Below, in pieces: positions 1-64,000 of a DNA stretch of 64,000 nt. The first letter of the stretch is position 1; each line of letters starts with the position of its first letter. The notes below the pieces were generated by a model that searched no databases, was not told the DNA's origin, and saw nothing but the letters and a program-made list of their open reading frames with translations. This DNA is from Ktedonobacter sp. SOSP1-85 (GTDB lineage: Bacteria; Chloroflexota; Ktedonobacteria; Ktedonobacterales; Ktedonobacteraceae), in assembly GCF_016587415.1 (NCBI RefSeq), contig NZ_BNJI01000001.1:3821501-3885500 (forward strand). The letters run 5' to 3'. The translations under genes were made by a program, and so were the position numbers.

Positions 1-246
1 CTGGCGTGCCTGTTCAACCTGTTGAACTGAACGCGCGACCCGGAACATAATATTCTGCGTCAGATTGGCGGGTTCAATGACCCGTTGCATTGAGTAGAAT
101 GACTGCTCGACCAGCTCGAGATAGCGTAAGTGTTCGCGGCACGCGGAACAAGATGAGAGGTGTGTTTCGAGCGGGCGCAACTTTGCCAATGGCAGGCGTT
201 TATCAACGTACAGCTGGATATAAAATGCAGCTTTGGCACAGTGCAT
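1..246 (-). CDS. Zinc-finger anti-sigma factor, partial (C-terminus beyond window)
   Basis: The frame stays open to base 1, so only the first 82 residues are visible. They carry Cys3 and then the His29-X3-Cys33-X2-Cys36 pattern of the zinc-binding anti-sigma (ZAS) domain, whose members hold ECF sigma factors inactive at the membrane or in the cytoplasm. The ATG lies 2 nt after the stop of the sigma gene, so the two are almost certainly co-transcribed and partner proteins. The missing C-terminus would show whether a transmembrane sensor segment follows. Family assignment is firm; the signal sensed is unknown. Confidence 0.8.
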   Translation of the reverse strand, partial: MHCAKAAFYIQLYVDKRLPLAKLRPLETHLSSCSACREHLRYLELVEQSFYSMQRVIEPANLTQNIMFRVARSVQQVEQARQ

Positions 247-248
247 AT

Positions 249-929
249 TCAACCTCTCGTTCTCCAATCTTGTTCAAAGGCCTGTATACGTTCTTTCAAC
301 AGGTTGCGGGCGCGAAAGAGATGTGTTTTGATGGTGCCGATAGGCATGCGCAAAATGTCAGCCATCTCTTCGTAGGTCATATCCTGCAGATGACGTAGCA
401 CAAGTACGACCCGGTACTTGGCGGGTAGGGTTGCGAGATGCTCTTGCACGAGACTCTGGCAGGCGGCAGCCTCCAGCTGGGAGCCGGTAGCATTCTCCTC
501 GCCAGCATGGTCGAGCAGATGCTCCTCCTCCATGGCCACCTGGAGCGCCTTGTCCCGCTTGCGCAGCTCAAGCTGCTTTAAGCAACAGTTGTACGCGATA
601 CGGTAGAGCCATGTTGAAAAACGCGCCTCGCCACGAAAGGAAGGGAGACCCTGCCAGGCGGCGAGAAAGGTTTCCTGCGTAATCTCATTTGCCTCTTCGT
701 ATTGTTGCAGCATACGATAGACGAGATTAAAGACCCGGCGTTGGTGGCGTTGTACCAGGATGGCGAAGGCATCCTGATCTCCTGCCTGGCTGGCTGTGAC
801 CAGGGCAGCATCATCCTGCTCGGCCTGTTCTGGATAGGAAGAGGCTAGGTTTGGCAGGGGTATCCCTATGCTTTGTGGCGATTGCAAGAAAATTTCACCC
901 ATAACAAAATTATTAGAGAACGAAGGCAC
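249..929 (-). CDS. ECF (RpoE-type) RNA polymerase sigma factor
   Basis: This is a 226-residue group 4 sigma factor. Region 2 is visible around residues 50-120 (FNLVYRMLQQYEEANEITQE, then the STWLYRIAYN segment that contacts the -10 element). Region 4 has the helix-turn-helix YEEMADILRMPIGTIKTHL near the C-terminus. The annotated start is a GTG at 929; an ATG nine codons in (902) is an alternative, and neither has a clear ribosome site. About 35 N-terminal residues precede region 2. The anti-sigma gene follows 2 nt downstream. A divergent membrane-protein gene at 1038 may share the regulatory region. Confidence 0.9.
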   Translation of the reverse strand: MPSFSNNFVMGEIFLQSPQSIGIPLPNLASSYPEQAEQDDAALVTASQAGDQDAFAILVQRHQRRVFNLVYRMLQQYEEANEITQETFLAAWQGLPSFRGEARFSTWLYRIAYNCCLKQLELRKRDKALQVAMEEEHLLDHAGEENATGSQLEAAACQSLVQEHLATLPAKYRVVLVLRHLQDMTYEEMADILRMPIGTIKTHLFRARNLLKERIQAFEQDWRTRG

Positions 930-1037
930 CTAGAAAGTTTCAGCAAAATAGACGAAAATAGCAAGCGAAACATCTAGCCTTCTTACGGTATCATATCATA
1001 ACGAGCAGCTAACATAGGCTCAACTAAGGAGAAAGGC

Positions 1038-1484
1038 ATGTCGGCAAACGTGATTTTAGTACTAGGTGGCTGGTTGATAGCCCTGGCCATTTTCTTCGCC
1101 TTCATTGTGCTCATCCGCTATTTGCAGCACAAGGAGCGGATGGCCATGATCTCGCACGGCTTGACCCCTGATAATATGTCGAATAGGCGTCGTAGTCGAG
1201 GTATCTTGCGGGCGGGACTTATCACCGCTATGATTGGGGTAACCTTGACCGCGGGTCTCTATCCAATCGGCTTCTTTCTGCCGCAGTTTTATAGCGCGCC
1301 TCTGCATCTAGGGCCCTGGCTTCTCCCGGGGTTGATTCCCTTCGGTGTGGGTCTGGCACTGGTAAGTAGTTACTATCTTGAGCCCGCAAGCGTGAGTACA
1401 GGTGAGGAGCGTTCTGAGCAAGAGAAGAACAAGGTCATCCAGCTTAATGCTAAGCTTGAACGCGAGTCAGGGGAGAAACGCTAG
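1038..1484 (+). CDS. Hypothetical membrane protein, about three TM segments
   Basis: This 148-residue protein begins with a hydrophobic helix (residues 4-27), then a basic loop with Arg-rich sequence around residues 50-55, two more hydrophobic segments (about 58-78 and 90-112), and a charged, Lys/Glu-rich C-terminal tail. The ribosome site AAGGAGAAAGGC precedes the ATG closely and fixes the start. The gene is divergent from the ECF sigma pair and could be a target or partner of that system, but this is only positional inference. No family was recognised with confidence; the layout resembles small DUF6249-like membrane proteins. Confidence 0.7.
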   Translation: MSANVILVLGGWLIALAIFFAFIVLIRYLQHKERMAMISHGLTPDNMSNRRRSRGILRAGLITAMIGVTLTAGLYPIGFFLPQFYSAPLHLGPWLLPGLIPFGVGLALVSSYYLEPASVSTGEERSEQEKNKVIQLNAKLERESGEKR

Positions 1485-1566
1485 CCGTTTTCTGAACTGG
1501 GTGAAGCTCAGAAAGAAGCAATTTTTCAACAATTTTCCAAATCTATAAAAATTCGAGAAAAAACTC

Positions 1567-1595
1567 TTGACAAGAGTGCGGAGCAGTGATATTAT
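1567..1595 (+). promoter_or_regulatory. rRNA operon promoter
   Basis: A perfect -35 box TTGACA (1567-1572), a 17-nt spacer and a TATTAT -10 box (1590-1595) lie about 175 nt upstream of the mature 16S start. This is the strongest vegetative-type promoter seen in the window and is well placed to drive the rRNA/tRNA unit. Confidence 0.8.
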
Positions 1596-1641
1596 TCCAC
1601 TTGCGCCGGACGGGACACCGAAAAGCGCACCGGATGCGAAA

Positions 1642-1680
1642 GCATCGAGCGTACTTTGAACAACTGAAGAGTGGTAAGGA
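1642..1680 (+). other. 16S precursor processing stem, 5' arm (partner 3366-3401)
   Basis: The leader segment is an imperfect reverse complement of 3366-3401, which lies between the end of 16S and the first tRNA. The two arms match over most of about 36 nt, including a run of 13 pairs around CAAGAGTGGTAAGG/CCTTACCACTCTTG. Such a stem bracketing the 16S gene is the expected RNase III processing site. It shows that the 16S gene has its own complete maturation stem although no 23S gene follows. Confidence 0.7.
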
Positions 1681-1768
1681 AAACAAACAAGTACAAGTAA
1701 CCTGTCAATGAGGATAAGCAAGTCATCCAAATAAGAACAGAAAATCTCCAGTGTGAGATTTTTATAAA

Positions 1769-3253
<1,485 letters not shown>

Positions 3254-3411
3254 GGGAGCTGTGATTGCCCACTGTGGCAATCCATTCCCAGGTCGATCCC
3301 CCTGATTTATCAGGAGGAACCTGACGACTACTTATCTTCACCAGGCTACTGGCTTGCTTGGCAAGCCTTACCACTCTTGAGTTGTTTGAACAACTTGATG
3401 CTTTTGTCCAC

Positions 3412-3485
3412 GGGCTTTTAGCTCAGGTGGTTAGAGCGCAGTCCTGATAAGACTGAGGTCCCTGGTTCGAGTCCAGGAAGGCCCA
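3412..3485 (+). tRNA. tRNA-Ile (GAT), first copy
   Basis: A 74-nt cloverleaf: acceptor GGGCTTT pairing with AAGGCCC (one G-U), discriminator A, anticodon loop CTGATAA with anticodon GAT, and a T-loop GGTTCGAGTCC. No CCA is encoded. Placement after 16S is the usual spacer-tRNA position. An 80-nt block from 3410 to 3489 containing this tRNA is repeated exactly at 3756-3835. Confidence 0.95.
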
Positions 3486-3503
3486 TTTCGCACCGAGATG
3501 TAT

Positions 3504-3579
3504 GGGGATGTAGCTTAGCTGGTAGAGCGCTGCCTTTGCACGGCAGAGGTCAGGGGTTCGAGTCCCCTCATCTCCACCA
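3504..3579 (+). tRNA. tRNA-Ala (TGC), CCA encoded
   Basis: Acceptor GGGGATG pairs with CATCTCC, the anticodon loop CTTTGCACG carries TGC, and the T-arm reads GGGGTTCGAGTCCCC. The 3' CCA is encoded (3577-3579). It is the second spacer tRNA and ends only about 20 nt before the 5S gene, leaving no room for a 23S gene. Confidence 0.95.
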
Positions 3580-3598
3580 AACCCATTTGTACATGCAG

Positions 3599-3722
3599 GT
3601 GGAGTGGTGGTCATAGCGAAAGGGAAACACCCGTTCCCATCCCGAACACGGTAGTTAAGCCTTTCAGCCCTGACGATACTACGGGGGCAGCCCCGTGGGA
3701 AAATAGGACATCGCCTCTCCAC
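3599..3722 (+). rRNA. rrf: 5S ribosomal RNA
   Basis: The 5S core is readable: complementary ends GTGGAG/CTCCAC, the loop segment CCCGTTCCCATCCCGAACAC and the GGTAGTTAAGC stretch typical of bacterial 5S. It lies directly after tRNA-Ala and before a second tRNA-Ile. 5S normally follows 23S, so its presence here without 23S is unusual. Ends are approximate. Confidence 0.92.
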
Positions 3723-3757
3723 CCGCCTGTATGGGTGGGTTTCATGGTTGCGATTAC

Positions 3758-3831
3758 GGGCTTTTAGCTCAGGTGGTTAGAGCGCAGTCCTGATAAGACT
3801 GAGGTCCCTGGTTCGAGTCCAGGAAGGCCCA
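3758..3831 (+). tRNA. tRNA-Ile (GAT), second identical copy
   Basis: This copy matches the tRNA at 3412-3485 base for base, and a few flanking bases on each side are the same. It follows 5S and precedes the terminator of the unit. The exact identity suggests a recent duplication or gene conversion. Confidence 0.95.
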
Positions 3832-3845
3832 TTTCCCTTTTTAAG

Positions 3846-3873
3846 GCCCTGGTTTCATACCAGGGCTTTTTTG
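3846..3873 (+). terminator. Intrinsic terminator of the rRNA/tRNA unit
   Basis: Stem GCCCTGG/CCAGGGC (3846-3852 with 3860-3866), a 7-nt loop and a following T6 run, directly after the second tRNA-Ile. Confidence 0.85.
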
Positions 3874-3888
3874 TTATTTCATGGTATA

Positions 3889-3941
3889 AAGAGAACATGA
3901 TGAGCGGGCTGGCAGAGCCAGCCCGCTCATCATGTTCTCTT
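3889..3941. terminator. Long perfect hairpin between rRNA unit and coaX
   Basis: A 25-bp perfect stem with the 3-nt loop AGA, lying between two converging units. The inner core GGCTGGC-AGA-GCCAGCC is identical to that of the hairpin at 25859-25905. It probably blocks transcription from both sides, although neither side has a strong T run. Confidence 0.6.
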
Positions 3942-3947
3942 CACACA

Positions 3948-4733
3948 CTAACCGCGTCGCAGGCGATTATAGGCCAGGCGCAGACCCTCCAGGGGTAAAT
4001 ATTGATTGATGTATTGAATCTCAGGAATAAGAGGCGCCATGAGTTGAGCCAGCCCACCATGTGCGATTACCCTGACCTCGCCCTGGTCGGTGACGCCAGG
4101 AATCTCCGCGCAGAGGCGCTTGATCAGTCCCTGCACCAATCCTACATGCCCGTAAATAATGCCCGATTGCATGTTCTCAATGGTGTTCTTGCCCAGGGCG
4201 CGTTGAGGTGGCGTCAGGTCAACGCGGAAGAGGCGCGAGGCCGCACTACTGAGCGCTTCTGCTGAGATCATCAAACCAGGGGCAATAGATCCTCCCAGGA
4301 AGTTGCCCTCCTGCGAGATGACATCAAAGGTGGTCGCGGTGCTAAAGGCAATAACCAGGGCGGGACCGCCATACAACTGATGCGCGGCGAGGGTTGTCAT
4401 GATACGATCCGAACCAATCTCCCAGGGATTGTCGATATGGAAGGCAATGCCCAGGTCTAACTGGTGCGAGATGACGAAGGCTTCCTTATGGCAGTAGCGT
4501 AGCGCCAGCTCTTGAAAGACAGGTGTCAAGGGAGGGACTACGCTTGAGAAAATAAGATCGTGAATATCACTGAAGCGGTGTCCGGCATGTTGCAGCAGGT
4601 CGTTCAACACCATGGCATATTCGTCGGTAGTACGCTGGCGTGACGTTGAAACAACCCAGTGATGCTTCATCGTGTCATTAAGATACAGGCCAAATTTGAT
4701 ATTGGTATTGCTGATATCAATTGCTAGTAACAT
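3948..4733 (-). CDS. coaX: Type III pantothenate kinase
   Basis: This 261-residue protein catalyses the first step of coenzyme A synthesis, ATP-dependent phosphorylation of pantothenate. It has the ASKHA layout: phosphate-1 motif DISNTN at residues 6-11, IGSDR at 106-110 with the catalytic Asp109, STATTFD at 131-137, and GGSIAPGL after it. Two usual features are changed: the first motif normally reads DxGNT and the second DxGTATT, but here Ser8 and Ser131 replace glycines and Ala129 replaces the Asp. The enzyme may be altered in kinetics, or another kinase may exist elsewhere in the genome. It ends just after the hairpin at 3889 and follows a membrane-protein gene by 23 nt. Confidence 0.88.
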   Translation of the reverse strand: MLLAIDISNTNIKFGLYLNDTMKHHWVVSTSRQRTTDEYAMVLNDLLQHAGHRFSDIHDLIFSSVVPPLTPVFQELALRYCHKEAFVISHQLDLGIAFHIDNPWEIGSDRIMTTLAAHQLYGGPALVIAFSTATTFDVISQEGNFLGGSIAPGLMISAEALSSAASRLFRVDLTPPQRALGKNTIENMQSGIIYGHVGLVQGLIKRLCAEIPGVTDQGEVRVIAHGGLAQLMAPLIPEIQYINQYLPLEGLRLAYNRLRRG

Positions 4734-4756
4734 GGAGAATCCGCTTTCTACCCGTG

Positions 4757-5470
4757 TTATTCGCCCTGGGAAATCGAGGAGGCCTGGTGCTGAGCTACGT
4801 TGGTATGTCTGCGCCCGGCGTACTCTTTCAGTATCTCACCAATCTCCTCCGGGTTACCATACGCCTCATCGCGTACGACGATGACCTGCTTGTCATTCTC
4901 TGTGTTGAGGAAGGCAAGCGATACCGGTGTGCGCGTGCGCTTGTTCTGCCACTGGCGGCCACTCCTGGTGGCGCCGCGTCCCACGAAGAAGCCAGCGATA
5001 TTTTCACCCATTGTGGGCAGCGAGCGCACCGTTACCTGCTCATCCTCGCTAATCGTACGACTGGCACTGCGCACGCCACGCGCGGTGATATGCTCAACGT
5101 TTTCCATCGGGACCTGGATGACTTTGTTACCCTCTTGCTTGACAAAATTTTCCGGGGTGAAGACAAAGATATGTTTGTCAGATGTAAAAAGACGTTTGAT
5201 GTCGACCACCAGCGTCCAGAGGCTGCCCAGCCCGATAAAGAGAAACATTCCGAGCATAAGCAGAGTAAAGATAATCAGGATCGGACCACGCTGAAAGTTA
5301 TCGGGAATGACGATGGGTAGCACGAGCGCGAATAGCCCCAGCCCTATAATAGTGCCAAAGGCCCAACCCGCAATACCCCACTGGAGCTTTTTACGAAGAA
5401 TTGGAAAAACTGTCCAGTTGCTTGGATAGGCACCGGACCTGGCCTGCGCAAGGATTTCTTCTGCTTGCAT
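4757..5470 (-). CDS. Hypothetical membrane protein upstream of coaX
   Basis: A protein of 237 residues with two strong transmembrane helices (about residues 34-58 and 64-92), followed by a soluble C-terminal half of beta-rich, PH-like character that contains a Lys/Arg-rich stretch (RSGRQWQNKRTRT). The start is placed at the ATG at 5470 because AAAGGAG sits 6 nt upstream; a longer frame from 5518 lacks such a site. The topology resembles small bacterial membrane proteins with a cytoplasmic PH-like domain, but no family is claimed. It is probably co-transcribed with coaX. Confidence 0.7.
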   Translation of the reverse strand: MQAEEILAQARSGAYPSNWTVFPILRKKLQWGIAGWAFGTIIGLGLFALVLPIVIPDNFQRGPILIIFTLLMLGMFLFIGLGSLWTLVVDIKRLFTSDKHIFVFTPENFVKQEGNKVIQVPMENVEHITARGVRSASRTISEDEQVTVRSLPTMGENIAGFFVGRGATRSGRQWQNKRTRTPVSLAFLNTENDKQVIVVRDEAYGNPEEIGEILKEYAGRRHTNVAQHQASSISQGE

Positions 5471-5561
5471 GGCGTACTCCTTTAGTTTCGCTGTAAGGCT
5501 AGTTCTTATATTCGACACATTATATCAGAACGTGAGATGTCATGCACAAGAAGATTAGCAC

Positions 5562-5616
5562 CTGGGGTGGGCAGAGAGGCACTGGCATTTGCCCAGTGCC
5601 TCTCTGCCCACCCCAG
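5562..5616. terminator. Long perfect hairpin, 24-bp stem
   Basis: Arms 5562-5585 and 5593-5616 pair perfectly around a 7-nt loop. The element lies between the divergent starts of the membrane-protein gene and the large helicase gene, so here it cannot be a simple 3' terminator for either. No T run follows. Confidence 0.5.
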
Positions 5617-5701
5617 ACACTAATAATAGTAAATATGGTAAAATGAGGAGTGCGAATAAGCTACCCGTGGATGTTTGCGGTTGAAGGCGAGATGGAGAGC
5701 A

Positions 5702-8700
5702 ATGGATCGCGAGATAGAGAGCTATTGGTTTACCTTTGCCGAAAGGGCGGCGCAACTGGCGCTTCACTCCTTTCGGAGAGAATATCCCTCCTGGACAGAG
5801 GACGAGACCCCTCTAGACGAGCTTGTACACTGGCTTGAGCTGAATGTAGAGACATTTCACCCCGTAGATTACCCGGATGGCACCTTTGGTTTTATGGACC
5901 CCGACGAGGAGGAAAACCTGATCTGGTTGTGCCGGGATATGCATGAGACGCTGCGTCGCTTTACATTGGCTCATGAACTGGGGCATGCCATCCTGCATTG
6001 CCAGGGGACTACGCGTATTCAGCAACTGGTCCAGGAGGTCGAGCAAGCACTACAAGAGAGCCAGGTGCCAGAGACCGAGCGCTATCAACAGACCCTGCTG
6101 TCTATTCCTACACCCGCTTTATCACTGCCAACACGTGCCGATCCCTGTCAGGAGCAGGACATGAACCTGCACTTGCTGGACCAGGATCATCTCCAGGAGA
6201 CGCTGGGTCTCGGACTCACCTATGATCCCCGTAGCCAGCGGGAGTTGGCCGCGAATCTCTTTGCCGCCGAATTGCTGATGCCACGCGAGCGCGTACGCAG
6301 ACTCTACCTGGAGGAACAGGTCGCGCCAGCCTCTCTGGCGGCCAGCTTCGGCGTCTCACAGGCCGCGATGCTCAATCGCCTGGCCGGCTTTCTGCAAGAC
6401 GCCCTACTTAGTAAGCCGCTCCCACCCCAGGCCCCAAAGCCAGCGGCACAGCCCTCCAGTCCCGCCAAAAAGCGCTATGATACCTACCAGCAAGCGGCCA
6501 TTGAGGCACCGACGCCAGCCCTGATTGTCGCGGGGCCTGGAAGCGGAAAGACCAGTACGTTAATTGGGCGCATCGAATATATGGTGCGTACGCTCCAGGT
6601 GCCTCCAGCGCAGATTCTGGCCCTGACCTTCTCGCGCAAGGCCGCCCAGGAGATGGAGGAACGTTTAGCTCAGGTCTTGACCCGGCAGTTACCGAAAGTC
6701 AGCACCTTCCATGCCTTCTGCGCCGATCTCTTGCGCCGCTATGGCGAGTTAGTTGGTCTGCGCCCGGGCTTTACTCTGTTGGATGAGGCCGAGGGCTACT
6801 TCCTTCTGCGCCAGTTGTCGCACTCCATGCGCTTAAAACACTATGTCAAATTGAGTGCACCTACCTTTTATTTTCCCGATATGCTCAAAGCCATTTCCAG
6901 GGCGAAAGATGAACTGATAACGCCCGAGGAGTATACGCGCCTGGCGCAAACTATGTTTGAGCTGGCGCAGGGACAGGATGATACTGAGGTCCTTGAGCGC
7001 GCAGAGAAGGCCCTGGAGATTGCCCAGGTCTATACGCTTTACGAGCAGGCCCTGGGGCGGCGTGGCGACTGCGATTTTGGTGGCCTCTTGCTGCTGACGG
7101 TACGCCTGCTTCGCGAGCATCCAGAGGTGCTGGCGGAACAGCAGCAGGTGTATCAGTATGTCCTGGTTGATGAGTTTCAGGATATGAATAGAGCCAGTGG
7201 CGTCCTCTTACGTGTGCTGGCAGGCGAGGCCGGTCGCGTCTGGGTTGTAGGAGACGCGAATCAGGCCATCTATGGCTTTCGGGGCGCCTCACCCGCGAAT
7301 ATCAGCCAGTTTGCCCAGGACTTCCCCGGTGCGGTGATCCTACCGCTCAGCCGTAACTATCGCTCGCGCCCGGATCTCGTCTCTCTGGCGGAGGCTTTTC
7401 GTTGTAGCTACCTGGATAAGGGCCAGGAGCCAGGCAAAAATCAGCCGGTGCGTGTGGCAGAGACCGGACCATATGTTACACTCGCCCAGGCGAGCAATGA
7501 GGCCAGCGAGGTCGCGGGCATCATCGCGGATATTCAGCATAAACGCCGCCAGGGGTATAACTATAAAGATATGATGGTGCTCTGCCGGACGCGAAGCCAG
7601 GCCCAGAAGATCACGCGTGCCCTACTGGAGGCGGACTTGCCCACTCACGAACGCGCTGGCACGTTGGAACAGGAGCACATAAAGGACGCGCTGGGGATGC
7701 TGCTGTTGTTGAGCAATGAGAGCGGCATGGGGCTGTTGCGCGTGGCGCGCCTGCCCGATTATCGCTTCAGTCAGGAGGATATAGAGGTCCTCTTGCTATC
7801 CGCTCGCGAGCGCCAGGTCAGTCCACGCAGCCTGCTGCTCAGCGAAGAGTTTTCTCTTGACATCAGCGCAGAGGGAAGATCGGCCATGCAGCGCCAGGTC
7901 AGCAGTATGCGTGCCTTGCAGCAGTGTAATGATACCTGGACCTGTATGAGCCAGTATCTCCTCCAGGAGACCAGCCTGGTGCGTGATCTCCTGCGCTACC
8001 CGGAGGACGAGGTCGCGAAAGGCCTGCTGCTGGATTATGATCGCTTGCTCCAACTAGCGAGGCATTATGACCAGCAGTTGGAGGCGCGGCGCCGGGTCCT
8101 GGCCCAGGAGGTTGTATCCCTGGAAGAGCTCTCTATGGAGGCGCGCCTGAAGGGCTTTTTGGAGTACCTTAGTATGCTAGTGGTGTTGCGCCAGGATGGG
8201 GCCACGCGTGAAAGTGGTGAGGGCGAGGACGAAGAAGAGGCGAATATCATCCAGGTCATGACGGTCCACGCCAGCAAGGGACTGGAGTTTCCTGTGGTGT
8301 ATATGCCGGGCCTGGTGCAGAATAGATTTCCCCTGACCTATCGCTCAAGCGCTGTCAACGCGCCTGATGGAATGCTGCTAGCGGAAAACACTGGGCGCGC
8401 CGCTCATGATAGCGGTGAAGCCTGCCTCTTTTATGTTGGTGCAACACGCGCGCGCGATCACCTGGTGCTGAGCTATAGCGAGCGTTATGGCAAGAAGTCG
8501 TATAAGCGCTCCCTCTTCCTTGATCCCCTGGAGGCCGCGATGCCCCAGGAACGTTTGACGCAACTCGCCTGGGAGGCCCATGGCGAGATTGAGGAGCGTG
8601 TAGAGGAATCCCTCAAGCCGATCTCGATACAGCCTGGCGAGCGCTTTCTGGATCGAATGCGCCCCACTGACCTCAGCTCGTCTTTGGTAGAGATGTATCG

Positions 8701-9400
8701 CCGCTGTCCTCGTCAATATGCCTACAGTACGGTCTATCATTTCGATGGTGATGCCGATGCCTACCGCCTCTTCCGCCAGGCAACCCAGCAAACGGTTGAA
8801 GTGCTGCATAAACAACTGGCGAGTATGGCTGATAGCCAGGGGACCTTGCCCACGTTTGAGGAATTGGAAGCGCTTTACAAGCGACACTGGCGCGAACTGG
8901 GAGGGGAAGATATGCCCTTCGCGCCTATGTATGAAGCGCATGGTATTGAGGTCGTAGAGGGAATACGCCAGAAGCTGGTAACGCAGAGCGAGACCCAATG
9001 GTCCATGCGCGAGAGCCTGCATGTGGACCTCGCTGGTCGCTCCGTACGCGTGACCGTGGATCGTATTGAGAGCTCTTCGCAGCCACAGGAGGAGGGGCCA
9101 TTACGCTTTGTGCGCACGCGCTATGGCAAGAGCAAGGAGAAGCCGAAGGCAGACACACGTGAATTCTTCTATACACTGGCATCGCGCCAGCACCATCCTG
9201 GGCGCCCGGTCGAACTCCACAGCCATAATATGAGCACTGGCGAGACCATACCTATGAAGTTGACCGAGAAGAAGGAGCAGAGCCTCTACGGCGAACTGGA
9301 GCAATGTATCGAGGGCATTGAACGCGACGAGTATCCCGCGCGCCCCGCGGAACCCTCCCGCTGCCCCACCTGCCCATTCTTCTTTATCTGCCCAGCATAG
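5702..9400 (+). CDS. ImmA/IrrE metallopeptidase - UvrD helicase - PD-(D/E)XK-like fusion
   Basis: This 1,232-residue protein joins three modules. Residues 1-220 form an ImmA/IrrE-type zinc peptidase with H91-E-L-G-H95 and a downstream NLFAAELLMP segment holding the third ligand. Residues 260-970 form a superfamily 1A helicase with all motifs: GPGSGKTS (278-285), TFSRKAAQEM, DEFQD (490-494), GDANQAIYGFRG, NYRSRPD, TVHASKGLEFPVVY and VGATRARDHLVLSYS. Residues 980-1232 resemble the AddB/Cas4 nuclease domain, with iron-sulfur-type cysteines at 1002, 1221, 1224 and 1230. The DRIE motif (Asp1120) is present, but the usual VVDYKTG strand reads FVRTRYG, so cleavage is probably lost. The start is the ATG with GGAG just upstream; a TTG at 5675 is possible. 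It stands alone between hairpins. DNA repair or defence is inferred. Confidence 0.85.
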   Translation: MDREIESYWFTFAERAAQLALHSFRREYPSWTEDETPLDELVHWLELNVETFHPVDYPDGTFGFMDPDEEENLIWLCRDMHETLRRFTLAHELGHAILHCQGTTRIQQLVQEVEQALQESQVPETERYQQTLLSIPTPALSLPTRADPCQEQDMNLHLLDQDHLQETLGLGLTYDPRSQRELAANLFAAELLMPRERVRRLYLEEQVAPASLAASFGVSQAAMLNRLAGFLQDALLSKPLPPQAPKPAAQPSSPAKKRYDTYQQAAIEAPTPALIVAGPGSGKTSTLIGRIEYMVRTLQVPPAQILALTFSRKAAQEMEERLAQVLTRQLPKVSTFHAFCADLLRRYGELVGLRPGFTLLDEAEGYFLLRQLSHSMRLKHYVKLSAPTFYFPDMLKAISRAKDELITPEEYTRLAQTMFELAQGQDDTEVLERAEKALEIAQVYTLYEQALGRRGDCDFGGLLLLTVRLLREHPEVLAEQQQVYQYVLVDEFQDMNRASGVLLRVLAGEAGRVWVVGDANQAIYGFRGASPANISQFAQDFPGAVILPLSRNYRSRPDLVSLAEAFRCSYLDKGQEPGKNQPVRVAETGPYVTLAQASNEASEVAGIIADIQHKRRQGYNYKDMMVLCRTRSQAQKITRALLEADLPTHERAGTLEQEHIKDALGMLLLLSNESGMGLLRVARLPDYRFSQEDIEVLLLSARERQVSPRSLLLSEEFSLDISAEGRSAMQRQVSSMRALQQCNDTWTCMSQYLLQETSLVRDLLRYPEDEVAKGLLLDYDRLLQLARHYDQQLEARRRVLAQEVVSLEELSMEARLKGFLEYLSMLVVLRQDGATRESGEGEDEEEANIIQVMTVHASKGLEFPVVYMPGLVQNRFPLTYRSSAVNAPDGMLLAENTGRAAHDSGEACLFYVGATRARDHLVLSYSERYGKKSYKRSLFLDPLEAAMPQERLTQLAWEAHGEIEERVEESLKPISIQPGERFLDRMRPTDLSSSLVEMYRRCPRQYAYSTVYHFDGDADAYRLFRQATQQTVEVLHKQLASMADSQGTLPTFEELEALYKRHWRELGGEDMPFAPMYEAHGIEVVEGIRQKLVTQSETQWSMRESLHVDLAGRSVRVTVDRIESSSQPQEEGPLRFVRTRYGKSKEKPKADTREFFYTLASRQHHPGRPVELHSHNMSTGETIPMKLTEKKEQSLYGELEQCIEGIERDEYPARPAEPSRCPTCPFFFICPA

Positions 9401-9405
9401 AGATA

Positions 9406-9472
9406 CTTGGCAACAGATGGAGTGCGTGCTGGCAACCAGCAGTCGCCAGCACGCACTCCATCTGTTACCAAG
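9406..9472. terminator. Long hairpin after the helicase gene, 28-bp stem
   Basis: Arms 9406-9433 and 9445-9472 pair over 28 bp with one mismatch and an 11-nt loop. It begins 5 nt after the helicase stop codon. There is no T run, so either the stem length alone or protein factors would be needed for termination. Confidence 0.6.
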
Positions 9473-9630
9473 GCCATAGGTGGTAGGGAGTGTGTGGTGT
9501 CACGCAAATACACTACGCATGGTGTTACTTATAGCGATGCGCCAGTCACGAATAATGGGGTAGAATGTAGAGAAACACACCTTGTGTGCGGGCTATTTTA
9601 GAGTGTGTCACAGGAGAAAGGCGGAATTGT

Positions 9631-9873
9631 ATGAACGATCAAGGTATTCTCAGACATATAGAAGAACTGGTCAACGAAGAGCATGAGCTGATGCAGAAGA
9701 AGGAGAATGGGGAGTTACAGGACGATCAGCATGAGCGTATTCACCAGTTAGAAGTCCAGCTAGACCAGTGCTGGGACCTCTTGCGTCAGCGCCGCGCGCG
9801 CCGCAACGTGGGGCAAGATCCTGATGCAGCCCAGGTGCGTGACCCCAATATTGTTGAGAACTACAAACAATAA
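9631..9873 (+). CDS. DUF2630 family protein
   Basis: An 80-residue, highly charged helical protein matching the DUF2630 pattern: N-terminal MNDQGILRHIEELVNEEH, a central heptad-like helix, the hallmark LDQCWDLLRQRRARR and a C-terminal DPDAAQVRDPNIVENY. The function of the family is unknown; it is widespread in Actinobacteria and Chloroflexota. The ATG at 9631 is preceded by AGGAGAAAGGCGG. Its stop codon lies inside the left arm of the hairpin at 9865-9930. Confidence 0.85.
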   Translation: MNDQGILRHIEELVNEEHELMQKKENGELQDDQHERIHQLEVQLDQCWDLLRQRRARRNVGQDPDAAQVRDPNIVENYKQ

Positions 9874-9930
9874 GAGAATGTGGGAAGGGCGTCGCTTTTG
9901 CGACGCCCTTCCCACATTCTCTTATTGTTT
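9865..9930. terminator. Bidirectional long perfect hairpin, 31-bp stem, TTTT loop
   Basis: Arms 9865-9895 and 9900-9930 pair perfectly around a 4-nt loop. The left arm contains the stop codon of the DUF2630 gene, and plsC ends 12 nt to the right. AT-rich stem ends (AAACAATAAG/CTTATTGTTT) give a short T-rich stretch on each strand. Confidence 0.75.
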
Positions 9931-9942
9931 TATGCTGCTCGC

Positions 9943-10755
9943 TTAGTCGCGGGGGGCTTTCTCCGCGAACTCAGGAGGTAGATCGCTATAGACGCCGCGA
10001 TACTGCGCGGGCAGCATCGACGCGATACTATACATGATCGTTTTCGTGGTCTCTTCAATGTCCTCGTTGGTAACCTTCTTGCCATTCTTCGGCGTAAAGA
10101 CGATTGGCTTACCGTAGGTAATCGTCACCTTCGCGCCAAACTTCTTCAGGACGTTTTCGCTGCCATGAATGGCGACAGGAAGCACGGGGACGCCAGAGCG
10201 CAGCGCGATGTAGCTCATACCATTATTGCCCTTGGCGAGGGTATGGGAGCGGCTACGTGTGCCTTCAGCGAAGATAACAAAGATTTTGCCCTTCTTGAGC
10301 TGTTCATCAGCCGCGCGGAGCGCTCGACGGTCGGCCTCACCTCGCTTGACGGGGAAGGCTCCCAGGAAGCGCACCAGCCAGCCAACCTTGCCATGAAAAA
10401 GCTCTTCTTTCGCCATATAGACGACTTTTCCTGGAATGAAGAGGGGGACCAGGGGAACGTCGGTCCAGGAGAGATGGTTGCTGGCAATGATAAAGGGACC
10501 CTCTTTAGGAATGTTGTAGCGACTACGTAGCTTGATACGCGAGACAAGCGAGAGTAGAATGATCGCCACTGTGCGGATGGCGTTATAGAGCACTGTTGGG
10601 GTCACATACGGATCATAGAGATTCTTCTCAGGTTTCGCCTTGGGCAGGGGGGCCTGGACGACGGTCTTCTGGGGTGCCTCCTGGCCGTCACTGCCATTTG
10701 TGCCAGTGGGCGGAGGCGTCTGGGGGGACGGCTGAGCTTGCTGCTCCTGGTTCAT
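9943..10755 (-). CDS. plsC: 1-acyl-sn-glycerol-3-phosphate acyltransferase
   Basis: A 270-residue PlsC-family acyltransferase that adds the second acyl chain to lysophosphatidic acid at the membrane. The catalytic H-X4-D motif is NHLSWTD, followed by FPVKRGEADRRA and the glycerol-phosphate-binding FAEGTRSR. The first 45 residues are a low-complexity Gln/Pro-rich tail that is not part of the usual fold. GGAGGGAAACAA precedes the chosen ATG, which overlaps the cmk stop as ATGA, so the two are translationally coupled. A cmk-plsC pairing is common in bacteria. Confidence 0.9.
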   Translation of the reverse strand: MNQEQQAQPSPQTPPPTGTNGSDGQEAPQKTVVQAPLPKAKPEKNLYDPYVTPTVLYNAIRTVAIILLSLVSRIKLRSRYNIPKEGPFIIASNHLSWTDVPLVPLFIPGKVVYMAKEELFHGKVGWLVRFLGAFPVKRGEADRRALRAADEQLKKGKIFVIFAEGTRSRSHTLAKGNNGMSYIALRSGVPVLPVAIHGSENVLKKFGAKVTITYGKPIVFTPKNGKKVTNEDIEETTKTIMYSIASMLPAQYRGVYSDLPPEFAEKAPRD

Positions 10756-11438
10756 TTGTTTCCCTCCACATAGTGACAAATTTTATCTAGCACCTGCTCG
10801 ATGCCGAGATTATCTGTCTCGATGATAATAGCGTCCTTCGCTGGTTGCATGTTTTTGCGATCAGTGTTATCGCGGCGCTCAACGTCGCTCATGACTTCTT
10901 CCAGACTGGGGAGCGCGGGATTATGTTCACCCATGCGCTCGACCATCTCTGTATGGCGGCGACGGGCGCGCTCGCGCAAGCTGGCGGTCAGATAGATCTT
11001 AAGATCCGCGTCGGGCATGACCACCGAACCAATGTCGCGTCCAACCATGACAATATGCCCTTGCAAGCCAATGGCTCGCTGCTGGGCGATCAAAATAGAG
11101 CGCACCTGTGGATGTGCCGAGACGGGCGAGACGGCGCGTCCAACCTGTGTGCTGCGAATATCCCAGGTAATATCATGACCCTGAATGATGACAGTATATT
11201 GACGCCCATCGGCGATCTCGGGCTTGCTAATAAGAATGATATTCTGCTCAGCTAACTTGCCAAGCGTGGGACCATCGTTCAGATCTATTCCCTTTTGTAA
11301 GGCAAGCCAGGCAATGGCGCGATACATCGCTCCTGTATCGCAGTATAGATAGCCCAGCCGCCTGGCCAAGTGTTCTCCTATGGTACTTTTTCCTGCGCCA
11401 GCTGGTCCATCAATGGCGATACACCCCGGCTCTCGCAT
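10752..11438 (-). CDS. cmk: Cytidylate kinase
   Basis: A 228-residue (d)CMP kinase. The P-loop GPAGAGKST lies at residues 11-19, followed by the CMP-binding LYCDTGAMYRAIAW, the GRDIGSVVMPDADLKIYLTA segment and the lid-region arginines around RERARRRH. Length is normal for the family. GGAGG lies 5 nt before the ATG. It is first in a two-gene unit with plsC. Confidence 0.95.
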   Translation of the reverse strand: MREPGCIAIDGPAGAGKSTIGEHLARRLGYLYCDTGAMYRAIAWLALQKGIDLNDGPTLGKLAEQNIILISKPEIADGRQYTVIIQGHDITWDIRSTQVGRAVSPVSAHPQVRSILIAQQRAIGLQGHIVMVGRDIGSVVMPDADLKIYLTASLRERARRRHTEMVERMGEHNPALPSLEEVMSDVERRDNTDRKNMQPAKDAIIIETDNLGIEQVLDKICHYVEGNK

Positions 11439-11680
11439 GAGTCCTCCACTTTGTGTTTATATCAAGGGGATTATATCACACGTCATTGATGGACGCCGCA
11501 GGCTAGCTAGCTTAGTTCCTTGCACATGAGCATCGGAATAACGTATTTTAATGGTCAAAGAAAAGCGCAATGTTTGAATTATAAACATATTCTGCGTTTT
11601 ATTGAGTAGGCATATTGTATATCACATGTTTGTTTAGTCTTTGGCTTTCAGTAAAGTCAGGAAGAAAGAGAAAAACTGTC

Positions 11681-11953
11681 ATGAGTAGAAAAATTGTCAT
11701 GATTGTGAGCTTGATTTCCCTTCTCATCGCTTTCGTTTTATGCGTGTTTTTCTTCTCATTTTTCCCTTATCGAGTGGCTATTCTTTTATGCTGGGCACTT
11801 CTTACTTGCATTCTTCTCGATATTTCCCGAAGACGTTCTGCGTCTCTGTCTGAAGGCGAGGGCTCTAAAAAACTAGAGCCATACACCATACAACAAAGCC
11901 TTACCAAGCTAGAAATAAATGGCCGTCAGAAGCAAAAATATGATGGGAAATAA
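11681..11953 (+). CDS. Small hypothetical membrane protein
   Basis: A 90-residue frame beginning at ATG 11681 with two adjacent hydrophobic helices (residues 4-26 and 29-46), then a charged C-terminal tail. A weak AGGAAG lies about 20 nt upstream. The sequence around it is more AT-rich than its neighbours. No family was recognised, and the gene call is tentative. Confidence 0.45.
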   Translation: MSRKIVMIVSLISLLIAFVLCVFFFSFFPYRVAILLCWALLTCILLDISRRRSASLSEGEGSKKLEPYTIQQSLTKLEINGRQKQKYDGK

Positions 11954-12038
11954 AGGATAAGAAAGTTTATTTAGCACTATGAGTTGTCCATTATGAGAAA
12001 AGTAACCAAGACTGACTGCTTTGTATAAGCAGAAGAGG

Positions 12039-12848
12039 CTATCTAAGTAAAGCCTGGATCTCAGCAGGGGTTAGATGACGACATTTGCCGAGTGCGACTC
12101 CCCGGAGGGTCAGAGGACCGAGTCCTACGCGCCTGAGTTGCAGAACGGGGTGATCGACGGCCTGGAGCATACGGCGTACCTGGCGCTTGCGTCCTTCGTG
12201 AATGGTCAGCGTCAGCCAGCTACTTTGCTCTGTGCTAGAGAGCTTGCGCACGCGTGCGGGCGAGCTGGTGTAGTGCTTGCCATCGTCCTCGGTGAAGGTC
12301 ACCCCGTCGCGCAGAGCTTGCAGCGTGCGCTCCGTGGGGATGCCTTTGACCTGGACCTCGTAGTGCTTCTCTTTCTCATAGCGTGGGTGGGTCAGGTGCT
12401 GGGCGAAAGCTCCATCATTGGTAAGCAGTAAGAGTCCACTGGTGTCGCGGTCCAGGCGCCCTACCGGGTAGAGGCGCAGACTACGCAGCTCGGGTGGAAG
12501 CAGGTCCAGAACTGTAGCGCGCCCCTCGGGATCGCTGACGGTGCTGACGTAGCCCGCAGGTTTATGGAGCAGCAGATAGGTATGCGGCGCCTTCGCCTGG
12601 ATCTCTTTCCCGTCAACCACGATGCGGTCCTGGCCCGGCTGCACACGTGTGCCTTGCGCGGTGATGGTGGTACCATTGACGCGCACCCGTCCCTGGGCGA
12701 TCAGTTCCTCGGCATGGCGACGCGATGCCACGCCCGCGTGGGCCAGAAAGCGAGCCAGGCGCTCACCCTGGGCTTCCTGATTGCTCGCTTGCCCCTGTGC
12801 TGATAATTCCTCGGGCATGTCGGAACCCGCTTGTTCTCTCTGCTTCAT
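12039..12848 (-). CDS. rRNA pseudouridine synthase, RsuA/RluB family
   Basis: A 269-residue enzyme that isomerises a uridine in rRNA. An N-terminal S4 RNA-binding domain (RLARFLAHAGVASRRHAEEL to about residue 85) precedes the catalytic domain with GRLDRDTSGLLLLTNDG, holding the catalytic Asp. The C-terminal IHEGRKRQVRRML is also diagnostic. The first 25 residues are a Gln/Glu-rich extension. The start at 12848 follows GAAAGGCATT and overlaps the DUF2851 stop as ATGA. Whether it acts on 23S (RluB-like) or 16S (RsuA-like) cannot be told from sequence alone. Confidence 0.9.
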   Translation of the reverse strand: MKQREQAGSDMPEELSAQGQASNQEAQGERLARFLAHAGVASRRHAEELIAQGRVRVNGTTITAQGTRVQPGQDRIVVDGKEIQAKAPHTYLLLHKPAGYVSTVSDPEGRATVLDLLPPELRSLRLYPVGRLDRDTSGLLLLTNDGAFAQHLTHPRYEKEKHYEVQVKGIPTERTLQALRDGVTFTEDDGKHYTSSPARVRKLSSTEQSSWLTLTIHEGRKRQVRRMLQAVDHPVLQLRRVGLGPLTLRGVALGKCRHLTPAEIQALLR

Positions 12849-13505
12849 AATGCCTTTCGACCCGCGATACACTGCGTACACTCCTTGGTGCGGCAGGTTT
12901 GTTGATAAATATAATGTAGTCCCTGTTGCTGACAGGCTCCTCCTGGCTCACCAGGTAGCTGAAGCTGCGCGCTCATCATACGTGTTACCTGGTTGGATGG
13001 CAGGTCTGGATAGCTGGTGTAGAACTGGCGCGCGCATTCATATAGTACAATATCTTGTTCGCGTAGAGCGACGGCTGCCGCGAAGGGCAGGACCACATTG
13101 CAAACTAGTATATCAGTGCGTGCAAGACTGAGATTGAGCCGGGTGAAGATACGCCGGAGCGGCCAGATACTGGGTAGGCTATCATGCGCCTCTCCTGGTG
13201 TGAGTACAGTTCGTAAACGCTGCCAGAGTGGCGTTATCTGGGCCTGCTCGATGAGGTGACGGAGCGCACGTAGGCGCTGGGCGTCTAGGGGGGCTGGCCG
13301 TGTGGCGCGCCCCTCCGGTTCGGGAAGGATGCCAGGAAGGCCCATGAGCCGTAGAGATGTAGCGCGGAAGAAGGCCCGGTCGCGCCCATAGGCCAGGCCC
13401 TCGCCGAGGGCTGGCAAAAGGTAGTGATCGTAGAGGGTCTCGTCGTCATGTTTGGGCGTAGAGAGCGCACGTAGCTGTGTACTGAATAGCTCGCTGCTCC
13501 GATTT
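12845..13505 (-). pseudogene. DUF2851 gene, 3' fragment
   Basis: About 220 residues matching the C-terminal half of DUF2851 proteins, starting near SELFSTQLRAL and including LYDHYLLPALGEGLAYGRD, LPFAAAVAL and a Cys-rich end (CQQQGLHYIYQQTCRTKECTQC). It has no start of its own; the N-terminal half is at 14861-15436, with a TnpB element between. The gene formerly overlapped the pseudouridine synthase start by 4 nt, so the insertion probably also lowers that gene's expression unless the element supplies a promoter. The function of the family is unknown. Confidence 0.8.
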
Positions 13506-14872
13506 TCGTATGCAAATGTATGCAAGCACACACCCACACCAAATTTCGTTGTTGCTGCTTCATTCGTAGGTGCCTCAATGTGACCGGCACATTTTTGGTC
13601 TTACCCCGCGTCCACAGCCCGCGTTTGCGTCTTCGTCCGAGCCAGTACCGGAGACGGCTTGATCAATGAGCCCGATCAAGCGGAGGGCTTCCTGCAAGAT
13701 ATTCAACGCCGCGTTATGATCTCTCTCCTGCGCGAATTGGTAGTACGCACATTCGGGGTTCTGGCAGAGGAACACGCGGTCCGACAACTGCATGGTTTCC
13801 CACTTCCAGTCGCAGCAATGGCAGGTTTTACTCGATGGAAAGAAGCGGTCCACTTTGATCACCTGCCCGCCTCGCTGCTCCATTTTGCTGGTCAGCAGAG
13901 AGAGCAGTTTGCCGAACGCCGCGTCCGAAAGCGAGCGAGCCAGCGTGCGATTTTTCAGTAACCCTTTGAGGTGGAGATCCTCAATGCCAATGATCCCATA
14001 ACAGGTGGCGAGCCTAGTGGTCAGCTTGTGGAGCACATCATCGCGCAGACAGGTAATCCGATAATGCAGCCGTGCCACCTGTCGACGTGCTTTCTCCCGA
14101 TTCGCGGGATCCCGCCTTCCTGCGGTGGAGCCGCTTGTTGGCCCGACGGAGTTTCCCCAGAGCCGTTTTGAGGAAGGCTTGGTTCTCGATTCCCTCTCCC
14201 GTACTCAAGGTCGCCAGTCGGTTGAGACCCACGTCGATCCCTATGGCCGCTGGCTTGTTCTCCGGCAGGGTCTCTGGCATTTCGACCTGGATGGACACAA
14301 ACCACCACTCGGCTGTTTTGGTGATGCGTACCCCCTTCACCCGGCCCTCAAACCGGAGCTTCTCGGCCATATTCACCCAGCCGAGCTTGGGGATCCACAT
14401 GCGGTGATCACCCAGTTCAAACTGATCGTTGGCAAGGTAGAAACTCGGCGTACTGCGCTTCTTGCTTTTGAACTTCGGGCGGCGTGCACGGCCCTCAAAG
14501 AATGCGGTAAACGCCTTGCCCAAATCGAGAAAGGGCTGATCAGAGGCGTTCTTGGTGATCTCCCAAGTCCAGGGGAATTGCTCGCGCCTGATCTCGTTAA
14601 ACTGCTTCTTGAGCTTGAAGGCGGTGGGGTTTCCCCCGGCCTCATATTGGCGGTTCCACTCAGCCAATGCCCAGTTCCAGACAAAGCGTGCGGTCCCGGC
14701 GGCTTTGGCAAAGTACACCACCTGCTCCGGTGTCGGATGCAGTCTGATCTTATGCGCCTTGATCATCCCTCACATCCTTTCACAGAACCGCTGCTCGAAT
14801 CAGGTTGTTGTTTAAAACATATGTTCTACAACTACATCTTACCCTATTTTCCTCGCTTTTTCAATACTGTTG
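13505..14872 (-). mobile_element. IS1341-type (IS605 group) element carrying only tnpB
   Basis: About 1.37 kb separating the two halves of the DUF2851 gene. It contains a tnpB-type gene and no Y1 transposase (tnpA). The ends are approximate. Near the upstream end a small palindrome (TTTCAA-CAGTA-TTGAAA) is visible, and near the other end TTGCATAC is repeated within 20 nt, features expected of IS605-group subterminal hairpins. The strip between the tnpB stop and the DUF2851 remnant is where a guide (omega/reRNA) would be read out. Movement would need a TnpA supplied in trans. Confidence 0.75.
13575..14766 (-). pseudogene. tnpB: TnpB-family RNA-guided nuclease, frameshifted
   Basis: Two overlapping frames together give a full TnpB of about 397 residues. 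The first part (14766 to 14038) has the N-terminal MIKAHKIRLHPTPEQ and the RuvC Asp in GIDVGLNRLATLSTGEG (Asp178). The second (from about 14105 to 13575) has the RuvC Glu in GIEDLHLKG, a four-Cys zinc ribbon (CHCCDW and CQNPECAYY) and the last RuvC Asp in ERDHNAALNI. One extra base near 14101-14106 (CGCGAATCGG where CGCAATCGG would keep frame) separates them. All catalytic residues survive, so the damage looks recent. A sequencing error at this G/C run is possible. Confidence 0.85.
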
Positions 14873-15436
14873 AAACCTCTTTTGCTCAAAGCGTGGTAGG
14901 CCTGCTCGATAGAGGAGTTGCTGGCGCTCACTCTCTGTCAGGGCTGGTATGATCTCCTGGCAAGGCCAGGGGGGCAGGCCTGCTCCTAGAAGCTGTAGGG
15001 CCTGCTCCTCGGCGGGCAGGTCTGCCAGGGTGCAGGTGGGAATGCTTAGCCCATCCTGGCGCAGAATAGGCTGAGTGATATCGTAGCGCAGGACGACGTG
15101 TAGTATAACCCGGTTGTAGCGCCTATCGCTCTCGTGGTGATGATTATACCAATCGCTGGCGCGCACATGAAACTCAACATCGCCACAGAGGCGCGGAGCC
15201 TGGAGGACCTGGCGCAGGCCAGCCGGGGCTAGCGGCGAGGAAGATGCCAGGGGGCGTAGGACCGCGTCGCGTATATCTGGACCTTTCGAGCCGCCCAGGT
15301 GCCCGGAGAAGAGGAGTTGATAAGTCTCGCCCGTATCTAGAGGTAGAAGCGTATCCAGGGGCAGGTGCCACCAGCGGCGCGCAACCTCTATCTCATCCGG
15401 CAGATGCCTGTATGACTGCTCGGCAAGGAGAAGCAT
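14861..15436 (-). pseudogene. DUF2851 gene, 5' fragment
   Basis: About 190 residues with the N-terminal hallmarks of DUF2851: SGHLGGSKGPDIRDAV, then GDVEFHVRASDWYNHHHESD and NRVILHVVLRYD. The frame runs to RFEQKRFQQY and then stops at a TGA inside or beside the inserted element. Joined to 12845-13505 it would restore a protein of about 400 residues, normal for the family. The start lies 4 nt after the stop of the small basic protein at 15440, suggesting an operon. Confidence 0.8.
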
Positions 15437-15439
15437 CGC

Positions 15440-15583
15440 TTACCGCTCTCTGCGCTTTTTCGTGGCGCTTACCGCTTTGACCTGCTTGATAGTGCCGCGA
15501 ATGGCCTGTTCTGTTGCTTCAGCGATGGCGCGAGCGGCGAGCGCTCGCGCTTTCCCCGTAGATTGATGCTCTGGTGTTGTCAT
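15440..15583 (-). CDS. Small basic protein, hypothetical
   Basis: A 47-residue frame from ATG 15583 with GGAGGCGG about 10 nt upstream. It is Ala-rich and helical in the middle (ARALAARAIAEATEQAI) and ends in a Lys/Arg cluster (ATKKRRER), as in small nucleic-acid-binding proteins. It sits 4 nt before the DUF2851 gene and 48 nt after the copper-protein gene. Unknown function. Confidence 0.5.
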   Translation of the reverse strand: MTTPEHQSTGKARALAARAIAEATEQAIRGTIKQVKAVSATKKRRER

Positions 15584-15630
15584 CGAAGAACCGCCTCCCA
15601 CCTTCAAACTAACTTCGTCTACATTCTTGA

Positions 15631-17802
15631 TCAATTGATATTTATCTGGAACTGTGTTTGGACTGGATCATGTCCGGTCCGTGCGACCTTGACATCAATC
15701 GTCCAGACACCACTCATGCTAAATGTCTGCTGCTTGTCAAAGACGGCAACATAGGTTGCGCTGCCGTTGCCTTTGACGACTGCCTGTGTCGTTCCCATAT
15801 CCATGACCACCATGTTGAGGGTGAGTGTTACCTGGGCATCGGTGACGGGCTGCCCCGCTGCATCTTTGATGGTCAGGACCGCTGTATTACTCTCGTTGAG
15901 CCTGGCTGGCGTCACCAGTAGCGAGAGCGAGAGATCGCCTACCTGGCGCGTCTGCGTAGCCGGGGCGCTAGCTGCTTGAGACATACTGGCGCTGTAGTTT
16001 ACCTCGGGATAGACAATAGGGGGTGCGTAAAAGGCCAGAAGCGCCAGGCAGAGCAGCACACCGGTGCCTATGATCGACTGCGCGCTGACCACCTGTTTTA
16101 GCGTGCGCCCTGTGTTAAGCAAGACGGACTGGCGAGCGCGGCGCGTGGGCAGGTCGGAGGTGACGACCGGTAGGAAGAGCGCCTGGCGCATCAACTTAGG
16201 CCGTAATACCGCCATGCCGACCCAGCTAAAGATCAACATCAGCACGAGGAGCACAAACAGGACCAGTAGCGTGCGCCCATAGGGATCTTGCAAGAACGCC
16301 TCTCGGTTCGGAATGCTGGCTTCGCAGAGGTAGAAACCGCTTGCCAGGAGCGCCGCGATACTACCCAGCTGGAAGGGCGTGAAGCGTCGCTGGATGACCA
16401 CCAGGGCGTCGGCGTAGTGATCTCGCTCAACTGCTGAGAGGAGCGGAAACAGGATAAAGCCCAGGTAGGTGAGCCCACCCAACCATATGCCAAGGCTGAC
16501 CAGGCTGATCCAATCGAAGAGGACCGCGCTGGCATGTGGTTGCAAGACCTGCGCGGCCTCGCTTGAGAGCGAACGCGTGAGCAGGATCAAGCCGCCCAGG
16601 GCGAGCCATATTGGCGCGTAGCCATGTTGTGAAGGAGCGAGCCTGCCCGGCCTGCTCTCCTGATCGCGTACTACTTCGCGCGTATCGTGCGTCAGGCTAC
16701 GCGTCGTCCCTGGATTGGATGAGCGCTTCCCAGGGTTTGAGGCCTTCTTGCCTGGATTTGAGCCGGTAGGTTGCTTCAGCGAACTGGTAATGCTGGCACC
16801 CGTTGTGTTCAGCGCACGCGTCGCGCTAGTGACAATACCAAGCTGCCCTGTGACTGGACTGAGGGAGCCTGTGATTGAACCCAACGCTCCGGTGCGTGTG
16901 ACCAGGCGCGGGGTGGGAGTGGCTGGATAGTTCTTCAGGTTTAAGCGCCGCGTCCAATAGAGGAGGCCCATCGCGACGAGGATCAGCGCCAGGCGGATGA
17001 TGAGCAGCATACCGTACGTGGTTTGCAGGAGCATGGCGAGCATAGCGCTGAAAGAGAAGCTGCTATCAAGCGTCTGCGACATCTGGGCCACGCGCAGGAT
17101 AAAGGTCACACACTCGCCAATCAGCAGCGCACATAAGCAGAGCCATTGGAGAGAGGTTGTGCGCTTGCGGGCGCGTTCAAGCAACGATTGAATACGTGAT
17201 TGCCTGGCAAGAATCCAGTTCTCTGTGATGAGCAGGCCTATCCAGAAAGTGAGCGCGATGAGAACGAGCCAGTCCCAGCCTACGCTCAGGATACTCAGAG
17301 TCGTGAACTGGCGAGAGCCTCCTGTGCCATAGAGGTTATTGCTTGTTGCCGGACCAAGCACCTTCTGCCCCGAGATACCCAGGCTGGAGACCGCGACATC
17401 AAAGCCAATAATACCGTTGGTTGTTTGTCCATCATTCGCCGCGACCGCGACCCACTTGATTTCATAGCTACCTTCGGGCAGAGAATCGGGGGACTGGAGG
17501 GGAATGTTGAGCTGGTGTGGATTGGCATGAGAGACGCTGGCCTGTCCATCGGTAACATCGACAAGCGTTCCCTTCTGTAGCGAGTAAATATGCGCGCTAC
17601 TGAGTGTACTGATTGGAGCATTAAAAGTGATGTGTGCGACGCTGGGGACTTTGGCGATTGTTGAGCCATCGACCGGGTCAGAACCAATGACGAAGGCATG
17701 CGCCTGCGCCACTGGTGGGGGCGTGCAGAGCAGCCAGCCCATATGCATCACCAGAGCCAGGATACATGAGAGTAAAATAACAAGCAGTCTGCGCTTTTGC
17801 AT
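15631..17802 (-). CDS. CopC-CopD copper resistance/uptake fusion with YtkA-like tail
   Basis: A 723-residue membrane protein. A signal peptide (residues 1-35, ending AQA) is followed by a CopC domain whose predicted mature N-terminus is His36 (HAFVIGSDPVDGS), the usual copper ligand. A CopD-type multi-helix membrane region follows (about 160-620). A basic, Ser/Thr/Gly-rich loop with NPGK-like repeats (SNPGKKASNPGKRSSNPG) splits it near residues 300-375, which is unusual. The last 110 residues (GDLSLSLLVTPARLNESNT onward) form a YtkA/FixH-like beta domain. Role: copper handling across the membrane. The first gene of the run to 12039; its own promoter is not clear. Confidence 0.85.
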   Translation of the reverse strand: MQKRRLLVILLSCILALVMHMGWLLCTPPPVAQAHAFVIGSDPVDGSTIAKVPSVAHITFNAPISTLSSAHIYSLQKGTLVDVTDGQASVSHANPHQLNIPLQSPDSLPEGSYEIKWVAVAANDGQTTNGIIGFDVAVSSLGISGQKVLGPATSNNLYGTGGSRQFTTLSILSVGWDWLVLIALTFWIGLLITENWILARQSRIQSLLERARKRTTSLQWLCLCALLIGECVTFILRVAQMSQTLDSSFSFSAMLAMLLQTTYGMLLIIRLALILVAMGLLYWTRRLNLKNYPATPTPRLVTRTGALGSITGSLSPVTGQLGIVTSATRALNTTGASITSSLKQPTGSNPGKKASNPGKRSSNPGTTRSLTHDTREVVRDQESRPGRLAPSQHGYAPIWLALGGLILLTRSLSSEAAQVLQPHASAVLFDWISLVSLGIWLGGLTYLGFILFPLLSAVERDHYADALVVIQRRFTPFQLGSIAALLASGFYLCEASIPNREAFLQDPYGRTLLVLFVLLVLMLIFSWVGMAVLRPKLMRQALFLPVVTSDLPTRRARQSVLLNTGRTLKQVVSAQSIIGTGVLLCLALLAFYAPPIVYPEVNYSASMSQAASAPATQTRQVGDLSLSLLVTPARLNESNTAVLTIKDAAGQPVTDAQVTLTLNMVVMDMGTTQAVVKGNGSATYVAVFDKQQTFSMSGVWTIDVKVARTGHDPVQTQFQININ

Positions 17803-17841
17803 GATGACCTTGAAGCCTTACTTTTCTCTATCTACTTCTGA

Positions 17842-17930
17842 TCCGAAAACCCTGAGCGCGCGGCCGCTGTGCCCCCGAATGGGGGAAATGCTAGGTACGC
17901 CAGTGACGTTGGGTTTCGGAATAAGATCTT
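17842..17930. repeat. Dispersed TCCGAAA...TTTCGGA repeat, copy 1
   Basis: Shares with 25106-25169 the ends TCCGAAAACCCTGAGCGCG and AGTGACGTTGGGTTTCGGA plus ATAAG(A/G)TCTT. The two ends are inverted (TCCGAAA with TTTCGGA). This copy has about 25 extra bases in the middle, including a CCCCCGAATGGGGG hairpin. Both copies sit 35-40 nt upstream of the start of a leftward gene for a large membrane protein. It may be a MITE-like element or a shared 5' regulatory structure. Confidence 0.6.
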
Positions 17931-18270
17931 AAAAAAACAGCCAGTACATGCAGCTACCAGCTATACGCATACCTATTTTGTGGAACAAATATATCTTAGT
18001 TTTACACGGACAGGAAGTTTGGATAGATGTATGTATGTGGATTGTACCTCAGGCAGCCGTATGTCGCAACATATTAGGCTCTATATGTACGTGGGTACTG
18101 TTAGACAAGTTTCACCTGGATAATGTTACGGCTCTGTTCTGATTATGGGTATGCCTGGTTGATTGCTGAGCGCAAGTGTTACAATGAAGGTGAACTGGCC
18201 CTTGCCTACAGGAGTTGGCGAGGGCTGTAGTGAAAATAAGTGCATGTAGAGAAGCTAGAAAGAGGGTGCG
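17931..18270 (+). other. Intergenic region upstream of the ThuA-like gene
   Basis: AT-rich spacer with no convincing gene. A TACAAT -10-like box near 18178 is the only promoter-like signal, and its -35 is poor (TTGATT at 15 nt). A short hairpin GGCCCTTGCC...GGCGAGGGCT lies near 18197-18226, just upstream of the ThuA-like gene. Confidence 0.3.
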
Positions 18271-19008
18271 ATGACTGCAAGTTCATCCACGAAACTACGT
18301 GTAACAGTGTGGAACGAGTTTCGCCACGAACGCCACAGCGAAGAGGTTCAGAAGCACTATCCGGAAGGTATTCATAAAACTATCGCTGGTTTCCTCAGCG
18401 AGGCAGACCTGGAGGTGCGCACTGCTACCCTTGATGAGCCAGAGCATGGCCTGACCCAGGAAGTGCTGGATTCAACGGATGTGCTGACCTGGTGGGGGCA
18501 CATGGCACATGGCGATGTCAGCGATGAGATCGTCGAGCGCGTGTACAAGCGCGTACTGGATGGTATGGGTCTGATCGTGTTGCATTCTGGGCATTTCTCC
18601 AAAATCTTCCGTAAGTTGATGGGCACCACCTGCGACCTCAAGTGGCGCGAGAGCGGTGATCGTGAGCGTCTCTGGGTGGTCGCGCCAGGACACCCCATTA
18701 CTGAGGGCCTGGGTGACTACTTTGAGATCGAAGAGGAGGAGATGTACGGCGAGCACTTCGACATTCCCGCCCCCGAGACGCTAGTCTTTATTAGCTGGTT
18801 TACTGGTGGAGAGGTCTTCCGTAGTGGTGCCTGCTATACACGAGGTCGCGGCAAGATCTTCTATTTCCGCCCTGGCCACGAAACGTTGCCAACTTATCAT
18901 AATAAAGATGTGCAGCGTGTGATTGTGAATGGCGTGCACTGGGCTGCTCCCACACCTGGACTGCCCCGCGTCTTTGGCAATACTCCCGCCCTGGAAGGCT
19001 CCAAATAA
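18271..19008 (+). CDS. ThuA-like domain protein
   Basis: A 245-residue cytoplasmic protein of the ThuA/glutamine-amidotransferase-like fold. Landmarks are [13 protein letters not shown] at the N-terminus, [34 protein letters not shown] and the C-terminal [20 protein letters not shown]. ThuA proteins are linked to trehalose and other sugar utilisation, often as sugar-modifying enzymes of uncertain chemistry. Its length is normal for the short ThuA branch. It stands alone, ending 12 nt before the hairpin at 19021. Confidence 0.85.
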
Positions 19009-19020
19009 GCTAATTTGACA

Positions 19021-19085
19021 AGGGATAAAAATGTGATGCGTCCTGGTCGCAGTAGGCGACCAGGACGCATCACATTTTTATCCCT
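19021..19085. terminator. Bidirectional long perfect hairpin, 30-bp stem
   Basis: Arms 19021-19050 and 19056-19085 pair perfectly around the 5-nt loop AGTAG. It separates the converging ThuA-like and SnoaL-like genes. Each outer arm has an A5/T5 run (GGATAAAAATG/CATTTTTATCC), but it lies within the stem rather than after it. Confidence 0.75.
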
Positions 19086-19091
19086 GCTATT

Positions 19092-19547
19092 TCACTGTAT
19101 GATGGGAATATCGATCCCCAATTGCGCGATCAAGCCTTTGATGCCGCCACCATAAATCTGCTCGACCTCGATACGCTGTATCTTCTCATCACCCAGGGTG
19201 TAGATGACATTCTCTGAGGGCATGGAGATGCTCTGGGCGGTTTGTGGAATGGGTGGCGTCCCCAATACTGGAATAATAAATGAATTACTTTGATAGCCAG
19301 TAACCTGCCAGGTCGCACTGACTCTATTTTCATCCTCCTCCAACACATTATGCAAATTATAGGTGAGACCGGGAAAACCCTCCTCAAGCGCGTGTACAAC
19401 CTCTAAAAATCCATGTCGGTCTAGTGGCCTGGGGGTCCAGCCCGAGAAAACAAAGTTATCGGATAGGTAGCCCTCATAGATGTCCTGCTCATTATTGTCA
19501 AGCGCCGACATAAAATCACGCACGATCTCGATCTCTCTCTCGCTCAT
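19092..19547 (-). CDS. SnoaL-like (NTF2 fold) protein
   Basis: A 151-residue protein with the NTF2/SnoaL layout: an N-terminal helix pair (EIEIVRDFMSALDNNEQDIY), the YLSDNFVFSGW strand, GLTYNLHNVLEEDENRVSATW and a final beta hairpin with KIQRIEVEQIYGG. Members include polyketide cyclases, small dehydratases and many binding proteins of unknown ligand. No catalytic residue can be assigned. It is monocistronic, with the start preceded by a weak AGGAGCATATCAGG-like site. Confidence 0.7.
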   Translation of the reverse strand: MSEREIEIVRDFMSALDNNEQDIYEGYLSDNFVFSGWTPRPLDRHGFLEVVHALEEGFPGLTYNLHNVLEEDENRVSATWQVTGYQSNSFIIPVLGTPPIPQTAQSISMPSENVIYTLGDEKIQRIEVEQIYGGGIKGLIAQLGIDIPIIQ

Positions 19548-19840
19548 CCTGATATGCTCCTCTCTATGTCAAGAATGTTATAACGCTTCTAAGAGAGACA
19601 CGCTTTGTGGAGGCGAGAAGTAGATGCCTGCTTGTGCCTACCATCCCTCCTAAAAAGGCGCCCCTCAAAGTTGGGCTGAATAATATCACTGGGACAGAAA
19701 CAAGACGAGCAAGTTAATAAGGTATTAGGACTAAAAACATTCATCTTGCCGATACGCGCTTTAATGATCTATACTACATGTAAGAATAGCAGAGCTGTAG
19801 ATTATGCGTAGTGTTGTTGTGTAGTGTTAAGGAGGCGCGT
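19548..19840. other. Divergent promoter region, no gene seen
   Basis: Spacer of about 290 nt between the leftward SnoaL-like gene and the rightward secreted protein gene. It contains TATACTACAT-like AT-rich boxes near 19770 but no clear -35/-10 pair, and no long hairpin. Confidence 0.3.
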
Positions 19841-20461
19841 ATGCTGAGTCGGGGGATACAGCTATTTCTGGTTGTGGCTTTGATTGTGTTCCTCGTGTTT
19901 CTCTTTCATCCAGAGTATATAGCGAATGCTGGCAATGCGCCGTTGAAGTCTGTGGATGGCTCCAATGCTTCGGGAACAGCTCAACTTATCCCTGATCAGA
20001 GCGGAGGTGGAAGCGACTTCCAGGTGGCATTGCAGGGTTTGAAAAACAACTTCAAGTACGCGGTCACTCTGGATAAGGGGCGTTGCGGAGGCAGCTCAGT
20101 CGCAACAATTGGCACGGTGGCTTCAGACCAGGGAGGAAATGCCATGGTAACGGTTGGGCACAATGATCTCAACGCCAACTTACAACAGGGATTGTGGATT
20201 GATGTGCGCCGGGGAGACGCCTCCGGACCGAGCGTGGCCTGTGGGCAATTGCAGTTGAATAGCCAGCAACTCGCGCAGTTCAATACCAATCAGAGCAGCC
20301 AGGTGAGCCTTCTGAGCGCGAATACGAGCAACGCGACCCCGACTACCAGTACCAGTAGTGGTACCATCTGGGATAATCTGCTCGTGGGTTTTCCGCAAAC
20401 AGGCGCGGGCCCTGGCAATAGCCATAGCTACGACAACTATACCTATCCCCGTAAGCGCTAG
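19841..20461 (+). CDS. Secreted or membrane-anchored hypothetical protein
   Basis: A 206-residue protein with an N-terminal hydrophobic signal/anchor (GIQLFLVVALIVFLVFLF). It then has a soluble beta-rich region (residues about 35-145) with the pattern of CHRD/SOD-like secreted domains (GTAQLIPDQ, FKYAVTLDKGRCGG, GTVASDQGGNAMVTVG) and a Ser/Thr/Asn-rich C-terminal tail. Two cysteines could form a disulfide. AAGGAGG precedes the ATG at 19841 by 6 nt and decides the start. Family is not certain. Confidence 0.7.
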   Translation: MLSRGIQLFLVVALIVFLVFLFHPEYIANAGNAPLKSVDGSNASGTAQLIPDQSGGGSDFQVALQGLKNNFKYAVTLDKGRCGGSSVATIGTVASDQGGNAMVTVGHNDLNANLQQGLWIDVRRGDASGPSVACGQLQLNSQQLAQFNTNQSSQVSLLSANTSNATPTTSTSSGTIWDNLLVGFPQTGAGPGNSHSYDNYTYPRKR

Positions 20462-20515
20462 GGACTTCAGGCAAGGTACCACCCGAGCGACGCTCAATGC
20501 TGGCTTGCACAGCTC

Positions 20516-21631
20516 TTAGCGTTTGAGGATTAAGACTTTGAAGCCGCCCAGGCCGCTCGGGCTGGTCAGCGCGGAGACGCGTTGGCGCACATTGTACCAT
20601 TGGAGCAGTTGTACCTGGCCCTGGTCGCTGGCCCGATTCTGCATGTCATCAAGCGCGGCAAAATCGCGCTGACGGATACGTTCCAGTTCGTCATAGATCC
20701 CCATGTCTGTGAGCCAGGAGCGCTGCGTCGTGAATTTGTGGAGGCGCAGTCCCTGGCGCCTTCCCTCTTCAATGAGCGTGCTGAAGTTGACGTGCGCGGT
20801 AATATCCTGCTCTCCGGGGCGCAGTAAAGGGCGTTCGGTGAGCTGGTGCTGGTAGTAGCAAGCCAGCGTCCCAGTAAAGCGCTCAGGGATATAGAGCTGG
20901 CGCGCCAGGTCACCGTAATCGATGGCGAGGAGAAAGCCGCGCCGCTTGCGTTTGGGATTTGAGCCGAGCAGGAGCTGGGCCGAGCGTCTCATCCAATGAC
21001 GGGCATCCAGATTAATCTCGGCGCGCCAGCCATCGGGATAGGTGCGCCAGGGAATCTTATAGTCATCCAGGTAGCTCGCGACTTCCTCACTACTGGGCGC
21101 CAGGAGCAGCTCGCTCAATCTTCCGTTCTGTTCGCCTACATAGACCTCATATAGCTCACTGTCACGCTTCTCAACGAGATGGACGGGAAAGGCATCTACC
21201 AACTCATTGGAGAGCAGGACAGTAGGCGCCTGTTCAGAAGCGGCTGAGAGGGCATCCTCGCCCGCACCGATGTCGCTGCTCACGTAATGCAAGGCCTGGT
21301 GAAAGGCGGGGTGTTCCTGGCTCGCCCAGGCGCGGATGCCCTCTCCTAAGAGGCCCTGATTGGCACCCTGTTCTAACACGAGAAAGTGCGCAGGTTGCTT
21401 GAGCATCTCCCACATCTGGAGCAGTTGCCGTCCTGTACAGTGGGCAAAGATTTCGGAGACATCACTACTGGTGAAGAAATCGCCCTCCCAGCCCACGCGT
21501 GCCTTGCCGCTGACATAGTAGCCCTGTCCTGGTTCATAGAGGGCCATCCGCATATACTCAGCGAAGGGAATGGGGCCATGCTGGCGTATGGTGTCGAGAA
21601 TATGTGCTTGAAGTGGTGTGGTTGTATGCAT
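20516..21631 (-). CDS. SAM-dependent methyltransferase, MidA/NDUFAF7 family
   Basis: A 371-residue class I methyltransferase of the MidA/NDUFAF7 (DUF185) type. Hallmarks are PIPFAEYMRMALYEPGQGYY near the N-terminus, GDFFTSSDVSEIF, the SAM-binding LVLEQGANQGLLG, LLSNELVDAFPVH and AIDYGDLARQLY. In mitochondria the relative methylates an arginine of a complex I subunit; the bacterial substrate is not established. The glycine-rich SAM loop reads EQGANQG where EIGAGxG is usual. It follows holA by 5 nt and is likely co-transcribed with it. Confidence 0.85.
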   Translation of the reverse strand: MHTTTPLQAHILDTIRQHGPIPFAEYMRMALYEPGQGYYVSGKARVGWEGDFFTSSDVSEIFAHCTGRQLLQMWEMLKQPAHFLVLEQGANQGLLGEGIRAWASQEHPAFHQALHYVSSDIGAGEDALSAASEQAPTVLLSNELVDAFPVHLVEKRDSELYEVYVGEQNGRLSELLLAPSSEEVASYLDDYKIPWRTYPDGWRAEINLDARHWMRRSAQLLLGSNPKRKRRGFLLAIDYGDLARQLYIPERFTGTLACYYQHQLTERPLLRPGEQDITAHVNFSTLIEEGRRQGLRLHKFTTQRSWLTDMGIYDELERIRQRDFAALDDMQNRASDQGQVQLLQWYNVRQRVSALTSPSGLGGFKVLILKR

Positions 21632-21636
21632 GTGCT

Positions 21637-22674
21637 CTAAGTGCCGAAGTTAACGACCAGCAGGTCGAGCGCCATCTCTGGTTCCAGGCGGCTACGCTTG
21701 AGTGCCGCGTCAGTATCCAGGAGCTGGCGATAGGTATGTTCGAGCTGGGCCGTACTAAAATTATGCACCTGGCGCAAGGCTTTCTCCGCCACAAAGGGTG
21801 CGATACCCAGGGTAGAGGCGACCTGTCCGCCGCGCATCCCCTTCTGGGCCAGTTCCTTGACCAGGAGCAGGGTGCGTACCTGGGAGGTGATGAGACCTAT
21901 CAGCTTGAGAGGGGCTTCCCCATCGGCCAGAAGGTCATGGAGAATATTGAGGGCCTGTTTGCGATTCTTCTGGGCCAGGGCATCGGTGAGATCGAAGATG
22001 CGTGCCTCTTGCACCTGTGCCGAGAGAGTACGTACCTCCTGCACAGTAATCGTGCCGCCTGGACCTACGTATGTGGCCAGCTTTTGCAGCTCATTGGCCA
22101 GTAAGCGCAACTGATTGCCGATAAAGTTGGCGAGTAAAGTTGTAGCCTCGGGGGCGATCTTGACATCCAGGGCGCGGGCGCGGGCAGCGATCCAGCGTTC
22201 GAGCTGTGCGCCCTGGGGTTGTGTGCTCAGTGTGGCTTTCCCATGCTGCTCGGCGGCCTTGACCAGGGGATTTGCCTTGTCCAGGGCCTCTTCAACGATG
22301 AGAATGAGCACAGTGCTCTCTGGCATCTGACCAACGTGTTCTGCCAGGGCCTTCTCATAGGCGGCACGTGTGAGGGCGCCACCCTTCGCGCCTTTCTTGC
22401 CACGCTTTCCCCTGGCACCTTTAGCTGCCTCCTCCTGCGGAGCAGCAGAGGTGGTTGAGGACTCTCCGCGTTTCTTCTTGGGGAGTCCATCAATAACCAC
22501 CAGGCGCTGCTCAGAGAGAAAAGGCTGTGTTCCACTGGCCATCATAATCGTTTTCAGATCCGCCGTCGTACCGTCATAGGTATCCTGGTTGAAGCCGAAA
22601 TCGCTTTGTTGACGCAGCTTTTTGAGAAGTTCGCGACTGGTGAACTCATCATCGCCATGCAGGAGGTAGAACAT
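21637..22674 (-). CDS. holA: DNA polymerase III subunit delta
   Basis: A 345-residue clamp-loader subunit that opens the sliding clamp. The N-terminus MFYLLHGDDEFTSRELLKKL replaces the usual YLLxGDExxL start. The middle ends in LLANFIGNQLRLLANELQKL and the C-terminal collar has EARIFDLTDALAQKNRKQAL. An unusual insert rich in Gly/Lys (KGARGKRGKKGAKGGALTR, near residues 95-115) sits in the first domain. The start is placed at ATG 22674, because upstream codons overlap the neighbouring membrane-protein gene and read as low-quality sequence. Confidence 0.9.
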   Translation of the reverse strand: MFYLLHGDDEFTSRELLKKLRQQSDFGFNQDTYDGTTADLKTIMMASGTQPFLSEQRLVVIDGLPKKKRGESSTTSAAPQEEAAKGARGKRGKKGAKGGALTRAAYEKALAEHVGQMPESTVLILIVEEALDKANPLVKAAEQHGKATLSTQPQGAQLERWIAARARALDVKIAPEATTLLANFIGNQLRLLANELQKLATYVGPGGTITVQEVRTLSAQVQEARIFDLTDALAQKNRKQALNILHDLLADGEAPLKLIGLITSQVRTLLLVKELAQKGMRGGQVASTLGIAPFVAEKALRQVHNFSTAQLEHTYRQLLDTDAALKRSRLEPEMALDLLVVNFGT

Positions 22675-22699
22675 ACGTGTGCAGCCTAAAGCCGAAAGG

Positions 22700-23047
22700 C
22701 TATTCGTGAGCGGGACGACGATAATCGCGGTTGCTTCTGCTTGCCACCAGAACGTCGACCAAAACACCGCCAGCCAGGCCGAGGATGGAGCAGAAGAGCG
22801 CCGAGGCGAAGAAGGCCGCACCGGGATTCGAGGAGAGCACAGGGGGATCAGAAACCAGGGTACCAATCCAGGCATAGATCGCTACGAAGCCAATGAAAGA
22901 TCCCAGGAGTGCCCCGAGAATCGCGAAGACACGATGCTTAATCGCGCTAAACCAGAACGCGAGAAAGAGCGCGATTGGCAGCGAGATGAGAAAACCAAAG
23001 AAATCACCAATGAAAATACCATCAAGTGGGTTGATATGCAAAGCCAT
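22700..23047 (-). CDS. Small hypothetical membrane protein
   Basis: A 115-residue protein with three hydrophobic segments (about residues 11-33, 40-62 and 78-100) and a charged C-terminus. AGGAGGCTGCTATA precedes the ATG. It sits 25 nt upstream of holA and probably begins that transcription unit. The glycine-rich helices resemble small YMGG/TIGR04086-like membrane proteins, but no family is claimed. Confidence 0.65.
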   Translation of the reverse strand: MALHINPLDGIFIGDFFGFLISLPIALFLAFWFSAIKHRVFAILGALLGSFIGFVAIYAWIGTLVSDPPVLSSNPGAAFFASALFCSILGLAGGVLVDVLVASRSNRDYRRPAHE

Positions 23048-23137
23048 TATAGCAGCCTCCTGAAGGATGGTTAGAGTCGATAAACTATTTCAATTATACG
23101 GCAATTTCGCCAGTGCGACAACTGAGGCAGAAGTTGT

Positions 23138-23201
23138 CTCAGAGATACGAGGGGGTGGTAGCGGGCTGCGCAGTCCGCTACCACCCCCTCGTATCTCTGA
23201 G
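23138..23201. terminator. Long perfect hairpin, 27-bp stem
   Basis: Arms 23138-23164 and 23175-23201 pair perfectly with a 10-nt loop. It lies between the end of the MprF-like gene and the start of the next leftward unit, where it would stop transcripts of the MprF-like gene (8 nt after its stop). Confidence 0.65.
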
Positions 23202-23208
23202 AGGCTTA

Positions 23209-25071
23209 TTATTGTAAGTGCACTGCGCTTGTTTGGGTCGCCTTGAGCATTTCCAGGCGCTTGAGGCGGCGTTGCATACGCCACTGCTTGAGGCTATGGC
23301 GTATAACGCTGAGCATAGAGACATCCTGGTGGGCGTGATAGAGTGCCCAGCCAATCTTAGGCAGGCTCAGGGCATCTGAGTAGACCAGGAAACGGCTCTC
23401 CCAGGCGGGATGAAACTTCTTTTTGAAGTTGAAGAGCGACTGGTTCTTGGTGGGATCGCCAAAGCGATTACTCAGAAAATCGATGCTGCTCCCCAGGAAG
23501 GTATCATCATCCGCGTTAACGTCGCTGAGCGGCGCCAGGCCCAGGCTCATCATGGTCGCACCCGTATTTTTGATGAATTCAATTGAGCGTGCAAGCAATA
23601 GTTCCATGGTGCCAGGGGCGGGCTGTTCGGCGCGGCGCATCAGGTCAAGCCCCCAACCATTGCGACCATAGATGGGCACGAAAGAGACGAAGGCGTGAAC
23701 CTTGTTATGGTCATCCACGGCAACGGCATAGATCAGCTCTTCATCACCTGCGGGATCGAAGTGTCCCATGCTAAAGCCCATCTCTGTGCCACCTTTTTCA
23801 TCGAGCCAGCGCTGTGAGATGCCCTCCATCTGCGCAAGCTGTTCCAGGTTGGTCACATGACCTTTGTAGAAGTCGATATGAACGTTGTCTTTCTCGGCGC
23901 GTTTGGCGCTTGAGCGTACATTGGCCATTGCCCCACCTTTCAAGGTAAAGGTCTGGGGGTCGATGACTGCATCTTCACCAATTTTAATCAGGTGCAGGCC
24001 CAGGGTCTGATAGAGTTGTTTTAACTCATCACGGATCTGCCAGAAGACTACGGTCCAGTCCTGCTTATTGCAGAACTCTACAAACTCACGCATGATAATG
24101 GGGAGCTCCATCTCTGGTCCAATGGGGTCGCCTGCTACCACTGCTGTACTGCCCTCCAGGACATAGCTAATGACTGCTCGCCCTGAGGAGGAGAAGAAGT
24201 AGAGCTTCTCTTCGGTGAGTGCGAAGTAGGCGATGGAGTTTTTGCCATAGAGATGGGCTAGCTCCCGGGCCTTGCGGCGCTCAGTATGTTCAGGCAGGAA
24301 GGCGGCGGCCACGGGGCGGAAGATCTGGATCATACCATAGAGCACGGCACAGATGCAAAGCGTGCGCAGAATGGGCGCGAAGAGAAAGGCTGGCGATGAC
24401 ATCGGAACATGCAGGTGTGCGCGGGTAAAAATGCGGAAAATCAGGCCTGTAAAGCCGATACGCCGCGAGATTGGTTCTAGATCGTCAAAGAGGGCCAGAA
24501 AGCCACCGATGGCGTAGAAGAAGACGATGCCCAGGCTTAGGACCAGGGCGGCGTAACCACGTAGAACCGAAGGTGGATCGCTGCGTGCCTGGAAGAAGCG
24601 AACTGAACAGGCTATCAAGATGGCCAGAACTATTGCACTAACGGTAGCCAGGATCGAGCCACCGCGAAGCACATGTAGAAAGAATGCAGAGAGGAGGAGC
24701 AGCAAAATGCTGATCAGCCAGGCGTGACGTTTCCCCCGAGCCAGGCCATACGAGAGCATAATGAGGAAAAAGCCCACTACAACGGTGAGTACCTGCGCGC
24801 GTAGTTGCGTATGGGGCAGCATCGCTGGCCACTGACCAAACTGTAAGACCCAATCAAACCTGGGCAGAAACGCTGAGAGCATATCTGAAAGCCCAATCAG
24901 GCAGGTAATTACTGCCAGGGCATAGCACACAATATGTTTTAATGGTCGATTGGCTGGGATGCGAAGCAAAACACTCTCTTTTTGCATAGAGCTATTACAG
25001 AAAGCGGCACCATACTCCGTGTCACCTGTTGAGGAAGGAAGGCCGCGCTCCTTTCTTTGACTGAAATTCAC
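23209..25071 (-). CDS. MprF-like phosphatidylglycerol lysyltransferase / DUF2156 protein
   Basis: Up to 620 residues. The N-terminal half has about six to eight membrane helices (e.g. VLTVVVGFFLIMLSYGLARG). The C-terminal 330 residues form the DUF2156 aminoacyl-transferase domain: SIAYFALTEEKLYFFSSSGR, AVVAGDPIGP, VVFWQIRDELKQLYQTLGLH, then MMSLGLAPLSDV and FNFKKKFHPAWESRFLVY. This enzyme class adds an amino acid from tRNA to phosphatidylglycerol, reducing net negative charge of the membrane. The full flippase half is shorter than in MprF. The start is uncertain: GTG at 25071 or ATG at 24987; neither has a clear ribosome site. Confidence 0.85.
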   Translation of the reverse strand: MNFSQRKERGLPSSTGDTEYGAAFCNSSMQKESVLLRIPANRPLKHIVCYALAVITCLIGLSDMLSAFLPRFDWVLQFGQWPAMLPHTQLRAQVLTVVVGFFLIMLSYGLARGKRHAWLISILLLLLSAFFLHVLRGGSILATVSAIVLAILIACSVRFFQARSDPPSVLRGYAALVLSLGIVFFYAIGGFLALFDDLEPISRRIGFTGLIFRIFTRAHLHVPMSSPAFLFAPILRTLCICAVLYGMIQIFRPVAAAFLPEHTERRKARELAHLYGKNSIAYFALTEEKLYFFSSSGRAVISYVLEGSTAVVAGDPIGPEMELPIIMREFVEFCNKQDWTVVFWQIRDELKQLYQTLGLHLIKIGEDAVIDPQTFTLKGGAMANVRSSAKRAEKDNVHIDFYKGHVTNLEQLAQMEGISQRWLDEKGGTEMGFSMGHFDPAGDEELIYAVAVDDHNKVHAFVSFVPIYGRNGWGLDLMRRAEQPAPGTMELLLARSIEFIKNTGATMMSLGLAPLSDVNADDDTFLGSSIDFLSNRFGDPTKNQSLFNFKKKFHPAWESRFLVYSDALSLPKIGWALYHAHQDVSMLSVIRHSLKQWRMQRRLKRLEMLKATQTSAVHLQ

Positions 25072-25105
25072 CCTTCCCTACGGAGAGGACATTTTGAATA
25101 GCTTC

Positions 25106-25169
25106 TCCGAAAACCCTGAGCGCGAAGCGCTAGGCACGAAAGTGACGTTGGGTTTCGGAATAAGGTCTT
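25106..25169. repeat. Dispersed TCCGAAA...TTTCGGA repeat, copy 2
   Basis: A 64-nt version of the element at 17842-17930, in the same orientation relative to the adjacent leftward gene. The inverted ends TCCGAAA-(A)CCC and GGG-TTTCGGA can pair with one bulged A. The centre is GAGCGCGAAGCGCTAGGCACG, itself with a small GCGC(GAA)GCGC hairpin. Confidence 0.6.
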
Positions 25170-25459
25170 GGGGGAATGCCCTGGAAACTCCCCATGTAAG
25201 CAGTTACTACACAAAGTATAATTATGTTCAAAACAATGTATTTTTGCGCCACAAAAATATATGTTTTGGTGATTGCCTGGGTGCAGCGCCTCCTATTGAT
25301 AATAGACGTATACTAACCCCAAAAGTCTCGTCTCTATTACCGATTTAGTACAGGCACTTGCAACACATCTATTGAGCAATGCGTATATAAGACAAGCAAA
25401 AGACTTGATGAAGCATATATGCATAAGGCTATACAGCTAGGAAAATGAGGAGCAGGGTA
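25170..25459. other. Intergenic region, no gene seen
   Basis: AT-rich spacer between the repeat and the next rightward gene. No reading frame with a ribosome site, no tRNA and no long hairpin were seen. Confidence 0.3.
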
Positions 25460-25828
25460 ATGATGCATCGAGCAACCTCTTTAGGCTTGAATGAGCGTGT
25501 TGAGCGTGTACTGGCGTACGCCCTCTTCTGGGTTTCAGGCCTATTCTTTTTCTTTCTTGAGAAGAACCGCCGGGTTCGTTGGCACGCCCTACAATCACTC
25601 ATTACTTTTGGGGCACTCTCCCTGGTGATTTACGGGGTCGGAATGTTACGAGCCATGTTGAACCTGATTCCTCTGCTGCGCTTGATCACGAATTTTGGCC
25701 TGGGCCTGTTTATTGATATGTTGTGGTGGGCCTGGGCGCTACTCTGGATCTGGCTAATGATCATGGCGTGGGTCAAGCCCGATTATCGCTTGCCCTTTGT
25801 AGGTGAGTGGGTGCGGCACATCGTCTAG
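25460..25828 (+). CDS. DUF4870-like small membrane protein
   Basis: A 122-residue protein with the DUF4870 pattern: an N-terminal short soluble part (GLNERVERVLAYALFWVSG), the conserved KNRRVRWHALQSL motif in the loop between helices, then two or three more helices and a final short cytoplasmic tail. Function is unknown. The ATG at 25460 follows GAGGAGCAGGGTA. It is monocistronic, ending 30 nt before the hairpin at 25859. Confidence 0.8.
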   Translation: MMHRATSLGLNERVERVLAYALFWVSGLFFFFLEKNRRVRWHALQSLITFGALSLVIYGVGMLRAMLNLIPLLRLITNFGLGLFIDMLWWAWALLWIWLMIMAWVKPDYRLPFVGEWVRHIV

Positions 25829-25858
25829 ATCAGCACCTGCGGTGCTTTATACAGAGTG

Positions 25859-25905
25859 AAGAGTGTGATGGTAGGCTGGCAGAGCCAGCCTACCATCACA
25901 CTCTT
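25859..25905. terminator. Bidirectional long perfect hairpin, 22-bp stem, AGA loop
   Basis: Arms 25859-25880 and 25884-25905 pair perfectly with loop AGA, between converging genes. The inner 17 nt are identical to the centre of the hairpin at 3889-3941, although the outer parts differ. The stop of the leftward gene overlaps its right end. Confidence 0.7.
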
Positions 25906-26404
25906 ATTTACCTCTTTTATCACTGTTGGGATAGAGAAACCCTAGAGCCAGGCCATAGGAGGCGTGGCGAAGCATATTTTGCCAGAATGAGCGCCAGCGG
26001 AAGAGGTGGGGCATCTCGCCATTGCGAATTAAGGGATGGTACTTATCGGCCAGGGGTGTAATCCACCAGATGGCGAAGACAAAGGCCTCGCCAAAAATTG
26101 TGCCCCGTAGCCAGGCTGGCCCTGGCAAGAAGCGTTTGACGACCGCGGCATAGAGTTCTGCCAGAGCCACACCATTCAGGAGGTGTAGCAGCCAGGCCAG
26201 AGCGGTGATGCGTTTGCTTCGCTTCTCGCCAGCGAGCATCCCTTCTAGAAAGCGTACATCGCTGAAACGGTTCCCGATAAGAAATTTATCGCTCTCCATG
26301 GCAATACTATAAATGAGGGTTGCTATAAGGCCTGCGAAGGCGGCCCGCCCGGGTTTCCAATCGCGAGCCAGCAAGCCTGGAAGCATCTTCCCTACTTTTT
26401 TCAC
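25904..26404 (-). CDS. Hypothetical membrane protein (DUF6789/DUF1440-like)
   Basis: A 166-residue protein with four predicted hydrophobic helices: AAFAGLIATLIYSIAM, ALAWLLHLLNGVALAELYA, GTIFGEAFVFAIWWITPLA and a last one near ASYGLALGFLY. The layout of paired Gly/Ala helices resembles small YagU/DUF6789-type membrane proteins. It lies 15 nt after the DUF92 gene and is likely co-transcribed with it. Confidence 0.65.
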   Translation of the reverse strand: MKKVGKMLPGLLARDWKPGRAAFAGLIATLIYSIAMESDKFLIGNRFSDVRFLEGMLAGEKRSKRITALAWLLHLLNGVALAELYAAVVKRFLPGPAWLRGTIFGEAFVFAIWWITPLADKYHPLIRNGEMPHLFRWRSFWQNMLRHASYGLALGFLYPNSDKRGK

Positions 26405-26419
26405 GTTATCTCCATCTCT

Positions 26420-27376
26420 TCAATGTGCGCGGGACGTGCCTCTTGCTAAAAAGATTGCTACAATAGACCCACACAATGTAGCCAGGAAGTTGACTGTATC
26501 GTTATTGATATGACGAGATCCGCGCAGAAAGAGGGTCGGTGTCCCACAATTATGGACCCGGCGCTCGGTTTCTTTGGCGCATTGTGGGCAATAGTACATG
26601 GCCTGGACGGTTGCGCCCAACAGGCTATCAAAGAGGCTACCAGTCAGGCCGCTGAGCAGGGCGATAAGAGGTAGGCGGCGCGCAAAGCGATCTCTCGGCT
26701 GCATGAGCCAGTTAAAAAGTCCCAGAGAGAGTGCTCCCGCCGCTGAGGCCGTGGTTCCCAGGGGCGTAATCCCACCTGAGGTACCTGGCGTTGTGACACG
26801 GCCATTCGTAATCAGGCGTGGAGCGTGAGGGCTGAGAACGCCTAGCTCCGTGGCCCAGGTATCGGCGTTGGCCGTGGCGAGCGCACCTATATAGCCAGCG
26901 TGCAAGGCCTGGCTTGCCTGGGTATTGCTGCTAAACGCGTGTGCGCTTGCCAGGAGCGAAGCGACTCCACCGTTGGCCATGACCTGGGTGAAGTCGCGTT
27001 GTGCGCCCTTGCTAAACTTGTCAGCGGCGGTGGCGGCCTTCTCTTGTGCGCGAAAGTGTGAAAAGAGGCTGGACGAGACAAAAAAGAAGATTAGCGAGAG
27101 TCCCCAGGAGTTTCCTCCTAGCCCAAAAGTGGAGGTGCCGGTGATGACCGCGCCAGCGACTCCACTGCGATCAAGGGAGCGCCTGCGATAGGCGAGGGTA
27201 CTAATACCCGCGCTTAAGAGCAGGCCGAGAGCGACACGAGGGAGCCGATGTGTTAACATACTGGACAGAGGGGCCTGGTGCCTGGGAGCTCGAATCGCAT
27301 CTTTTGTGACGTACTCACGCCAGCGAGGCTGACCAGTAACTCTGTTATAGGTGCGTCTACATGCTTGGAGAAACAT
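26420..27376 (-). CDS. DUF92 family membrane protein (VTE6/phytyl-phosphate kinase-like)
   Basis: A 318-residue integral membrane protein. The family core is clear: LLSAGISTLAYRRRSLDRSG, GTSTFGLGGNSWGL, FFFVSSSLFSHF, ANGGVASLL, GALATANADTWATELG and GTSGGITPLGT. Plant relatives phosphorylate phytyl phosphate; the bacterial role is unknown. A cysteine-rich loop near the C-terminus (YYCPQCAKETERRVHNCG) could bind zinc and is not universal. About 40 extra N-terminal residues precede the core. The ATG at 27376 (directly after a TTG) has AGAGG 11 nt upstream. Confidence 0.85.
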   Translation of the reverse strand: MFLQACRRTYNRVTGQPRWREYVTKDAIRAPRHQAPLSSMLTHRLPRVALGLLLSAGISTLAYRRRSLDRSGVAGAVITGTSTFGLGGNSWGLSLIFFFVSSSLFSHFRAQEKAATAADKFSKGAQRDFTQVMANGGVASLLASAHAFSSNTQASQALHAGYIGALATANADTWATELGVLSPHAPRLITNGRVTTPGTSGGITPLGTTASAAGALSLGLFNWLMQPRDRFARRLPLIALLSGLTGSLFDSLLGATVQAMYYCPQCAKETERRVHNCGTPTLFLRGSRHINNDTVNFLATLCGSIVAIFLARGTSRAH

Positions 27377-27480
27377 CAAAAGTACCTCTTAAAGAATTGT
27401 TTGCGCATTCTGTTACAGATTATAATCCTTATCAGTTTTATCATAGAGACAGGCTTTGTTGACTGGCAAGGGGAATCTGT

Positions 27481-27933
27481 TTAGCTGAGAAGAATGTACT
27501 CTTTATCAAACTGCCAGTCGTCAATGACCTCAAGCTCAACGTAGAGATGTGGATGGAGTGGATCAATGTGCTTTGTAAGATGGATGTCGACAATCCGGTT
27601 ATCATTGATGTTAAGCTCCTGGCAAAGCGCATCTTGAGTGATCTTGAGTCCTCCATCCAGGTCCCGTTTGAGCGGGGTGGAGAAGAAGAAGTCCAGAAAG
27701 AGTGCCAGATAGCCTTGTTGAAATCGCTGTCGTAGTGCATCATGGAGTGTACCCTGGCGTTCGAGCGTGCGTATGGCGTCGCGCACCTGGCGCTTAAATT
27801 GGCGTGCAACAGCCGTGCTGACGCGATGTCCATTGACCGTCGCATATTGCTCGTTGATGCTGGGTGGGAGCGGGAGGGTCAGATGGAGCAGAGCCGGCGC
27901 GGGCCTGGATATACCCGGTGGCTGTTCTGACAT
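27481..27933 (-). CDS. RusA-family Holliday junction resolvase-like protein
   Basis: A 150-residue protein with the RusA fold signature: LTLPLPPSINEQYATVNGHR at the N-terminus and the metal-binding KRDLDGGLKITQDAL, where Asp-X-Asp and Lys are the catalytic residues. INDNRIVDIHLTKHID and VELEVIDDW follow. RusA resolves four-way DNA junctions and is often phage-derived. AGGAGACCATCC precedes the ATG at 27933. No other phage gene is near, so it may be a chromosomal repair gene. Confidence 0.85.
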   Translation of the reverse strand: MSEQPPGISRPAPALLHLTLPLPPSINEQYATVNGHRVSTAVARQFKRQVRDAIRTLERQGTLHDALRQRFQQGYLALFLDFFFSTPLKRDLDGGLKITQDALCQELNINDNRIVDIHLTKHIDPLHPHLYVELEVIDDWQFDKEYILLS

Positions 27934-28327
27934 GGATGGTCTCCTGGTAGGTAGTACTTTTGGAATCGACAACGCGTGTATTGTATCATATCAGCATGCC
28001 TTATTATGCAAGTTATCACACGTATCTGACCGACAATACGTCTGTGACCTGGTACCTGGAAATGGTTGGCTGCTATTTCACTGCTTAAAGATGAAGAAGC
28101 GTGTGCGTTTACCCGCTTGGAGACACGCGCGTGTATGGAGAAGCTCTGAAGGATAAAAGCAATTTTGGAACGCTGTAAGCGCGTCTCGTCGATGCGCCAG
28201 GGCTTCGCTTGCGCACAGCATAGTACTGCTAGAAGCGTCTTGTTCTTGTGGTTGGGCGAGTACCCTAGCAGGAAAGTATATGGCTACGTTGTATAACAAG
28301 CGAGACTGGCGAAAGTGAGGAGTTATT
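27934..28327. other. Divergent promoter region, no gene seen
   Basis: Spacer of about 390 nt between rusA (left) and the zinc-ribbon repeat gene (right). AT-rich boxes near 27980-28000 and GTATAAC near 28290 may be -10 elements, but neither has a good -35. No hairpin of the long type is present. Confidence 0.3.
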
Positions 28328-29989
28328 GTGATTAGATGTAACCGTTGTGGGAATGTCTCCCCTGCTAGTGCGGGGCAGTGCCAGATGTGTGGTGCGCCGC
28401 TTGCTAGCAGTGTCGAAAATGGGCAGCCACTTGAAAACTGGCAGACGGGAAATATGGCCCCTGGCCGGAGTGGGCAGGGGCAGCAGGAACTTCCCGCGTG
28501 GCTAGAGTCGCTCCGCGCAGGAGAGATGTCGGCTGCGCCTCCCAAGAGTCCAGCGAGCTTTACGGCTGGGGACCTGGTTGAAGAGGGATCGTTACCGACA
28601 TGGATGCGTTCAGAGCGGGGCGAGACCGGAGAGGTGCCGCTACGTCCCTCGAGCTTTTCGGCCGCGACCACTGGCGAGGGGGGCATGCCCAAACAGGGCT
28701 TCGACGCTAATTCCTTGATTGATGAGAATTCGCTACCGTCCTGGATGCACGAGGGGAAGAAGAATGAAAGCGCTCCTCTGCCTCAGGGCTTTAATGCCTC
28801 TAGCCTGGTAGACTCCGAGGCGCTGCCCGAGTGGATGCGTCAGATCCATCCGCAGGCTCAGTCTTCCTCGCCCATGACGCCTACTCAGCAGCCTGCGCCG
28901 GCCATGCCAAATATCGCGCAGACACCACAGCCAGCGTCGATGCCTCCAATGCCAGCCGTGCCAGAGCCATTCACACAGGCACCTTCTCCCTTCAATTCCA
29001 CGCAGAATGCGGCGGCAGAGGTGAATTCCGGTGCTTTCTCGGCCAATTCGCTTATTGATCCACAGGCTCTCCCCTCCTGGATGAAGGAGAATGAGGCGGG
29101 CGGCGCTCAGAGCCCTGCTAGCGCACAGCCGCTTCAGCCGGGCTTTGCCGCTTCATCGCTGATTGACGCGAATGCGCTTCCAGGTTGGATGCGCGAGAAT
29201 GAGCAAGGTGCCCCATCGCAGTCGAACCCGGCAGCGAACGCTGGGGGTGCTATCTCTGCATCGTCTTTTGTTGATGTAAATGCCCTGCCCAGTTGGATGC
29301 GCGAAAGTGAAGGCTATGCTCAGGGGGGCGCGTCCACAGGTCCGCAAAGCGCCAATCAGGCGAGCATGCGTGTACCCAGTCGCCCACGTAGTGAGGTGAG
29401 TTCCACCGAGGGCAGTGAAGTCGCAGCCAATGTCTTCGCTTCAATGCTAGGTGTGGCCTCGGCGGCGCCACAATTCCCCGGGCAGCCACCAATGCAGCCA
29501 CAGCAGCCACAACAATTACAGCCAGGATCGGCTCCAATGAGCAACGGCTCGCCTTTTATGGGTGGAGCGCCAGGCGTACAGGGTCCGGCCTCTATGGGTA
29601 TGCCGCAGGGACCTACTTCCTCGCCAATGCCTCAGCCAGGTGGATATGCAGGGAGCGGTTCATTACCGGGTGGTATGCAAGGCGCAATGCCTGGTATGAT
29701 GGGGCAGCCGCCACAGCCTCAGCAAGGTCAGAGCATGTCTGGCATTTATAATAATCCCTACGCCTATGGCAACGCGCCTGCTGCGAATCCTAATCCCTAC
29801 AGCATGGGTGGAAACAGTCCGATGCCTATGGGGGGTATGGGGCAGATGCCAAATAGTACTAATAATATGCCCGGCGCGATGCCTTCACAGAGTGGTATTG
29901 GTCCAATGGCGGAGCAATCCCGATTGGAGTCGCAGAAACCCGCGAAACGTGGGTTGTTCAATGCGATCCGCGAGCTATTCTTCCGCTAA
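28328..29989 (+). CDS. Zinc-ribbon protein with repeated ASSLID-ALPSWM motifs
   Basis: A 553-residue protein of unknown function. The N-terminus is a zinc ribbon (CNRCGN and CQMCG, residues 4-21). Six copies of an 18-residue motif follow, of the form F-x-A-x-S-L-I-D-x-x-A-L-P-x-W-M-R-E, near residues 78, 125, 155, 237, 273 and 309; a degenerate ELPAWLESL precedes them. They are separated by Gln/Pro/Ala-rich linkers. The second half is Gly/Met/Pro/Gln-rich and disordered, ending with the amphipathic helix KRGLFNAIRELFFR. The GTG start follows GAGGAG by 6 nt. It is first in a unit with the MutL-like gene 25 nt downstream, suggesting a scaffold or docking protein. Confidence 0.8.
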   Translation: MIRCNRCGNVSPASAGQCQMCGAPLASSVENGQPLENWQTGNMAPGRSGQGQQELPAWLESLRAGEMSAAPPKSPASFTAGDLVEEGSLPTWMRSERGETGEVPLRPSSFSAATTGEGGMPKQGFDANSLIDENSLPSWMHEGKKNESAPLPQGFNASSLVDSEALPEWMRQIHPQAQSSSPMTPTQQPAPAMPNIAQTPQPASMPPMPAVPEPFTQAPSPFNSTQNAAAEVNSGAFSANSLIDPQALPSWMKENEAGGAQSPASAQPLQPGFAASSLIDANALPGWMRENEQGAPSQSNPAANAGGAISASSFVDVNALPSWMRESEGYAQGGASTGPQSANQASMRVPSRPRSEVSSTEGSEVAANVFASMLGVASAAPQFPGQPPMQPQQPQQLQPGSAPMSNGSPFMGGAPGVQGPASMGMPQGPTSSPMPQPGGYAGSGSLPGGMQGAMPGMMGQPPQPQQGQSMSGIYNNPYAYGNAPAANPNPYSMGGNSPMPMGGMGQMPNSTNNMPGAMPSQSGIGPMAEQSRLESQKPAKRGLFNAIRELFFR

Positions 29990-30014
29990 TTATTAGAGGA
30001 GTGGTTATCCAGAG

Positions 30015-31892
30015 ATGTACACACAACCCTATCCAGAGGGCGGACAGGGGCCAGCACAACAAAATCAACCTCCCGCGATGGCCAATTCATTGCTCGTCGC
30101 TGACTGTGGGACCGTCTTTACGAAGGTCTCACTTTTTGGGCTTGTTGAGGGCCAGTATCGCTTGATGGCGCGTGGAGAAGCGCCAACTACTATCGTACCT
30201 CCGCATGAAGATATAACCCGGGGCGTGATGCAAGCGCTCAACACCATTGAGTTCGTGACAGGCCGTAAGCTGGTGAAAGATGGCTTGGTTCTGACGCCAG
30301 AGCAGTCAAATGGCGATGGGGTGGATGCCTTTATTGCTACTATCAGCGCGGGTGGTCCACTGCGCCTGGTCGTTTTAGGTGCCGTCGATGCCAAATTAGA
30401 GAGTCTCGCTTCTCAGGCGATTTCAGGCCTATATGCGGAGATGCACGTTATCCCGGCCCCCTCGTTTCAGGCGGCAACCTCGCGGACCCCTCTTTCAGTG
30501 GGGGCCGCGGGGGCGGAGGAGAAAGCCCCTACCGAGACCTCCTCCTGGACACAGGAGCGCGTCACCAAAGAGTGGGAGCGCCAGCTGGCGCGTATGCGCG
30601 AGCTGCAGCCACAGGGAGCCTTAATTGTAGGCATGACTGATAGTCCTGCAGGCCCCAGTCCTCTGCAAGAGGCATGCCAGTTGCTAGTCAACGCGGATCG
30701 CCAGCGCAAGGAGCTCGGGAGCAAGGCTGGCGAAGTGCCAATCCTGTATGCCGGGGCGCCACAATATGTAGAGGCCGTGCGACGTATGCTCAAGGGGGTC
30801 TCCACTGTGACACGCCTGGATGCGCTAACCGCTTCCGAGCAGTTGGGCCAGGTGAGTCTGGCTGTTGGCGGCCTGCATGAGCGCAATGTAATCCAGAGCT
30901 TGCCAGGGTATGCGCGCTTACAGGAGTGGTCGGGTGGGGCCACGCCTGTCGCGACCGCTACCTCACTAAGCAGTCTGGTGCGTTTCCTGGCACAACACTA
31001 TGCCATGAATGTGACCGCGGTTGATGTGGGTGGGCTGACAACGACAGTGATGCTGGCTGGTGAGCAGGGCGAATTTGTACCCACTGTAAATGCTGGTATT
31101 GGTGTCGGGCCGGGCCTGAGCGCGTTGTTGCAGCGTGTTGGTTGGCAACGTGTCGGTCGCTGGCTACCTTTCGTGGTGACGGAAGAGGAACTGCGCCAGT
31201 ACGCGCTAAATCAGATGGCGCATCCCGCCTCTCTCCCCACGAGTTCGCGCGAGTTAGCCTTTAGCCAGGCTTTTGCGCGTGAAGCAATGATGATCACCAT
31301 GGAGGAGGCTCAGAAGGCCAGCGGCGATGAACTCAACCCTGATCTCATTCTTGCCACAGGCGGTATTCTGGCCCATACACCCAAATATAGCCAGGTGGCG
31401 ATGATGCTGCTTGATGCGCTCCAGCCACGTGGTATTACGTCACTCGTACTGGATCGCACCATGCTGATCTCGCAACTGGGGGCTGTTGCCAGTATCGCGC
31501 CCATCGTTGCGGTACAAGTGAATGAAAATGATGCCGTTTCGCACCGCCTGGGAACCTGTGTGATCCCCTATGGCGATTTGAAACCAGGGCAATTAGCCGT
31601 GCGTGTTGGTGTAGAATATAGTAATGGACGCCAGATTAATGTCGATGTAATGGCTGGCTCTATCGAGGTCATTCCGCTGAAGGTAAACGAGCAAGCCCTG
31701 TTGACCCTCTTCCCCGCGCCGGGAGTTGATGTGGGTCTTGGCCCTGGCGAGCGTGCGCGTGCTGCCGAAGAGATCGATGGTGGCCTGGTGGGTCTGATTA
31801 TCGACGCACGTGGGCGTCCCCTGGCGCTTCCTGCAAATGATGTGGAGCGGCATGCCCGCCTCACACAATGGATGCAGGCGTTGAACGTCTAA
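30015..31892 (+). CDS. MutL (glutamate mutase L)-like ASKHA ATPase
   Basis: A 625-residue cytoplasmic protein. The phosphate-1 motif VADCGTVFTKVSLFG lies near residue 28; the MutL core repeats another ASKHA motif as VDVGGLTTTVMLAGE near residue 340, and LILATGGILAHTPK (adenosine motif) follows. In Clostridium, MutL lies between the subunits of B12-dependent glutamate mutase, but its role is not settled and no mutase subunit gene is found here. The protein therefore probably has another role in Chloroflexota. It lies between the zinc-ribbon repeat gene and the gene at 31965, and all three are probably co-transcribed. Confidence 0.8.
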   Translation: MYTQPYPEGGQGPAQQNQPPAMANSLLVADCGTVFTKVSLFGLVEGQYRLMARGEAPTTIVPPHEDITRGVMQALNTIEFVTGRKLVKDGLVLTPEQSNGDGVDAFIATISAGGPLRLVVLGAVDAKLESLASQAISGLYAEMHVIPAPSFQAATSRTPLSVGAAGAEEKAPTETSSWTQERVTKEWERQLARMRELQPQGALIVGMTDSPAGPSPLQEACQLLVNADRQRKELGSKAGEVPILYAGAPQYVEAVRRMLKGVSTVTRLDALTASEQLGQVSLAVGGLHERNVIQSLPGYARLQEWSGGATPVATATSLSSLVRFLAQHYAMNVTAVDVGGLTTTVMLAGEQGEFVPTVNAGIGVGPGLSALLQRVGWQRVGRWLPFVVTEEELRQYALNQMAHPASLPTSSRELAFSQAFAREAMMITMEEAQKASGDELNPDLILATGGILAHTPKYSQVAMMLLDALQPRGITSLVLDRTMLISQLGAVASIAPIVAVQVNENDAVSHRLGTCVIPYGDLKPGQLAVRVGVEYSNGRQINVDVMAGSIEVIPLKVNEQALLTLFPAPGVDVGLGPGERARAAEEIDGGLVGLIIDARGRPLALPANDVERHARLTQWMQALNV

Positions 31893-31964
31893 ATGCCTTT
31901 CAAAATGGATGCGGGCGTGCAGTAGCACCCTGGCGATAAGCAGAGGCATCCGGGAGGTCAAGCC

Positions 31965-32927
31965 ATGGCCAATCCTCTTGGTTGGTTAGTGGTTCCACGC
32001 ATACAGGTGCAGCGCGAGCGCTGGCCTGGTGCTCACACAATCAAAGCGATACCCCTGATTCAGCCCGGTCAGGAGGTCCTGCCTGACCAACCTGTTCTGC
32101 AAATCGAAGCAACGAAAGCGCTTTATGAGCCGTCGGCGCGAGCATCGCTCGCGCCACGGCTTATTTCATCTTCACCTGGCTCACATGAACTGGTGCTCGC
32201 TGGTCTCCATGGGCGTGTTCTGGCTGTGACGCCACGTAATGGTGTGCTTATAGAGAGTCGCGCGGCAGTTGTTCAGGGCTGCATGGGCGCGGGCTACCAG
32301 GTCGTAGGGAAACTGGTCATGTGGGATGGCAAGGCAATTAGCGAGGAGCTCCCTGGTTCGCTGCTCATTGTGCTCGGCCCGGCAAATCTCGCGTTACTGC
32401 ACCAGGCCCTACAAGCGAAAGCCATAGGCCTGGTTGCCAGCAGTATTGCGCTGCCTGACTTGGAAGGCTTTCTGCATACCGACCTGCTGCAACTCTTCGT
32501 CAGCCGGGATATTGAACTGGCCTCCTCTTATTTACCACCATTAACCCTGCTTTTTACCGAGGGCATAGGCGAGTTCCCTATGCCAGAGAGCTTGAAGGGC
32601 ATATTGCAAAGCTATGAAGGCTCCTTCGCGCTCCTATCAGGTCTGACCTCCCTGGCGCATCACCTGTTGCCCGAACTGGTGATCTCGTTGCCAGCGGAGG
32701 AGACTGGGCCTGATTGGCAGCCAGTTGTGCCCAGACATGCCTTAAAGATAGGCATCTCGGTGCGTGTCATGGGGGGAGAGTACGCGGGTGTAAGTGGTAT
32801 CCTGGACCATCTCTTTTCTCATGAGCAGCAGTTTCCCTCCGGCATTCGCGCCCGTGCCGCGCGTGTGCAATTGGAGAGTGGAGCATATATCATTGTTCCT
32901 ATAGTACACCTGGAACGTATCGGATGA
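31965..32927 (+). CDS. Hypothetical protein with barrel-sandwich and KOW-like ends
   Basis: A 320-residue soluble protein. The N-terminus (residues 20-50, IKAIPLIQPGQEVLPDQPVL) has the PGQ-V--xxPVL pattern of barrel-sandwich (biotinyl/lipoyl-like) domains, but no modifiable Lys in the usual MKM context. The middle part has GLHGRVLAVTPRNGVLIE and a Rossmann-like strand (GSLLIVLGPANLALL). The C-terminus (VRVMGGEYAGVSGILDHLF) resembles a KOW/SH3 barrel as in NusG-like proteins. No family was recognised. It is third in the zinc-ribbon/MutL-like unit and ends 6 nt before a cluster of DnaA boxes. Confidence 0.65.
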   Translation: MANPLGWLVVPRIQVQRERWPGAHTIKAIPLIQPGQEVLPDQPVLQIEATKALYEPSARASLAPRLISSSPGSHELVLAGLHGRVLAVTPRNGVLIESRAAVVQGCMGAGYQVVGKLVMWDGKAISEELPGSLLIVLGPANLALLHQALQAKAIGLVASSIALPDLEGFLHTDLLQLFVSRDIELASSYLPPLTLLFTEGIGEFPMPESLKGILQSYEGSFALLSGLTSLAHHLLPELVISLPAEETGPDWQPVVPRHALKIGISVRVMGGEYAGVSGILDHLFSHEQQFPSGIRARAARVQLESGAYIIVPIVHLERIG

Positions 32928-32932
32928 CGAGG

Positions 32933-32985
32933 TTATCCACAAATGAAGGCAGTTATCCACAAATTTACTAGCGTTTTGTGGATAA
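32933..32985. promoter_or_regulatory. Cluster of three perfect DnaA boxes
   Basis: TTATCCACA occurs exactly at 32933-32941 and 32953-32961, and its complement TGTGGATAA at 32977-32985. The two direct boxes are 20 nt apart and the third is inverted 24 nt on. The region between is AT-rich. Three exact matches to the strongest E. coli-type box in 53 nt are very unlikely by chance. No dnaA or dnaN gene lies in the window, so this may be a DnaA-titration or DnaA-regulated site rather than oriC. Confidence 0.7.
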
Positions 32986-33050
32986 CTTGTCAAGCGTTTA
33001 CAGCGTAAGTAGTAATATTGAGCTATATTGGGAGGCGCGGGGAAACTGAT

Positions 33051-33107
33051 GCTGCTGAAGCACGCGTCTACATATACAGCTCATATGTAGACGCGTGCTT
33101 CAGCAGC
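33051..33107. repeat. Long perfect hairpin, family A copy 1
   Basis: Arms 33051-33075 and 33083-33107 pair perfectly over 25 bp with a 7-nt loop. The arm GCTGCTGAAGCACGCGTCTA recurs with one change at 43012 and, partly, at 35306. It lies between the DnaA boxes and the end of gpmI. Confidence 0.65.
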
Positions 33108-33159
33108 GTCAGTCGAGCGTTTGCGCCCACCTGCCCACCCACTCTACACCTCTTTATTG

Positions 33160-34743
33160 CTAGAATTGGAGCAGGGAGTGTCCCGACATCTCTTTGGGTT
33201 GGGGAATATTCATCAGTTGTAGGAGGGTGGGAGCGACATCGGCCAGAATACCGTCGGTGCGTAGTTTCGCCTGAGCCAGTTGAGGCGATATCAAGTAGAA
33301 GGGGACCGGGTTAGTGGTGTGAGCGGTAAAAGGTTTGCCGGTATCGTACTCGATCAACTGTTCCGCGTTGCCGTGATCGGCGGTAATCAAGACGCTACCG
33401 CCAGTGGCGAGCGTGGCCTCAACAACCTGCCCAACCCCCGTATCCACGGCCTCAACCGCCTTCACGGCGGCATCGATCACGCCGGTATGCCCCACCATAT
33501 CCGCGTTGGCGTAGTTCATGACCACGAAATCATAGTCGCCACTGCGAATATGCTCGATGGCGGTCCTGGTAATGCCAGCCGCGCTCATCTCAGGTTGCAG
33601 GTCATAGGTGGGAACTTTAGGCGAGGGTACGAGGTCGCGATCTTCACCGCTGAACGGAGTTTCGCGGCGCCCATTGATAAAGTAAGTGACATGGGCATAC
33701 TTCTCTGTCTCGGCGGTATGGAACTGGCGCAGGCCACGTTCAGCAATGACGCGTGCCAGGGGCATCTCAACCTCGTCTGCACGATAGGCTACCCCGGCAT
33801 CCAGGCCTGCTTCGTACTCGGTCATCATGACAAAGGCCAGGTCGGCGAGTCTGGGGCCGCGTGCGAATTTTCCCTCGGCCTGTGGAGGCAGCTCAGGCAT
33901 GACAAAGGCCTTGGTAAGCTGGCGCGCGCGATCCGGGCGGAAGTTATAGTGGATGACGGCATCCCCCGCCTGAACGGTAGCTACAGGCTTGCCATGCTCC
34001 ATAATGACAGTTGGGAGGATAAACTCATCGGTCACTTTCTGATCGTATGACTGTTGGATGGCTTCCAGGGCTGAGCTGGCCTGCAAGCCCTCGCCCCTGG
34101 TCATCGCCAGGTAGGTCTTGCCAGTGCGATCCCAGCGGTTATCGCGATCCATGGCATAGTAACGCCCGGAGACTGTCGCGACCCTGGCGGCGTGTTCGCC
34201 GCCTATCTCCTGTGCGCGGGCCTGTAAGCGTTTCATAAACTCGACCCCGCCAGTGGGCGAGGCGTCGCGCCCATCGGTAAATGAGTGGATATACACATGC
34301 TCCAGATCATGCATATGAGCCAGGGTGAGAAGGGCCTCCAGGTGGCTCTCATGTGCGTGCACACCGCCATTGCCGAGCAGACCACAGATGTGTAGCTGGG
34401 AGTTGTTTTTCTTCACATGCTCGATGGCCTTTAAGAAGGCGGGATTCTGAAAGAAACTGCCATCGCGAATCGACTCACTGACACGCGTATAGTCTTGCAG
34501 GACACGCTTGCCTGCGCCGATGTTCTGGTGTCCAACCTCGGAGTTGCCCATCTGCCCATCGGGAAGACCCACAGCCTCACCGGAGGTCTTGACCGCTGTG
34601 TGGGGCCACAGCCGTCCAAGTTTATCGAGGTTGGGGGTGCGTGCCAGCGCAATGGCATTTCCCTCGGTGCGCGGATTAATGCCCCAGCCGTCCATAATGA
34701 TAAGGACAAAAGGGCTTTTGCGTCCAGCTGGTGTAATACTCAT
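33160..34743 (-). CDS. gpmI: 2,3-bisphosphoglycerate-independent phosphoglycerate mutase
   Basis: A 527-residue Mn-dependent glycolytic enzyme that interconverts 3- and 2-phosphoglycerate through a phosphoserine. The N-terminal metal site IMDGWGINPR, the catalytic Ser in MGNSEVGHQNIGAG, HSFTDGRDASPTG, NFRPDRARQLTKAF, and the C-terminal metal site ITADHGNAEQLIEY and FTAHTTNPVP are all intact. Length is normal. It is monocistronic and converges on the zinc-ribbon/MutL-like unit. Confidence 0.95.
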   Translation of the reverse strand: MSITPAGRKSPFVLIIMDGWGINPRTEGNAIALARTPNLDKLGRLWPHTAVKTSGEAVGLPDGQMGNSEVGHQNIGAGKRVLQDYTRVSESIRDGSFFQNPAFLKAIEHVKKNNSQLHICGLLGNGGVHAHESHLEALLTLAHMHDLEHVYIHSFTDGRDASPTGGVEFMKRLQARAQEIGGEHAARVATVSGRYYAMDRDNRWDRTGKTYLAMTRGEGLQASSALEAIQQSYDQKVTDEFILPTVIMEHGKPVATVQAGDAVIHYNFRPDRARQLTKAFVMPELPPQAEGKFARGPRLADLAFVMMTEYEAGLDAGVAYRADEVEMPLARVIAERGLRQFHTAETEKYAHVTYFINGRRETPFSGEDRDLVPSPKVPTYDLQPEMSAAGITRTAIEHIRSGDYDFVVMNYANADMVGHTGVIDAAVKAVEAVDTGVGQVVEATLATGGSVLITADHGNAEQLIEYDTGKPFTAHTTNPVPFYLISPQLAQAKLRTDGILADVAPTLLQLMNIPQPKEMSGHSLLQF

Positions 34744-34953
34744 CTCAACAGAACTCCATCGAAGTTATTGTAGTGCTCATTTGCCCCTCCATTGTAGCAT
34801 GCTGAGGAAGAGTGGAGTATGCTGTGATCCCTCGCGCCTGCGGTGCTCACTTGCGCATGGGCGAAGTTGGTTGTATCTAATGCTACCTCTGTTTCGTGTC
34901 CCGAGTAGAGATGAGTATCTTTCCCTTGATATAGAGAGTAGAGGGTGTGGTTT

Positions 34954-35232
34954 ATGTCAAACTTTTTGCCATTGTGGCTGGGACTGATCATACTGGTGTT
35001 TGCCATTGTGCTGGCTGTGCAGCTTGTGGGCGCTCGCAGAACGAAGAAGAGCGAGAGCACACAGCAGATAGATAACACCCATCCTGAGGCGCATATAGAT
35101 CTGAAAGACAAAAACGTGGCTGAGCGCCTGGGTGTGCCCTCTGCCAGCGAAACCGGGGTTGATCCTCGTGGCGAGGACGTTGGGGGCAACTTCTGGGAGG
35201 TCCCCAAAAAAGATGAACAGACCAGGAAGTAA
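34954..35232 (+). CDS. Small single-pass membrane protein
   Basis: A 92-residue protein with one N-terminal transmembrane helix (FLPLWLGLIILVFAIVLAVQLVG in short: residues 3-25) followed by a basic stop-transfer (RRTKKSE) and a charged hydrophilic tail. The ATG at 34954 follows AGAGGGTGTGGTTT; an upstream GTG is less likely. No family recognised. Confidence 0.6.
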   Translation: MSNFLPLWLGLIILVFAIVLAVQLVGARRTKKSESTQQIDNTHPEAHIDLKDKNVAERLGVPSASETGVDPRGEDVGGNFWEVPKKDEQTRK

Positions 35233-35254
35233 CCTCTTCCTGCTATAGATAAAG

Positions 35255-35283
35255 AGATGTTACCATGGTCTATGGTAACATCT
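35255..35283 (+). terminator. Hairpin after small membrane protein gene
   Basis: A 12-bp perfect stem AGATGTTACCAT/ATGGTAACATCT with a 5-nt loop, 22 nt after the stop at 35232. It lacks a T run. Confidence 0.5.
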
Positions 35284-35294
35284 AGTGTAGCTAC

Positions 35295-35369
35295 CGAAAC
35301 GTCATGCGCTGCTAAAGCACGCGCCTACATATCATGGGACGGCGTGCTTTAGCAGCGCATGACGTTTCG
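35295..35369. repeat. Long perfect hairpin, family A copy 2, 28-bp stem
   Basis: Arms 35295-35322 and 35342-35369 pair perfectly with a 19-nt loop. The inner part (GCTGCTAAAGCACGC) and the loop start (CCTACATAT) match the family A hairpins at 33051 and 43009, while the outer part CGAAACGTCATGC is its own. The rest of the spacer up to 35641 shows no gene. Confidence 0.65.
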
Positions 35370-35641
35370 TCCCCCAGCGCCGTTCTCTACCCTTCTACAT
35401 ATCCCTTCCAACATTTTTCGTGGTAGCACGTATTTGATACGGAGGTTGCTCTAAAGAGGCTGAGCCTGCTTGCAGAGAGTCGAAAACAGGCAAAGAGGCG
35501 TATAGTAAATAGAGTTGGGCATCCAGAAATATGTTACTCATACGTTGATTTGATAGAGCGAGCGGTGATGCGTTAGTAATCTGTGATATGGTAGCAATTC
35601 TCTATGAGATGCGATAGCGCGAAGTGGAAGGACTTGTACAT

Positions 35642-36661
35642 ATGCGTAGAGACCGGAAGTGGCCTTCTATGAGGAGGCGTTTGGGACTGAGTTCAATGGC
35701 GCTGTTTGCCGCGCTGTGCCTTGTGCTTATGTCCACCTTGAGCGTACTGGCGAACTCTGTCAATATCTATGACAACGCCGGTGTGTTGAATCGAAGTCGT
35801 GTCCAGAGCGCGGCGAATTCCCTGTCTTCCAATGTGAGCATCTATACGACTTCGGGCTTCAACGGCTCCAAGTCGTCTTTTCAACAGACGACAGCCAATA
35901 AGGTGAGTGGCTCCAATCACGTCGTCATGGCGATAGATACCACCCATCATTGGGTCTGGTTTGCGGGAAAGCCCTTTACAACTAACCAGTATAATGACGC
36001 TGCTAGCGCTTTTAGTAGTAATTTCCACGGTGGAGATTACACTGGCGCAACGGTTGCGGCTCTGCAATCGCTCCACAATGCTAATGGTGGCTTTATGGGC
36101 CTGGGCGCACAAAGTGGAAGCTCTTTTGGCGGCTCAACGCTCTGTTGCTGCCTGGGCTTGCTGGTATTGCTGGGTTTGGGTGCCTTTGTCTTCTCGCGCA
36201 GGCGCCGAGGAGGCGGTGGCTTTGGCGGCGGTGGTGGTTTCGGCGGTGGCAGTGGCTTTGGAGGCCTCTTTGGTCGGCGCAATGTACCACCTTCGGGAGG
36301 CTATCCACCCTATAATCAATATGGACAGCCCTATCCACCCAACTATAACCAGGGTGGCGGGATGAATCCCTGGGCGGCTGGTGGCCTGGGTGCCGCGGCT
36401 GGTGGCCTGGTAGGCTATGAACTGGGCCGTGAACAGGGCGAGCGCGAGAGGCGCGAAGATGATTACGGTCAGGGTGGCGACTTTGGCGGCAATCAAGGTG
36501 GTGGAGATTTCGGCGGCGGAGACTTTGGTGGTAATCAGGGTGGAGGAGATTTTGGCGGAGGTGGTGGAGACTGGGGCGGAGGAGGTGGTGGAGACTTTGG
36601 AGGAGGCGGCGGCGATTTTGGTGGAGGTGGTGGCGACAGCGGTGGCGGCGGGAGCTTCTAG
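35642..36661 (+). CDS. TPM-domain protein with glycine-rich tail
   Basis: A 339-residue protein. A signal peptide (residues 15-37, ending VLA) precedes a TPM/DUF477-like extracytoplasmic domain (IYDNAGVLNRSRVQSAANSL, VVMAIDTTHHWVWF). One transmembrane helix (STLCCCLGLLVLLGLGAFVF) and a basic stop follow, then a long cytoplasmic Gly-rich tail with (G)GGDFGG repeats and a short Glu/Arg helix (LGREQGERERREDD). This resembles the YgcG/TPM family, in which the TPM domain is often a phosphatase-like or chaperone-like module. The start at ATG 35642 is the last of several possible starts; the ribosome site is weak (GGAAGGACTTGTACAT). Confidence 0.8.
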   Translation: MRRDRKWPSMRRRLGLSSMALFAALCLVLMSTLSVLANSVNIYDNAGVLNRSRVQSAANSLSSNVSIYTTSGFNGSKSSFQQTTANKVSGSNHVVMAIDTTHHWVWFAGKPFTTNQYNDAASAFSSNFHGGDYTGATVAALQSLHNANGGFMGLGAQSGSSFGGSTLCCCLGLLVLLGLGAFVFSRRRRGGGGFGGGGGFGGGSGFGGLFGRRNVPPSGGYPPYNQYGQPYPPNYNQGGGMNPWAAGGLGAAAGGLVGYELGREQGERERREDDYGQGGDFGGNQGGGDFGGGDFGGNQGGGDFGGGGGDWGGGGGGDFGGGGGDFGGGGGDSGGGGSF

Positions 36662-36681
36662 GCCATATATGGCTCTTGCAG

Positions 36682-36732
36682 AAACAAAAATACTGTCCGG
36701 GTTCGTTCTGAACCCGGACAGTATTTTTGTTT
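36682..36732. terminator. Bidirectional terminator hairpin, 23-bp stem
   Basis: Arms 36682-36704 and 36710-36732 pair perfectly with a 5-nt loop GTTCT. The outer stem is A/T-rich (AAACAAAAATAC/GTATTTTTGTTT), so both strands end in U-rich runs. It separates the TPM gene from the converging end of the ATP synthase operon (atpC stop at 36739). Confidence 0.85.
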
Positions 36733-36738
36733 TGTTTC

Positions 36739-37203
36739 TTACTGTTGCATGCCTGCCGTGTCAATGCGGCGGCGGCTGCGACGGCGCGCATATTCCGCGA
36801 CCCTGATGCGGCTAAGTGCACGCTCCAGGGCTGCCTGAGCCTCAGCACGATCGTTCTGGCTGCGCGACTCGACGAGGCGCTCCTCCGCTAGGCGGCGGGC
36901 CTCCTGTGCGCGAGCTTCGTCAATCGTTTCGCCCTCTTCTGCGGCATCTGCCAGGATGGTCACGCGATCATGCGAGACCTCCAGGAAGCCACCGGAGACG
37001 AAGAAAGGCTCTTCGGCATCGCCCAGTTCGATACGCAGTTCGCCGGGCTTGAGAAAGGTCAGGAGGGCCGCATGATGCGGAAGAATGCCCAGACGGCCCT
37101 CGACGCCAGGAGCGCTTACCAGGGTAGCTTCCCCGTTATACAGCTCGCGCTCGGCGGTGACAACCTCGACATGCAGGGTATTGCGTATTGTCGTTGTTGC
37201 CAT
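36739..37203 (-). CDS. atpC: ATP synthase epsilon subunit
   Basis: A 154-residue F1 subunit of the rotor stalk, which also inhibits hydrolysis. N-terminal beta sandwich landmarks are LHVEVVTAERELYNGEA, VSAPGVEGRLGILPHHAALL and FFVSGGFLEVSHDRVTILAD. The C-terminal helical hairpin follows (ALERALSRIRVAEYARR). It is last in the operon, 3 nt after atpD, and ends just before the terminator at 36682. Confidence 0.95.
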   Translation of the reverse strand: MATTTIRNTLHVEVVTAERELYNGEATLVSAPGVEGRLGILPHHAALLTFLKPGELRIELGDAEEPFFVSGGFLEVSHDRVTILADAAEEGETIDEARAQEARRLAEERLVESRSQNDRAEAQAALERALSRIRVAEYARRRSRRRIDTAGMQQ

Positions 37204-37206
37204 ATC

Positions 37207-38673
<1,467 letters not shown>

Positions 38674-38707
38674 CTACCAGTATGCTTGCTTCTGTCTAGG
38701 TCTATCT

Positions 38708-39601
38708 CTAGACGGCTTCAGAACCGGCCACGACCTCAAGAATCTGCGTGGTAATAGCGGCCTGACGCGCTTTATTATAGGTTAGAGAGAGATCTTGAAT
38801 AAGATCGTTCGCACTATCGGTCGCGTTTTTCATTGCGATCATCTGTGCGGAATACTGGCTGGCGACCATTTCCAGCAGAGCCTGGTAGACCAGGGTATCC
38901 ACATAACGTGGCAGGAGAGCCTTGAAGATCTCCTGTGGGTTCGGCTCATAGATGTAGTCTTGCTTCTCGGCCTTCGTGCCTTCCTCAGACGTCGGTGGCT
39001 GCACAGGCAACAACTGGACCGTTGTTGGCTGCTGCGTCACCGTGTTGATGAATTTCGGATAGACCATGTAGACCACATCCACATCGCCATTGAGAAAGCT
39101 CTCAACCGCGACTTGAGCGATAGCCCTGGCATCACCCATGCTGGGACGGTCACCCAGGTTGACGAACTCGGCAACCATGTTCTGTTTCGTCCGCACAACA
39201 AAGTCACGACCTTTGCGACCAACCGCGACATAGTCTACGGCGGGATGCTGGCCGTTTTCAGCGAGGCGTTGCTGCTCCTCAAGCACGCTGGCCGCAAGCT
39301 TGCGGTTGACGTTGCTGGGAAGCGCGCCGCTCAGGCCGCGATCAGGTGAAATGACAATGTAGCCAATCTTGCGTACGGGTCGTTGCTTCAGCAGAGCTAC
39401 ATCATCACCCAGTTCCTCGGTGCCGACGGCCGCGAGGCGCGAGACAAGCTCGCGCAGCTGGTCGGCATAGGGGCGGGCCTGTGTGACCCGGTCCTGCGCG
39501 CGACGCATCTTGCTGCTCGCCACCATCTGCATGGCCTTGGTAATCTGAGCAATGTTTTTAATCGACCGAATACGCTGGCCAATTTCTCGAATCGATGCCA
39601 T
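38708..39601 (-). CDS. atpG: ATP synthase gamma subunit
   Basis: A 297-residue central shaft of F1. The N-terminal helix IREIGQRIRSIKNIAQITKA-MQMVASSKMRRAQ is typical, as is ISPDRGLSGALPSNVNRKL. The C-terminal helix includes RYVDTLVYQALLEMVASQYSA and MKNATDSANDLIQDLSL, then TYNKARQAAITTQILEVV. Length is normal. It follows atpA by 11 nt. Confidence 0.96.
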   Translation of the reverse strand: MASIREIGQRIRSIKNIAQITKAMQMVASSKMRRAQDRVTQARPYADQLRELVSRLAAVGTEELGDDVALLKQRPVRKIGYIVISPDRGLSGALPSNVNRKLAASVLEEQQRLAENGQHPAVDYVAVGRKGRDFVVRTKQNMVAEFVNLGDRPSMGDARAIAQVAVESFLNGDVDVVYMVYPKFINTVTQQPTTVQLLPVQPPTSEEGTKAEKQDYIYEPNPQEIFKALLPRYVDTLVYQALLEMVASQYSAQMIAMKNATDSANDLIQDLSLTYNKARQAAITTQILEVVAGSEAV

Positions 39602-39612
39602 CAGCCTACCTC

Positions 39613-41145
39613 CTAGCGCGCCAGGGCGGTCTGCTTGTACTCTTCGATAGCGGCACCCAGCTTCTTCTGTAATTCGGGAGACATCTTATTTTTCTGTTTG
39701 ACCGATTTCTCGACGATCTCCTGGCCGAGTGCTGGATAGGTGGTATCCAGGTAGCGGTAGAGACCATTTTCGAAGTCAGCGACCTTGTCCAGCTCGATAT
39801 CATCGAGATAGCCATTGGTGGCGGCGTAAATGATGATGACCTGTTTCTCTACGGGAACCGGGCTGTACTGTGGCTGCTTGAGAATTTCTGTCAGGCGGCG
39901 GCCGCGATCAATACGTGCCTTGGTGGCCTTATCCAGGTCGGAGGCGAACTGAGCGAAGGCGGCGAGGCTGCGGAACTGCGCCAGGTCAAGGCGAAGTGTA
40001 CCGGCTACCTGGCTCATACCCTTCGTCTGCGCGCTACTACCCACGCGGGAGACCGAGAGGCCGACGTTAAGGGCCGGGCGCTGACCAGCGTTGAAGAGGT
40101 CTGTCTCCAGGAAGATCTGGCCATCGGTAATCGAAATGACGTTGGTTGGGATGTAGGCCGAGATGTCGTTCGCCTTGGTCTCGATGATGGGTAGCGCGGT
40201 CAGCGAACCACCACCGTAATCGTCGTTCAGGCGGGCGGCGCGCTCCAGCAGGCGAGAGTGGAGATAGAAGACATCGCCAGGGAAGGCTTCGCGGCCTGGA
40301 GGGCGGCGAATGATCAGGGACATGTTACGATAGGCTTCAGCGTGCTTGGTCAGGTCATCATAGATGATCAGTGCATCGCGTCCGCTCTCCATGAACTCTT
40401 CACCGATGGCACAACCCGCGTAGGGGGCCAGGTACTTCAAGGGGGCGGGATCGGATGCGCCAGCGGCCACGATAACGGTGTACTCCATCGCGCCGTGCTG
40501 CTCCAGGATGGCGCGTGTGCGGGCGATTGAGGAGTTCTTCTGACCAATTGCGACATAGATACAGAATAGATCCTTGCCCTTCTGGTTGATGATCGTATCG
40601 ATGGCGATAGCGGTCTTACCAGTCTGGCGGTCGCCAATGATCAGCTCGCGCTGGCCACGGCCGATAGGAATCATGCTGTCAATGGCCTTGATACCAGTCT
40701 GTACGGGAGTGTTCACCGAGTGGCGGGTGATAACGCCAGGGGCGACACGCTCGACAGGGCGGGTCTTATCGGTCGTGATAGGACCACGGTCGTCGATAGC
40801 CTGGCCCAGGGAATTGACCACGCGACCCAGCAGGGCGTCGCCGACGGGTACCTCAATGATACGACCGGTCGTGCGCACCTCGTCGTCCTCGCGGACCTTG
40901 GTGTAGTCGCCCAGGATTGGGCAGCTTACGGTTTCTTCTTCAAGGTTAAACGCCAGGCCAAAGAGACCTGTGCGGGGAAATTCTACCAGCTCAAGATATT
41001 TTACATCTTGCAGGCCATACACACGGGCGATGCCGTCCTGCACCGCGATAACGGTGCCGACGCTCGCGGTCGCCGTTGTTTCGGTGCCGAAGCCTGCGAT
41101 GTTTTTCTCTATGATGGCACTGATTTCGTCAGCCCAAGATGCCAT
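39613..41145 (-). CDS. atpA: ATP synthase alpha subunit
   Basis: A 510-residue non-catalytic nucleotide-binding F1 subunit. It shows [20 protein letters not shown] near the N-terminus, the P-loop [55 protein letters not shown] and [20 protein letters not shown]. Length and domains are standard. The 242-nt gap to atpH upstream has no gene, only a small hairpin (GCATCCCGTAAGGGATGGC). Confidence 0.97.
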
Positions 41146-41387
41146 CGTATTCCTCCTAGTTTCGTATCCTAGTGGTCTGTCTGCTTACGGTTTCTTGTTG
41201 TCTGCGTTGCCGGTGCATTTAGTCTTTCAAGCCTCTTTCAAGCCCGTTTCAGGCCGCATCCCGTAAGGGATGGCAGGACGAGAGCGGGACGAAAGCGTGA
41301 CAGGGGGTCTTCTCTACGAGACGTATCCGCAATGGGCGGATAGCGAAAGGGTAGTATCACAGTGGTGAGGAAGAGACCTCGCGCGCC

Positions 41388-41975
41388 TTAGCGTAGTGCA
41401 GGCTCTTCCTCAGAGAAAAAATCTCGACTGCTGGAAGCCGCTTCATTGAGCAAGCGTTGCTGCAAGGCATGCAAACGGAAACGCACGCTTCCATCAATGA
41501 CCTGATCTCCCACACGAGCCACGACACCACCCAGAATGCTCGGATCGACCCGGGTCTGCATGATAACACTCTTCCCGGTTCGCTTTTCTAATGCTTGTTG
41601 CAAGACCGTGCGCTGCCCTTCATCGAGGGGCTGTGCCGTTGTCACCTCGGCGATTGCCTGATTGCGATAGTCCAGAACCAGTTGTTCCAGTTCGGCGGCA
41701 ATGTTTGGCATCGCGTCGACCAGTTCACGCTGAACGATCAACAGAGCGAGGTTGAGCGATGTCGGCAACACCCGAGGCTCGAGAGCCTGGCGCAGCGCGG
41801 TCTCTTTGCGCTTAGCCGGAATCTTTGGTTCGCGTAGGAGGTACGCCAGTTTGCGAATCGAAAAGAGGCGTGCGATCTCCTTCACGTCCTCAAGCGTGCG
41901 ATCAAGCGTATTCTGCTTGCGCGCGAGCTCGAAGATGGCTCCGGCGTAGCGGCGTGCTACCGCTCCTTTTAACAT
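41388..41975 (-). CDS. atpH: ATP synthase delta subunit
   Basis: A 195-residue peripheral-stalk subunit (OSCP). It starts VARRYAGAIFELARKQNTLD, has the LLIVQRELVDAMPNIAAELE middle segment and ends with the VRVGDQVIDGSVRFRLHALQ beta hairpin typical of the family, plus about 20 extra charged residues. Its ATG overlaps the atpF stop by 1 nt, so translation is coupled. Confidence 0.95.
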   Translation of the reverse strand: MLKGAVARRYAGAIFELARKQNTLDRTLEDVKEIARLFSIRKLAYLLREPKIPAKRKETALRQALEPRVLPTSLNLALLIVQRELVDAMPNIAAELEQLVLDYRNQAIAEVTTAQPLDEGQRTVLQQALEKRTGKSVIMQTRVDPSILGGVVARVGDQVIDGSVRFRLHALQQRLLNEAASSSRDFFSEEEPALR

Positions 41976-42511
41976 TAGTTGTTCCTCGTCTGGTCAGTGG
42001 CAACGATAAAATCTTCCACCAGGCGGCGATTGTCTTTGCTATCAACGGATTTGTTGATGACTTTGCCGGCGGCTTCGATAGAGAGGTTGATTACCTGGCG
42101 GCTCAGCTCATTGCGAGCGCGGTTGGCCTCTTGCTGGATGCGAGCAATCTGCTGCTGGGCCACCTGCTCAGCGCGGGCCTGGGCCTCTTCGATGATGCGG
42201 TTGGCTTCTTGCTGTGCGTTCTTGCTGGCACGCTCGATGGTCTCAGCTGACTGGCGGCGTGCTTCCAGAAGGAGTTGCTCAGCGCGGTTATTGGCCTCGG
42301 CGAGTTCTTTTTTAGCCTTCTCAGCGTTTTCGATACCTTCACGGATGATCGCCTGGCGCTTATCCATGATCTTTAGCAGGGCTGGGAAGCCCCAGCGCCA
42401 CAGGATCAGGAAGACGATACCAAAGCTAATCAACTGCGAGATAAAGAAGGCACCGTTAATACCAAGTCCGCCACTGCTCTCACTCGCTTGAGCGAGAATA
42501 AGTGCTTGCAT
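41975..42511 (-). CDS. atpF: ATP synthase b subunit
   Basis: A 178-residue stator subunit. One N-terminal membrane helix (FFISQLISFGIVFLILWRWG) is followed by a long Ala/Glu/Gln-rich coiled coil (KAKKELAEANNRAEQLLLEA, QEANRIIEEAQARAEQVAQQ). It reaches the delta subunit. A structured 148-nt spacer separates it from atpE upstream. Confidence 0.95.
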   Translation of the reverse strand: MQALILAQASESSGGLGINGAFFISQLISFGIVFLILWRWGFPALLKIMDKRQAIIREGIENAEKAKKELAEANNRAEQLLLEARRQSAETIERASKNAQQEANRIIEEAQARAEQVAQQQIARIQQEANRARNELSRQVINLSIEAAGKVINKSVDSKDNRRLVEDFIVATDQTRNN

Positions 42512-42547
42512 TTTTTGCCTCCTTGATGGCGCTATGCCATCACTTGT

Positions 42548-42634
42548 CCCCTATACGCGACACGGAGACGCAGCTCATCGTGTCTGTCTCACCGTCTACG
42601 ACTGGCTGTGTCTCTGTGTCGCGCGCATATAGGG
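42548..42634 (-). other. Structured spacer between atpE and atpF
   Basis: CCCTATA at 42548 pairs with TATAGGG at 42628. Inside, CGCGACAC pairs with GTGTCGCG after a 4-nt bulge (TGCG on one arm), and GGAGAC and GCAG pair with GTCTCT and CTGT with two G-U pairs. About 25 pairs in total. It may stop part of the transcripts or protect the 3' end of atpE mRNA, which would help make c subunit in excess of b. This role is inference. Confidence 0.5.
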
Positions 42635-42659
42635 AAGCCTCAGAATAAATAATTCAGGG

Positions 42660-42926
<267 letters not shown>

Positions 42927-43008
42927 TTATGCAATCGCAGAAAGATTCCGCGAGTAGCAAGCACGTTGAAAAGGTACGATACGTTGATGGGACGATGCAG
43001 GACTTTAC

Positions 43009-43079
43009 CGACGCTGCTAAAGCACGCGTCTACATATGACGTGTTGTGGGTTATATGTAGACGCGTGCTTTAGCAGCGT
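43009..43079. repeat. Long perfect hairpin, family A copy 3, 28-bp stem
   Basis: Arms 43009-43036 and 43052-43079 pair perfectly around a 15-nt loop. The arm GACGCTGCTAAAGCACGCGT continues into CTACATAT and is the most complete family A copy. It lies inside the ATP synthase operon between atpB and atpE, where a strong terminator would be harmful, so family A hairpins may not be terminators at all. Confidence 0.7.
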
Positions 43080-43113
43080 CGCCCTACACGTGTCAAGACA
43101 TGTTACCTACCGT

Positions 43114-43995
43114 CTAGGCGTGGCTGCCTGCTGCTGAGGTCTGACCGAGGTCAACCTCTTCACCATGCCCCTCGCCGTGATCATGACCGGTAACGGCGAG
43201 CTGCAGATAGATGAGCGTCAACAGGGCGAAAACAAAGGCCTGGACTGCGGCAACAAACAGCTCAAATGGGATGAAGACGACGTTTGCCAAAGCAGGTAGC
43301 AGGTAGGCGAAGACTGCCAGCACGATGCTGCCTGCGAAGATGTTACCAAAGAGACGGAAGGCCAGCGAAAGAATGCGGCTAATCTCACTGACAACCTCAA
43401 GCAAACCCACGAAGAATTCAATGAAGCCAGTCCCTGAGAACTTGAGTAGGCTCCGCAGATTGACATACTTCATGGTATGTTCTTTAAAGCCAAGCGTCGC
43501 GAAGCCAAAGCACTGCGCGGTGATTACTGCGATCAGAGCCATCGCAATCGTGAGATTGAGATCGGTCGTGGCAGGGCGAATCCAGGGAATGAGCGCGTTT
43601 GAAGCGTCACCCCACAGGAGAATGCCTGGATGGGCTCCCTTGGGCAGCTCTTCCGGATTAATAGAACCAATCGAGTCGACACCAGGGATGATGTCAAGCA
43701 GATTGGAAACCAGGATAAAGCAGAAGAACGTAGCTGCCAGGGGAAAGAACTTACGCGCGTTTTTCTTACCAGTTATATTTTCGGCCAGATTCAGCAGAAA
43801 TTCAACGATAACCTCCATGGCATTTTGCAGGCCACGGGGAATCATATCACCTCTGCGTGTCGCGAAAAAGAAAAGAGCGACAAGTACGATAATGGAAATC
43901 CAGGTACAGAACAAGGTGTTAGTAACCTGGAAACCTGCAATCGTGAAGACAACTTCCGGTGCGAGTTGTATGTGAGGAAGTCTCCAGAGATTCAC
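43114..43995 (-). CDS. atpB: ATP synthase a subunit
   Basis: A 293-residue proton-channel subunit with five to six membrane helices. The essential Arg is in LSLAFRLFGNIFAGSIVL. LFVAAVQAFVFALLTLIYLQ, the last helix, is also typical. The C-terminus has an extra His/Glu/Gly-rich tail (TGHDHGEGHGEEVDL) that may bind metal; it is not part of the core. It leads the atpB-E-F-H-A-G-D-C series. Confidence 0.95.
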   Translation of the reverse strand: MNLWRLPHIQLAPEVVFTIAGFQVTNTLFCTWISIIVLVALFFFATRRGDMIPRGLQNAMEVIVEFLLNLAENITGKKNARKFFPLAATFFCFILVSNLLDIIPGVDSIGSINPEELPKGAHPGILLWGDASNALIPWIRPATTDLNLTIAMALIAVITAQCFGFATLGFKEHTMKYVNLRSLLKFSGTGFIEFFVGLLEVVSEISRILSLAFRLFGNIFAGSIVLAVFAYLLPALANVVFIPFELFVAAVQAFVFALLTLIYLQLAVTGHDHGEGHGEEVDLGQTSAAGSHA

Positions 43996-44121
43996 GCGGC
44001 ATCCTCCAGTTGCGGCGGACCCTGCCAGCTGGATCTCCTTATCATTAAATAGCGGTTCCGTTTTACTCCCAGCAGTAAGGCTACCCTTCTCCCCGGTTGG
44101 TAATCAGGGATAGGCAAAAAC

Positions 44122-44343
44122 CTATAAAACCTGTGAGTTTTTTAACAAACGGTATGCACCGTAGATGCCAGAGATCAGGCCAAGCAGCAGCCCGAGCAGT
44201 ATAAATAATGGTCTGGTATGTAACCAACCATCGAGAAAAGTTCCTACAACGGCAAGTAGAATAATGGGAACTGCGATAGTGAAGCCAAGCTGTCCAACTA
44301 ACGCCAAGTTCGCCCAGACTGGGTTCGGCGGCTGTCGCTTCAT
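44122..44343 (-). CDS. atpZ: AtpZ/AtpI-like small ATP synthase accessory protein
   Basis: A 73-residue protein with two membrane helices (LVGQLGFTIAVPIILLAVVG and LFILLGLLLGLISGIYGAYR). The short DGWL-H-RP loop between them fits the ATPase_gene1 (AtpZ) family found at the start of atp operons. Members are linked to assembly of the c-ring or cation transport. It is 126 nt upstream of atpB. Confidence 0.8.
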   Translation of the reverse strand: MKRQPPNPVWANLALVGQLGFTIAVPIILLAVVGTFLDGWLHTRPLFILLGLLLGLISGIYGAYRLLKNSQVL

Positions 44344-44447
44344 CTTAAAAATCCCATCTATCTTCTCTTCTTATTGTACCTATGGGATTATAGCACAGGC
44401 GACAAAATTTGTGCAATGTTAGTTCTTTTTTCTCCCCCAGACATTTA

Positions 44448-44520
44448 TTTAATGGAAGAGTAGAATGGGATGGGATGCGGGCTTCGCCCGCATCCCATCC
44501 CATTCTACTCTTCCATTAAA
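44448..44520. terminator. Longest perfect hairpin of the window, 35-bp stem, TTC loop
   Basis: Arms 44448-44482 and 44486-44520 pair perfectly around a 3-nt loop. The stop codon of the SDR gene (44516-44518) lies inside the right arm. It stands between that gene and the promoter region of the ATP synthase operon, isolating the two. Confidence 0.75.
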
Positions 44521-45499
44521 GATAACCATGTTCGCGGTACCAGGCAACGGTATAGCGGATGCCGTCATTGAGTCCAACCTGAGGCGTAAATTGCAGCTCA
44601 CGCCGAGCACGTTCGCAGCTATACATGCGGCTATGCGTGAGAAAGTCGATCCGGCTGGCGGTCAGGGGAGCGCTGGCCTCGCTCACGCCTGGCAGCCAGC
44701 GAAAGAGCATCGCCGCACCATAAGCCATCCAGGTGGGGAGACTCAGCGGACAGGGGAGGCATTTAAGGACGTTGGCAATTGTACCTGCTAGATCCGTAAA
44801 GCTGACCGGAAGATCTCCCGCGATATTATAGCAGCGTCCAATGGCATGCGGGAGGCGCGCTGCTAGAAGAAATGATCGGCTCATATCGTCAATGTAGATA
44901 GGGTGAATATAGGCACGGCCACCAGCGATAGTGGCGGGCAGACCACGAGCGACCTGGCGGAAGAAGCCGAGGAGGTGAAGGTCTCCCGGTCCATAGACCA
45001 GGGCGGGCCTCACCACCGTGACGGGAAGCCGCGCTTCGGCATGAGCGCGTAGCGCCAGTTCTTCTCCTGCCAGCTTGCTTTGCTCATAGGGATTGGTTGG
45101 CGCATATGGGCTGGCTTCATCAGCCGCGTTCAGGCCAGTGACGCCATAGACGCCGGTGGTACTACAATGAACCAGGCGACTCAGTCCTGGGAGGTCGCGG
45201 CAGCACTGCAGGAGCACTCGCGTGCCCTCGACATGCGTCTCGTGATAGCGCTCCGCTGGAATGCTGGGGTGGTAGAGGCGCCCCGCGAGGTGATAGATGA
45301 CCTCGATATCCTTGAGCGCGGCCGCTACCTTGGGGGCTTCCAGCAGATCACCCTGGAGAATCTCTACGCGTGTGCCGAAGAGGCGATGCGCTTTATAAGC
45401 ATCGCGTGCCAGGACACGCACGTTCTCTCCCTCCGCCAGGAGCCGCCTGACCAGGGCCGCGCCCAGAAAGCCAGTCGCGCCAGTGACCAGGGCCTTCAT
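44516..45499 (-). CDS. NAD(P)-dependent epimerase/dehydratase (extended SDR)
   Basis: A 327-residue extended short-chain dehydrogenase. The Rossmann motif GATGFLGAALVRRL begins at residue 7, VIYHLAGRLYHP follows, and the catalytic Tyr-X3-Lys is YEQSK. The active-site Thr/Ser is in HCSTTGVYGV. LVYGPGDLHLLGFF and the substrate loop are typical of nucleoside-sugar epimerases or 3-beta-HSD-like enzymes; the substrate is unknown. Its ATG overlaps the DUF362 stop by 4 nt (ATGA), so the two are translationally coupled. Confidence 0.85.
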   Translation of the reverse strand: MKALVTGATGFLGAALVRRLLAEGENVRVLARDAYKAHRLFGTRVEILQGDLLEAPKVAAALKDIEVIYHLAGRLYHPSIPAERYHETHVEGTRVLLQCCRDLPGLSRLVHCSTTGVYGVTGLNAADEASPYAPTNPYEQSKLAGEELALRAHAEARLPVTVVRPALVYGPGDLHLLGFFRQVARGLPATIAGGRAYIHPIYIDDMSRSFLLAARLPHAIGRCYNIAGDLPVSFTDLAGTIANVLKCLPCPLSLPTWMAYGAAMLFRWLPGVSEASAPLTASRIDFLTHSRMYSCERARRELQFTPQVGLNDGIRYTVAWYREHGYL

Positions 45500-46662
45500 G
45501 AGCGCGCTCCTGAATAACCCTTGACGCTGATCGCTTGCTCAGGGCAGGCTTCGTAGCAGAGCAGGCAGCGCTGGCAGGTAGCGTAATTGACCTTGAGTGT
45601 CTGGAGATTGATGACCTCGGGGAGGGGACAGGCGCGTACACACTCGCCGCACCGAGTGCATTGCTCGCGCTCAATGACGGGGCGTGTACCTACCAGACCT
45701 GTACTATAGAGGGTGGTACAGAGATGTTTGCCGCGCTGGGCGAGCCAGGTATAGGGGAAGTCGAGGGGGTACATCAGCCAGAAGAGAAGGCGGTAGAGGC
45801 TATTTTGCCGGGGGAGGCGAAAGGTCTTGAGTGGTTGGGGCAGGTCGTGGGTAAAGTGTATCTCGGGCTGACCAAAGTGTTTTAGGGCCAGGCGCAGGTG
45901 CGGAATTGCGCGTGGCGGCACATTTACCAGGCTACAGCAGGCCAGATCGACTGCGAGACTACTGCGACCAGCGACCAGGACCTGGAGATCTGCCTTCTCG
46001 CCATACAGGGGACCCTCGCCATCCTGTCCCACACTCCCATCGACGATGTTGAGATCTGCCTGCAGACCCAGGTTCATATCCACAATACATTGATCTATCC
46101 CCAGGGTGTGCATCGCGCGACGGGCCGGCCTGGGAAGTAGCCCCATAAGGTTCTTCATGCTCAGCGTCATGCCGGAGACAACGTGGGTTTTTAAAACGGG
46201 CAGGTTGATCAGACGAGCATCATCCAGCAGGCGTGGGAGCTCGAAGGAGCGCAGGCGTTTCGCCCCTGTGGGATGTACCTCGCGCCACTCGCTCGTGCCG
46301 CCTTCGAGCTCCAGGCGGACGATGCGAATCTTGTGGCGTGCGCAGAACTCCTCTACCCCCAGCAGGGTATAGGTCGCCTCGCGATCAAACTCTGTCCCTG
46401 GCATTTCGCAGAGCACAGGCTCGGCCCCGCAGGCGCGCACCTCCTCAGCCACGGCCTTGAGTACGGCGAAACTGGTGGTAGCTCCCGTCTCGGCACGCCT
46501 TCCCGCGACAAAGTTTGGTTTGAGTACCGCTACTTTCGCGCCCCGCATCACCGTTTCCATGCCGCCTATGCCTGCGATGGCGCGGTGCGTTGCCTCTTCA
46601 ATCCCCTCAAAGGTGCGTACAATGCTGACATGCTGGCTGCCAGCATTCTCGTTCGCATCCAT
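45496..46662 (-). CDS. DUF362 protein with two [4Fe-4S] ferredoxin motifs
   Basis: A 388-residue protein. The DUF362 domain covers residues 1-310 (VAVLKPNFVAGRRAETGATT, LINLPVLKTHVVSGMTLSMK, NLMGLL). The C-terminal 60 residues have two clusters: CTRCGECVRACP and CQRCLLCYEACP. DUF362 proteins are linked to iron-sulfur and redox functions but have no assigned reaction. Coupling to an SDR enzyme suggests an unusual reductive step on a shared substrate. Start ATG at 46662; weak ribosome site. Confidence 0.85.
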   Translation of the reverse strand: MDANENAGSQHVSIVRTFEGIEEATHRAIAGIGGMETVMRGAKVAVLKPNFVAGRRAETGATTSFAVLKAVAEEVRACGAEPVLCEMPGTEFDREATYTLLGVEEFCARHKIRIVRLELEGGTSEWREVHPTGAKRLRSFELPRLLDDARLINLPVLKTHVVSGMTLSMKNLMGLLPRPARRAMHTLGIDQCIVDMNLGLQADLNIVDGSVGQDGEGPLYGEKADLQVLVAGRSSLAVDLACCSLVNVPPRAIPHLRLALKHFGQPEIHFTHDLPQPLKTFRLPRQNSLYRLLFWLMYPLDFPYTWLAQRGKHLCTTLYSTGLVGTRPVIEREQCTRCGECVRACPLPEVINLQTLKVNYATCQRCLLCYEACPEQAISVKGYSGARS

Positions 46663-46830
46663 ATCTCACTCTTCCCTTCCAACAAATCCCATTTCTCGCG
46701 CCCGCCACACCACCTATCAGAATATGATACCTACTGCGTTTTAATCATACCGCTTGAATATGCAGTTATCTAGATGGGTAGTACTTATAGATATTTGAGG
46801 TTTTATATGCAAAATTCTCTATTTAGGTCT

Positions 46831-46891
46831 GCTTTGATGGATGAGAAGGCATGGCGGCCGCAGGTCGCCATGCCTTCTCATCCATCAAAGC
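46831..46891. terminator. Long perfect hairpin, 26-bp stem
   Basis: Arms 46831-46856 and 46866-46891 pair perfectly with a 9-nt loop. The right arm overlaps the last codons and stop of the GT39-like gene, so it acts at the 3' end of that gene and precedes the DUF362 unit. Confidence 0.65.
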
Positions 46892-48747
46892 TTATGTTGA
46901 ACCTGGTAGATGCTGATGTCATAGAAGTGTGCACGCTCAACGGAGTGCTTGAGGGCCTGCTGGAGGATGGAGCTGCCACCTCTAACTTCCTGGATCATAT
47001 TGAGATGGAGAATGACATCGGGATCGACAAGAATGTAGTCAATATTCTGCCAGTTGTCCTTGAGCTGGTCATGATAGATGGATGGATCAGTGGCAACGTT
47101 AAAGAAGAGTTGCGCTTTCGGAAAGGGGGAATGCGCTCCCACGGCCTCGCCCCCGCTCACGCTCATATCCACAAAGTACTGGGGTGGAATGACGACAACT
47201 GTATTGCGAGGCAGGTGCTCACGCATCCAATCCATGGCCTGGCGCTGCTCCTGTGCATAGTCGTGGGTATAGATGGGCTGGGCATGCAGGATATCATAGG
47301 GGACTATGGCCGCGATGGCAAGCAGGACCAGGATACCCTGCAAAAGGGGTAAGTGCGTGGCCTGGCTTATCCAGCGCGCCAGCGTAGCGCAGGCGAAGGC
47401 GCAGTTCATGGCTACGAGAGGAATGAGCGGGATAATGTAGTAGGGAAAGACGACCCCTCCACGAATGAAGAGCAGCCAGAAGCTGAGTGCCAGCAGGGAG
47501 AGGAGTAACTGATTGCGCTGGCGGAAGCCAAACACCAGGTTAAACACGGGCGCTACAATACTCATGACGACCAGGAGACTATCCAGCCCCATCCACTGGC
47601 TGAAGCTGGTGCCCAGGCTGCCTTCGCCCTGGGTCCGTTTTGTCTGCTCAAGGATGGTCTGTAACAGGCTCAGGTGCGCGTGGTTATCCCAGGGGAGATG
47701 CCATGCATAGGGGAAGAACTCGCCACGCATCAGGGCCATGAGCATCCAGGCTGAGCAGAGTGCTAGCGTGGTATAGCCAAATGCCACCAGCGCGAACTTG
47801 CGCTGGAAAGGTGTCGTATACAGCCAGACTGCATATAGCATTGCTGGCATAAGGAGGATGAGTACCTCTTTAGAGAGAATGGCTATCCCCAGCGTGAGAG
47901 CAGAGAAGATGATCGCTCGCAGGCGGCTATTACCGGTGACGAGCAGGAAGAGCGAGAGCAAGAACCAGAAGATGGCGATGTTATCGAGGTAGATCTCACG
48001 CTGATAGGTGATACCAAGAGGTGTCAGCGCGAAGATACCCATAGCAAGCAGACCCAGGCTGCGACGTGCCGAGAGGCGGCGTGTTATCAGGTAAACCAGG
48101 AGTGCGCTTCCCAATTTATAGAGTAAGACAATAACGCGCCCCGTATTGAGCGCATTGCCAAAGGCAAAGAAGCCATTGAAGAGTGGAATCCAGGTGGCAA
48201 GCTGGATCCAGCCCGCGGGTGGATGCGCGTAGCCATAAGCATAGGGCATGAGCTGTCCCTGGAGAATGGACCAGGCGCTGGCCATATAGGTGCCCTCGTC
48301 CAGTTCGTAGCGTGGATAGTTGAACATATTATAGGCGTGGGCGAGACCAACTCCAACAAGAACCAGCAGGAGTCCGAGCGTCTCCAGCCAGAGAGGGATT
48401 GGAAAGCGTGATCTTAGCGTTGTGTTGAGCGTGTCCAGGCGCGGCATGCGGCGTGTCTCGCTGGCGGCGATGCGTGTCTGTTGTTGCGGTAGAACCTTGG
48501 GGAGCGCGCTGGTTACCCCGCTTGGCTTGCGCAAGGGGTGGACACGTTGATGTCTGCGATTGACTGTACTGACATAAAAGTTTTCCTGCTTATGTAAGAT
48601 GAGTCGCCCCTGAGGCAAGGAATGGACCTGTGGCTTCTCAGGAGCTTGCCGCTCTGCACCTATACCTGGCCATGGAGTTGTTGGCAGGGACTGCGCCGGG
48701 GTATTTATATGTCTGTTCGCTTGCTGTTGTGTTTCATCTCTTACCAC
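46885..48747 (-). CDS. GT39-type membrane glycosyltransferase
   Basis: A 620-residue protein. A cytoplasmic basic N-terminus of about 110 residues precedes a GT-C fold of about 10-12 membrane helices. The Asp/Glu pair in the first outer loop reads PRYELDEGTYM, and YAHPPAGWIQLATWIPLF follows, as in PMT/ArnT enzymes that transfer a sugar from a polyprenyl-phosphate donor to protein or lipid. The start is a GTG with AGGTGG 7 nt upstream. A GT2 gene lies upstream, so the two may act in the same surface-glycan pathway. Confidence 0.85.
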   Translation of the reverse strand: MVRDETQQQANRHINTPAQSLPTTPWPGIGAERQAPEKPQVHSLPQGRLILHKQENFYVSTVNRRHQRVHPLRKPSGVTSALPKVLPQQQTRIAASETRRMPRLDTLNTTLRSRFPIPLWLETLGLLLVLVGVGLAHAYNMFNYPRYELDEGTYMASAWSILQGQLMPYAYGYAHPPAGWIQLATWIPLFNGFFAFGNALNTGRVIVLLYKLGSALLVYLITRRLSARRSLGLLAMGIFALTPLGITYQREIYLDNIAIFWFLLSLFLLVTGNSRLRAIIFSALTLGIAILSKEVLILLMPAMLYAVWLYTTPFQRKFALVAFGYTTLALCSAWMLMALMRGEFFPYAWHLPWDNHAHLSLLQTILEQTKRTQGEGSLGTSFSQWMGLDSLLVVMSIVAPVFNLVFGFRQRNQLLLSLLALSFWLLFIRGGVVFPYYIIPLIPLVAMNCAFACATLARWISQATHLPLLQGILVLLAIAAIVPYDILHAQPIYTHDYAQEQRQAMDWMREHLPRNTVVVIPPQYFVDMSVSGGEAVGAHSPFPKAQLFFNVATDPSIYHDQLKDNWQNIDYILVDPDVILHLNMIQEVRGGSSILQQALKHSVERAHFYDISIYQVQHKL

Positions 48748-48785
48748 AAATCAACCACCTATCTAATCGGCAAATGCACAGAATT

Positions 48786-48865
48786 TGTAGGGCCCATGCT
48801 GGCATGGACTACCTTGTATGCAGAATGTCGCTTCGCTCGGAGTCCATGCCAGCATGGACCCTACA
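48786..48865. repeat. Family B hairpin, copy 1
   Basis: Arms 48786-48810 and 48841-48865 pair over 25 bp with one mismatch, around a 30-nt loop. The arm TGTAGGGYCCATGCTGGCAT is shared with 51462-51560. The loop contains GTCGCTTCGCTCGG next to the right arm. The second copy has the reverse complement of this next to its left arm, so the two copies are in opposite orientation. Confidence 0.7.
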
Positions 48866-48873
48866 GAGGATAT

Positions 48874-50166
48874 TCAAGTCTCGGGCTGGATTCTGGCTAT
48901 CTCTTTCGACCTATGCTGACCAATATGGGCCGTTTTCTCCCAATTAGTCGCGCCCTGAAGAAAGCGGGAGACCGCGCGCAGGGCGCCCAGGCCTAGAAGA
49001 AACTGGTAGGGAACCGAGGCGAAAAGCATGATAGCAGCCTCGCGTATACTCCATGAACGCCCATGCGCTTTAAGAAACTCATACAGCCCTGCCTGGTCGA
49101 TAAAGATGCCCATGATAAAGATGTAGAGCGGCAAGAACGTCAATAAAGATATCCAGAGAGGTAATTTAATAAAGAAAAAGGTGAGCAGCGAAACTGGGAT
49201 GAGCAGGGTAAAGAATGCTTGTACCTCTGGGAGCACCAGGACATAGAAAGCGAGCAGGCGTTGGTAGGGACGCTCCAGTTTTAGCCACTCGCCTTTGAAG
49301 AGAATCTGGATAAAGCCCTGGTTCCAGCGAGTCCGTTGCTTGATAAACTGCTCAATAGTGTGGGGGGTCTCCTCGCGTGTCACAAACTCATCGTCGTAAA
49401 TGACGCGCATGCGTGCGTGGGAGAGCGCCAGGCGAATGCCCAGGTCGGCATCTTCGGTCAGGCAGGTCTCGTCCCAGCCACCCAGAGTCTCCATCAGTTC
49501 GCGTCGGACGAAGACGGTATTGCCACCAAGGGGCGTCATGCCTACGTTGGCGAAGAAATGCAGGGAGGATTTAAACCAGAAGAAGTATTCGAGAACATTA
49601 AGGAAGCAGAACCACTTCGTGTTGTGGTTCATTAATTGAACCCCACTCTGGACCACGTCGACGTCATCAGTAAGCATCGTGGTATTGATAATGTTGAGGA
49701 TATCCGGGTGAGGCTCATCCTCGGCATCAAAAATCGTCACGACATCGCCGCGTGCGACCTGGAGCGCGAGGTTGAGTCCATGCGGTTTATTGATGGGTTT
49801 GTCATTAAAGACCAGGAGTTGTACATTGGGGTCACCTAATTCATCGATCTTGGCCTGGGCTTCGGTAATGGTGTTGGGATCGTCCTCGCGACAGATGGCG
49901 ATAATTTGTAATAAATCTTTGGGATAGTTGAGATCATAGATTTTCTGCATTGTTTCGCGTAGGACTTCTTCCTCGTGGCGCGCCGGCAGCAGAATAGTAA
50001 AGGTCAGGCAGGGATCGAGGTAGACGGTCGGGGCGCTATTGAGCCAGGCATGTTCTGGCGTTTCCCAGATGAAGAGACGCAACCGAATATTGAAAATGGC
50101 TTGTATGGCCATAATAAACGCAATAAGTAGATAGACACCTTCGAGAATGGTAATAAGAATGCTCAA
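48874..50166 (-). CDS. GT2-family membrane glycosyltransferase
   Basis: A 430-residue processive-type GT2 enzyme, similar in layout to cellulose/hyaluronan synthases or NodC. One N-terminal membrane helix, then the catalytic domain: FTILLPARHEEEVLRETM, VTIFDAEDEPHPDIL (DxD-like), TEDADLGIRLALSHARMRV (catalytic Asp) and the acceptor/translocation motif QRTRWNQGFIQ. Three to four C-terminal helices follow. The start is TTG with CGGAGAAAGAAC upstream. It precedes the GT39-like gene. Confidence 0.9.
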   Translation of the reverse strand: MSILITILEGVYLLIAFIMAIQAIFNIRLRLFIWETPEHAWLNSAPTVYLDPCLTFTILLPARHEEEVLRETMQKIYDLNYPKDLLQIIAICREDDPNTITEAQAKIDELGDPNVQLLVFNDKPINKPHGLNLALQVARGDVVTIFDAEDEPHPDILNIINTTMLTDDVDVVQSGVQLMNHNTKWFCFLNVLEYFFWFKSSLHFFANVGMTPLGGNTVFVRRELMETLGGWDETCLTEDADLGIRLALSHARMRVIYDDEFVTREETPHTIEQFIKQRTRWNQGFIQILFKGEWLKLERPYQRLLAFYVLVLPEVQAFFTLLIPVSLLTFFFIKLPLWISLLTFLPLYIFIMGIFIDQAGLYEFLKAHGRSWSIREAAIMLFASVPYQFLLGLGALRAVSRFLQGATNWEKTAHIGQHRSKEIARIQPET

Positions 50167-50435
50167 ACGTTCTTTCTCCGCCTAGATATAGAGATAATGC
50201 GCGATAGAGTGTCGTGTATAGCGACACCTGAATATCTAAACGCATTGCTCTAAATAAAGGAACAACATGGGAAAAACGTCATGCTTAAAATGCCTGAAAG
50301 CTAGCTAGAGCGTGCGTTTTATGCCTCACTGATATATAGTAAGTGGGGAGTCTTGCATACCCGTGCTGATTTCGGATAGACTGAAAAGGTGGAGCAGGGG
50401 TGTCCACAATAGGCCTTTACAAAGGAGTTAAGCAG

Positions 50436-51422
50436 TTGAGTATGGCGCAAGGTCTGCAAGTAGTCAGTACATTTCCTTTTTCCCCCGCCTCACAGGCTGT
50501 GTTAAGCGAGGCTGCGGGTAAGGAGATCTTATGCCTTAGTGATAGTGATGAGTTTGAAGCGAGCCTGGGCGAGGCCGATGTGCTTTGTGCCTACAAAGTA
50601 CCCACGAATTGGCGCGAACTGGCGCCGCGCTTACGCTGGTTGCAGGCGTCGGGAGCCGGTGTGGATGGTCTGCGCATAAGTGGTATCCTGGCGGCCGATA
50701 GTGGGGTACAGGTCACAACGGCGGTGGGTATCCATGCCACCACCATTGGCGAGTACGTGTTCGCGAGTATGCTTATGTATAATCGCTCCTGGCCCACGAT
50801 GGTGCGTTTACAGGATCAGCGCATATGGCCACGAAGCGCGAACTGGTATAAACTGGGGGGACGCGAACTGGCGGGACAGACGCTAGGGATTATTGGTCTG
50901 GGGAGTATTGGTCAGCGCGTGGCCTTCCTGGGCCAGGCTTTTGGCATGCGGGTCCTGGCAACCAGGCGCACGGTACAGGCGGGAGCGCATCAGGAGCATG
51001 TAGATCAGCTTTATCCTATGACGCAGTTGCATGCTATGCTAAGCGAGTGCGATTATGCCGTGGTTGCTGTTCCATTGACGGCCGAGACTGAGCACCTGCT
51101 GGGTGAGGCCGAGTTTCAAGCGATGCGCCAGCATGCCTACCTGGTCAATGTAGCGCGTGGGCGCGTGGTGGATGAGCGGGCGCTTGTCAGGGCGTTGCGC
51201 GAGGGATGGATTGGAGGCGCGGGCCTGGATGTAACCGAAGAAGAGCCTTTGCCTGCCGAGAGTCCCTTGTATACGTTAGCGAATGTCATTCTGACCCCTC
51301 ACATCTCGGGCGAGAGCGTGCATTATGACCAGCGTCTCGCAACGCTCTTCGCGGAAAACTTGCGGCGCTATCGAGCGGGCCAGCCACTACAGAATAGATA
51401 TGATCCCGCACGTGGGTATTAG
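50436..51422 (+). CDS. D-isomer specific 2-hydroxyacid dehydrogenase family protein
   Basis: About 328 residues. The NAD-binding GLGSIGQRVAFLGQAFG, catalytic Arg in VNVARGRVVDERAL, Glu in GLDVTEEEPLP and His in LTPHISGES are present, so it should reduce or oxidise a 2-hydroxy acid. AAGGAG lies 8 nt before a TTG at 50436 and 14 nt before the ATG at 50442, so the TTG may be the true start. The gene is alone, followed by the family B repeat at 51462. Confidence 0.9.
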   Translation: MSMAQGLQVVSTFPFSPASQAVLSEAAGKEILCLSDSDEFEASLGEADVLCAYKVPTNWRELAPRLRWLQASGAGVDGLRISGILAADSGVQVTTAVGIHATTIGEYVFASMLMYNRSWPTMVRLQDQRIWPRSANWYKLGGRELAGQTLGIIGLGSIGQRVAFLGQAFGMRVLATRRTVQAGAHQEHVDQLYPMTQLHAMLSECDYAVVAVPLTAETEHLLGEAEFQAMRQHAYLVNVARGRVVDERALVRALREGWIGGAGLDVTEEEPLPAESPLYTLANVILTPHISGESVHYDQRLATLFAENLRRYRAGQPLQNRYDPARGY

Positions 51423-51461
51423 CTGGTGAATTCACTAAATAGCTGAAAGCAAGCACAGCGC

Positions 51462-51560
51462 CTGTAGGGTCCATGCTGGCATGGACTCCGAGCGAAGCGA
51501 CCATCCCAGCGCTAGAGTGTCGGCCTGCGGGCAAAGTCCATGCCAGCATGGACCCTACAG
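51462..51560. repeat. Family B hairpin, copy 2
   Basis: Arms 51462-51487 and 51535-51560 pair perfectly over 26 bp, around a 47-nt loop. CCGAGCGAAGCGAC follows the left arm, the reverse complement of the loop part in copy 1. It lies about 40 nt after the dehydrogenase stop and 50 nt before the DUF3090 gene. Confidence 0.7.
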
Positions 51561-51610
51561 ATGTGGCGAATACACCATTAATTAGTTCATTTAGAAGGAA
51601 GAGGGCTTGT

Positions 51611-52204
51611 ATGAGCAATGATCTTGGCCGCATCGAGACACTCGGTGCGGATGCAGTGGGTATGCCGGGGCAGCGACGTTTCCGACTCTATGCCAGGAGT
51701 GGGCGTGGATCAGCGGTTGTGTGGATGGAGAAGGAACATTTGCGCACCCTTGCCGAGACTCTGGAACGTATTCTCGGTGCGATTGCGGACGGCGAGGTCT
51801 TGCGCCTTGAGGCGCGTCCAGGGGGCTTGCCATCTCCCACGGGAATGCCAGGAGATTTTCCGCTTACGCCAACATACGATTTTCAGGTAGGGCAGATGAA
51901 GCTCAACTTTGATGAGCATAATGAAATGTTTCTGCTGAGCCTGGCCCCAATGGAGATTATTGAGGAGCGCGGGGAGCCGCAGGCGCTCATTCTAGAGGAC
52001 GAAGCGGTTGTGCTGCGTTTCTCACCCCAGGAGGCCTTAGAACTCTCAAATGAGATTGGCCTGGTGGTGGCCGCGGGTCGCCCGGTCTGCCCCTTCTGCC
52101 ATATGCCCCTGGATGGTGGTCCCCATGCCTGTGTCAAGCAGAACGGACACCATAAGATTGTGCAGATGGAGATTCAGGATATCGATGAGGATGAAGAAGA
52201 GTAA
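51611..52204 (+). CDS. DUF3090 family protein
   Basis: A 197-residue protein with the DUF3090 pattern: RRFRLYARSGRGSAVVWMEK, a helix LRTLAETLERILG, then MEIIEERGEPQALILEDEAV and the C-terminal zinc-binding CPFCHMPLDGGPHACVKQNG, followed by an acidic tail. Function is unknown; it is common in Actinobacteria and Chloroflexota, sometimes near an MSMEG_4193-type phosphatase gene, which is not found here. Its stop lies within the terminator at 52195. Confidence 0.88.
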   Translation: MSNDLGRIETLGADAVGMPGQRRFRLYARSGRGSAVVWMEKEHLRTLAETLERILGAIADGEVLRLEARPGGLPSPTGMPGDFPLTPTYDFQVGQMKLNFDEHNEMFLLSLAPMEIIEERGEPQALILEDEAVVLRFSPQEALELSNEIGLVVAAGRPVCPFCHMPLDGGPHACVKQNGHHKIVQMEIQDIDEDEEE

Positions 52205-52234
52205 GAGCGCGTCACTGTGCGCTCTTACTCTTCT
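52195..52234 (+). terminator. Terminator of DUF3090 gene, 16-bp stem
   Basis: Arms AGAAGAGTAAGAGCGC (52195-52210) and 52219-52234 pair perfectly with an 8-nt loop; TTT follows. The left arm includes the DUF3090 stop codon. Confidence 0.75.
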
Positions 52235-52260
52235 TTTATCGACTACCTGAATAGCGAGCA

Positions 52261-52665
52261 TTACTCAATACAAAGGTATTTATTCGCTTTTTGGAGATAC
52301 GTCTCTTCGTTTGCCTCGATCATAAGCTTGTGCAGTACCACTAAATCGCTATCGGGCAGCGATTCCACGGGTTGTAGGCAGAGACGCATGATCGCGCGAC
52401 CATGTTCGAACACCTGCACATAGCCACTATGGCGTGGTACACGATACACGCGATGCGGAGCCGTAGGGCTTGGGATTTCCAGGTACCCATACCAGAAGAG
52501 CTGCCGAAATTGCTCGTGGGTGAGGAGATCGCGCAGCAAGTGACTAGCTCTACGCTCCGCTCGTGACCATCCCTTCACATAGGGCTGAAAAATCAGCCAG
52601 AGTATGGGAGAGATGGCCAGGGCAATTGCGAGCCAATATAGGGCCGTCAGGATATGGGGTACCAA
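52261..52665 (-). CDS. Hypothetical protein with N-terminal membrane helix
   Basis: A 134-residue protein. One membrane helix (TALYWLAIALAISPILWLIF) is followed by a soluble domain with WSRAERRASHLLRDLLTHEQ and a Tyr/Pro-rich strand region (YLEIPSPTAPHRVYRVPR). It lies 2 nt after the gene at 52668 and is its operon partner. No family recognised. Confidence 0.65.
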   Translation of the reverse strand: MVPHILTALYWLAIALAISPILWLIFQPYVKGWSRAERRASHLLRDLLTHEQFRQLFWYGYLEIPSPTAPHRVYRVPRHSGYVQVFEHGRAIMRLCLQPVESLPDSDLVVLHKLMIEANEETYLQKANKYLCIE

Positions 52666-52667
52666 GT

Positions 52668-52913
52668 TTATCCACCAACCACTCTTGGCACTAGAACGAT
52701 TTGTTCCGCGGTGGCATCAAAGGCTTCGATGCGTTCGGCTGGTTTGCCGGGATCGAGGCGGAAAGCGGTCGCGCCTCGTGCACGCTCTTGGGCAAAAATG
52801 CGCTCGGCTTCTTGAATTGCAGCCACGGCTTCAGTATCACCCGCGAGAACTTTCTGCTCGTCCCAGGTGAGACGGTCGTCACCACGCCGTGACATCACCC
52901 GTAACATACCCAC
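52668..52913 (-). CDS. Small hypothetical protein
   Basis: An 81-residue soluble protein. SRRGDDRLTWDEQKVLAGDT near the N-terminus and EAVAAIQEAERIFAQERARG are helical and charged; the C-terminus (FDATAEQIVLVPRVVGG) is beta-like. GGAGGAACGACT lies just before a GTG at 52913, taken as the start; ATG at 52907 is the alternative. It is first in a two-gene unit. Confidence 0.65.
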   Translation of the reverse strand: MGMLRVMSRRGDDRLTWDEQKVLAGDTEAVAAIQEAERIFAQERARGATAFRLDPGKPAERIEAFDATAEQIVLVPRVVGG

Positions 52914-53550
52914 AGTCGTTCCTCCTTCGTAGTCTACGCCATTTTTGGATGGCAGCTTCCAACGAATGTCGTGGAACAACCTTGGCGTCCGTTAGCAAAC
53001 GGTGAGGGCGTGGTATATCTCAATGAGCACATGAGCAAATGAGCATATATAGCTCGTCGCTCGTCGCTCGCCCTCGCATTGCTGGTTGTTCCTCCTGGCG
53101 CAGGAGCCCATGGAAATCTTACATGGGGAGGAAGCGCCCATACTCCTTGTGTGCGTGCCTTGCTAGTTGTCCATGTATAACAAGTATACCAGAGCACCCT
53201 ACAGACAACCGGGACAAGCTTCAGGCAGGCGTTGATGGAAACACTTCCCTGCGTGCTGTATAAGAGGCACGCATAGTTCCGACTCCCGGTTTGATCCCCA
53301 GGCTTGAGGTTAGCCGACGCGCTACGACATACAACATTAGTATACGATACGCGGTGAAGCACAATGCATGAAACATGCTGTAATACTATTGTACGTGAAT
53401 ACCCTTCATTCGTCAATCTTTTGCGCTTGCCTGTCGTCTTAAATGCTCGCTTGCTGCACCTGTTTTCGCGCCTGCGGCACTCGGGGATATAGTGTGTATG
53501 GTGGCTGGGCCTGGCTCCGCCACCATACACACTATATCCCTTATGTCTTT
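52914..53550. other. Long intergenic region, no gene supported
   Basis: About 640 nt with no believable gene: a 215-codon frame on the minus strand has no ribosome site, overlaps the zinc-ribbon gene and runs through a perfect hairpin. Short tandem repeats occur near 53055 (CTCGTCGCTCGTCGCTCG), and AT-rich TATAC boxes near 53165-53185 could serve the leftward unit as promoter. The hairpin at 53484 is listed separately. Confidence 0.4.
53484..53540. terminator. Long perfect hairpin, 22-bp stem
   Basis: Arms 53484-53505 and 53519-53540 pair perfectly with a 13-nt loop. It is placed 10 nt after the stop of the zinc-ribbon gene at 53551, and a T4 run follows on the plus strand only. Confidence 0.65.
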
Positions 53551-54306
53551 TTAGACGGCGTTTTGGAGCTTTGTGCCGCATTCAGGACAGAAACGGGTTC
53601 CTGGTGCCAGGGATTGCGCACACTGTGGGCAGGTTACTTCCTGGGCGGGAATCCGTGTACCGCAGTCCTGGCAAAATTTGCCTGCGGCGCCCGGGCGGCG
53701 ACAATTGGGGCAGGCTACAGTCTGTGCCCTCTGGAAAGCCAGGGCAGCTGGAGGTTGGTAGGGCGGACTTCCAGGAGGGAGGGCTTGCTGCTGAGGGGAA
53801 GCAAGGAGGTCGGGCGTCGCGGCTGAGGGAATAGCCGCGACATTGAAGTGGGGCGCGTGATACTGCTCTTCAATCTGCTTACGCTGAGCCTCGACATTGA
53901 GTTCATGTTGAAACTGGGAGCCATCCGCTTTCAAATCGGGGGCACAGTGCGTGCAGAGGTTAAGCTGAACATTAAAGCAACGCATACAAACGGTCTGGTG
54001 ACAGCGTGGGCAGGTATGAAAATTATGTTGGATCTCACCCCATGAGCGTTGGAGAGCGCCAGCCTGTTCCGTATGCCACTGGCTACCATAGATTTTCTGG
54101 CCAGCTTCAGCGGCACGCCCCCAGAAACCATTGAGCAAACCAATACCAATATCCATAACATTGCTGGCCGTGCTCACAGAAGAGCGGATAGGCTGGGTGT
54201 CTATCTGCCAGTAACAGCTCTGGCAGGTAAAACGAAAGGCGAAGTAGCCCTGAGACTGATTGCTCATGTCCTGGTAAATGTTGGGAACCACATAATGCTG
54301 CGACAT
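53551..54306 (-). CDS. Zinc-ribbon protein, multi-Cys
   Basis: A 251-residue cytoplasmic protein with four to five CxxC zinc sites: CQSC (near 28), CPRC...CMRC and CTHC (residues 97-120), then a C-terminal double zinc ribbon CPNCRR-CQDCG and CPQC-CPECG. A Gln/Pro-rich linker joins the two parts. The double ribbon resembles DZR modules of signalling or scaffold proteins. It is 15 nt after the DegV gene and possibly co-transcribed. Unknown function. Confidence 0.8.
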   Translation of the reverse strand: MSQHYVVPNIYQDMSNQSQGYFAFRFTCQSCYWQIDTQPIRSSVSTASNVMDIGIGLLNGFWGRAAEAGQKIYGSQWHTEQAGALQRSWGEIQHNFHTCPRCHQTVCMRCFNVQLNLCTHCAPDLKADGSQFQHELNVEAQRKQIEEQYHAPHFNVAAIPSAATPDLLASPQQQALPPGSPPYQPPAALAFQRAQTVACPNCRRPGAAGKFCQDCGTRIPAQEVTCPQCAQSLAPGTRFCPECGTKLQNAV

Positions 54307-54321
54307 GCTGTCACCTCAAAA

Positions 54322-55167
54322 TTATTTGGCTGTTACTACCGAGATCGCGGCCGTACCAGGACCGGTATGTGTGCCTAGCGCTGCGCCTAGCTTCCAGATG
54401 GCAATATCGCCAGAATAGACGGGCTTAAGGGCCTCCGATAGCTGTTGCCCAACCTCTTCACTGGACTCAGCAATGGCCAGATATTCGATTGGGCCTAGCT
54501 CCTGAAGAATCTGCGCGACGCGGGCATACGCCTTGCCGCGGGTGCGGGCGCGCTCAACAGGAATGACGACCCCCTCCTTCAGGGAGATGATGGGTTTAAT
54601 GTTGAGCACATTGCCCAGCATCGCTGTTGCGCCACCAATACGCCCACCGCGCCTGACATACTCTAAGGTATCGAGAACTGCGAAGATGCGTGTCCGCTCC
54701 AGGCGATCGACGAGGTGCGCTTTTATCTCTTCAAGCCCCAGGCCTGCCTGTGCCTCTTCCGCGGCCTTAATTACGGGATAGCCCATACCCACACTAACAC
54801 TCGTAGAATCAACGATCTCAATGGGGATTTTTCGCAGATCTTCTGGCAGGGCGTCGCGCGCGGTACAGGCCGATTGATAGGTGCCGCTTAACTGAGAGGT
54901 GAGATGGACCGAGAGGATGCCGGTTGCGCCTTCTTGAATCAAACGTGTAAAGGTCTCTTGAAAGCGTGCGGGCGCAGGCTGAGATGTGCGAGGTAGCTCT
55001 TTGCTTCCTTGCAGTTTCTGGTAGAATGCCGCGTTATCCATCTCGATATTGTCGAGGTAGGCGTCATCGCCAAAGGCGACAGTAAGTGGCACGATCTCAA
55101 TGCCGAGTGCCTTTGCCTGCTCGATAGGCAGGTCTGAGGTGCTGTCAGTAACGATACGAACGGTCAT
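54322..55167 (-). CDS. DegV family fatty-acid-binding protein (FakB-like)
   Basis: A 281-residue DegV protein that binds a fatty acid and presents its carboxylate to FakA for phosphorylation. IVTDSTSDLP at residues 4-13, the GATGILSVHLTSQLSGTYQS loop, DSTSVSVGMG and RRGGRIGGATAMLGN are the expected lipid-binding motifs. It is downstream of the FakA-like gene, with a 195-nt spacer that has several hairpins, so it is a likely functional partner. Confidence 0.92.
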   Translation of the reverse strand: MTVRIVTDSTSDLPIEQAKALGIEIVPLTVAFGDDAYLDNIEMDNAAFYQKLQGSKELPRTSQPAPARFQETFTRLIQEGATGILSVHLTSQLSGTYQSACTARDALPEDLRKIPIEIVDSTSVSVGMGYPVIKAAEEAQAGLGLEEIKAHLVDRLERTRIFAVLDTLEYVRRGGRIGGATAMLGNVLNIKPIISLKEGVVIPVERARTRGKAYARVAQILQELGPIEYLAIAESSEEVGQQLSEALKPVYSGDIAIWKLGAALGTHTGPGTAAISVVTAK

Positions 55168-55301
55168 ACTGGCCTCCTGGCAGGAAGAAGCGGCGTTCTC
55201 TCATGAGCATCAACTCTGATGAGTGGTGATAGCACTAGAACGCCTGCTGCTGCCTTTGTAGTGTAGTGGATGTAGCTTGAACAGGTAGGTATCTTGCACA
55301 A

Positions 55302-55351
55302 GCACCTGCCTGTAGCAGTCCTGGCATGCCAGGCGCATCGCAGGCAGGTGC
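55302..55351 (-). other. Inverted-repeat region between fakA and degV
   Basis: GCACCTGCCTG (55302-55312) pairs with CAGGCAGGTGC (55341-55351), and inside lies the palindrome CTGGCATGCCAG (55321-55332). It could attenuate degV relative to fakA or end the fakA transcript. Confidence 0.4.
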
Positions 55352-55362
55352 CTGGGGTTCCC

Positions 55363-57066
55363 TTATTCTGCCGAGAGAATGTAGGCGTAGTAGGGCTGGC
55401 CTCCGCTGACAACCTCAATCTCAAGATGTGAGTGGAGCTGCTTGAGCCGTTTGCAGGTTGCGTGTGCCTCTTCGGCGGTGACTTCTGCTCCATAATACAT
55501 TGTAACTATTTCATAGTTATCGATATGCATGCGTTGGAGCGTATCTTCGAGCACGGGCTGCATCTGCTGACCGGCAACGGCCAGGTTCCCATTGATGACA
55601 CCGATGAAATCGCCTTCGCGCACGCTGATGTTATGAATATTGACGGTGCGTACCGCGGTAGTGATCTCGGCGGTCTGGATGGATTGAGAGGCTTCTTTCA
55701 TTGCCTGGCAGACGTCCTCGAAGTCATCCTCGTAGTTATAGGCCATCAACGCCGCGATGCCCTGGGGCATTGTTTTGCAGGGAATGACAAAGACTTTTTT
55801 CTGTGTCAGGCCATCGACCTGCTGCGCGCTTAAGATCACGTTGCTGTTATTGGGGAGGATGATCACCTGCTGCGAGGGAGCGTTTTCTACGGCGGCGAGT
55901 AGTTCTTCAATGCTGGGGTTCATAGTCTGGCCGCCCGAGACGATTGATTGGACGCCCATGCCTCTGAAGACCTCTTCAAATCCCTCACCCGAGGCGACGG
56001 CTACCAGGGCGATAGGCACCTCTTTTTGTGCATCCGGTTCTGGCTCTTCATCTTCGGCGTGCTCGGCCGCGCTCTCAGCGGCGTAGGTCAGGCTCTGTTC
56101 CTGCAAGTTCTCGATATTGATATCGTTCAGGCTACCGAGGCTGACGCCATAATCAAGGATTTTGCCGGGCGTGAGTGTATGAGTATGAACCTTGAGGAGG
56201 GTCTCGTCGCCCGCCACCACTGTTGAGACGCCTCCCATATCAATAATGGCCTGGCGAATGCCTTCGACGTCCAGATTCTTGCCGCTGAGCAGGAAGACGA
56301 CCTCGTAGCCGAACTCTTCCTCAACCGTGACACGCCCTTTTTTGGCGGCGCGCTCTTTTTGCTGGAGCAGTGGTTGCAATTGAGTGACGGTTGTAGCCGG
56401 GCTAGCGGCCTCACCACGAATGTAGCGCAGAATACCCTCCAGAATTGTGCAGAAGCCCTGCCCGCCCGCGTCAACGACGCCTGCCTGTTTCAGGGTGGGC
56501 AACTGATTGGGGGTATTGGCAACAGCCAGGCGGGCGGCCGAAACCGCTTCCTGCATTAAACCGACCAGGTCGTCACCGCGTTCCGCGCTCTGTTTGGTTG
56601 CCTCAGCGGTCTCGCGTACAACCGTTAAGATAGTGCCCTCAACGGGTTTGATAACAGCGCGGTAAGCCAGACGCTGGGCTTGTTGAAAGGCTTCAGCCAG
56701 ATCAGTGGCGGCGAAGGTTGGTTTCCCCTCTAGACCCTGGGCCAGCCCACGCAACGTCTGCGAAAGGATAACTCCTGAGTTGCCACGCGCGCCCAGCAGG
56801 GCATCGTGGGCGAGGCGTGCGGCCACGGCCGCCGCGGAGGTCTCTGTCGTTTCTGCGATATTGCGGATGGCCGAGCGCATAGTGGCTGACATGTTGGAAC
56901 CAGTATCCCCGTCGGGAACGGGAAAGACATTCAGGGCATTGATGGTTTCGCGATTTTCTTCCAACCACGCCGCGCCTGCCAGGATCGCTTTCTTGAGATC
57001 CTGACCGTCAAAAACACTGATACGTCTGGCCCGCTGTCGGATTGAGCGCGGTGAGTGTTCCTGCAT
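55363..57066 (-). CDS. Fatty acid kinase FakA-like (DAK2 domain) protein
   Basis: A 567-residue protein. The N-terminal DhaL/DAK2 domain (residues about 20-215) has NVFPVPDGDTGSNMSATM, with the metal-binding Asp residues, and LLGARGNSGVILSQTLRGLA. A middle domain (EEFGYEVVFLLSGKNLDV) and a C-terminal domain (IILPNNSNVILSAQQVDGL, GDFIGVINGNLAV) follow as in FakA/YloV. It phosphorylates fatty acids bound to DegV/FakB so they can enter phospholipid synthesis. It follows asp23 by 20 nt. Confidence 0.92.
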   Translation of the reverse strand: MQEHSPRSIRQRARRISVFDGQDLKKAILAGAAWLEENRETINALNVFPVPDGDTGSNMSATMRSAIRNIAETTETSAAAVAARLAHDALLGARGNSGVILSQTLRGLAQGLEGKPTFAATDLAEAFQQAQRLAYRAVIKPVEGTILTVVRETAEATKQSAERGDDLVGLMQEAVSAARLAVANTPNQLPTLKQAGVVDAGGQGFCTILEGILRYIRGEAASPATTVTQLQPLLQQKERAAKKGRVTVEEEFGYEVVFLLSGKNLDVEGIRQAIIDMGGVSTVVAGDETLLKVHTHTLTPGKILDYGVSLGSLNDINIENLQEQSLTYAAESAAEHAEDEEPEPDAQKEVPIALVAVASGEGFEEVFRGMGVQSIVSGGQTMNPSIEELLAAVENAPSQQVIILPNNSNVILSAQQVDGLTQKKVFVIPCKTMPQGIAALMAYNYEDDFEDVCQAMKEASQSIQTAEITTAVRTVNIHNISVREGDFIGVINGNLAVAGQQMQPVLEDTLQRMHIDNYEIVTMYYGAEVTAEEAHATCKRLKQLHSHLEIEVVSGGQPYYAYILSAE

Positions 57067-57086
57067 AGCGTCTGTGCTACCTTTTT

Positions 57087-57482
57087 TTACTGTTTTTCTT
57101 GTGTGCCAGGTCCATGAAGGAGGCCCTGGACATTCACGTTAACTTGAGCAACGGGCAGACCCAACATCTTCTCAAGTGAGAATTTGACGCTGCTCATGAT
57201 ATTGTGTGCTATTTCGGAGATGCGCAATCCGTACTCTAGCACTACATAGATATCTACAATGAGCTGATCATTGACCACATTGACCCGCACTCCCTGATTC
57301 ACATGTTGTGTTGAAAGCAGGATAGGCTCTCCATAATGGAGGCGTGGGGAAGCCAGTCCTAGCACACCATAACACCCGGTTGTAGCCTGTACTACAATGG
57401 TATGAATGGCGTTAGGAAGGACTTCAATTTTACCTCGGGGGTGGGAACTGGATTGTGGTTTTAGAGCATGTGCTTTTGGCAT
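57087..57482 (-). CDS. Asp23/Gls24 family protein
   Basis: A 131-residue protein with the Asp23 domain: GKIEVLPNAIHTIVVQATTG, GVRVNVVNDQLIVDIYVVLE and IMSSVKFSLEKMLGLPVAQV, then NVNVQGL. Such proteins are envelope-stress or membrane-associated factors. The start is the ATG at 57482; the ribosome site is poor and an upstream start gives a Cys/Arg-rich extension that looks unreal. It sits divergent from rpmB and upstream of fakA, as in many Gram-positive genomes. Confidence 0.88.
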   Translation of the reverse strand: MPKAHALKPQSSSHPRGKIEVLPNAIHTIVVQATTGCYGVLGLASPRLHYGEPILLSTQHVNQGVRVNVVNDQLIVDIYVVLEYGLRISEIAHNIMSSVKFSLEKMLGLPVAQVNVNVQGLLHGPGTQEKQ

Positions 57483-57575
57483 ACGCAATTGTCTTCTCTC
57501 TTGCCAAATTAGCCTATATGGGTTATACTCGCATAACGTGCCAGGGATTCCCAGGCGAAGCACGCGTTGTCACTC

Positions 57576-57604
57576 TTGACAATGTCGTTGTTTCAGCTTA
57601 TCAT
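57576..57604 (+). promoter_or_regulatory. Promoter, probably for rpmB
   Basis: TTGACA (57576-57581), a 17-nt spacer and TATCAT (57599-57604). The next rightward gene is rpmB at 57837, so the transcript would have a leader of about 225 nt with no obvious gene. Confidence 0.55.
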
Positions 57605-57836
57605 CATTCTGGTTTTGCGACTATGGCAAACGGGTGTTATCCCGAACTTCCCCGGCAAGTAGCACAAGGGAATAGCCACTGAAGCAGTATACCAGAGACC
57701 TCGATCATAAATCAAGCAGCAGCGGAACGTGTGTCGGCAGGCATGGACTTTATGGCTGTCGGAACCTCTTATACTACAAGCAGGTATCTATCACAAAGTA
57801 TGTTTCCGTCGCAGTCTGGTAGGAAGGAAGAGTAAC

Positions 57837-58034
57837 ATGGCAGCAGGTCGTTGTGATGTCTGTGAGCGCAAGCCCATGTATGGTAACAATGTGCCACACT
57901 CTCAGCATCGTACGCGCCGTCGCTTCGTGCTCAACGTACAGCGCCGTCGCCTTGAGGTGAATGGTACCGTGCAGAACGTCAATATCTGCACACGCTGCAT
58001 GCGCACCATGAGCAAAATGCCGAAGGTGCGCTAA
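57837..58034 (+). CDS. rpmB: 50S ribosomal protein L28 (zinc-binding form)
   Basis: A 65-residue L28. It shows RCDVCERKPMYGNNVPHSQH, TRRRFVLNVQRRRLEVNGTV and CTRCMRTMSK; the CxxC pairs (DVC and CTRC) mark the zinc-binding C+ form. AGGAAGGAAGAG precedes the ATG. Expressed alone from a divergent region with asp23. Confidence 0.97.
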   Translation: MAAGRCDVCERKPMYGNNVPHSQHRTRRRFVLNVQRRRLEVNGTVQNVNICTRCMRTMSKMPKVR

Positions 58035-58055
58035 GCAGGCAGACAGAAAAACAAG

Positions 58056-58115
58056 AAGGTACCCACAAAGGTTACTTCTCTCCTAGCAGGGAGGTGGTCT
58101 TTGCGGGTACCTTTT
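58056..58115 (+). terminator. Intrinsic terminator of rpmB
   Basis: Stem 58056-58070 with 58099-58113 (15 bp, one A-C mismatch), an inner CTCC/GGAG hairpin and a T5 run at the end. It begins 22 nt after the rpmB stop. Confidence 0.8.
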
Positions 58116-58120
58116 TGCGT

Positions 58121-58178
58121 AAGGGAAAGTGGGGAGTGCAGAGGGGCGTCAGCCCCTCTGCACTCCCCACTTTCCCTT
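58121..58178. terminator. Bidirectional long perfect hairpin, 27-bp stem
   Basis: Arms 58121-58147 and 58152-58178 pair perfectly around GTCA. TTTT follows on the plus strand. It lies between the rpmB terminator and the converging end of rlmN. Confidence 0.8.
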
Positions 58179-58186
58179 TTTTAGAT

Positions 58187-59353
58187 TTAGACAACCGGAA
58201 TAGCTTTGCGTCGGTTCTCGAAGCGGGTGCGTAGCTGTCCACAGGCGGCGGCGATGTCATCGCCGCGCTCCGCACGCACGCTATTGCTGATGCCACGTTC
58301 AAAGAGAATATTGCGGAAGGCGCGAATGGCGTCTGGACCTGGGGGACGATAGCCAGCCGAGGTCGCGTTGACAGGAATGCAGTTGACGTGCGCGAACTGC
58401 TTGAGCGGGGCCAGCAGTTCGGCTAACTGCTGAGCGCGCTCCGGAGTATCATTGACGCCTGCCAGCAAGACATATTCAAAGGTGACCTGCCTTCGTGTCG
58501 CCGTGATATAGTCCTGGCAGGCGGCAAGCAGTTCTTCCAGCGGATACTTGCGGTTAACAGGCATGGTCTGGCTGCGCGCCTCATTGGTGGGCGCGTGGAG
58601 GGAGATGGCCAGGTTGACCTGGAGCTGCTCATGGCTCAATTTGCGGATGGCTGGCACCAGGCCAACGGTCGAGACGGTCATATGCCGCGCCCCCAGGTTG
58701 AAGCCTGCGGCACTATTGAGGATGCGCAGGGCCTGGAGCACATTGTCGTAGTTGTGTAGTGGCTCGCCCATGCCCATCAAGACGATATTGGTGATGTGAT
58801 CGATAGGCGTACTACCGGGAAGACCAGCCGCGCTCCAGGGAGTGGCGCGTAGCTCGCGCGCGAAGTGGAGTACCTGGGCGATAATCTCGCCTGATTGTAA
58901 GTGGCGATCAAAGCCCATCTGGCCAGTGGCGCAGAAGGTGCAGCCAAAGGCGCATCCCGCCTGGCTAGAGACGCAGACGGTGGCGCGTGCGCTACTCTCG
59001 CCCAGGGGAGGATAGAGCATCAACACCGACTCGATCAATTTGCCATCGGCGAGTTCCAGGAGGATCTTACGTGTGCGGTCGTCTTTCGAACTCATCTCGC
59101 TGCGCACGACGAGTGGGCCGATACAGGCCTCCTCTTCCAGGCGCTGACGGAGCTTCAGCGGCAGATTCGACATGGCCGCGAAGTTATCGACAAGCTGCTG
59201 GTAGATCCAGCTATAGATCTGCTTGGCGCGAAAGGCAGCCTCGCCCCGTACGGCCAGCCACTCCTGCAACTGCGGCAGCGTCAGCGTCAGCAGATCGGTT
59301 TTAGGTTGTGTCTGTTGTGTTGTATTCATATCTGATGTCGGTGTTGGAATCAT
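58187..59353 (-). CDS. rlmN: 23S rRNA (adenine(2503)-C(2))-methyltransferase
   Basis: A radical SAM enzyme of 388 residues from the chosen ATG. The cluster CxxxCxxC is in SSQAGCAFGCTFCATGQMGF; LTLPQLQEWLAVRGEAAFRA near the N-terminus, MGMGEPLHNYDNVL and the C-terminal CGQL with the second catalytic Cys are also seen. It methylates A2503 of 23S rRNA and also some tRNAs. The ATG at 59353 is only about 9 nt downstream of a TATAAT box, so the mRNA may be leaderless; ATG 59329 or an earlier TTG/ATG at 59392 are alternatives. Confidence 0.95.
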   Translation of the reverse strand: MIPTPTSDMNTTQQTQPKTDLLTLTLPQLQEWLAVRGEAAFRAKQIYSWIYQQLVDNFAAMSNLPLKLRQRLEEEACIGPLVVRSEMSSKDDRTRKILLELADGKLIESVLMLYPPLGESSARATVCVSSQAGCAFGCTFCATGQMGFDRHLQSGEIIAQVLHFARELRATPWSAAGLPGSTPIDHITNIVLMGMGEPLHNYDNVLQALRILNSAAGFNLGARHMTVSTVGLVPAIRKLSHEQLQVNLAISLHAPTNEARSQTMPVNRKYPLEELLAACQDYITATRRQVTFEYVLLAGVNDTPERAQQLAELLAPLKQFAHVNCIPVNATSAGYRPPGPDAIRAFRNILFERGISNSVRAERGDDIAAACGQLRTRFENRRKAIPVV

Positions 59354-59362
59354 AGTCCGTAT

Positions 59363-59392
59363 ATTATACAGCTTCAACCTGCTCTCGTCCAA
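59363..59392 (-). promoter_or_regulatory. Promoter of rlmN with possible leaderless start
   Basis: On the minus strand, TTGGAC (59392-59387), an 18-nt spacer, then TATAAT (59368-59363) end 9 nt before the ATG at 59353. Transcription would start at or next to the A of ATG. Confidence 0.55.
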
Positions 59393-59426
59393 TGATAATT
59401 GGCTTTAATTCTGAGCTCAAAGGCAG

Positions 59427-59503
59427 TTATTTTTGTCCATTCTTGTATATCGCTGAGCGTACGAATTTATCGTATCTGCTGTCAAAGCTGCTGTCAAATT
59501 TGG
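59427..59503. repeat. Composite repeat, left copy (partner 60363-60437)
   Basis: TTATTTTTGTCCATTC-T-TG at 59427 is followed 54 nt later (from repeat start) by a 12-nt tandem repeat CTGCTGTCAAAG-CTGCTGTCAAAT. The same order and the same 54-nt spacing are seen at 60363. The copies flank the HTH gene pair. Confidence 0.55.
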
Positions 59504-59513
59504 GAGGTTTTCG

Positions 59514-59771
59514 TTAGTCAACTCTGTTCTTGTGATTTTCAAGATCTGCATTGGTAGTCTCTTCTGAAATGTTGTTGAAGAACGTCTGAAGCTCGTTTAC
59601 AATTTTATCAACATCACGTTCAAGATAGAACCCATGTTTCCTTCCTGGTGAAACTATACGCTTTATTTTACCTTGTTGAACGTAGTTAGCTATCATTGCT
59701 CCACTGACATTGAGTCTTTCTTTGACTTGTGTAGAGGTCAAGTATCCCTTTGGCGGTTGTTGTCTTGGCAT
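59514..59771 (-). CDS. Excisionase-like helix-turn-helix protein
   Basis: An 85-residue protein. GYLTSTQVKERLNVSGAMIA-NYVQQGKIKRIV, then GFYLERDVDKIVNEL, is the typical HTH_17/AlpA-excisionase layout that binds DNA and includes a beta wing. The ATG at 59771 has GGAAGTAA upstream; an ATG at 59795 is also possible. A long frame continuing upstream to 60080 is only the other frame of the neighbouring gene. Probable role: control of recombination or transcription at the flanking composite repeats. Confidence 0.75.
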   Translation of the reverse strand: MPRQQPPKGYLTSTQVKERLNVSGAMIANYVQQGKIKRIVSPGRKHGFYLERDVDKIVNELQTFFNNISEETTNADLENHKNRVD

Positions 59772-59814
59772 TTTCTTACTTCCATTTGGATTCATTGGTT
59801 GCCATTCATTCTGG

Positions 59815-60186
59815 TCACAACCAGCCAGAGTCATACACGCGACCATTTTGGGCAGTGATAACAGCCCTCGTATGTAGCACAGAACCGTCGCTATTCCAGT
59901 CGGGAGTGACGTGTAAAACAATCGAGAGAACATCATTTTGATGGAATCCGTGTTTTTGAAGCATCCTTTGGGCTGTTCCTTTGAGCGAAGCAAGAGACAA
60001 TCGGAGCGGCTGCATCTCCGCAGCCTTCGGGGGATACGGATCCTGGACAAGCAATTCAATGGCTGTTGTTTCTTCCCCAACTGCTCGAAGAGCTTGAGCC
60101 AAATGTGGAGAGAGAAAGCTCAAACCACTTGCAGAATGATGTGCGATATTATGAGCGACTCCTGCCAGTGCTGCCATTTTTGTCAT
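59815..60186 (-). CDS. Hypothetical protein upstream of HTH gene
   Basis: A 123-residue soluble protein with an Ala/His-rich N-terminus (AALAGVAHNIAHHSASGLSF) and a beta-rich C-terminus (SIVLHVTPDWNSDGSVLHTR). AGAGGTCAGAAGAGCA lies before the ATG. It ends 43 nt before the HTH gene and is probably co-transcribed. No family recognised. Confidence 0.6.
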   Translation of the reverse strand: MTKMAALAGVAHNIAHHSASGLSFLSPHLAQALRAVGEETTAIELLVQDPYPPKAAEMQPLRLSLASLKGTAQRMLQKHGFHQNDVLSIVLHVTPDWNSDGSVLHTRAVITAQNGRVYDSGWL

Positions 60187-60362
60187 TGCTCTTCTGACCT
60201 CTCATGAAGTACAGGATGATGATGTCCCGCTCATCATTCCTTTTTTAGAAATATGTGATGCTCTATTATATCTTTTTGCTCGGGGAGAGTTGAAGTCCAC
60301 GACACGAAAATTTCGTCGCTCTTCTGATGCGGTTCCATAGGCTTGTTAAGTGGAAGGACGTT

Positions 60363-60437
60363 TTATTTTTGTCCATTCGTGGTGAATCAAATGTATATGA
60401 TCTCAATCTCTAGGATGTCAAAATGGATGTCAGAATT
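60363..60437. repeat. Composite repeat, right copy
   Basis: TTATTTTTGTCCATTC-G-TG at 60363, then GGATGTCAAAAT-GGATGTCAGAAT, a 12-nt tandem repeat in which the TGTCA core sits at the same 54-nt offset as in the left copy. The bases between the two parts differ. Confidence 0.55.
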
Positions 60438-60543
60438 TACACTGTATGACTTGCTGTTACAATCTAATCTCTGATTTCTAATATGCTTCTATTTCCCTTT
60501 TGCTTTCTTTGCAACATAATCTACTGATGTTATCTCTCACTTC

Positions 60544-60573
60544 TTGACAAGCCAATTGTTTGCATGTTATAAA
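60544..60573 (+). promoter_or_regulatory. Promoter for the small membrane protein gene
   Basis: TTGACA (60544-60549), 18 nt, TATAAA (60568-60573), about 95 nt before the ATG at 60669. The leader has a direct repeat of TATTGCTAATTGCTATA-like sequence (ATAGCAATTAG and ATTGCTAATTGC) forming a possible hairpin. Confidence 0.6.
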
Positions 60574-60668
60574 AAGCTATATAGCAATTAGTATTTAAAT
60601 ATATTGCTAATTGCTATAAAAAAAGATCAGCGAAACGTGAGCAATCACAAATAGGAGCTGGAGAGTAT

Positions 60669-60953
60669 ATGAAATATATTGAAGCCGCAATTATTTTGCT
60701 AGGACTCCTTGTTGGTGCCATCGTTGGCAGCTTGATCCCGATTGACAATGGGAATGCAGCGCTTATTGGAGCTTTGCTTGTGCCAGCCCTTGGCCTGCTG
60801 ATACTCTTCTTTGTTAAGAAAAGACGCAAGGCAATGTCCCTAGAGGAACGAAACCGGCAAAACCAGCTTATGCGTCAACGTTATGTGGATAGCGCTGAAT
60901 CAAAGGCAGAACAAACGTTTTTTCTCTTCGAGAAGTTCTTTAATCACAGATAA
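60669..60953 (+). CDS. Small membrane protein, two helices
   Basis: A 94-residue protein with two hydrophobic helices (IILLGLLVGAIVGSLIP and ALIGALLVPALGLLILFFV), separated by DNGN, then a basic, charged tail (KKRRKAMSLEERNRQNQLMR). AGGAGCTGGAGAGTAT precedes the ATG. It may regulate or anchor other proteins; no family recognised. Confidence 0.65.
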   Translation: MKYIEAAIILLGLLVGAIVGSLIPIDNGNAALIGALLVPALGLLILFFVKKRRKAMSLEERNRQNQLMRQRYVDSAESKAEQTFFLFEKFFNHR

Positions 60954-61053
60954 TCTCTAGCATACGCTGGATATTGTATGTAAATTCCAATTCCTGGCCG
61001 CATGGAGGTATACCCCTGCCCTTGAGCAAAGTTGGACTACTGTTAAGGACAAA

Positions 61054-61105
61054 CCATAAAGAGCACTCTTATTTGACGTAAATAGATAAAGAGTGCTCTT
61101 TATGG
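61054..61105. terminator. Hairpin, 17-bp stem
   Basis: Arms CCATAAAGAGCACTCTT (61054-61070) and 61089-61105 pair perfectly with an 18-nt AT-rich loop. It lies 100 nt after the small membrane protein gene. The rest of 60954-61245 shows no gene. Confidence 0.55.
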
Positions 61106-61245
61106 CTTGCTGTTTATTTCTTAAGCCAGGGGATTTTAAGTCCCTCTTATAGCCAGATTGGCCTGTAGAGTGGATTTATAAGGTTTGTATTGTTGCTATT
61201 GCAGGGGATAAAAAAGGCGGTTTTTGGTAGTTGGTTTTGTAAATT

Positions 61246-62118
61246 TTAACCTTTGTCTCCATCAGATTTCCCTTTACCATCAATTTTTCCTACAGTTTGA
61301 CCAAAGAAATAGCCTAGTATGACTAGAAAAGCGTTGTTGAGAATCTCAGGCGATGTTGCATGATAGAACATGGCTGCTATTAAAGCTACCACAATAATTA
61401 GTAGGAGTAGTGCTCCTATGATCGTGGACACAGACTCTCTTTCTATGAGAGATCGCCATAGCTTCCATTCCAGTTCTCGTACTTCAGCTTTTCGTTGCCT
61501 AAGTGTTAACTGCCACTCTTCTTTGGCTTTTTCGATTTCTTGTTGCTTCTCGGTTTCTTGTACTTGTTCACGTAAGTGCTGGGCTTGTAATTGTAGTTCA
61601 TTTAGCTCATTTTCTAATTTCAATTTCACGTTTTTATCTGGCAAATTCTGTATTAGTTCTCTAATACTGTCAAATTTTTTAGTGCCTTCTAATAAGCCTA
61701 TCATTTCGATTAAACGTATTTTTAATTCGAAGAGAATGGACGAAGATGCAACTTTGTAAGCATGACTGATAGGCTGCAATCTAAATTGATCTTGTGGATT
61801 ATTTGGATCTCGAATAACTACTTCTCCATTTCGAAGATGTATGAAACTATAGAACTCTGGTATCTTTCGATGGAGAATGATGTCATCGAGTTTTTTAAGG
61901 TAGTCTTTTAAAACGTCTTGGTCTGCACTTTTAATTGTTCTAACATCTATATTAAAATCTTTGAGGAGCTTGCTGTAGATGTAATCTCTAAGAAGATCTT
62001 CTGTAAGATTTTTTGAGGTAAAATTTGAAATATCTGTATTTGAGTTTTCTATGTAACTTCTGCTTGGGAGTTTGTGCAATTTTAAATCATAGTCGGCAGA
62101 TGGCTCATTTTGCGGCAT
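61246..62118 (-). CDS. Coiled-coil membrane protein paired with nuclease gene
   Basis: A 290-residue protein of unknown family. The soluble N-terminal 170 residues contain DRYIYSKLLKDF-like helices (LLRDYIYSKLLKDFNIDVRT) and a beta segment EVVIRDPNNPQDQFRL. A strong coiled coil follows (LENELNELQLQAQHLREQVQ and ETEKQQEIEKAKEEWQL). Two adjacent membrane helices lie near the C-terminus (IIGALLLLIIVVALIAAMFY and NNAFLVILGYFFGQTVG). The start follows AAGAAGGGTTTTACCA. It lies 37 nt after the nuclease gene, so the two form a probable operon. A defence role is inferred from context only. Confidence 0.7.
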   Translation of the reverse strand: MPQNEPSADYDLKLHKLPSRSYIENSNTDISNFTSKNLTEDLLRDYIYSKLLKDFNIDVRTIKSADQDVLKDYLKKLDDIILHRKIPEFYSFIHLRNGEVVIRDPNNPQDQFRLQPISHAYKVASSSILFELKIRLIEMIGLLEGTKKFDSIRELIQNLPDKNVKLKLENELNELQLQAQHLREQVQETEKQQEIEKAKEEWQLTLRQRKAEVRELEWKLWRSLIERESVSTIIGALLLLIIVVALIAAMFYHATSPEILNNAFLVILGYFFGQTVGKIDGKGKSDGDKG

Positions 62119-62155
62119 TGGTAAAACCCTTCTTAGCTTTAATTTTTACACATTT

Positions 62156-62896
62156 TCAACCATTTTGCACTAAAATATTCAGAAACTCTTTAACAACCTT
62201 GTCTGGTTCTTCCATGCATCGCTTAGCTTCGTAGCGTTCACAAACTCTTATACCATGGATTTTAAATAAGCGATCCCGGTTATGATCTTTTGCTGCGCTA
62301 GTGTGGTAGGTTGCGCCGTCGATGTCTATAATACCCCATTTGCCTTTATAGCAGACCAGAAAGTCAGGCTCTCTATTTATCCTTTGATGTGGACCACCAA
62401 GTCTAGCCATACAATTAGGGAAGAAAAGTATTCCTAGCTTGTCTAATTCTTCGGCTATCTGGATTTCAACGGGAGATCTGAAATGTAAACCTGTTCCCTT
62501 CCATTCGTGTGTAGGAGTGTTATTTATGGGTTTGCATTGATTAGGAGATTTTCGTTCTTGGATTGCTTCTAATAGCTTTGCTTCCCAGTCTATGCCCAAA
62601 TCTGGGTAAGCTATTTTTGCGCTGACGTATATGTCATCAAATCCTGTATTTTCTACGGCCTTAAAAGCGTCTAAAATTTGATGAAATATGTTACCTTCGC
62701 TCATTATAAGATCGTATATGGCCCGATTTCCTTTTAGTGAGAATATCAATGTAGAAGCGTAGTCATTAGTTAGAATGTCAATCTCACTAGCAAATAAGAA
62801 ACTCGCTGCTTCGATCTCTTGTCCTTCAATAAGGTACATTATTGCATCAGATTTTATTTTCTGAACATTGAAATTTGTATCTTCTTCGTTTGCCAT
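62156..62896 (-). CDS. PD-(D/E)XK endonuclease-like protein
   Basis: A 246-residue protein. The C-terminal 110 residues match the Vsr/DUF559-like nuclease fold: RSPVEIQIAEELDKLG with Glu144, REPDFLVCYKGKWG with Asp178, and IIDIDGATYH with Asp191, Asp193 and His198, then RDRLFKIHGIRVCERY. The N-terminal 135 residues are helical and not recognised. AGGAAATAACAAC precedes the ATG at 62896. The next gene codes for a membrane coiled-coil protein. Host, substrate and trigger are unknown. Confidence 0.78.
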   Translation of the reverse strand: MANEEDTNFNVQKIKSDAIMYLIEGQEIEAASFLFASEIDILTNDYASTLIFSLKGNRAIYDLIMSEGNIFHQILDAFKAVENTGFDDIYVSAKIAYPDLGIDWEAKLLEAIQERKSPNQCKPINNTPTHEWKGTGLHFRSPVEIQIAEELDKLGILFFPNCMARLGGPHQRINREPDFLVCYKGKWGIIDIDGATYHTSAAKDHNRDRLFKIHGIRVCERYEAKRCMEEPDKVVKEFLNILVQNG

Positions 62897-62928
62897 GTTG
62901 TTATTTCCTAGCACTGATCAAGGTGAGT

Positions 62929-63729
62929 TTATTTCGCCGTTTCTAGATTATAACGTGAAAATCGTTCTAAAGTAAATGATTGAATGATTTGTGGTATTTG
63001 ACTGATGGAAATAGTTTCTGTAATAGTTTGTCCTGTAATGGCGCTGAGAATGACTCCCACACTATTATGGCCTGTGGCAAGAATGACGTTTTTCCATTGA
63101 GGAGCTGGGCCGAGGATAGGGCGTGTATCTGGTGTTTTGGGGCGTAGTCCTGCCCATGCTGATGTGAATGTGCTTTGTGCTAAGCTTGGAATGAGTTTGC
63201 TTGTGGCGTTTTCTAGCCAGGCGATGCCTTTCTCTGTGACCTGGGTATCGAAGCCAGTATCTGCTTTTGTGGCTCCAACGATGGTGCTTTCTCCCTTGGG
63301 AGCAAGATAGGCTCCTTCCCCGAAGATGATATGCCGGAGCTGGTGGGTGGGTTGGCAGTAGGAAATGATTTCTCCTTTGAGGGGTGTAACTGGGATATCA
63401 AGATTGAGCCACTCTCCACACTGAGCTGCCCATGACCCTGCTGTGATGATGAGATATTTGCACGAGATTGACTGGCGGGCTGTGACTACCTCTGTAACTT
63501 GGTTGTCGTGATGCTGAAAGCCTATAACTTCTTCATGGGGATAGAAGATAGCTCCAAGTCTTTGAGCCGCCTGATAGTAAGCCTGGATGACTTGGGGGGC
63601 TTTGACCTGTGATTCTTCTGGGGCATAAATAGCTGCTAGAATGTGAGGGTCAAGCAGTGGTTCTTGTTTCCTGGCTTCGTTGCCGGTGGGATCTATCTGA
63701 AATTGATGGTACAGATCTTCGAGACTTTT
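62929..63729 (-). pseudogene. FAD-dependent oxidoreductase (ThiO/DadA-like), 5'-truncated
   Basis: A 266-codon frame without any Met, starting directly after an in-frame TAA at 63730. It encodes the C-terminal two-thirds of a DAO-family amine oxidase: SISCKYLIITAGSWAAQCGE, VTPLKGEIISYCQPTHQLRH, GAYLAPKGESTIVGATK, SAWAGLRPKTPDTRPILGPA and LATGHNSVGVILSAITGQ. The N-terminal FAD-binding GxGxxG segment is absent upstream, where the sequence is noncoding. Closest in pattern to glycine oxidase ThiO (thiamine thiazole synthesis). Confidence 0.85.
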
Positions 63730-63862
63730 TTACCCTCGTGGAAAAAAAGTGTAGAAGCTAATTTTGCAGTACTTACTGTGCTAAGGCAAAAATTTAGTCA
63801 ATAAGACGGTTTTCATTTAACTGCGATTAGTTGAATTTAGATTTGTGAGGTGAAAGAGCAAA

Positions 63863-63898
63863 AAAATAAAGCCTGGAACGGGCTCCAGGCTTTATTTT
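63863..63898. terminator. Bidirectional intrinsic terminator
   Basis: AAAATAAAGCCTGGA (63863-63877) pairs with TCCAGGCTTTATTTT (63884-63898), loop ACGGGC, with A/T-rich ends that give U runs on both strands. It follows the end of the HicB-like gene in the minus direction. The stretch 63733-63862 shows no gene. Confidence 0.85.
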
Positions 63899-63910
63899 AA
63901 GCTGAATTAT

Positions 63911-64000
63911 TTATGCTGCGTAAATTCTTGGTGGTGGGAGCGTTTCACCATGCCGTTGTGCATCTTCTATCCACATTTCGAGGACTTCGAGTATATTTTC
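63911..64000 (-). CDS. HicB-like antitoxin, C-terminal end only
   Basis: 29 residues and a stop at the window edge: ENILEVLEMWIEDAQRHGET then LPPPRIYAA. The helix plus the Gly-Glu-x-x-Pro-x-P end is typical of HicB antitoxins, in which the partial RNase H-like domain is followed by this helix. If right, a HicA toxin gene should be next to it beyond 64000. The fragment is short, so the call is moderate. Confidence 0.6.
   Translation of the reverse strand, partial: ENILEVLEMWIEDAQRHGETLPPPRIYAA

What the first reader, a model, noticed from the sequence alone, without database searches (positions are those of the whole stretch)
5702..9400. Fusion of ImmA/IrrE peptidase, UvrD helicase and Fe-S nuclease-like domain
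A zinc peptidase with intact HELGH is joined to a complete superfamily 1A helicase and a Cas4/AddB-like end with four Fe-S-type cysteines but a changed nuclease core. ImmA/IrrE peptidases cleave repressors in response to DNA damage or mobile elements; UvrD/AddA helicases process DNA ends. One chain could sense aberrant DNA or nucleotide state and release a repressor, acting in repair or phage defence. The gene is single and insulated by hairpins.
Basis: partly seen in the sequence, partly recalled or inferred. Interest (0 to 1): 0.65.

Follow-up and report, generated by a model that had tools for sequence, protein, structure and literature searches.

The report
Peptidase-helicase sensor controlling a sigma factor
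This gene makes one protein that joins a repressor-cutting protease to a DNA motor; relatives in other bacteria sit in one operon with a sigma factor, a repressor-like protein and often a ubiquitin-like antiphage system, so it is probably a DNA-damage or invader alarm, for which no earlier description was found.

Summary
The fusion is real: window 5702-9397 encodes an M78 (ImmA/IrrE) peptidase, a complete UvrD-type helicase and an Fe-S PD-(D/E)XK-fold end with its catalytic core lost. It is ancient and shared across several phyla. Outside the window's order, intact-peptidase relatives lie in a three-gene module: sigma-like factor, XRE-like protein, fusion (XRE gene upstream in 27/27 loci by HMM). 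Outside Chloroflexota the module usually precedes a ubiquitin-like operon: BilABCD or multiubiquitin/E1/DUF6527. In Ktedonobacteria (window) the fusion stands alone, but the genome keeps two unlinked sigma-XRE pairs; 47/47 genomes of the order keep the XRE partner and 42/47 the fusion (14/14 good genomes both). The N-terminal model matches IrrE, ssDNA-bound PprI and CapP best. Best reading: a DNA-engaging sensor-protease; ssDNA activates the peptidase, the XRE partner is cut, the sigma factor is freed. Anatomy and association are shown; cleavage, trigger and regulon are inferred. New variant of the CapH/CapP and PprI/DdrO kind.

The parts
5702..9400 (+). Fusion gene (M78 peptidase - UvrD helicase - Fe-S dead-nuclease-like domain), 1,232 aa plus stop
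   Evidence: full-length orthologues
5702..6463 (+). N-terminal peptidase module, residues 1-254 (M78 fold plus HTH-like helices 195-237)
   Evidence: AlphaFold2 model pLDDT 75, residues 124-171 unreliable; Foldseek: IrrE 3dti, PprI-ssDNA 8sln, CapP 7t5t at probability 1.00; Pfam M78 1e-15
5972..5986 (+). Zinc motif HELGH, residues 91-95
   Evidence: HExxH kept in 62/63 members
6242..6244 (+). Glu181, presumed third zinc ligand (ExxAxxFAxELLxP)
   Evidence: Kept in 63/63 members; role as ligand from knowledge of the M78 family
6485..7327 (+). UvrD/REP helicase N-terminal domain, residues 262-542
   Evidence: Pfam PF00580 2.8e-65
6530..6553 (+). Walker A motif AGPGSGKT, residues 277-284
   Evidence: AGPGxGKT kept in all 40 Chloroflexota members aligned
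7346..8482 (+). UvrD_C domain, residues 549-927
   Evidence: Pfam PF13361 2.1e-36
8672..9394 (+). Cas4/AddB/AdnA-like Fe-S nuclease-fold domain without catalytic core, residues 991-1231
   Evidence: Pfam PDDEXK_1 5e-10; model pLDDT 87; Foldseek ACE1/Cas4, AdnA, Dna2, AddB, EXO5 at probability 1.00; core D-(D/E)xK absent in 63/63
8705..8707 (+). Cys1002, first of four Fe-S-type cysteines
   Evidence: Invariant
9362..9391 (+). Cys1221, Cys1224, Cys1230 (CxxCx5C), other three Fe-S-type cysteines
   Evidence: Invariant
5554..5624 (.). Hairpin, 32-nt arms, between the divergent genes
   Evidence: not a terminator by position
9406..9472 (.). Hairpin, 31-nt arms, behind the stop codon

Best explanation
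It is the sensor-protease of a three-part regulatory system: sigma-like factor, XRE-like partner, M78 peptidase-helicase. Proposed steps: (1) the SF1A helicase, with its Fe-S domain that no longer cuts, loads on and moves along aberrant or foreign DNA and exposes single-stranded DNA [inferred]; (2) ssDNA in reach of the N-terminal module switches on the M78 zinc peptidase, as shown by others for PprI and CapP [inferred by analogy]; (3) the peptidase cuts the XRE-like partner, which otherwise holds the sigma-like factor or its promoter silent [inferred from operon conservation]; (4) the sigma factor switches on its targets: in many Proteobacteria and Acidobacteria the ubiquitin-like operon (BilABCD or multiubiquitin/E1/DUF6527) encoded directly downstream; in Ktedonobacteria an unknown regulon reached by two unlinked sigma-XRE pairs (C1 ~3.559 Mb and ~5.978 Mb of the window's genome). 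Shown: domain anatomy, conserved peptidase residues, loss of nuclease core, module conservation, co-occurrence, solitary genes forming one clade.
For: Domains and motifs. N-terminal fold nearest to IrrE, ssDNA-bound PprI and CapP; ssDNA activates PprI cleavage of DdrO (PMC10904395), and CapP is reported as ssDNA-activated with CapH its substrate (PMC13373217). Sigma-XRE-fusion order in Chloroflexota outside the solitary clade (Pfam: Sigma70_r4_2 to 4e-12, Sigma70_ECF 1.8e-6, HTH_31 8e-9). An HMM made from Chloroflexota XRE partners alone finds the gene just upstream in 27/27 named-genome fusion loci outside Ktedonobacteria with intact peptidase and upstream DNA (L104 was not resolved). Downstream Bil or multiubiquitin genes in most loci outside Chloroflexota. 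In the window's genome two full-length XRE homologues (1e-29, 8e-20), each directly behind a sigma-like gene (Sigma70_r4_2 1e-10 and 2.5e-8); 22/22 such genes read in Ktedonobacteria have a sigma-like gene upstream and most share a C-terminal motif like SFAEAIxRSxMSxEDKxFW. Order: XRE partner 47/47, fusion 42/47, both in 14/14 good genomes. Solitary genes form one clade. The one member without HExxH (L076) also lacks an XRE neighbour.
Against: No cleavage, binding or expression data exist. The link between the solitary window gene and the two sigma-XRE pairs is by homology and co-occurrence, and within one order co-occurrence is confounded by shared descent. Pfam sees sigma region 4 but mostly no region 2, so some 'sigma' genes could be sigma-like activators; several proteobacterial ones are below Pfam's cut-off. 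The XRE HTH is not recognised by Pfam in the acidobacterial and Xanthomonas partners tested; those are called homologous by HMM. The window's organism has no Multi_ubiq hit, BilA-D were not searched there, and its regulon is unknown.
Confidence: 0.6

Rival explanations
1. Ordinary DNA repair or end-processing helicase (AdnA/AddB-like) whose M78 domain is accessory, for example for self-processing or turnover.
For: Helicase and C-terminal folds resemble PcrA, AdnA, AddB and Dna2; core chromosomal gene in the order.
Against: Nuclease core lost in 63/63 members while HExxH is kept in 62/63; fixed linkage with sigma-XRE genes is not what a repair enzyme needs.
Confidence: 0.12
2. Direct antiphage effector: the helicase attacks or remodels invading DNA, the sigma and XRE genes only control its own expression, and the M78 domain resets or limits it.
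For: Patchy distribution on plasmids and between IS elements in one E. coli; Gabija GajB-like helicase scores.
Against: Dead nuclease; in Ktedonobacteria fusion and sigma-XRE genes are unlinked but both kept; the helicase part scores at least as well against PcrA/UvrD/Rep models, so the GajB score is not specific.
Confidence: 0.14
3. In Ktedonobacteria the peptidase acts on something else (for example another repressor or a phage protein) and the two sigma-XRE pairs are an unrelated paralogous system.
For: The gene is alone, its neighbours are housekeeping-like genes, and the unlinking is old.
Against: Every genome of the order keeps an XRE partner, most of those read with the same C-terminal motif; of 400 Chloroflexota sampled, no fusion-bearing genome lacks one.
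Confidence: 0.1
4. XRE-M78 toxin-antitoxin pair in which the helicase-peptidase is the toxin.
For: XRE-M78 proteins are sometimes annotated as repressor/antitoxin (NCBIfam spr1629 family weak hit).
Against: The fusion persists alone in Ktedonobacteria without an adjacent antitoxin; a sigma-like gene is part of the module.
Confidence: 0.04

Closest known systems
CapH/CapP controllers of CBASS and Bub operons
   Same: XRE-type protein plus M78 peptidase placed upstream of immune operons, including ubiquitin-like ones; CapP (7t5t) is among the best fold matches; CapP is reported as ssDNA-activated (PMC13373217)
   Different: Here the peptidase is fused to a complete SF1A helicase and an Fe-S dead-nuclease domain, the XRE-like protein has its own N- and C-terminal conserved regions, and a sigma-like factor is a third partner
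PprI (IrrE)/DdrO of Deinococcus
   Same: M78 peptidase with HTH-like domain, ssDNA as trigger (PMC10904395); the repressor is not encoded next to the peptidase in D. radiodurans (own knowledge); core gene of the lineage
   Different: No helicase, a GAF-like C-terminal domain instead, no sigma factor; the window's order also keeps LexA-type genes
CapK/CapS and CapW controllers
   Same: Same controller slot upstream of Bub-type operons, DNA-damage responsive (PMC13373217)
   Different: Kinase/STAS or WYL proteins, no domain in common with the fusion
AdnAB / AddAB helicase-nucleases
   Same: UvrD-type motor joined to an Fe-S PDDEXK-fold domain
   Different: Nuclease core absent; single chain with an N-terminal peptidase
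BilABCD (bacterial ISG15-like) antiphage system
   Same: Lies directly downstream of the module in many relatives
   Different: Not beside the window gene; the fusion is a putative controller, not a Bil component

Membership tests
M78 (ImmA/IrrE) peptidase | Profile match over cut-off with HExxH and third Glu | tested here: met
   PF06114 58 bits vs 22; motif conservation; fold match
M78 (ImmA/IrrE) peptidase | Proteolytic activity on an XRE-type repressor | not testable with these tools
   No biochemical data
SF1A UvrD-type helicase | UvrD N- and C-terminal domains with Walker A | tested here: met
AddAB/AdnAB helicase-nuclease | PDDEXK catalytic core D-(D/E)xK | tested here: not met
   Replaced, mostly by a basic RxRxG-type stretch, in 63/63 members
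AddAB/AdnAB helicase-nuclease | Four Fe-S cysteines framing the nuclease fold | tested here: met
   presence of a cluster itself not testable
CapH/CapP-type controller | Adjacent XRE gene and immune operon | tested here: not met
   Not beside the window gene; met in operon-type relatives
CapH/CapP-type controller | Stand-alone M78-HTH peptidase | tested here: not met
   Fused to a helicase in every member compared
CapH/CapP-type controller | ssDNA-activated cleavage | not testable with these tools
   Inferred only
BilABCD defence operon | Ubiquitin-like, E2, JAB and E1 genes next to the fusion | tested here: not met
   None identified beside the window gene; Multi_ubiq absent from the genome; BilA-D were not searched genome-wide. 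Met in relatives
Gabija (GajB) | Partner GajA (OLD-type nuclease) next door | tested here: not met
   Neighbours by sequence are coaX-like, a membrane protein, DUF2630, plsC-like and cmk-like genes; GajB hits reflect general UvrD similarity

The most novel reading that the evidence does not exclude
A widespread, undescribed DNA-damage or invader signalling system in which a helicase-protease destroys an XRE-like inhibitor to release a dedicated sigma factor, used as a mobile controller of ubiquitin-like immunity in Proteobacteria and turned into a dispersed core stress regulon in Ktedonobacteria.
Probability: 0.5. Interest if true: 0.85.

Novelty: new variant of a known kind. Interest (0 to 1): 0.72.

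Why it matters
Known controllers of bacterial immune operons (CapH/CapP, CapW, CapK/CapS) respond to ssDNA that other processes make. A chain that carries its own DNA motor could sense by doing: only DNA it can load on and open would trip the alarm. A sigma factor as the output would be a new kind of switch for ubiquitin-like immunity, and Ktedonobacteria give a lineage in which the same parts became core, unlinked genes. The genes are now annotated only as 'UvrD-helicase', 'hypothetical' or 'LuxR family', so the module is easy to overlook, yet it can be tested in laboratory E. coli.

Tried and rejected
Assembly join or frameshift: rejected by full-length orthologues. Phage origin: phage records match the helicase part only, none covers 80% of the query. 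Membership in Gabija: rejected. Substitute for a missing LexA/SOS: rejected, LexA-type genes are in 45/47 genomes of the order. Multi_ubiq in the window's genome: none; BilA-D were not searched there. Reading the upstream regions of 14 solitary genes showed only a TATAAT-like box by eye, so no sigma-specific motif can be claimed. Literature: no held paper found that describes the fusion or the module; Chambers 2024, Gong 2025, Ye 2026 and Lau 2022 are not held, and Millman 2022 and Hor 2024 were not tried, so prior mention there is not excluded.
Full report
1. The observation. The frame 5702-9400 (+) is uninterrupted and gives 1,232 aa. Pfam finds Peptidase_M78 (1e-15), UvrD-helicase (2.8e-65), UvrD_C (2.1e-36) and PDDEXK_1 (5.2e-10, residues 991-1231) in one chain. 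In the window's own genome (11.0 Mb, 3 contigs) it is the only M78-UvrD protein; five weaker hits match the helicase part only. The protein is found in 26 of the 29 family-level genomes of a 400-genome Chloroflexota sample, in most other genomes of the order, and in other families of the phylum, full-length wherever the contig allowed it to be read, so it is no assembly join.

2. What is conserved. In an alignment of 63 members from several phyla the HExxH motif is kept in 62, the Glu of ExxAxxFAxELLxP in 63, and the four C-terminal cysteines (C...CxxCx5C) in 63, while no member keeps the D-(D/E)xK core of a PD-(D/E)XK nuclease; mostly a basic stretch (RxRxG) stands in its place. The four cysteines are the only invariant columns of the C-terminal alignment A5. 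Walker A is kept in all 40 Chloroflexota members aligned. So the peptidase and motor look maintained, the nuclease looks dead, and the Fe-S fold is kept, presumably to hold DNA (inference).

3. Structures. The model of residues 1-254 has mean pLDDT 75, with 124-171 unreliable. Its best matches in the PDB are IrrE (3dti, 3dte), PprI bound to ssDNA (8sln), PprI (8slm) and CapP (7t5t), all probability 1.00, though E-values are 7e-4 to 5e-3 and TM-scores only about 0.41-0.45. The model of residues 967-1232 (pLDDT 87) matches Argonaute-associated Cas4 (ACE1), AdnA, Dna2, AddB, EXO5 and Cas4, all probability 1.00.

4. Partners next door. In Chloroflexota outside the solitary clade, the fusion gene follows two genes on the same strand, often with zero to a few bases between: a sigma-like protein (215-340 aa; Sigma70_r4_2 up to 4e-12; one with Sigma70_ECF over 22-206, 1.8e-6) and a ~200-250 aa XRE-like protein (HTH_31 8e-9). 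A profile built from the Chloroflexota XRE proteins (alignment A1) finds, in loci fetched from named genomes, the gene directly upstream of the fusion in 27 of 27 loci outside Ktedonobacteria with an intact peptidase and upstream DNA: Acidobacteriota, Nitrospirota, many Proteobacteria, Chloroflexota. L088, which shares its contig length and gene with the sampled Ktedonobacterial genome G204, lacks it, as expected for the solitary type; L104 was not resolved. The gene before that is sigma-like in size and, in most, in its C-terminal HTH by eye; Pfam support ranges from 9e-15 to below cut-off.

5. What the module controls elsewhere. Behind the fusion lie either a ubiquitin-like protein, DUF7665, JAB and ThiF genes, or multiubiquitin, DUF6791-ThiF and DUF6527 genes, in most loci outside Chloroflexota. 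PADLOC names the first set BilA, BilB, BilC and BilD (1e-53, 1e-59, 1e-64, 1e-168); Pfam names the second Multi_ubiq (1.3e-54), DUF6791 and DUF6527. The same gene order is on a Ti plasmid, an Acinetobacter and a Xanthomonas plasmid and, between insertion sequences, on one E. coli chromosome, annotated as hypothetical/UvrD/multiubiquitin/ThiF/DUF6527. Not all ubiquitin-like operons have it: a Cytobacillus multiubiquitin plasmid has, by eye, a GHKL-kinase-like and a STAS-like gene in that slot, as described for CapK/CapS (PMC13373217), and a Burkholderia and a Rhizobium locus with distant BilD homologues lack it. That paper reports that of 544 Bub operons 219 carry CapW or CapH+CapP and 59 CapK+CapS; the word helicase does not occur in it.

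6. The window's case. Here the gene is alone. Upstream, divergently transcribed, is a membrane protein gene, then a coaX-like gene; downstream a DUF2630 gene, then plsC-like and cmk-like genes. But the XRE profile finds two full-length homologues in this genome, at C1:5977550 (1e-29) and C1:3558897 (8e-20), about 2.1 Mb and 0.27 Mb away. Each directly follows a sigma-like gene (Sigma70_r4_2 1e-10 and 2.5e-8, over the cut-off), with no fusion gene nearby. In 20 further Ktedonobacterial loci read, the XRE gene again follows a sigma-like gene; a few of these (L200, L205, probably L201) are operon-type second copies rather than unlinked pairs. Most partners end in a motif like S-F-x-x-A-I-x-x-S-x-M-S-x-E-D-K-x-x-W. 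Across the order 47/47 genomes have the XRE partner and 42/47 the fusion's N-terminal part; the five without are incomplete, fragmented genomes, and 14/14 good genomes have both. In the 400-genome sample no fusion-bearing genome lacks the partner (my cross-reading of the two tables, with XRE hits counted at E<=1e-14).

7. History. On a quick tree of helicase and C-terminal parts the 27 solitary genes form one clade (support 100), so the unlinking probably happened once. Some Ktedonobacteria of a sister family carry, besides the solitary gene, an operon-type copy (L051, L055). The tree has long branches and an unresolved base.

8. Mechanism. PprI binds ssDNA and is strongly activated by it to cut DdrO (PMC10904395). 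CapP is reported as ssDNA-activated and cutting CapH (PMC13373217). The fusion puts such a peptidase onto a DNA motor. I take the most likely mechanism to be: motor engages DNA, ssDNA activates the peptidase, the XRE-like partner is cut, the sigma-like factor works. None of the steps has been tested; the partner choice rests on operon conservation and co-occurrence. Whether the XRE-like protein is an anti-sigma factor, a promoter repressor or both is open. The order keeps LexA-type genes, so this would run beside the SOS response, not replace it.

9. Known or new. The fusion is an M78 peptidase and an SF1A helicase by the tested features. It is not an AddAB/AdnAB nuclease (core lost), not Gabija, and not CapP (fused; no adjacent immune operon here), though it may work like CapP. 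In the papers that could be read I found no description of the fusion or of the sigma-XRE-fusion module; several key papers could not be read. I therefore call it a new variant of a known kind.

Noticed in passing
L214 (Spirosoma plasmid) 2711-7301: Divergent from a multiubiquitin operon: sigma-70 gene, a weak XRE-partner homologue (3.5e-9), a PDDEXK gene that seems to keep a D-x-K core, and an 829-aa protein with PIWI-like stretches by eye. The sigma-XRE pair may be combined with other DNA sensors.
   Followed up: partly
L211 (Cupriavidus plasmid) 4135-5543: Sigma-like and XRE-partner genes (9e-39) in front of Bil genes but without the helicase gene between.
   Followed up: partly
L076 (Abditibacteriaceae) 5806-9456: Fusion with HAIGH instead of HExxH and no XRE neighbour, with a DinB-like gene downstream by eye: a possible inactive-peptidase version.
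   Followed up: no
L037, L038, L039, L043, L054: A DUF4258 protein gene (Pfam on the L039 copy; others by similarity) lies close to the sigma-XRE-fusion operon in several Chloroflexota.
   Followed up: no
window 4757-5518: A ~250-aa membrane protein gene, divergent from the fusion, is its neighbour in most of the family and in two genomes of sister families.
   Followed up: no
window 9619-9870: Small DUF2630 gene (Pfam 4.7e-31) directly behind the fusion gene.
   Followed up: no
window 13575-14766: Two overlapping frames that together look like a broken TnpB-type (IS605 OrfB) transposase gene.
   Followed up: no
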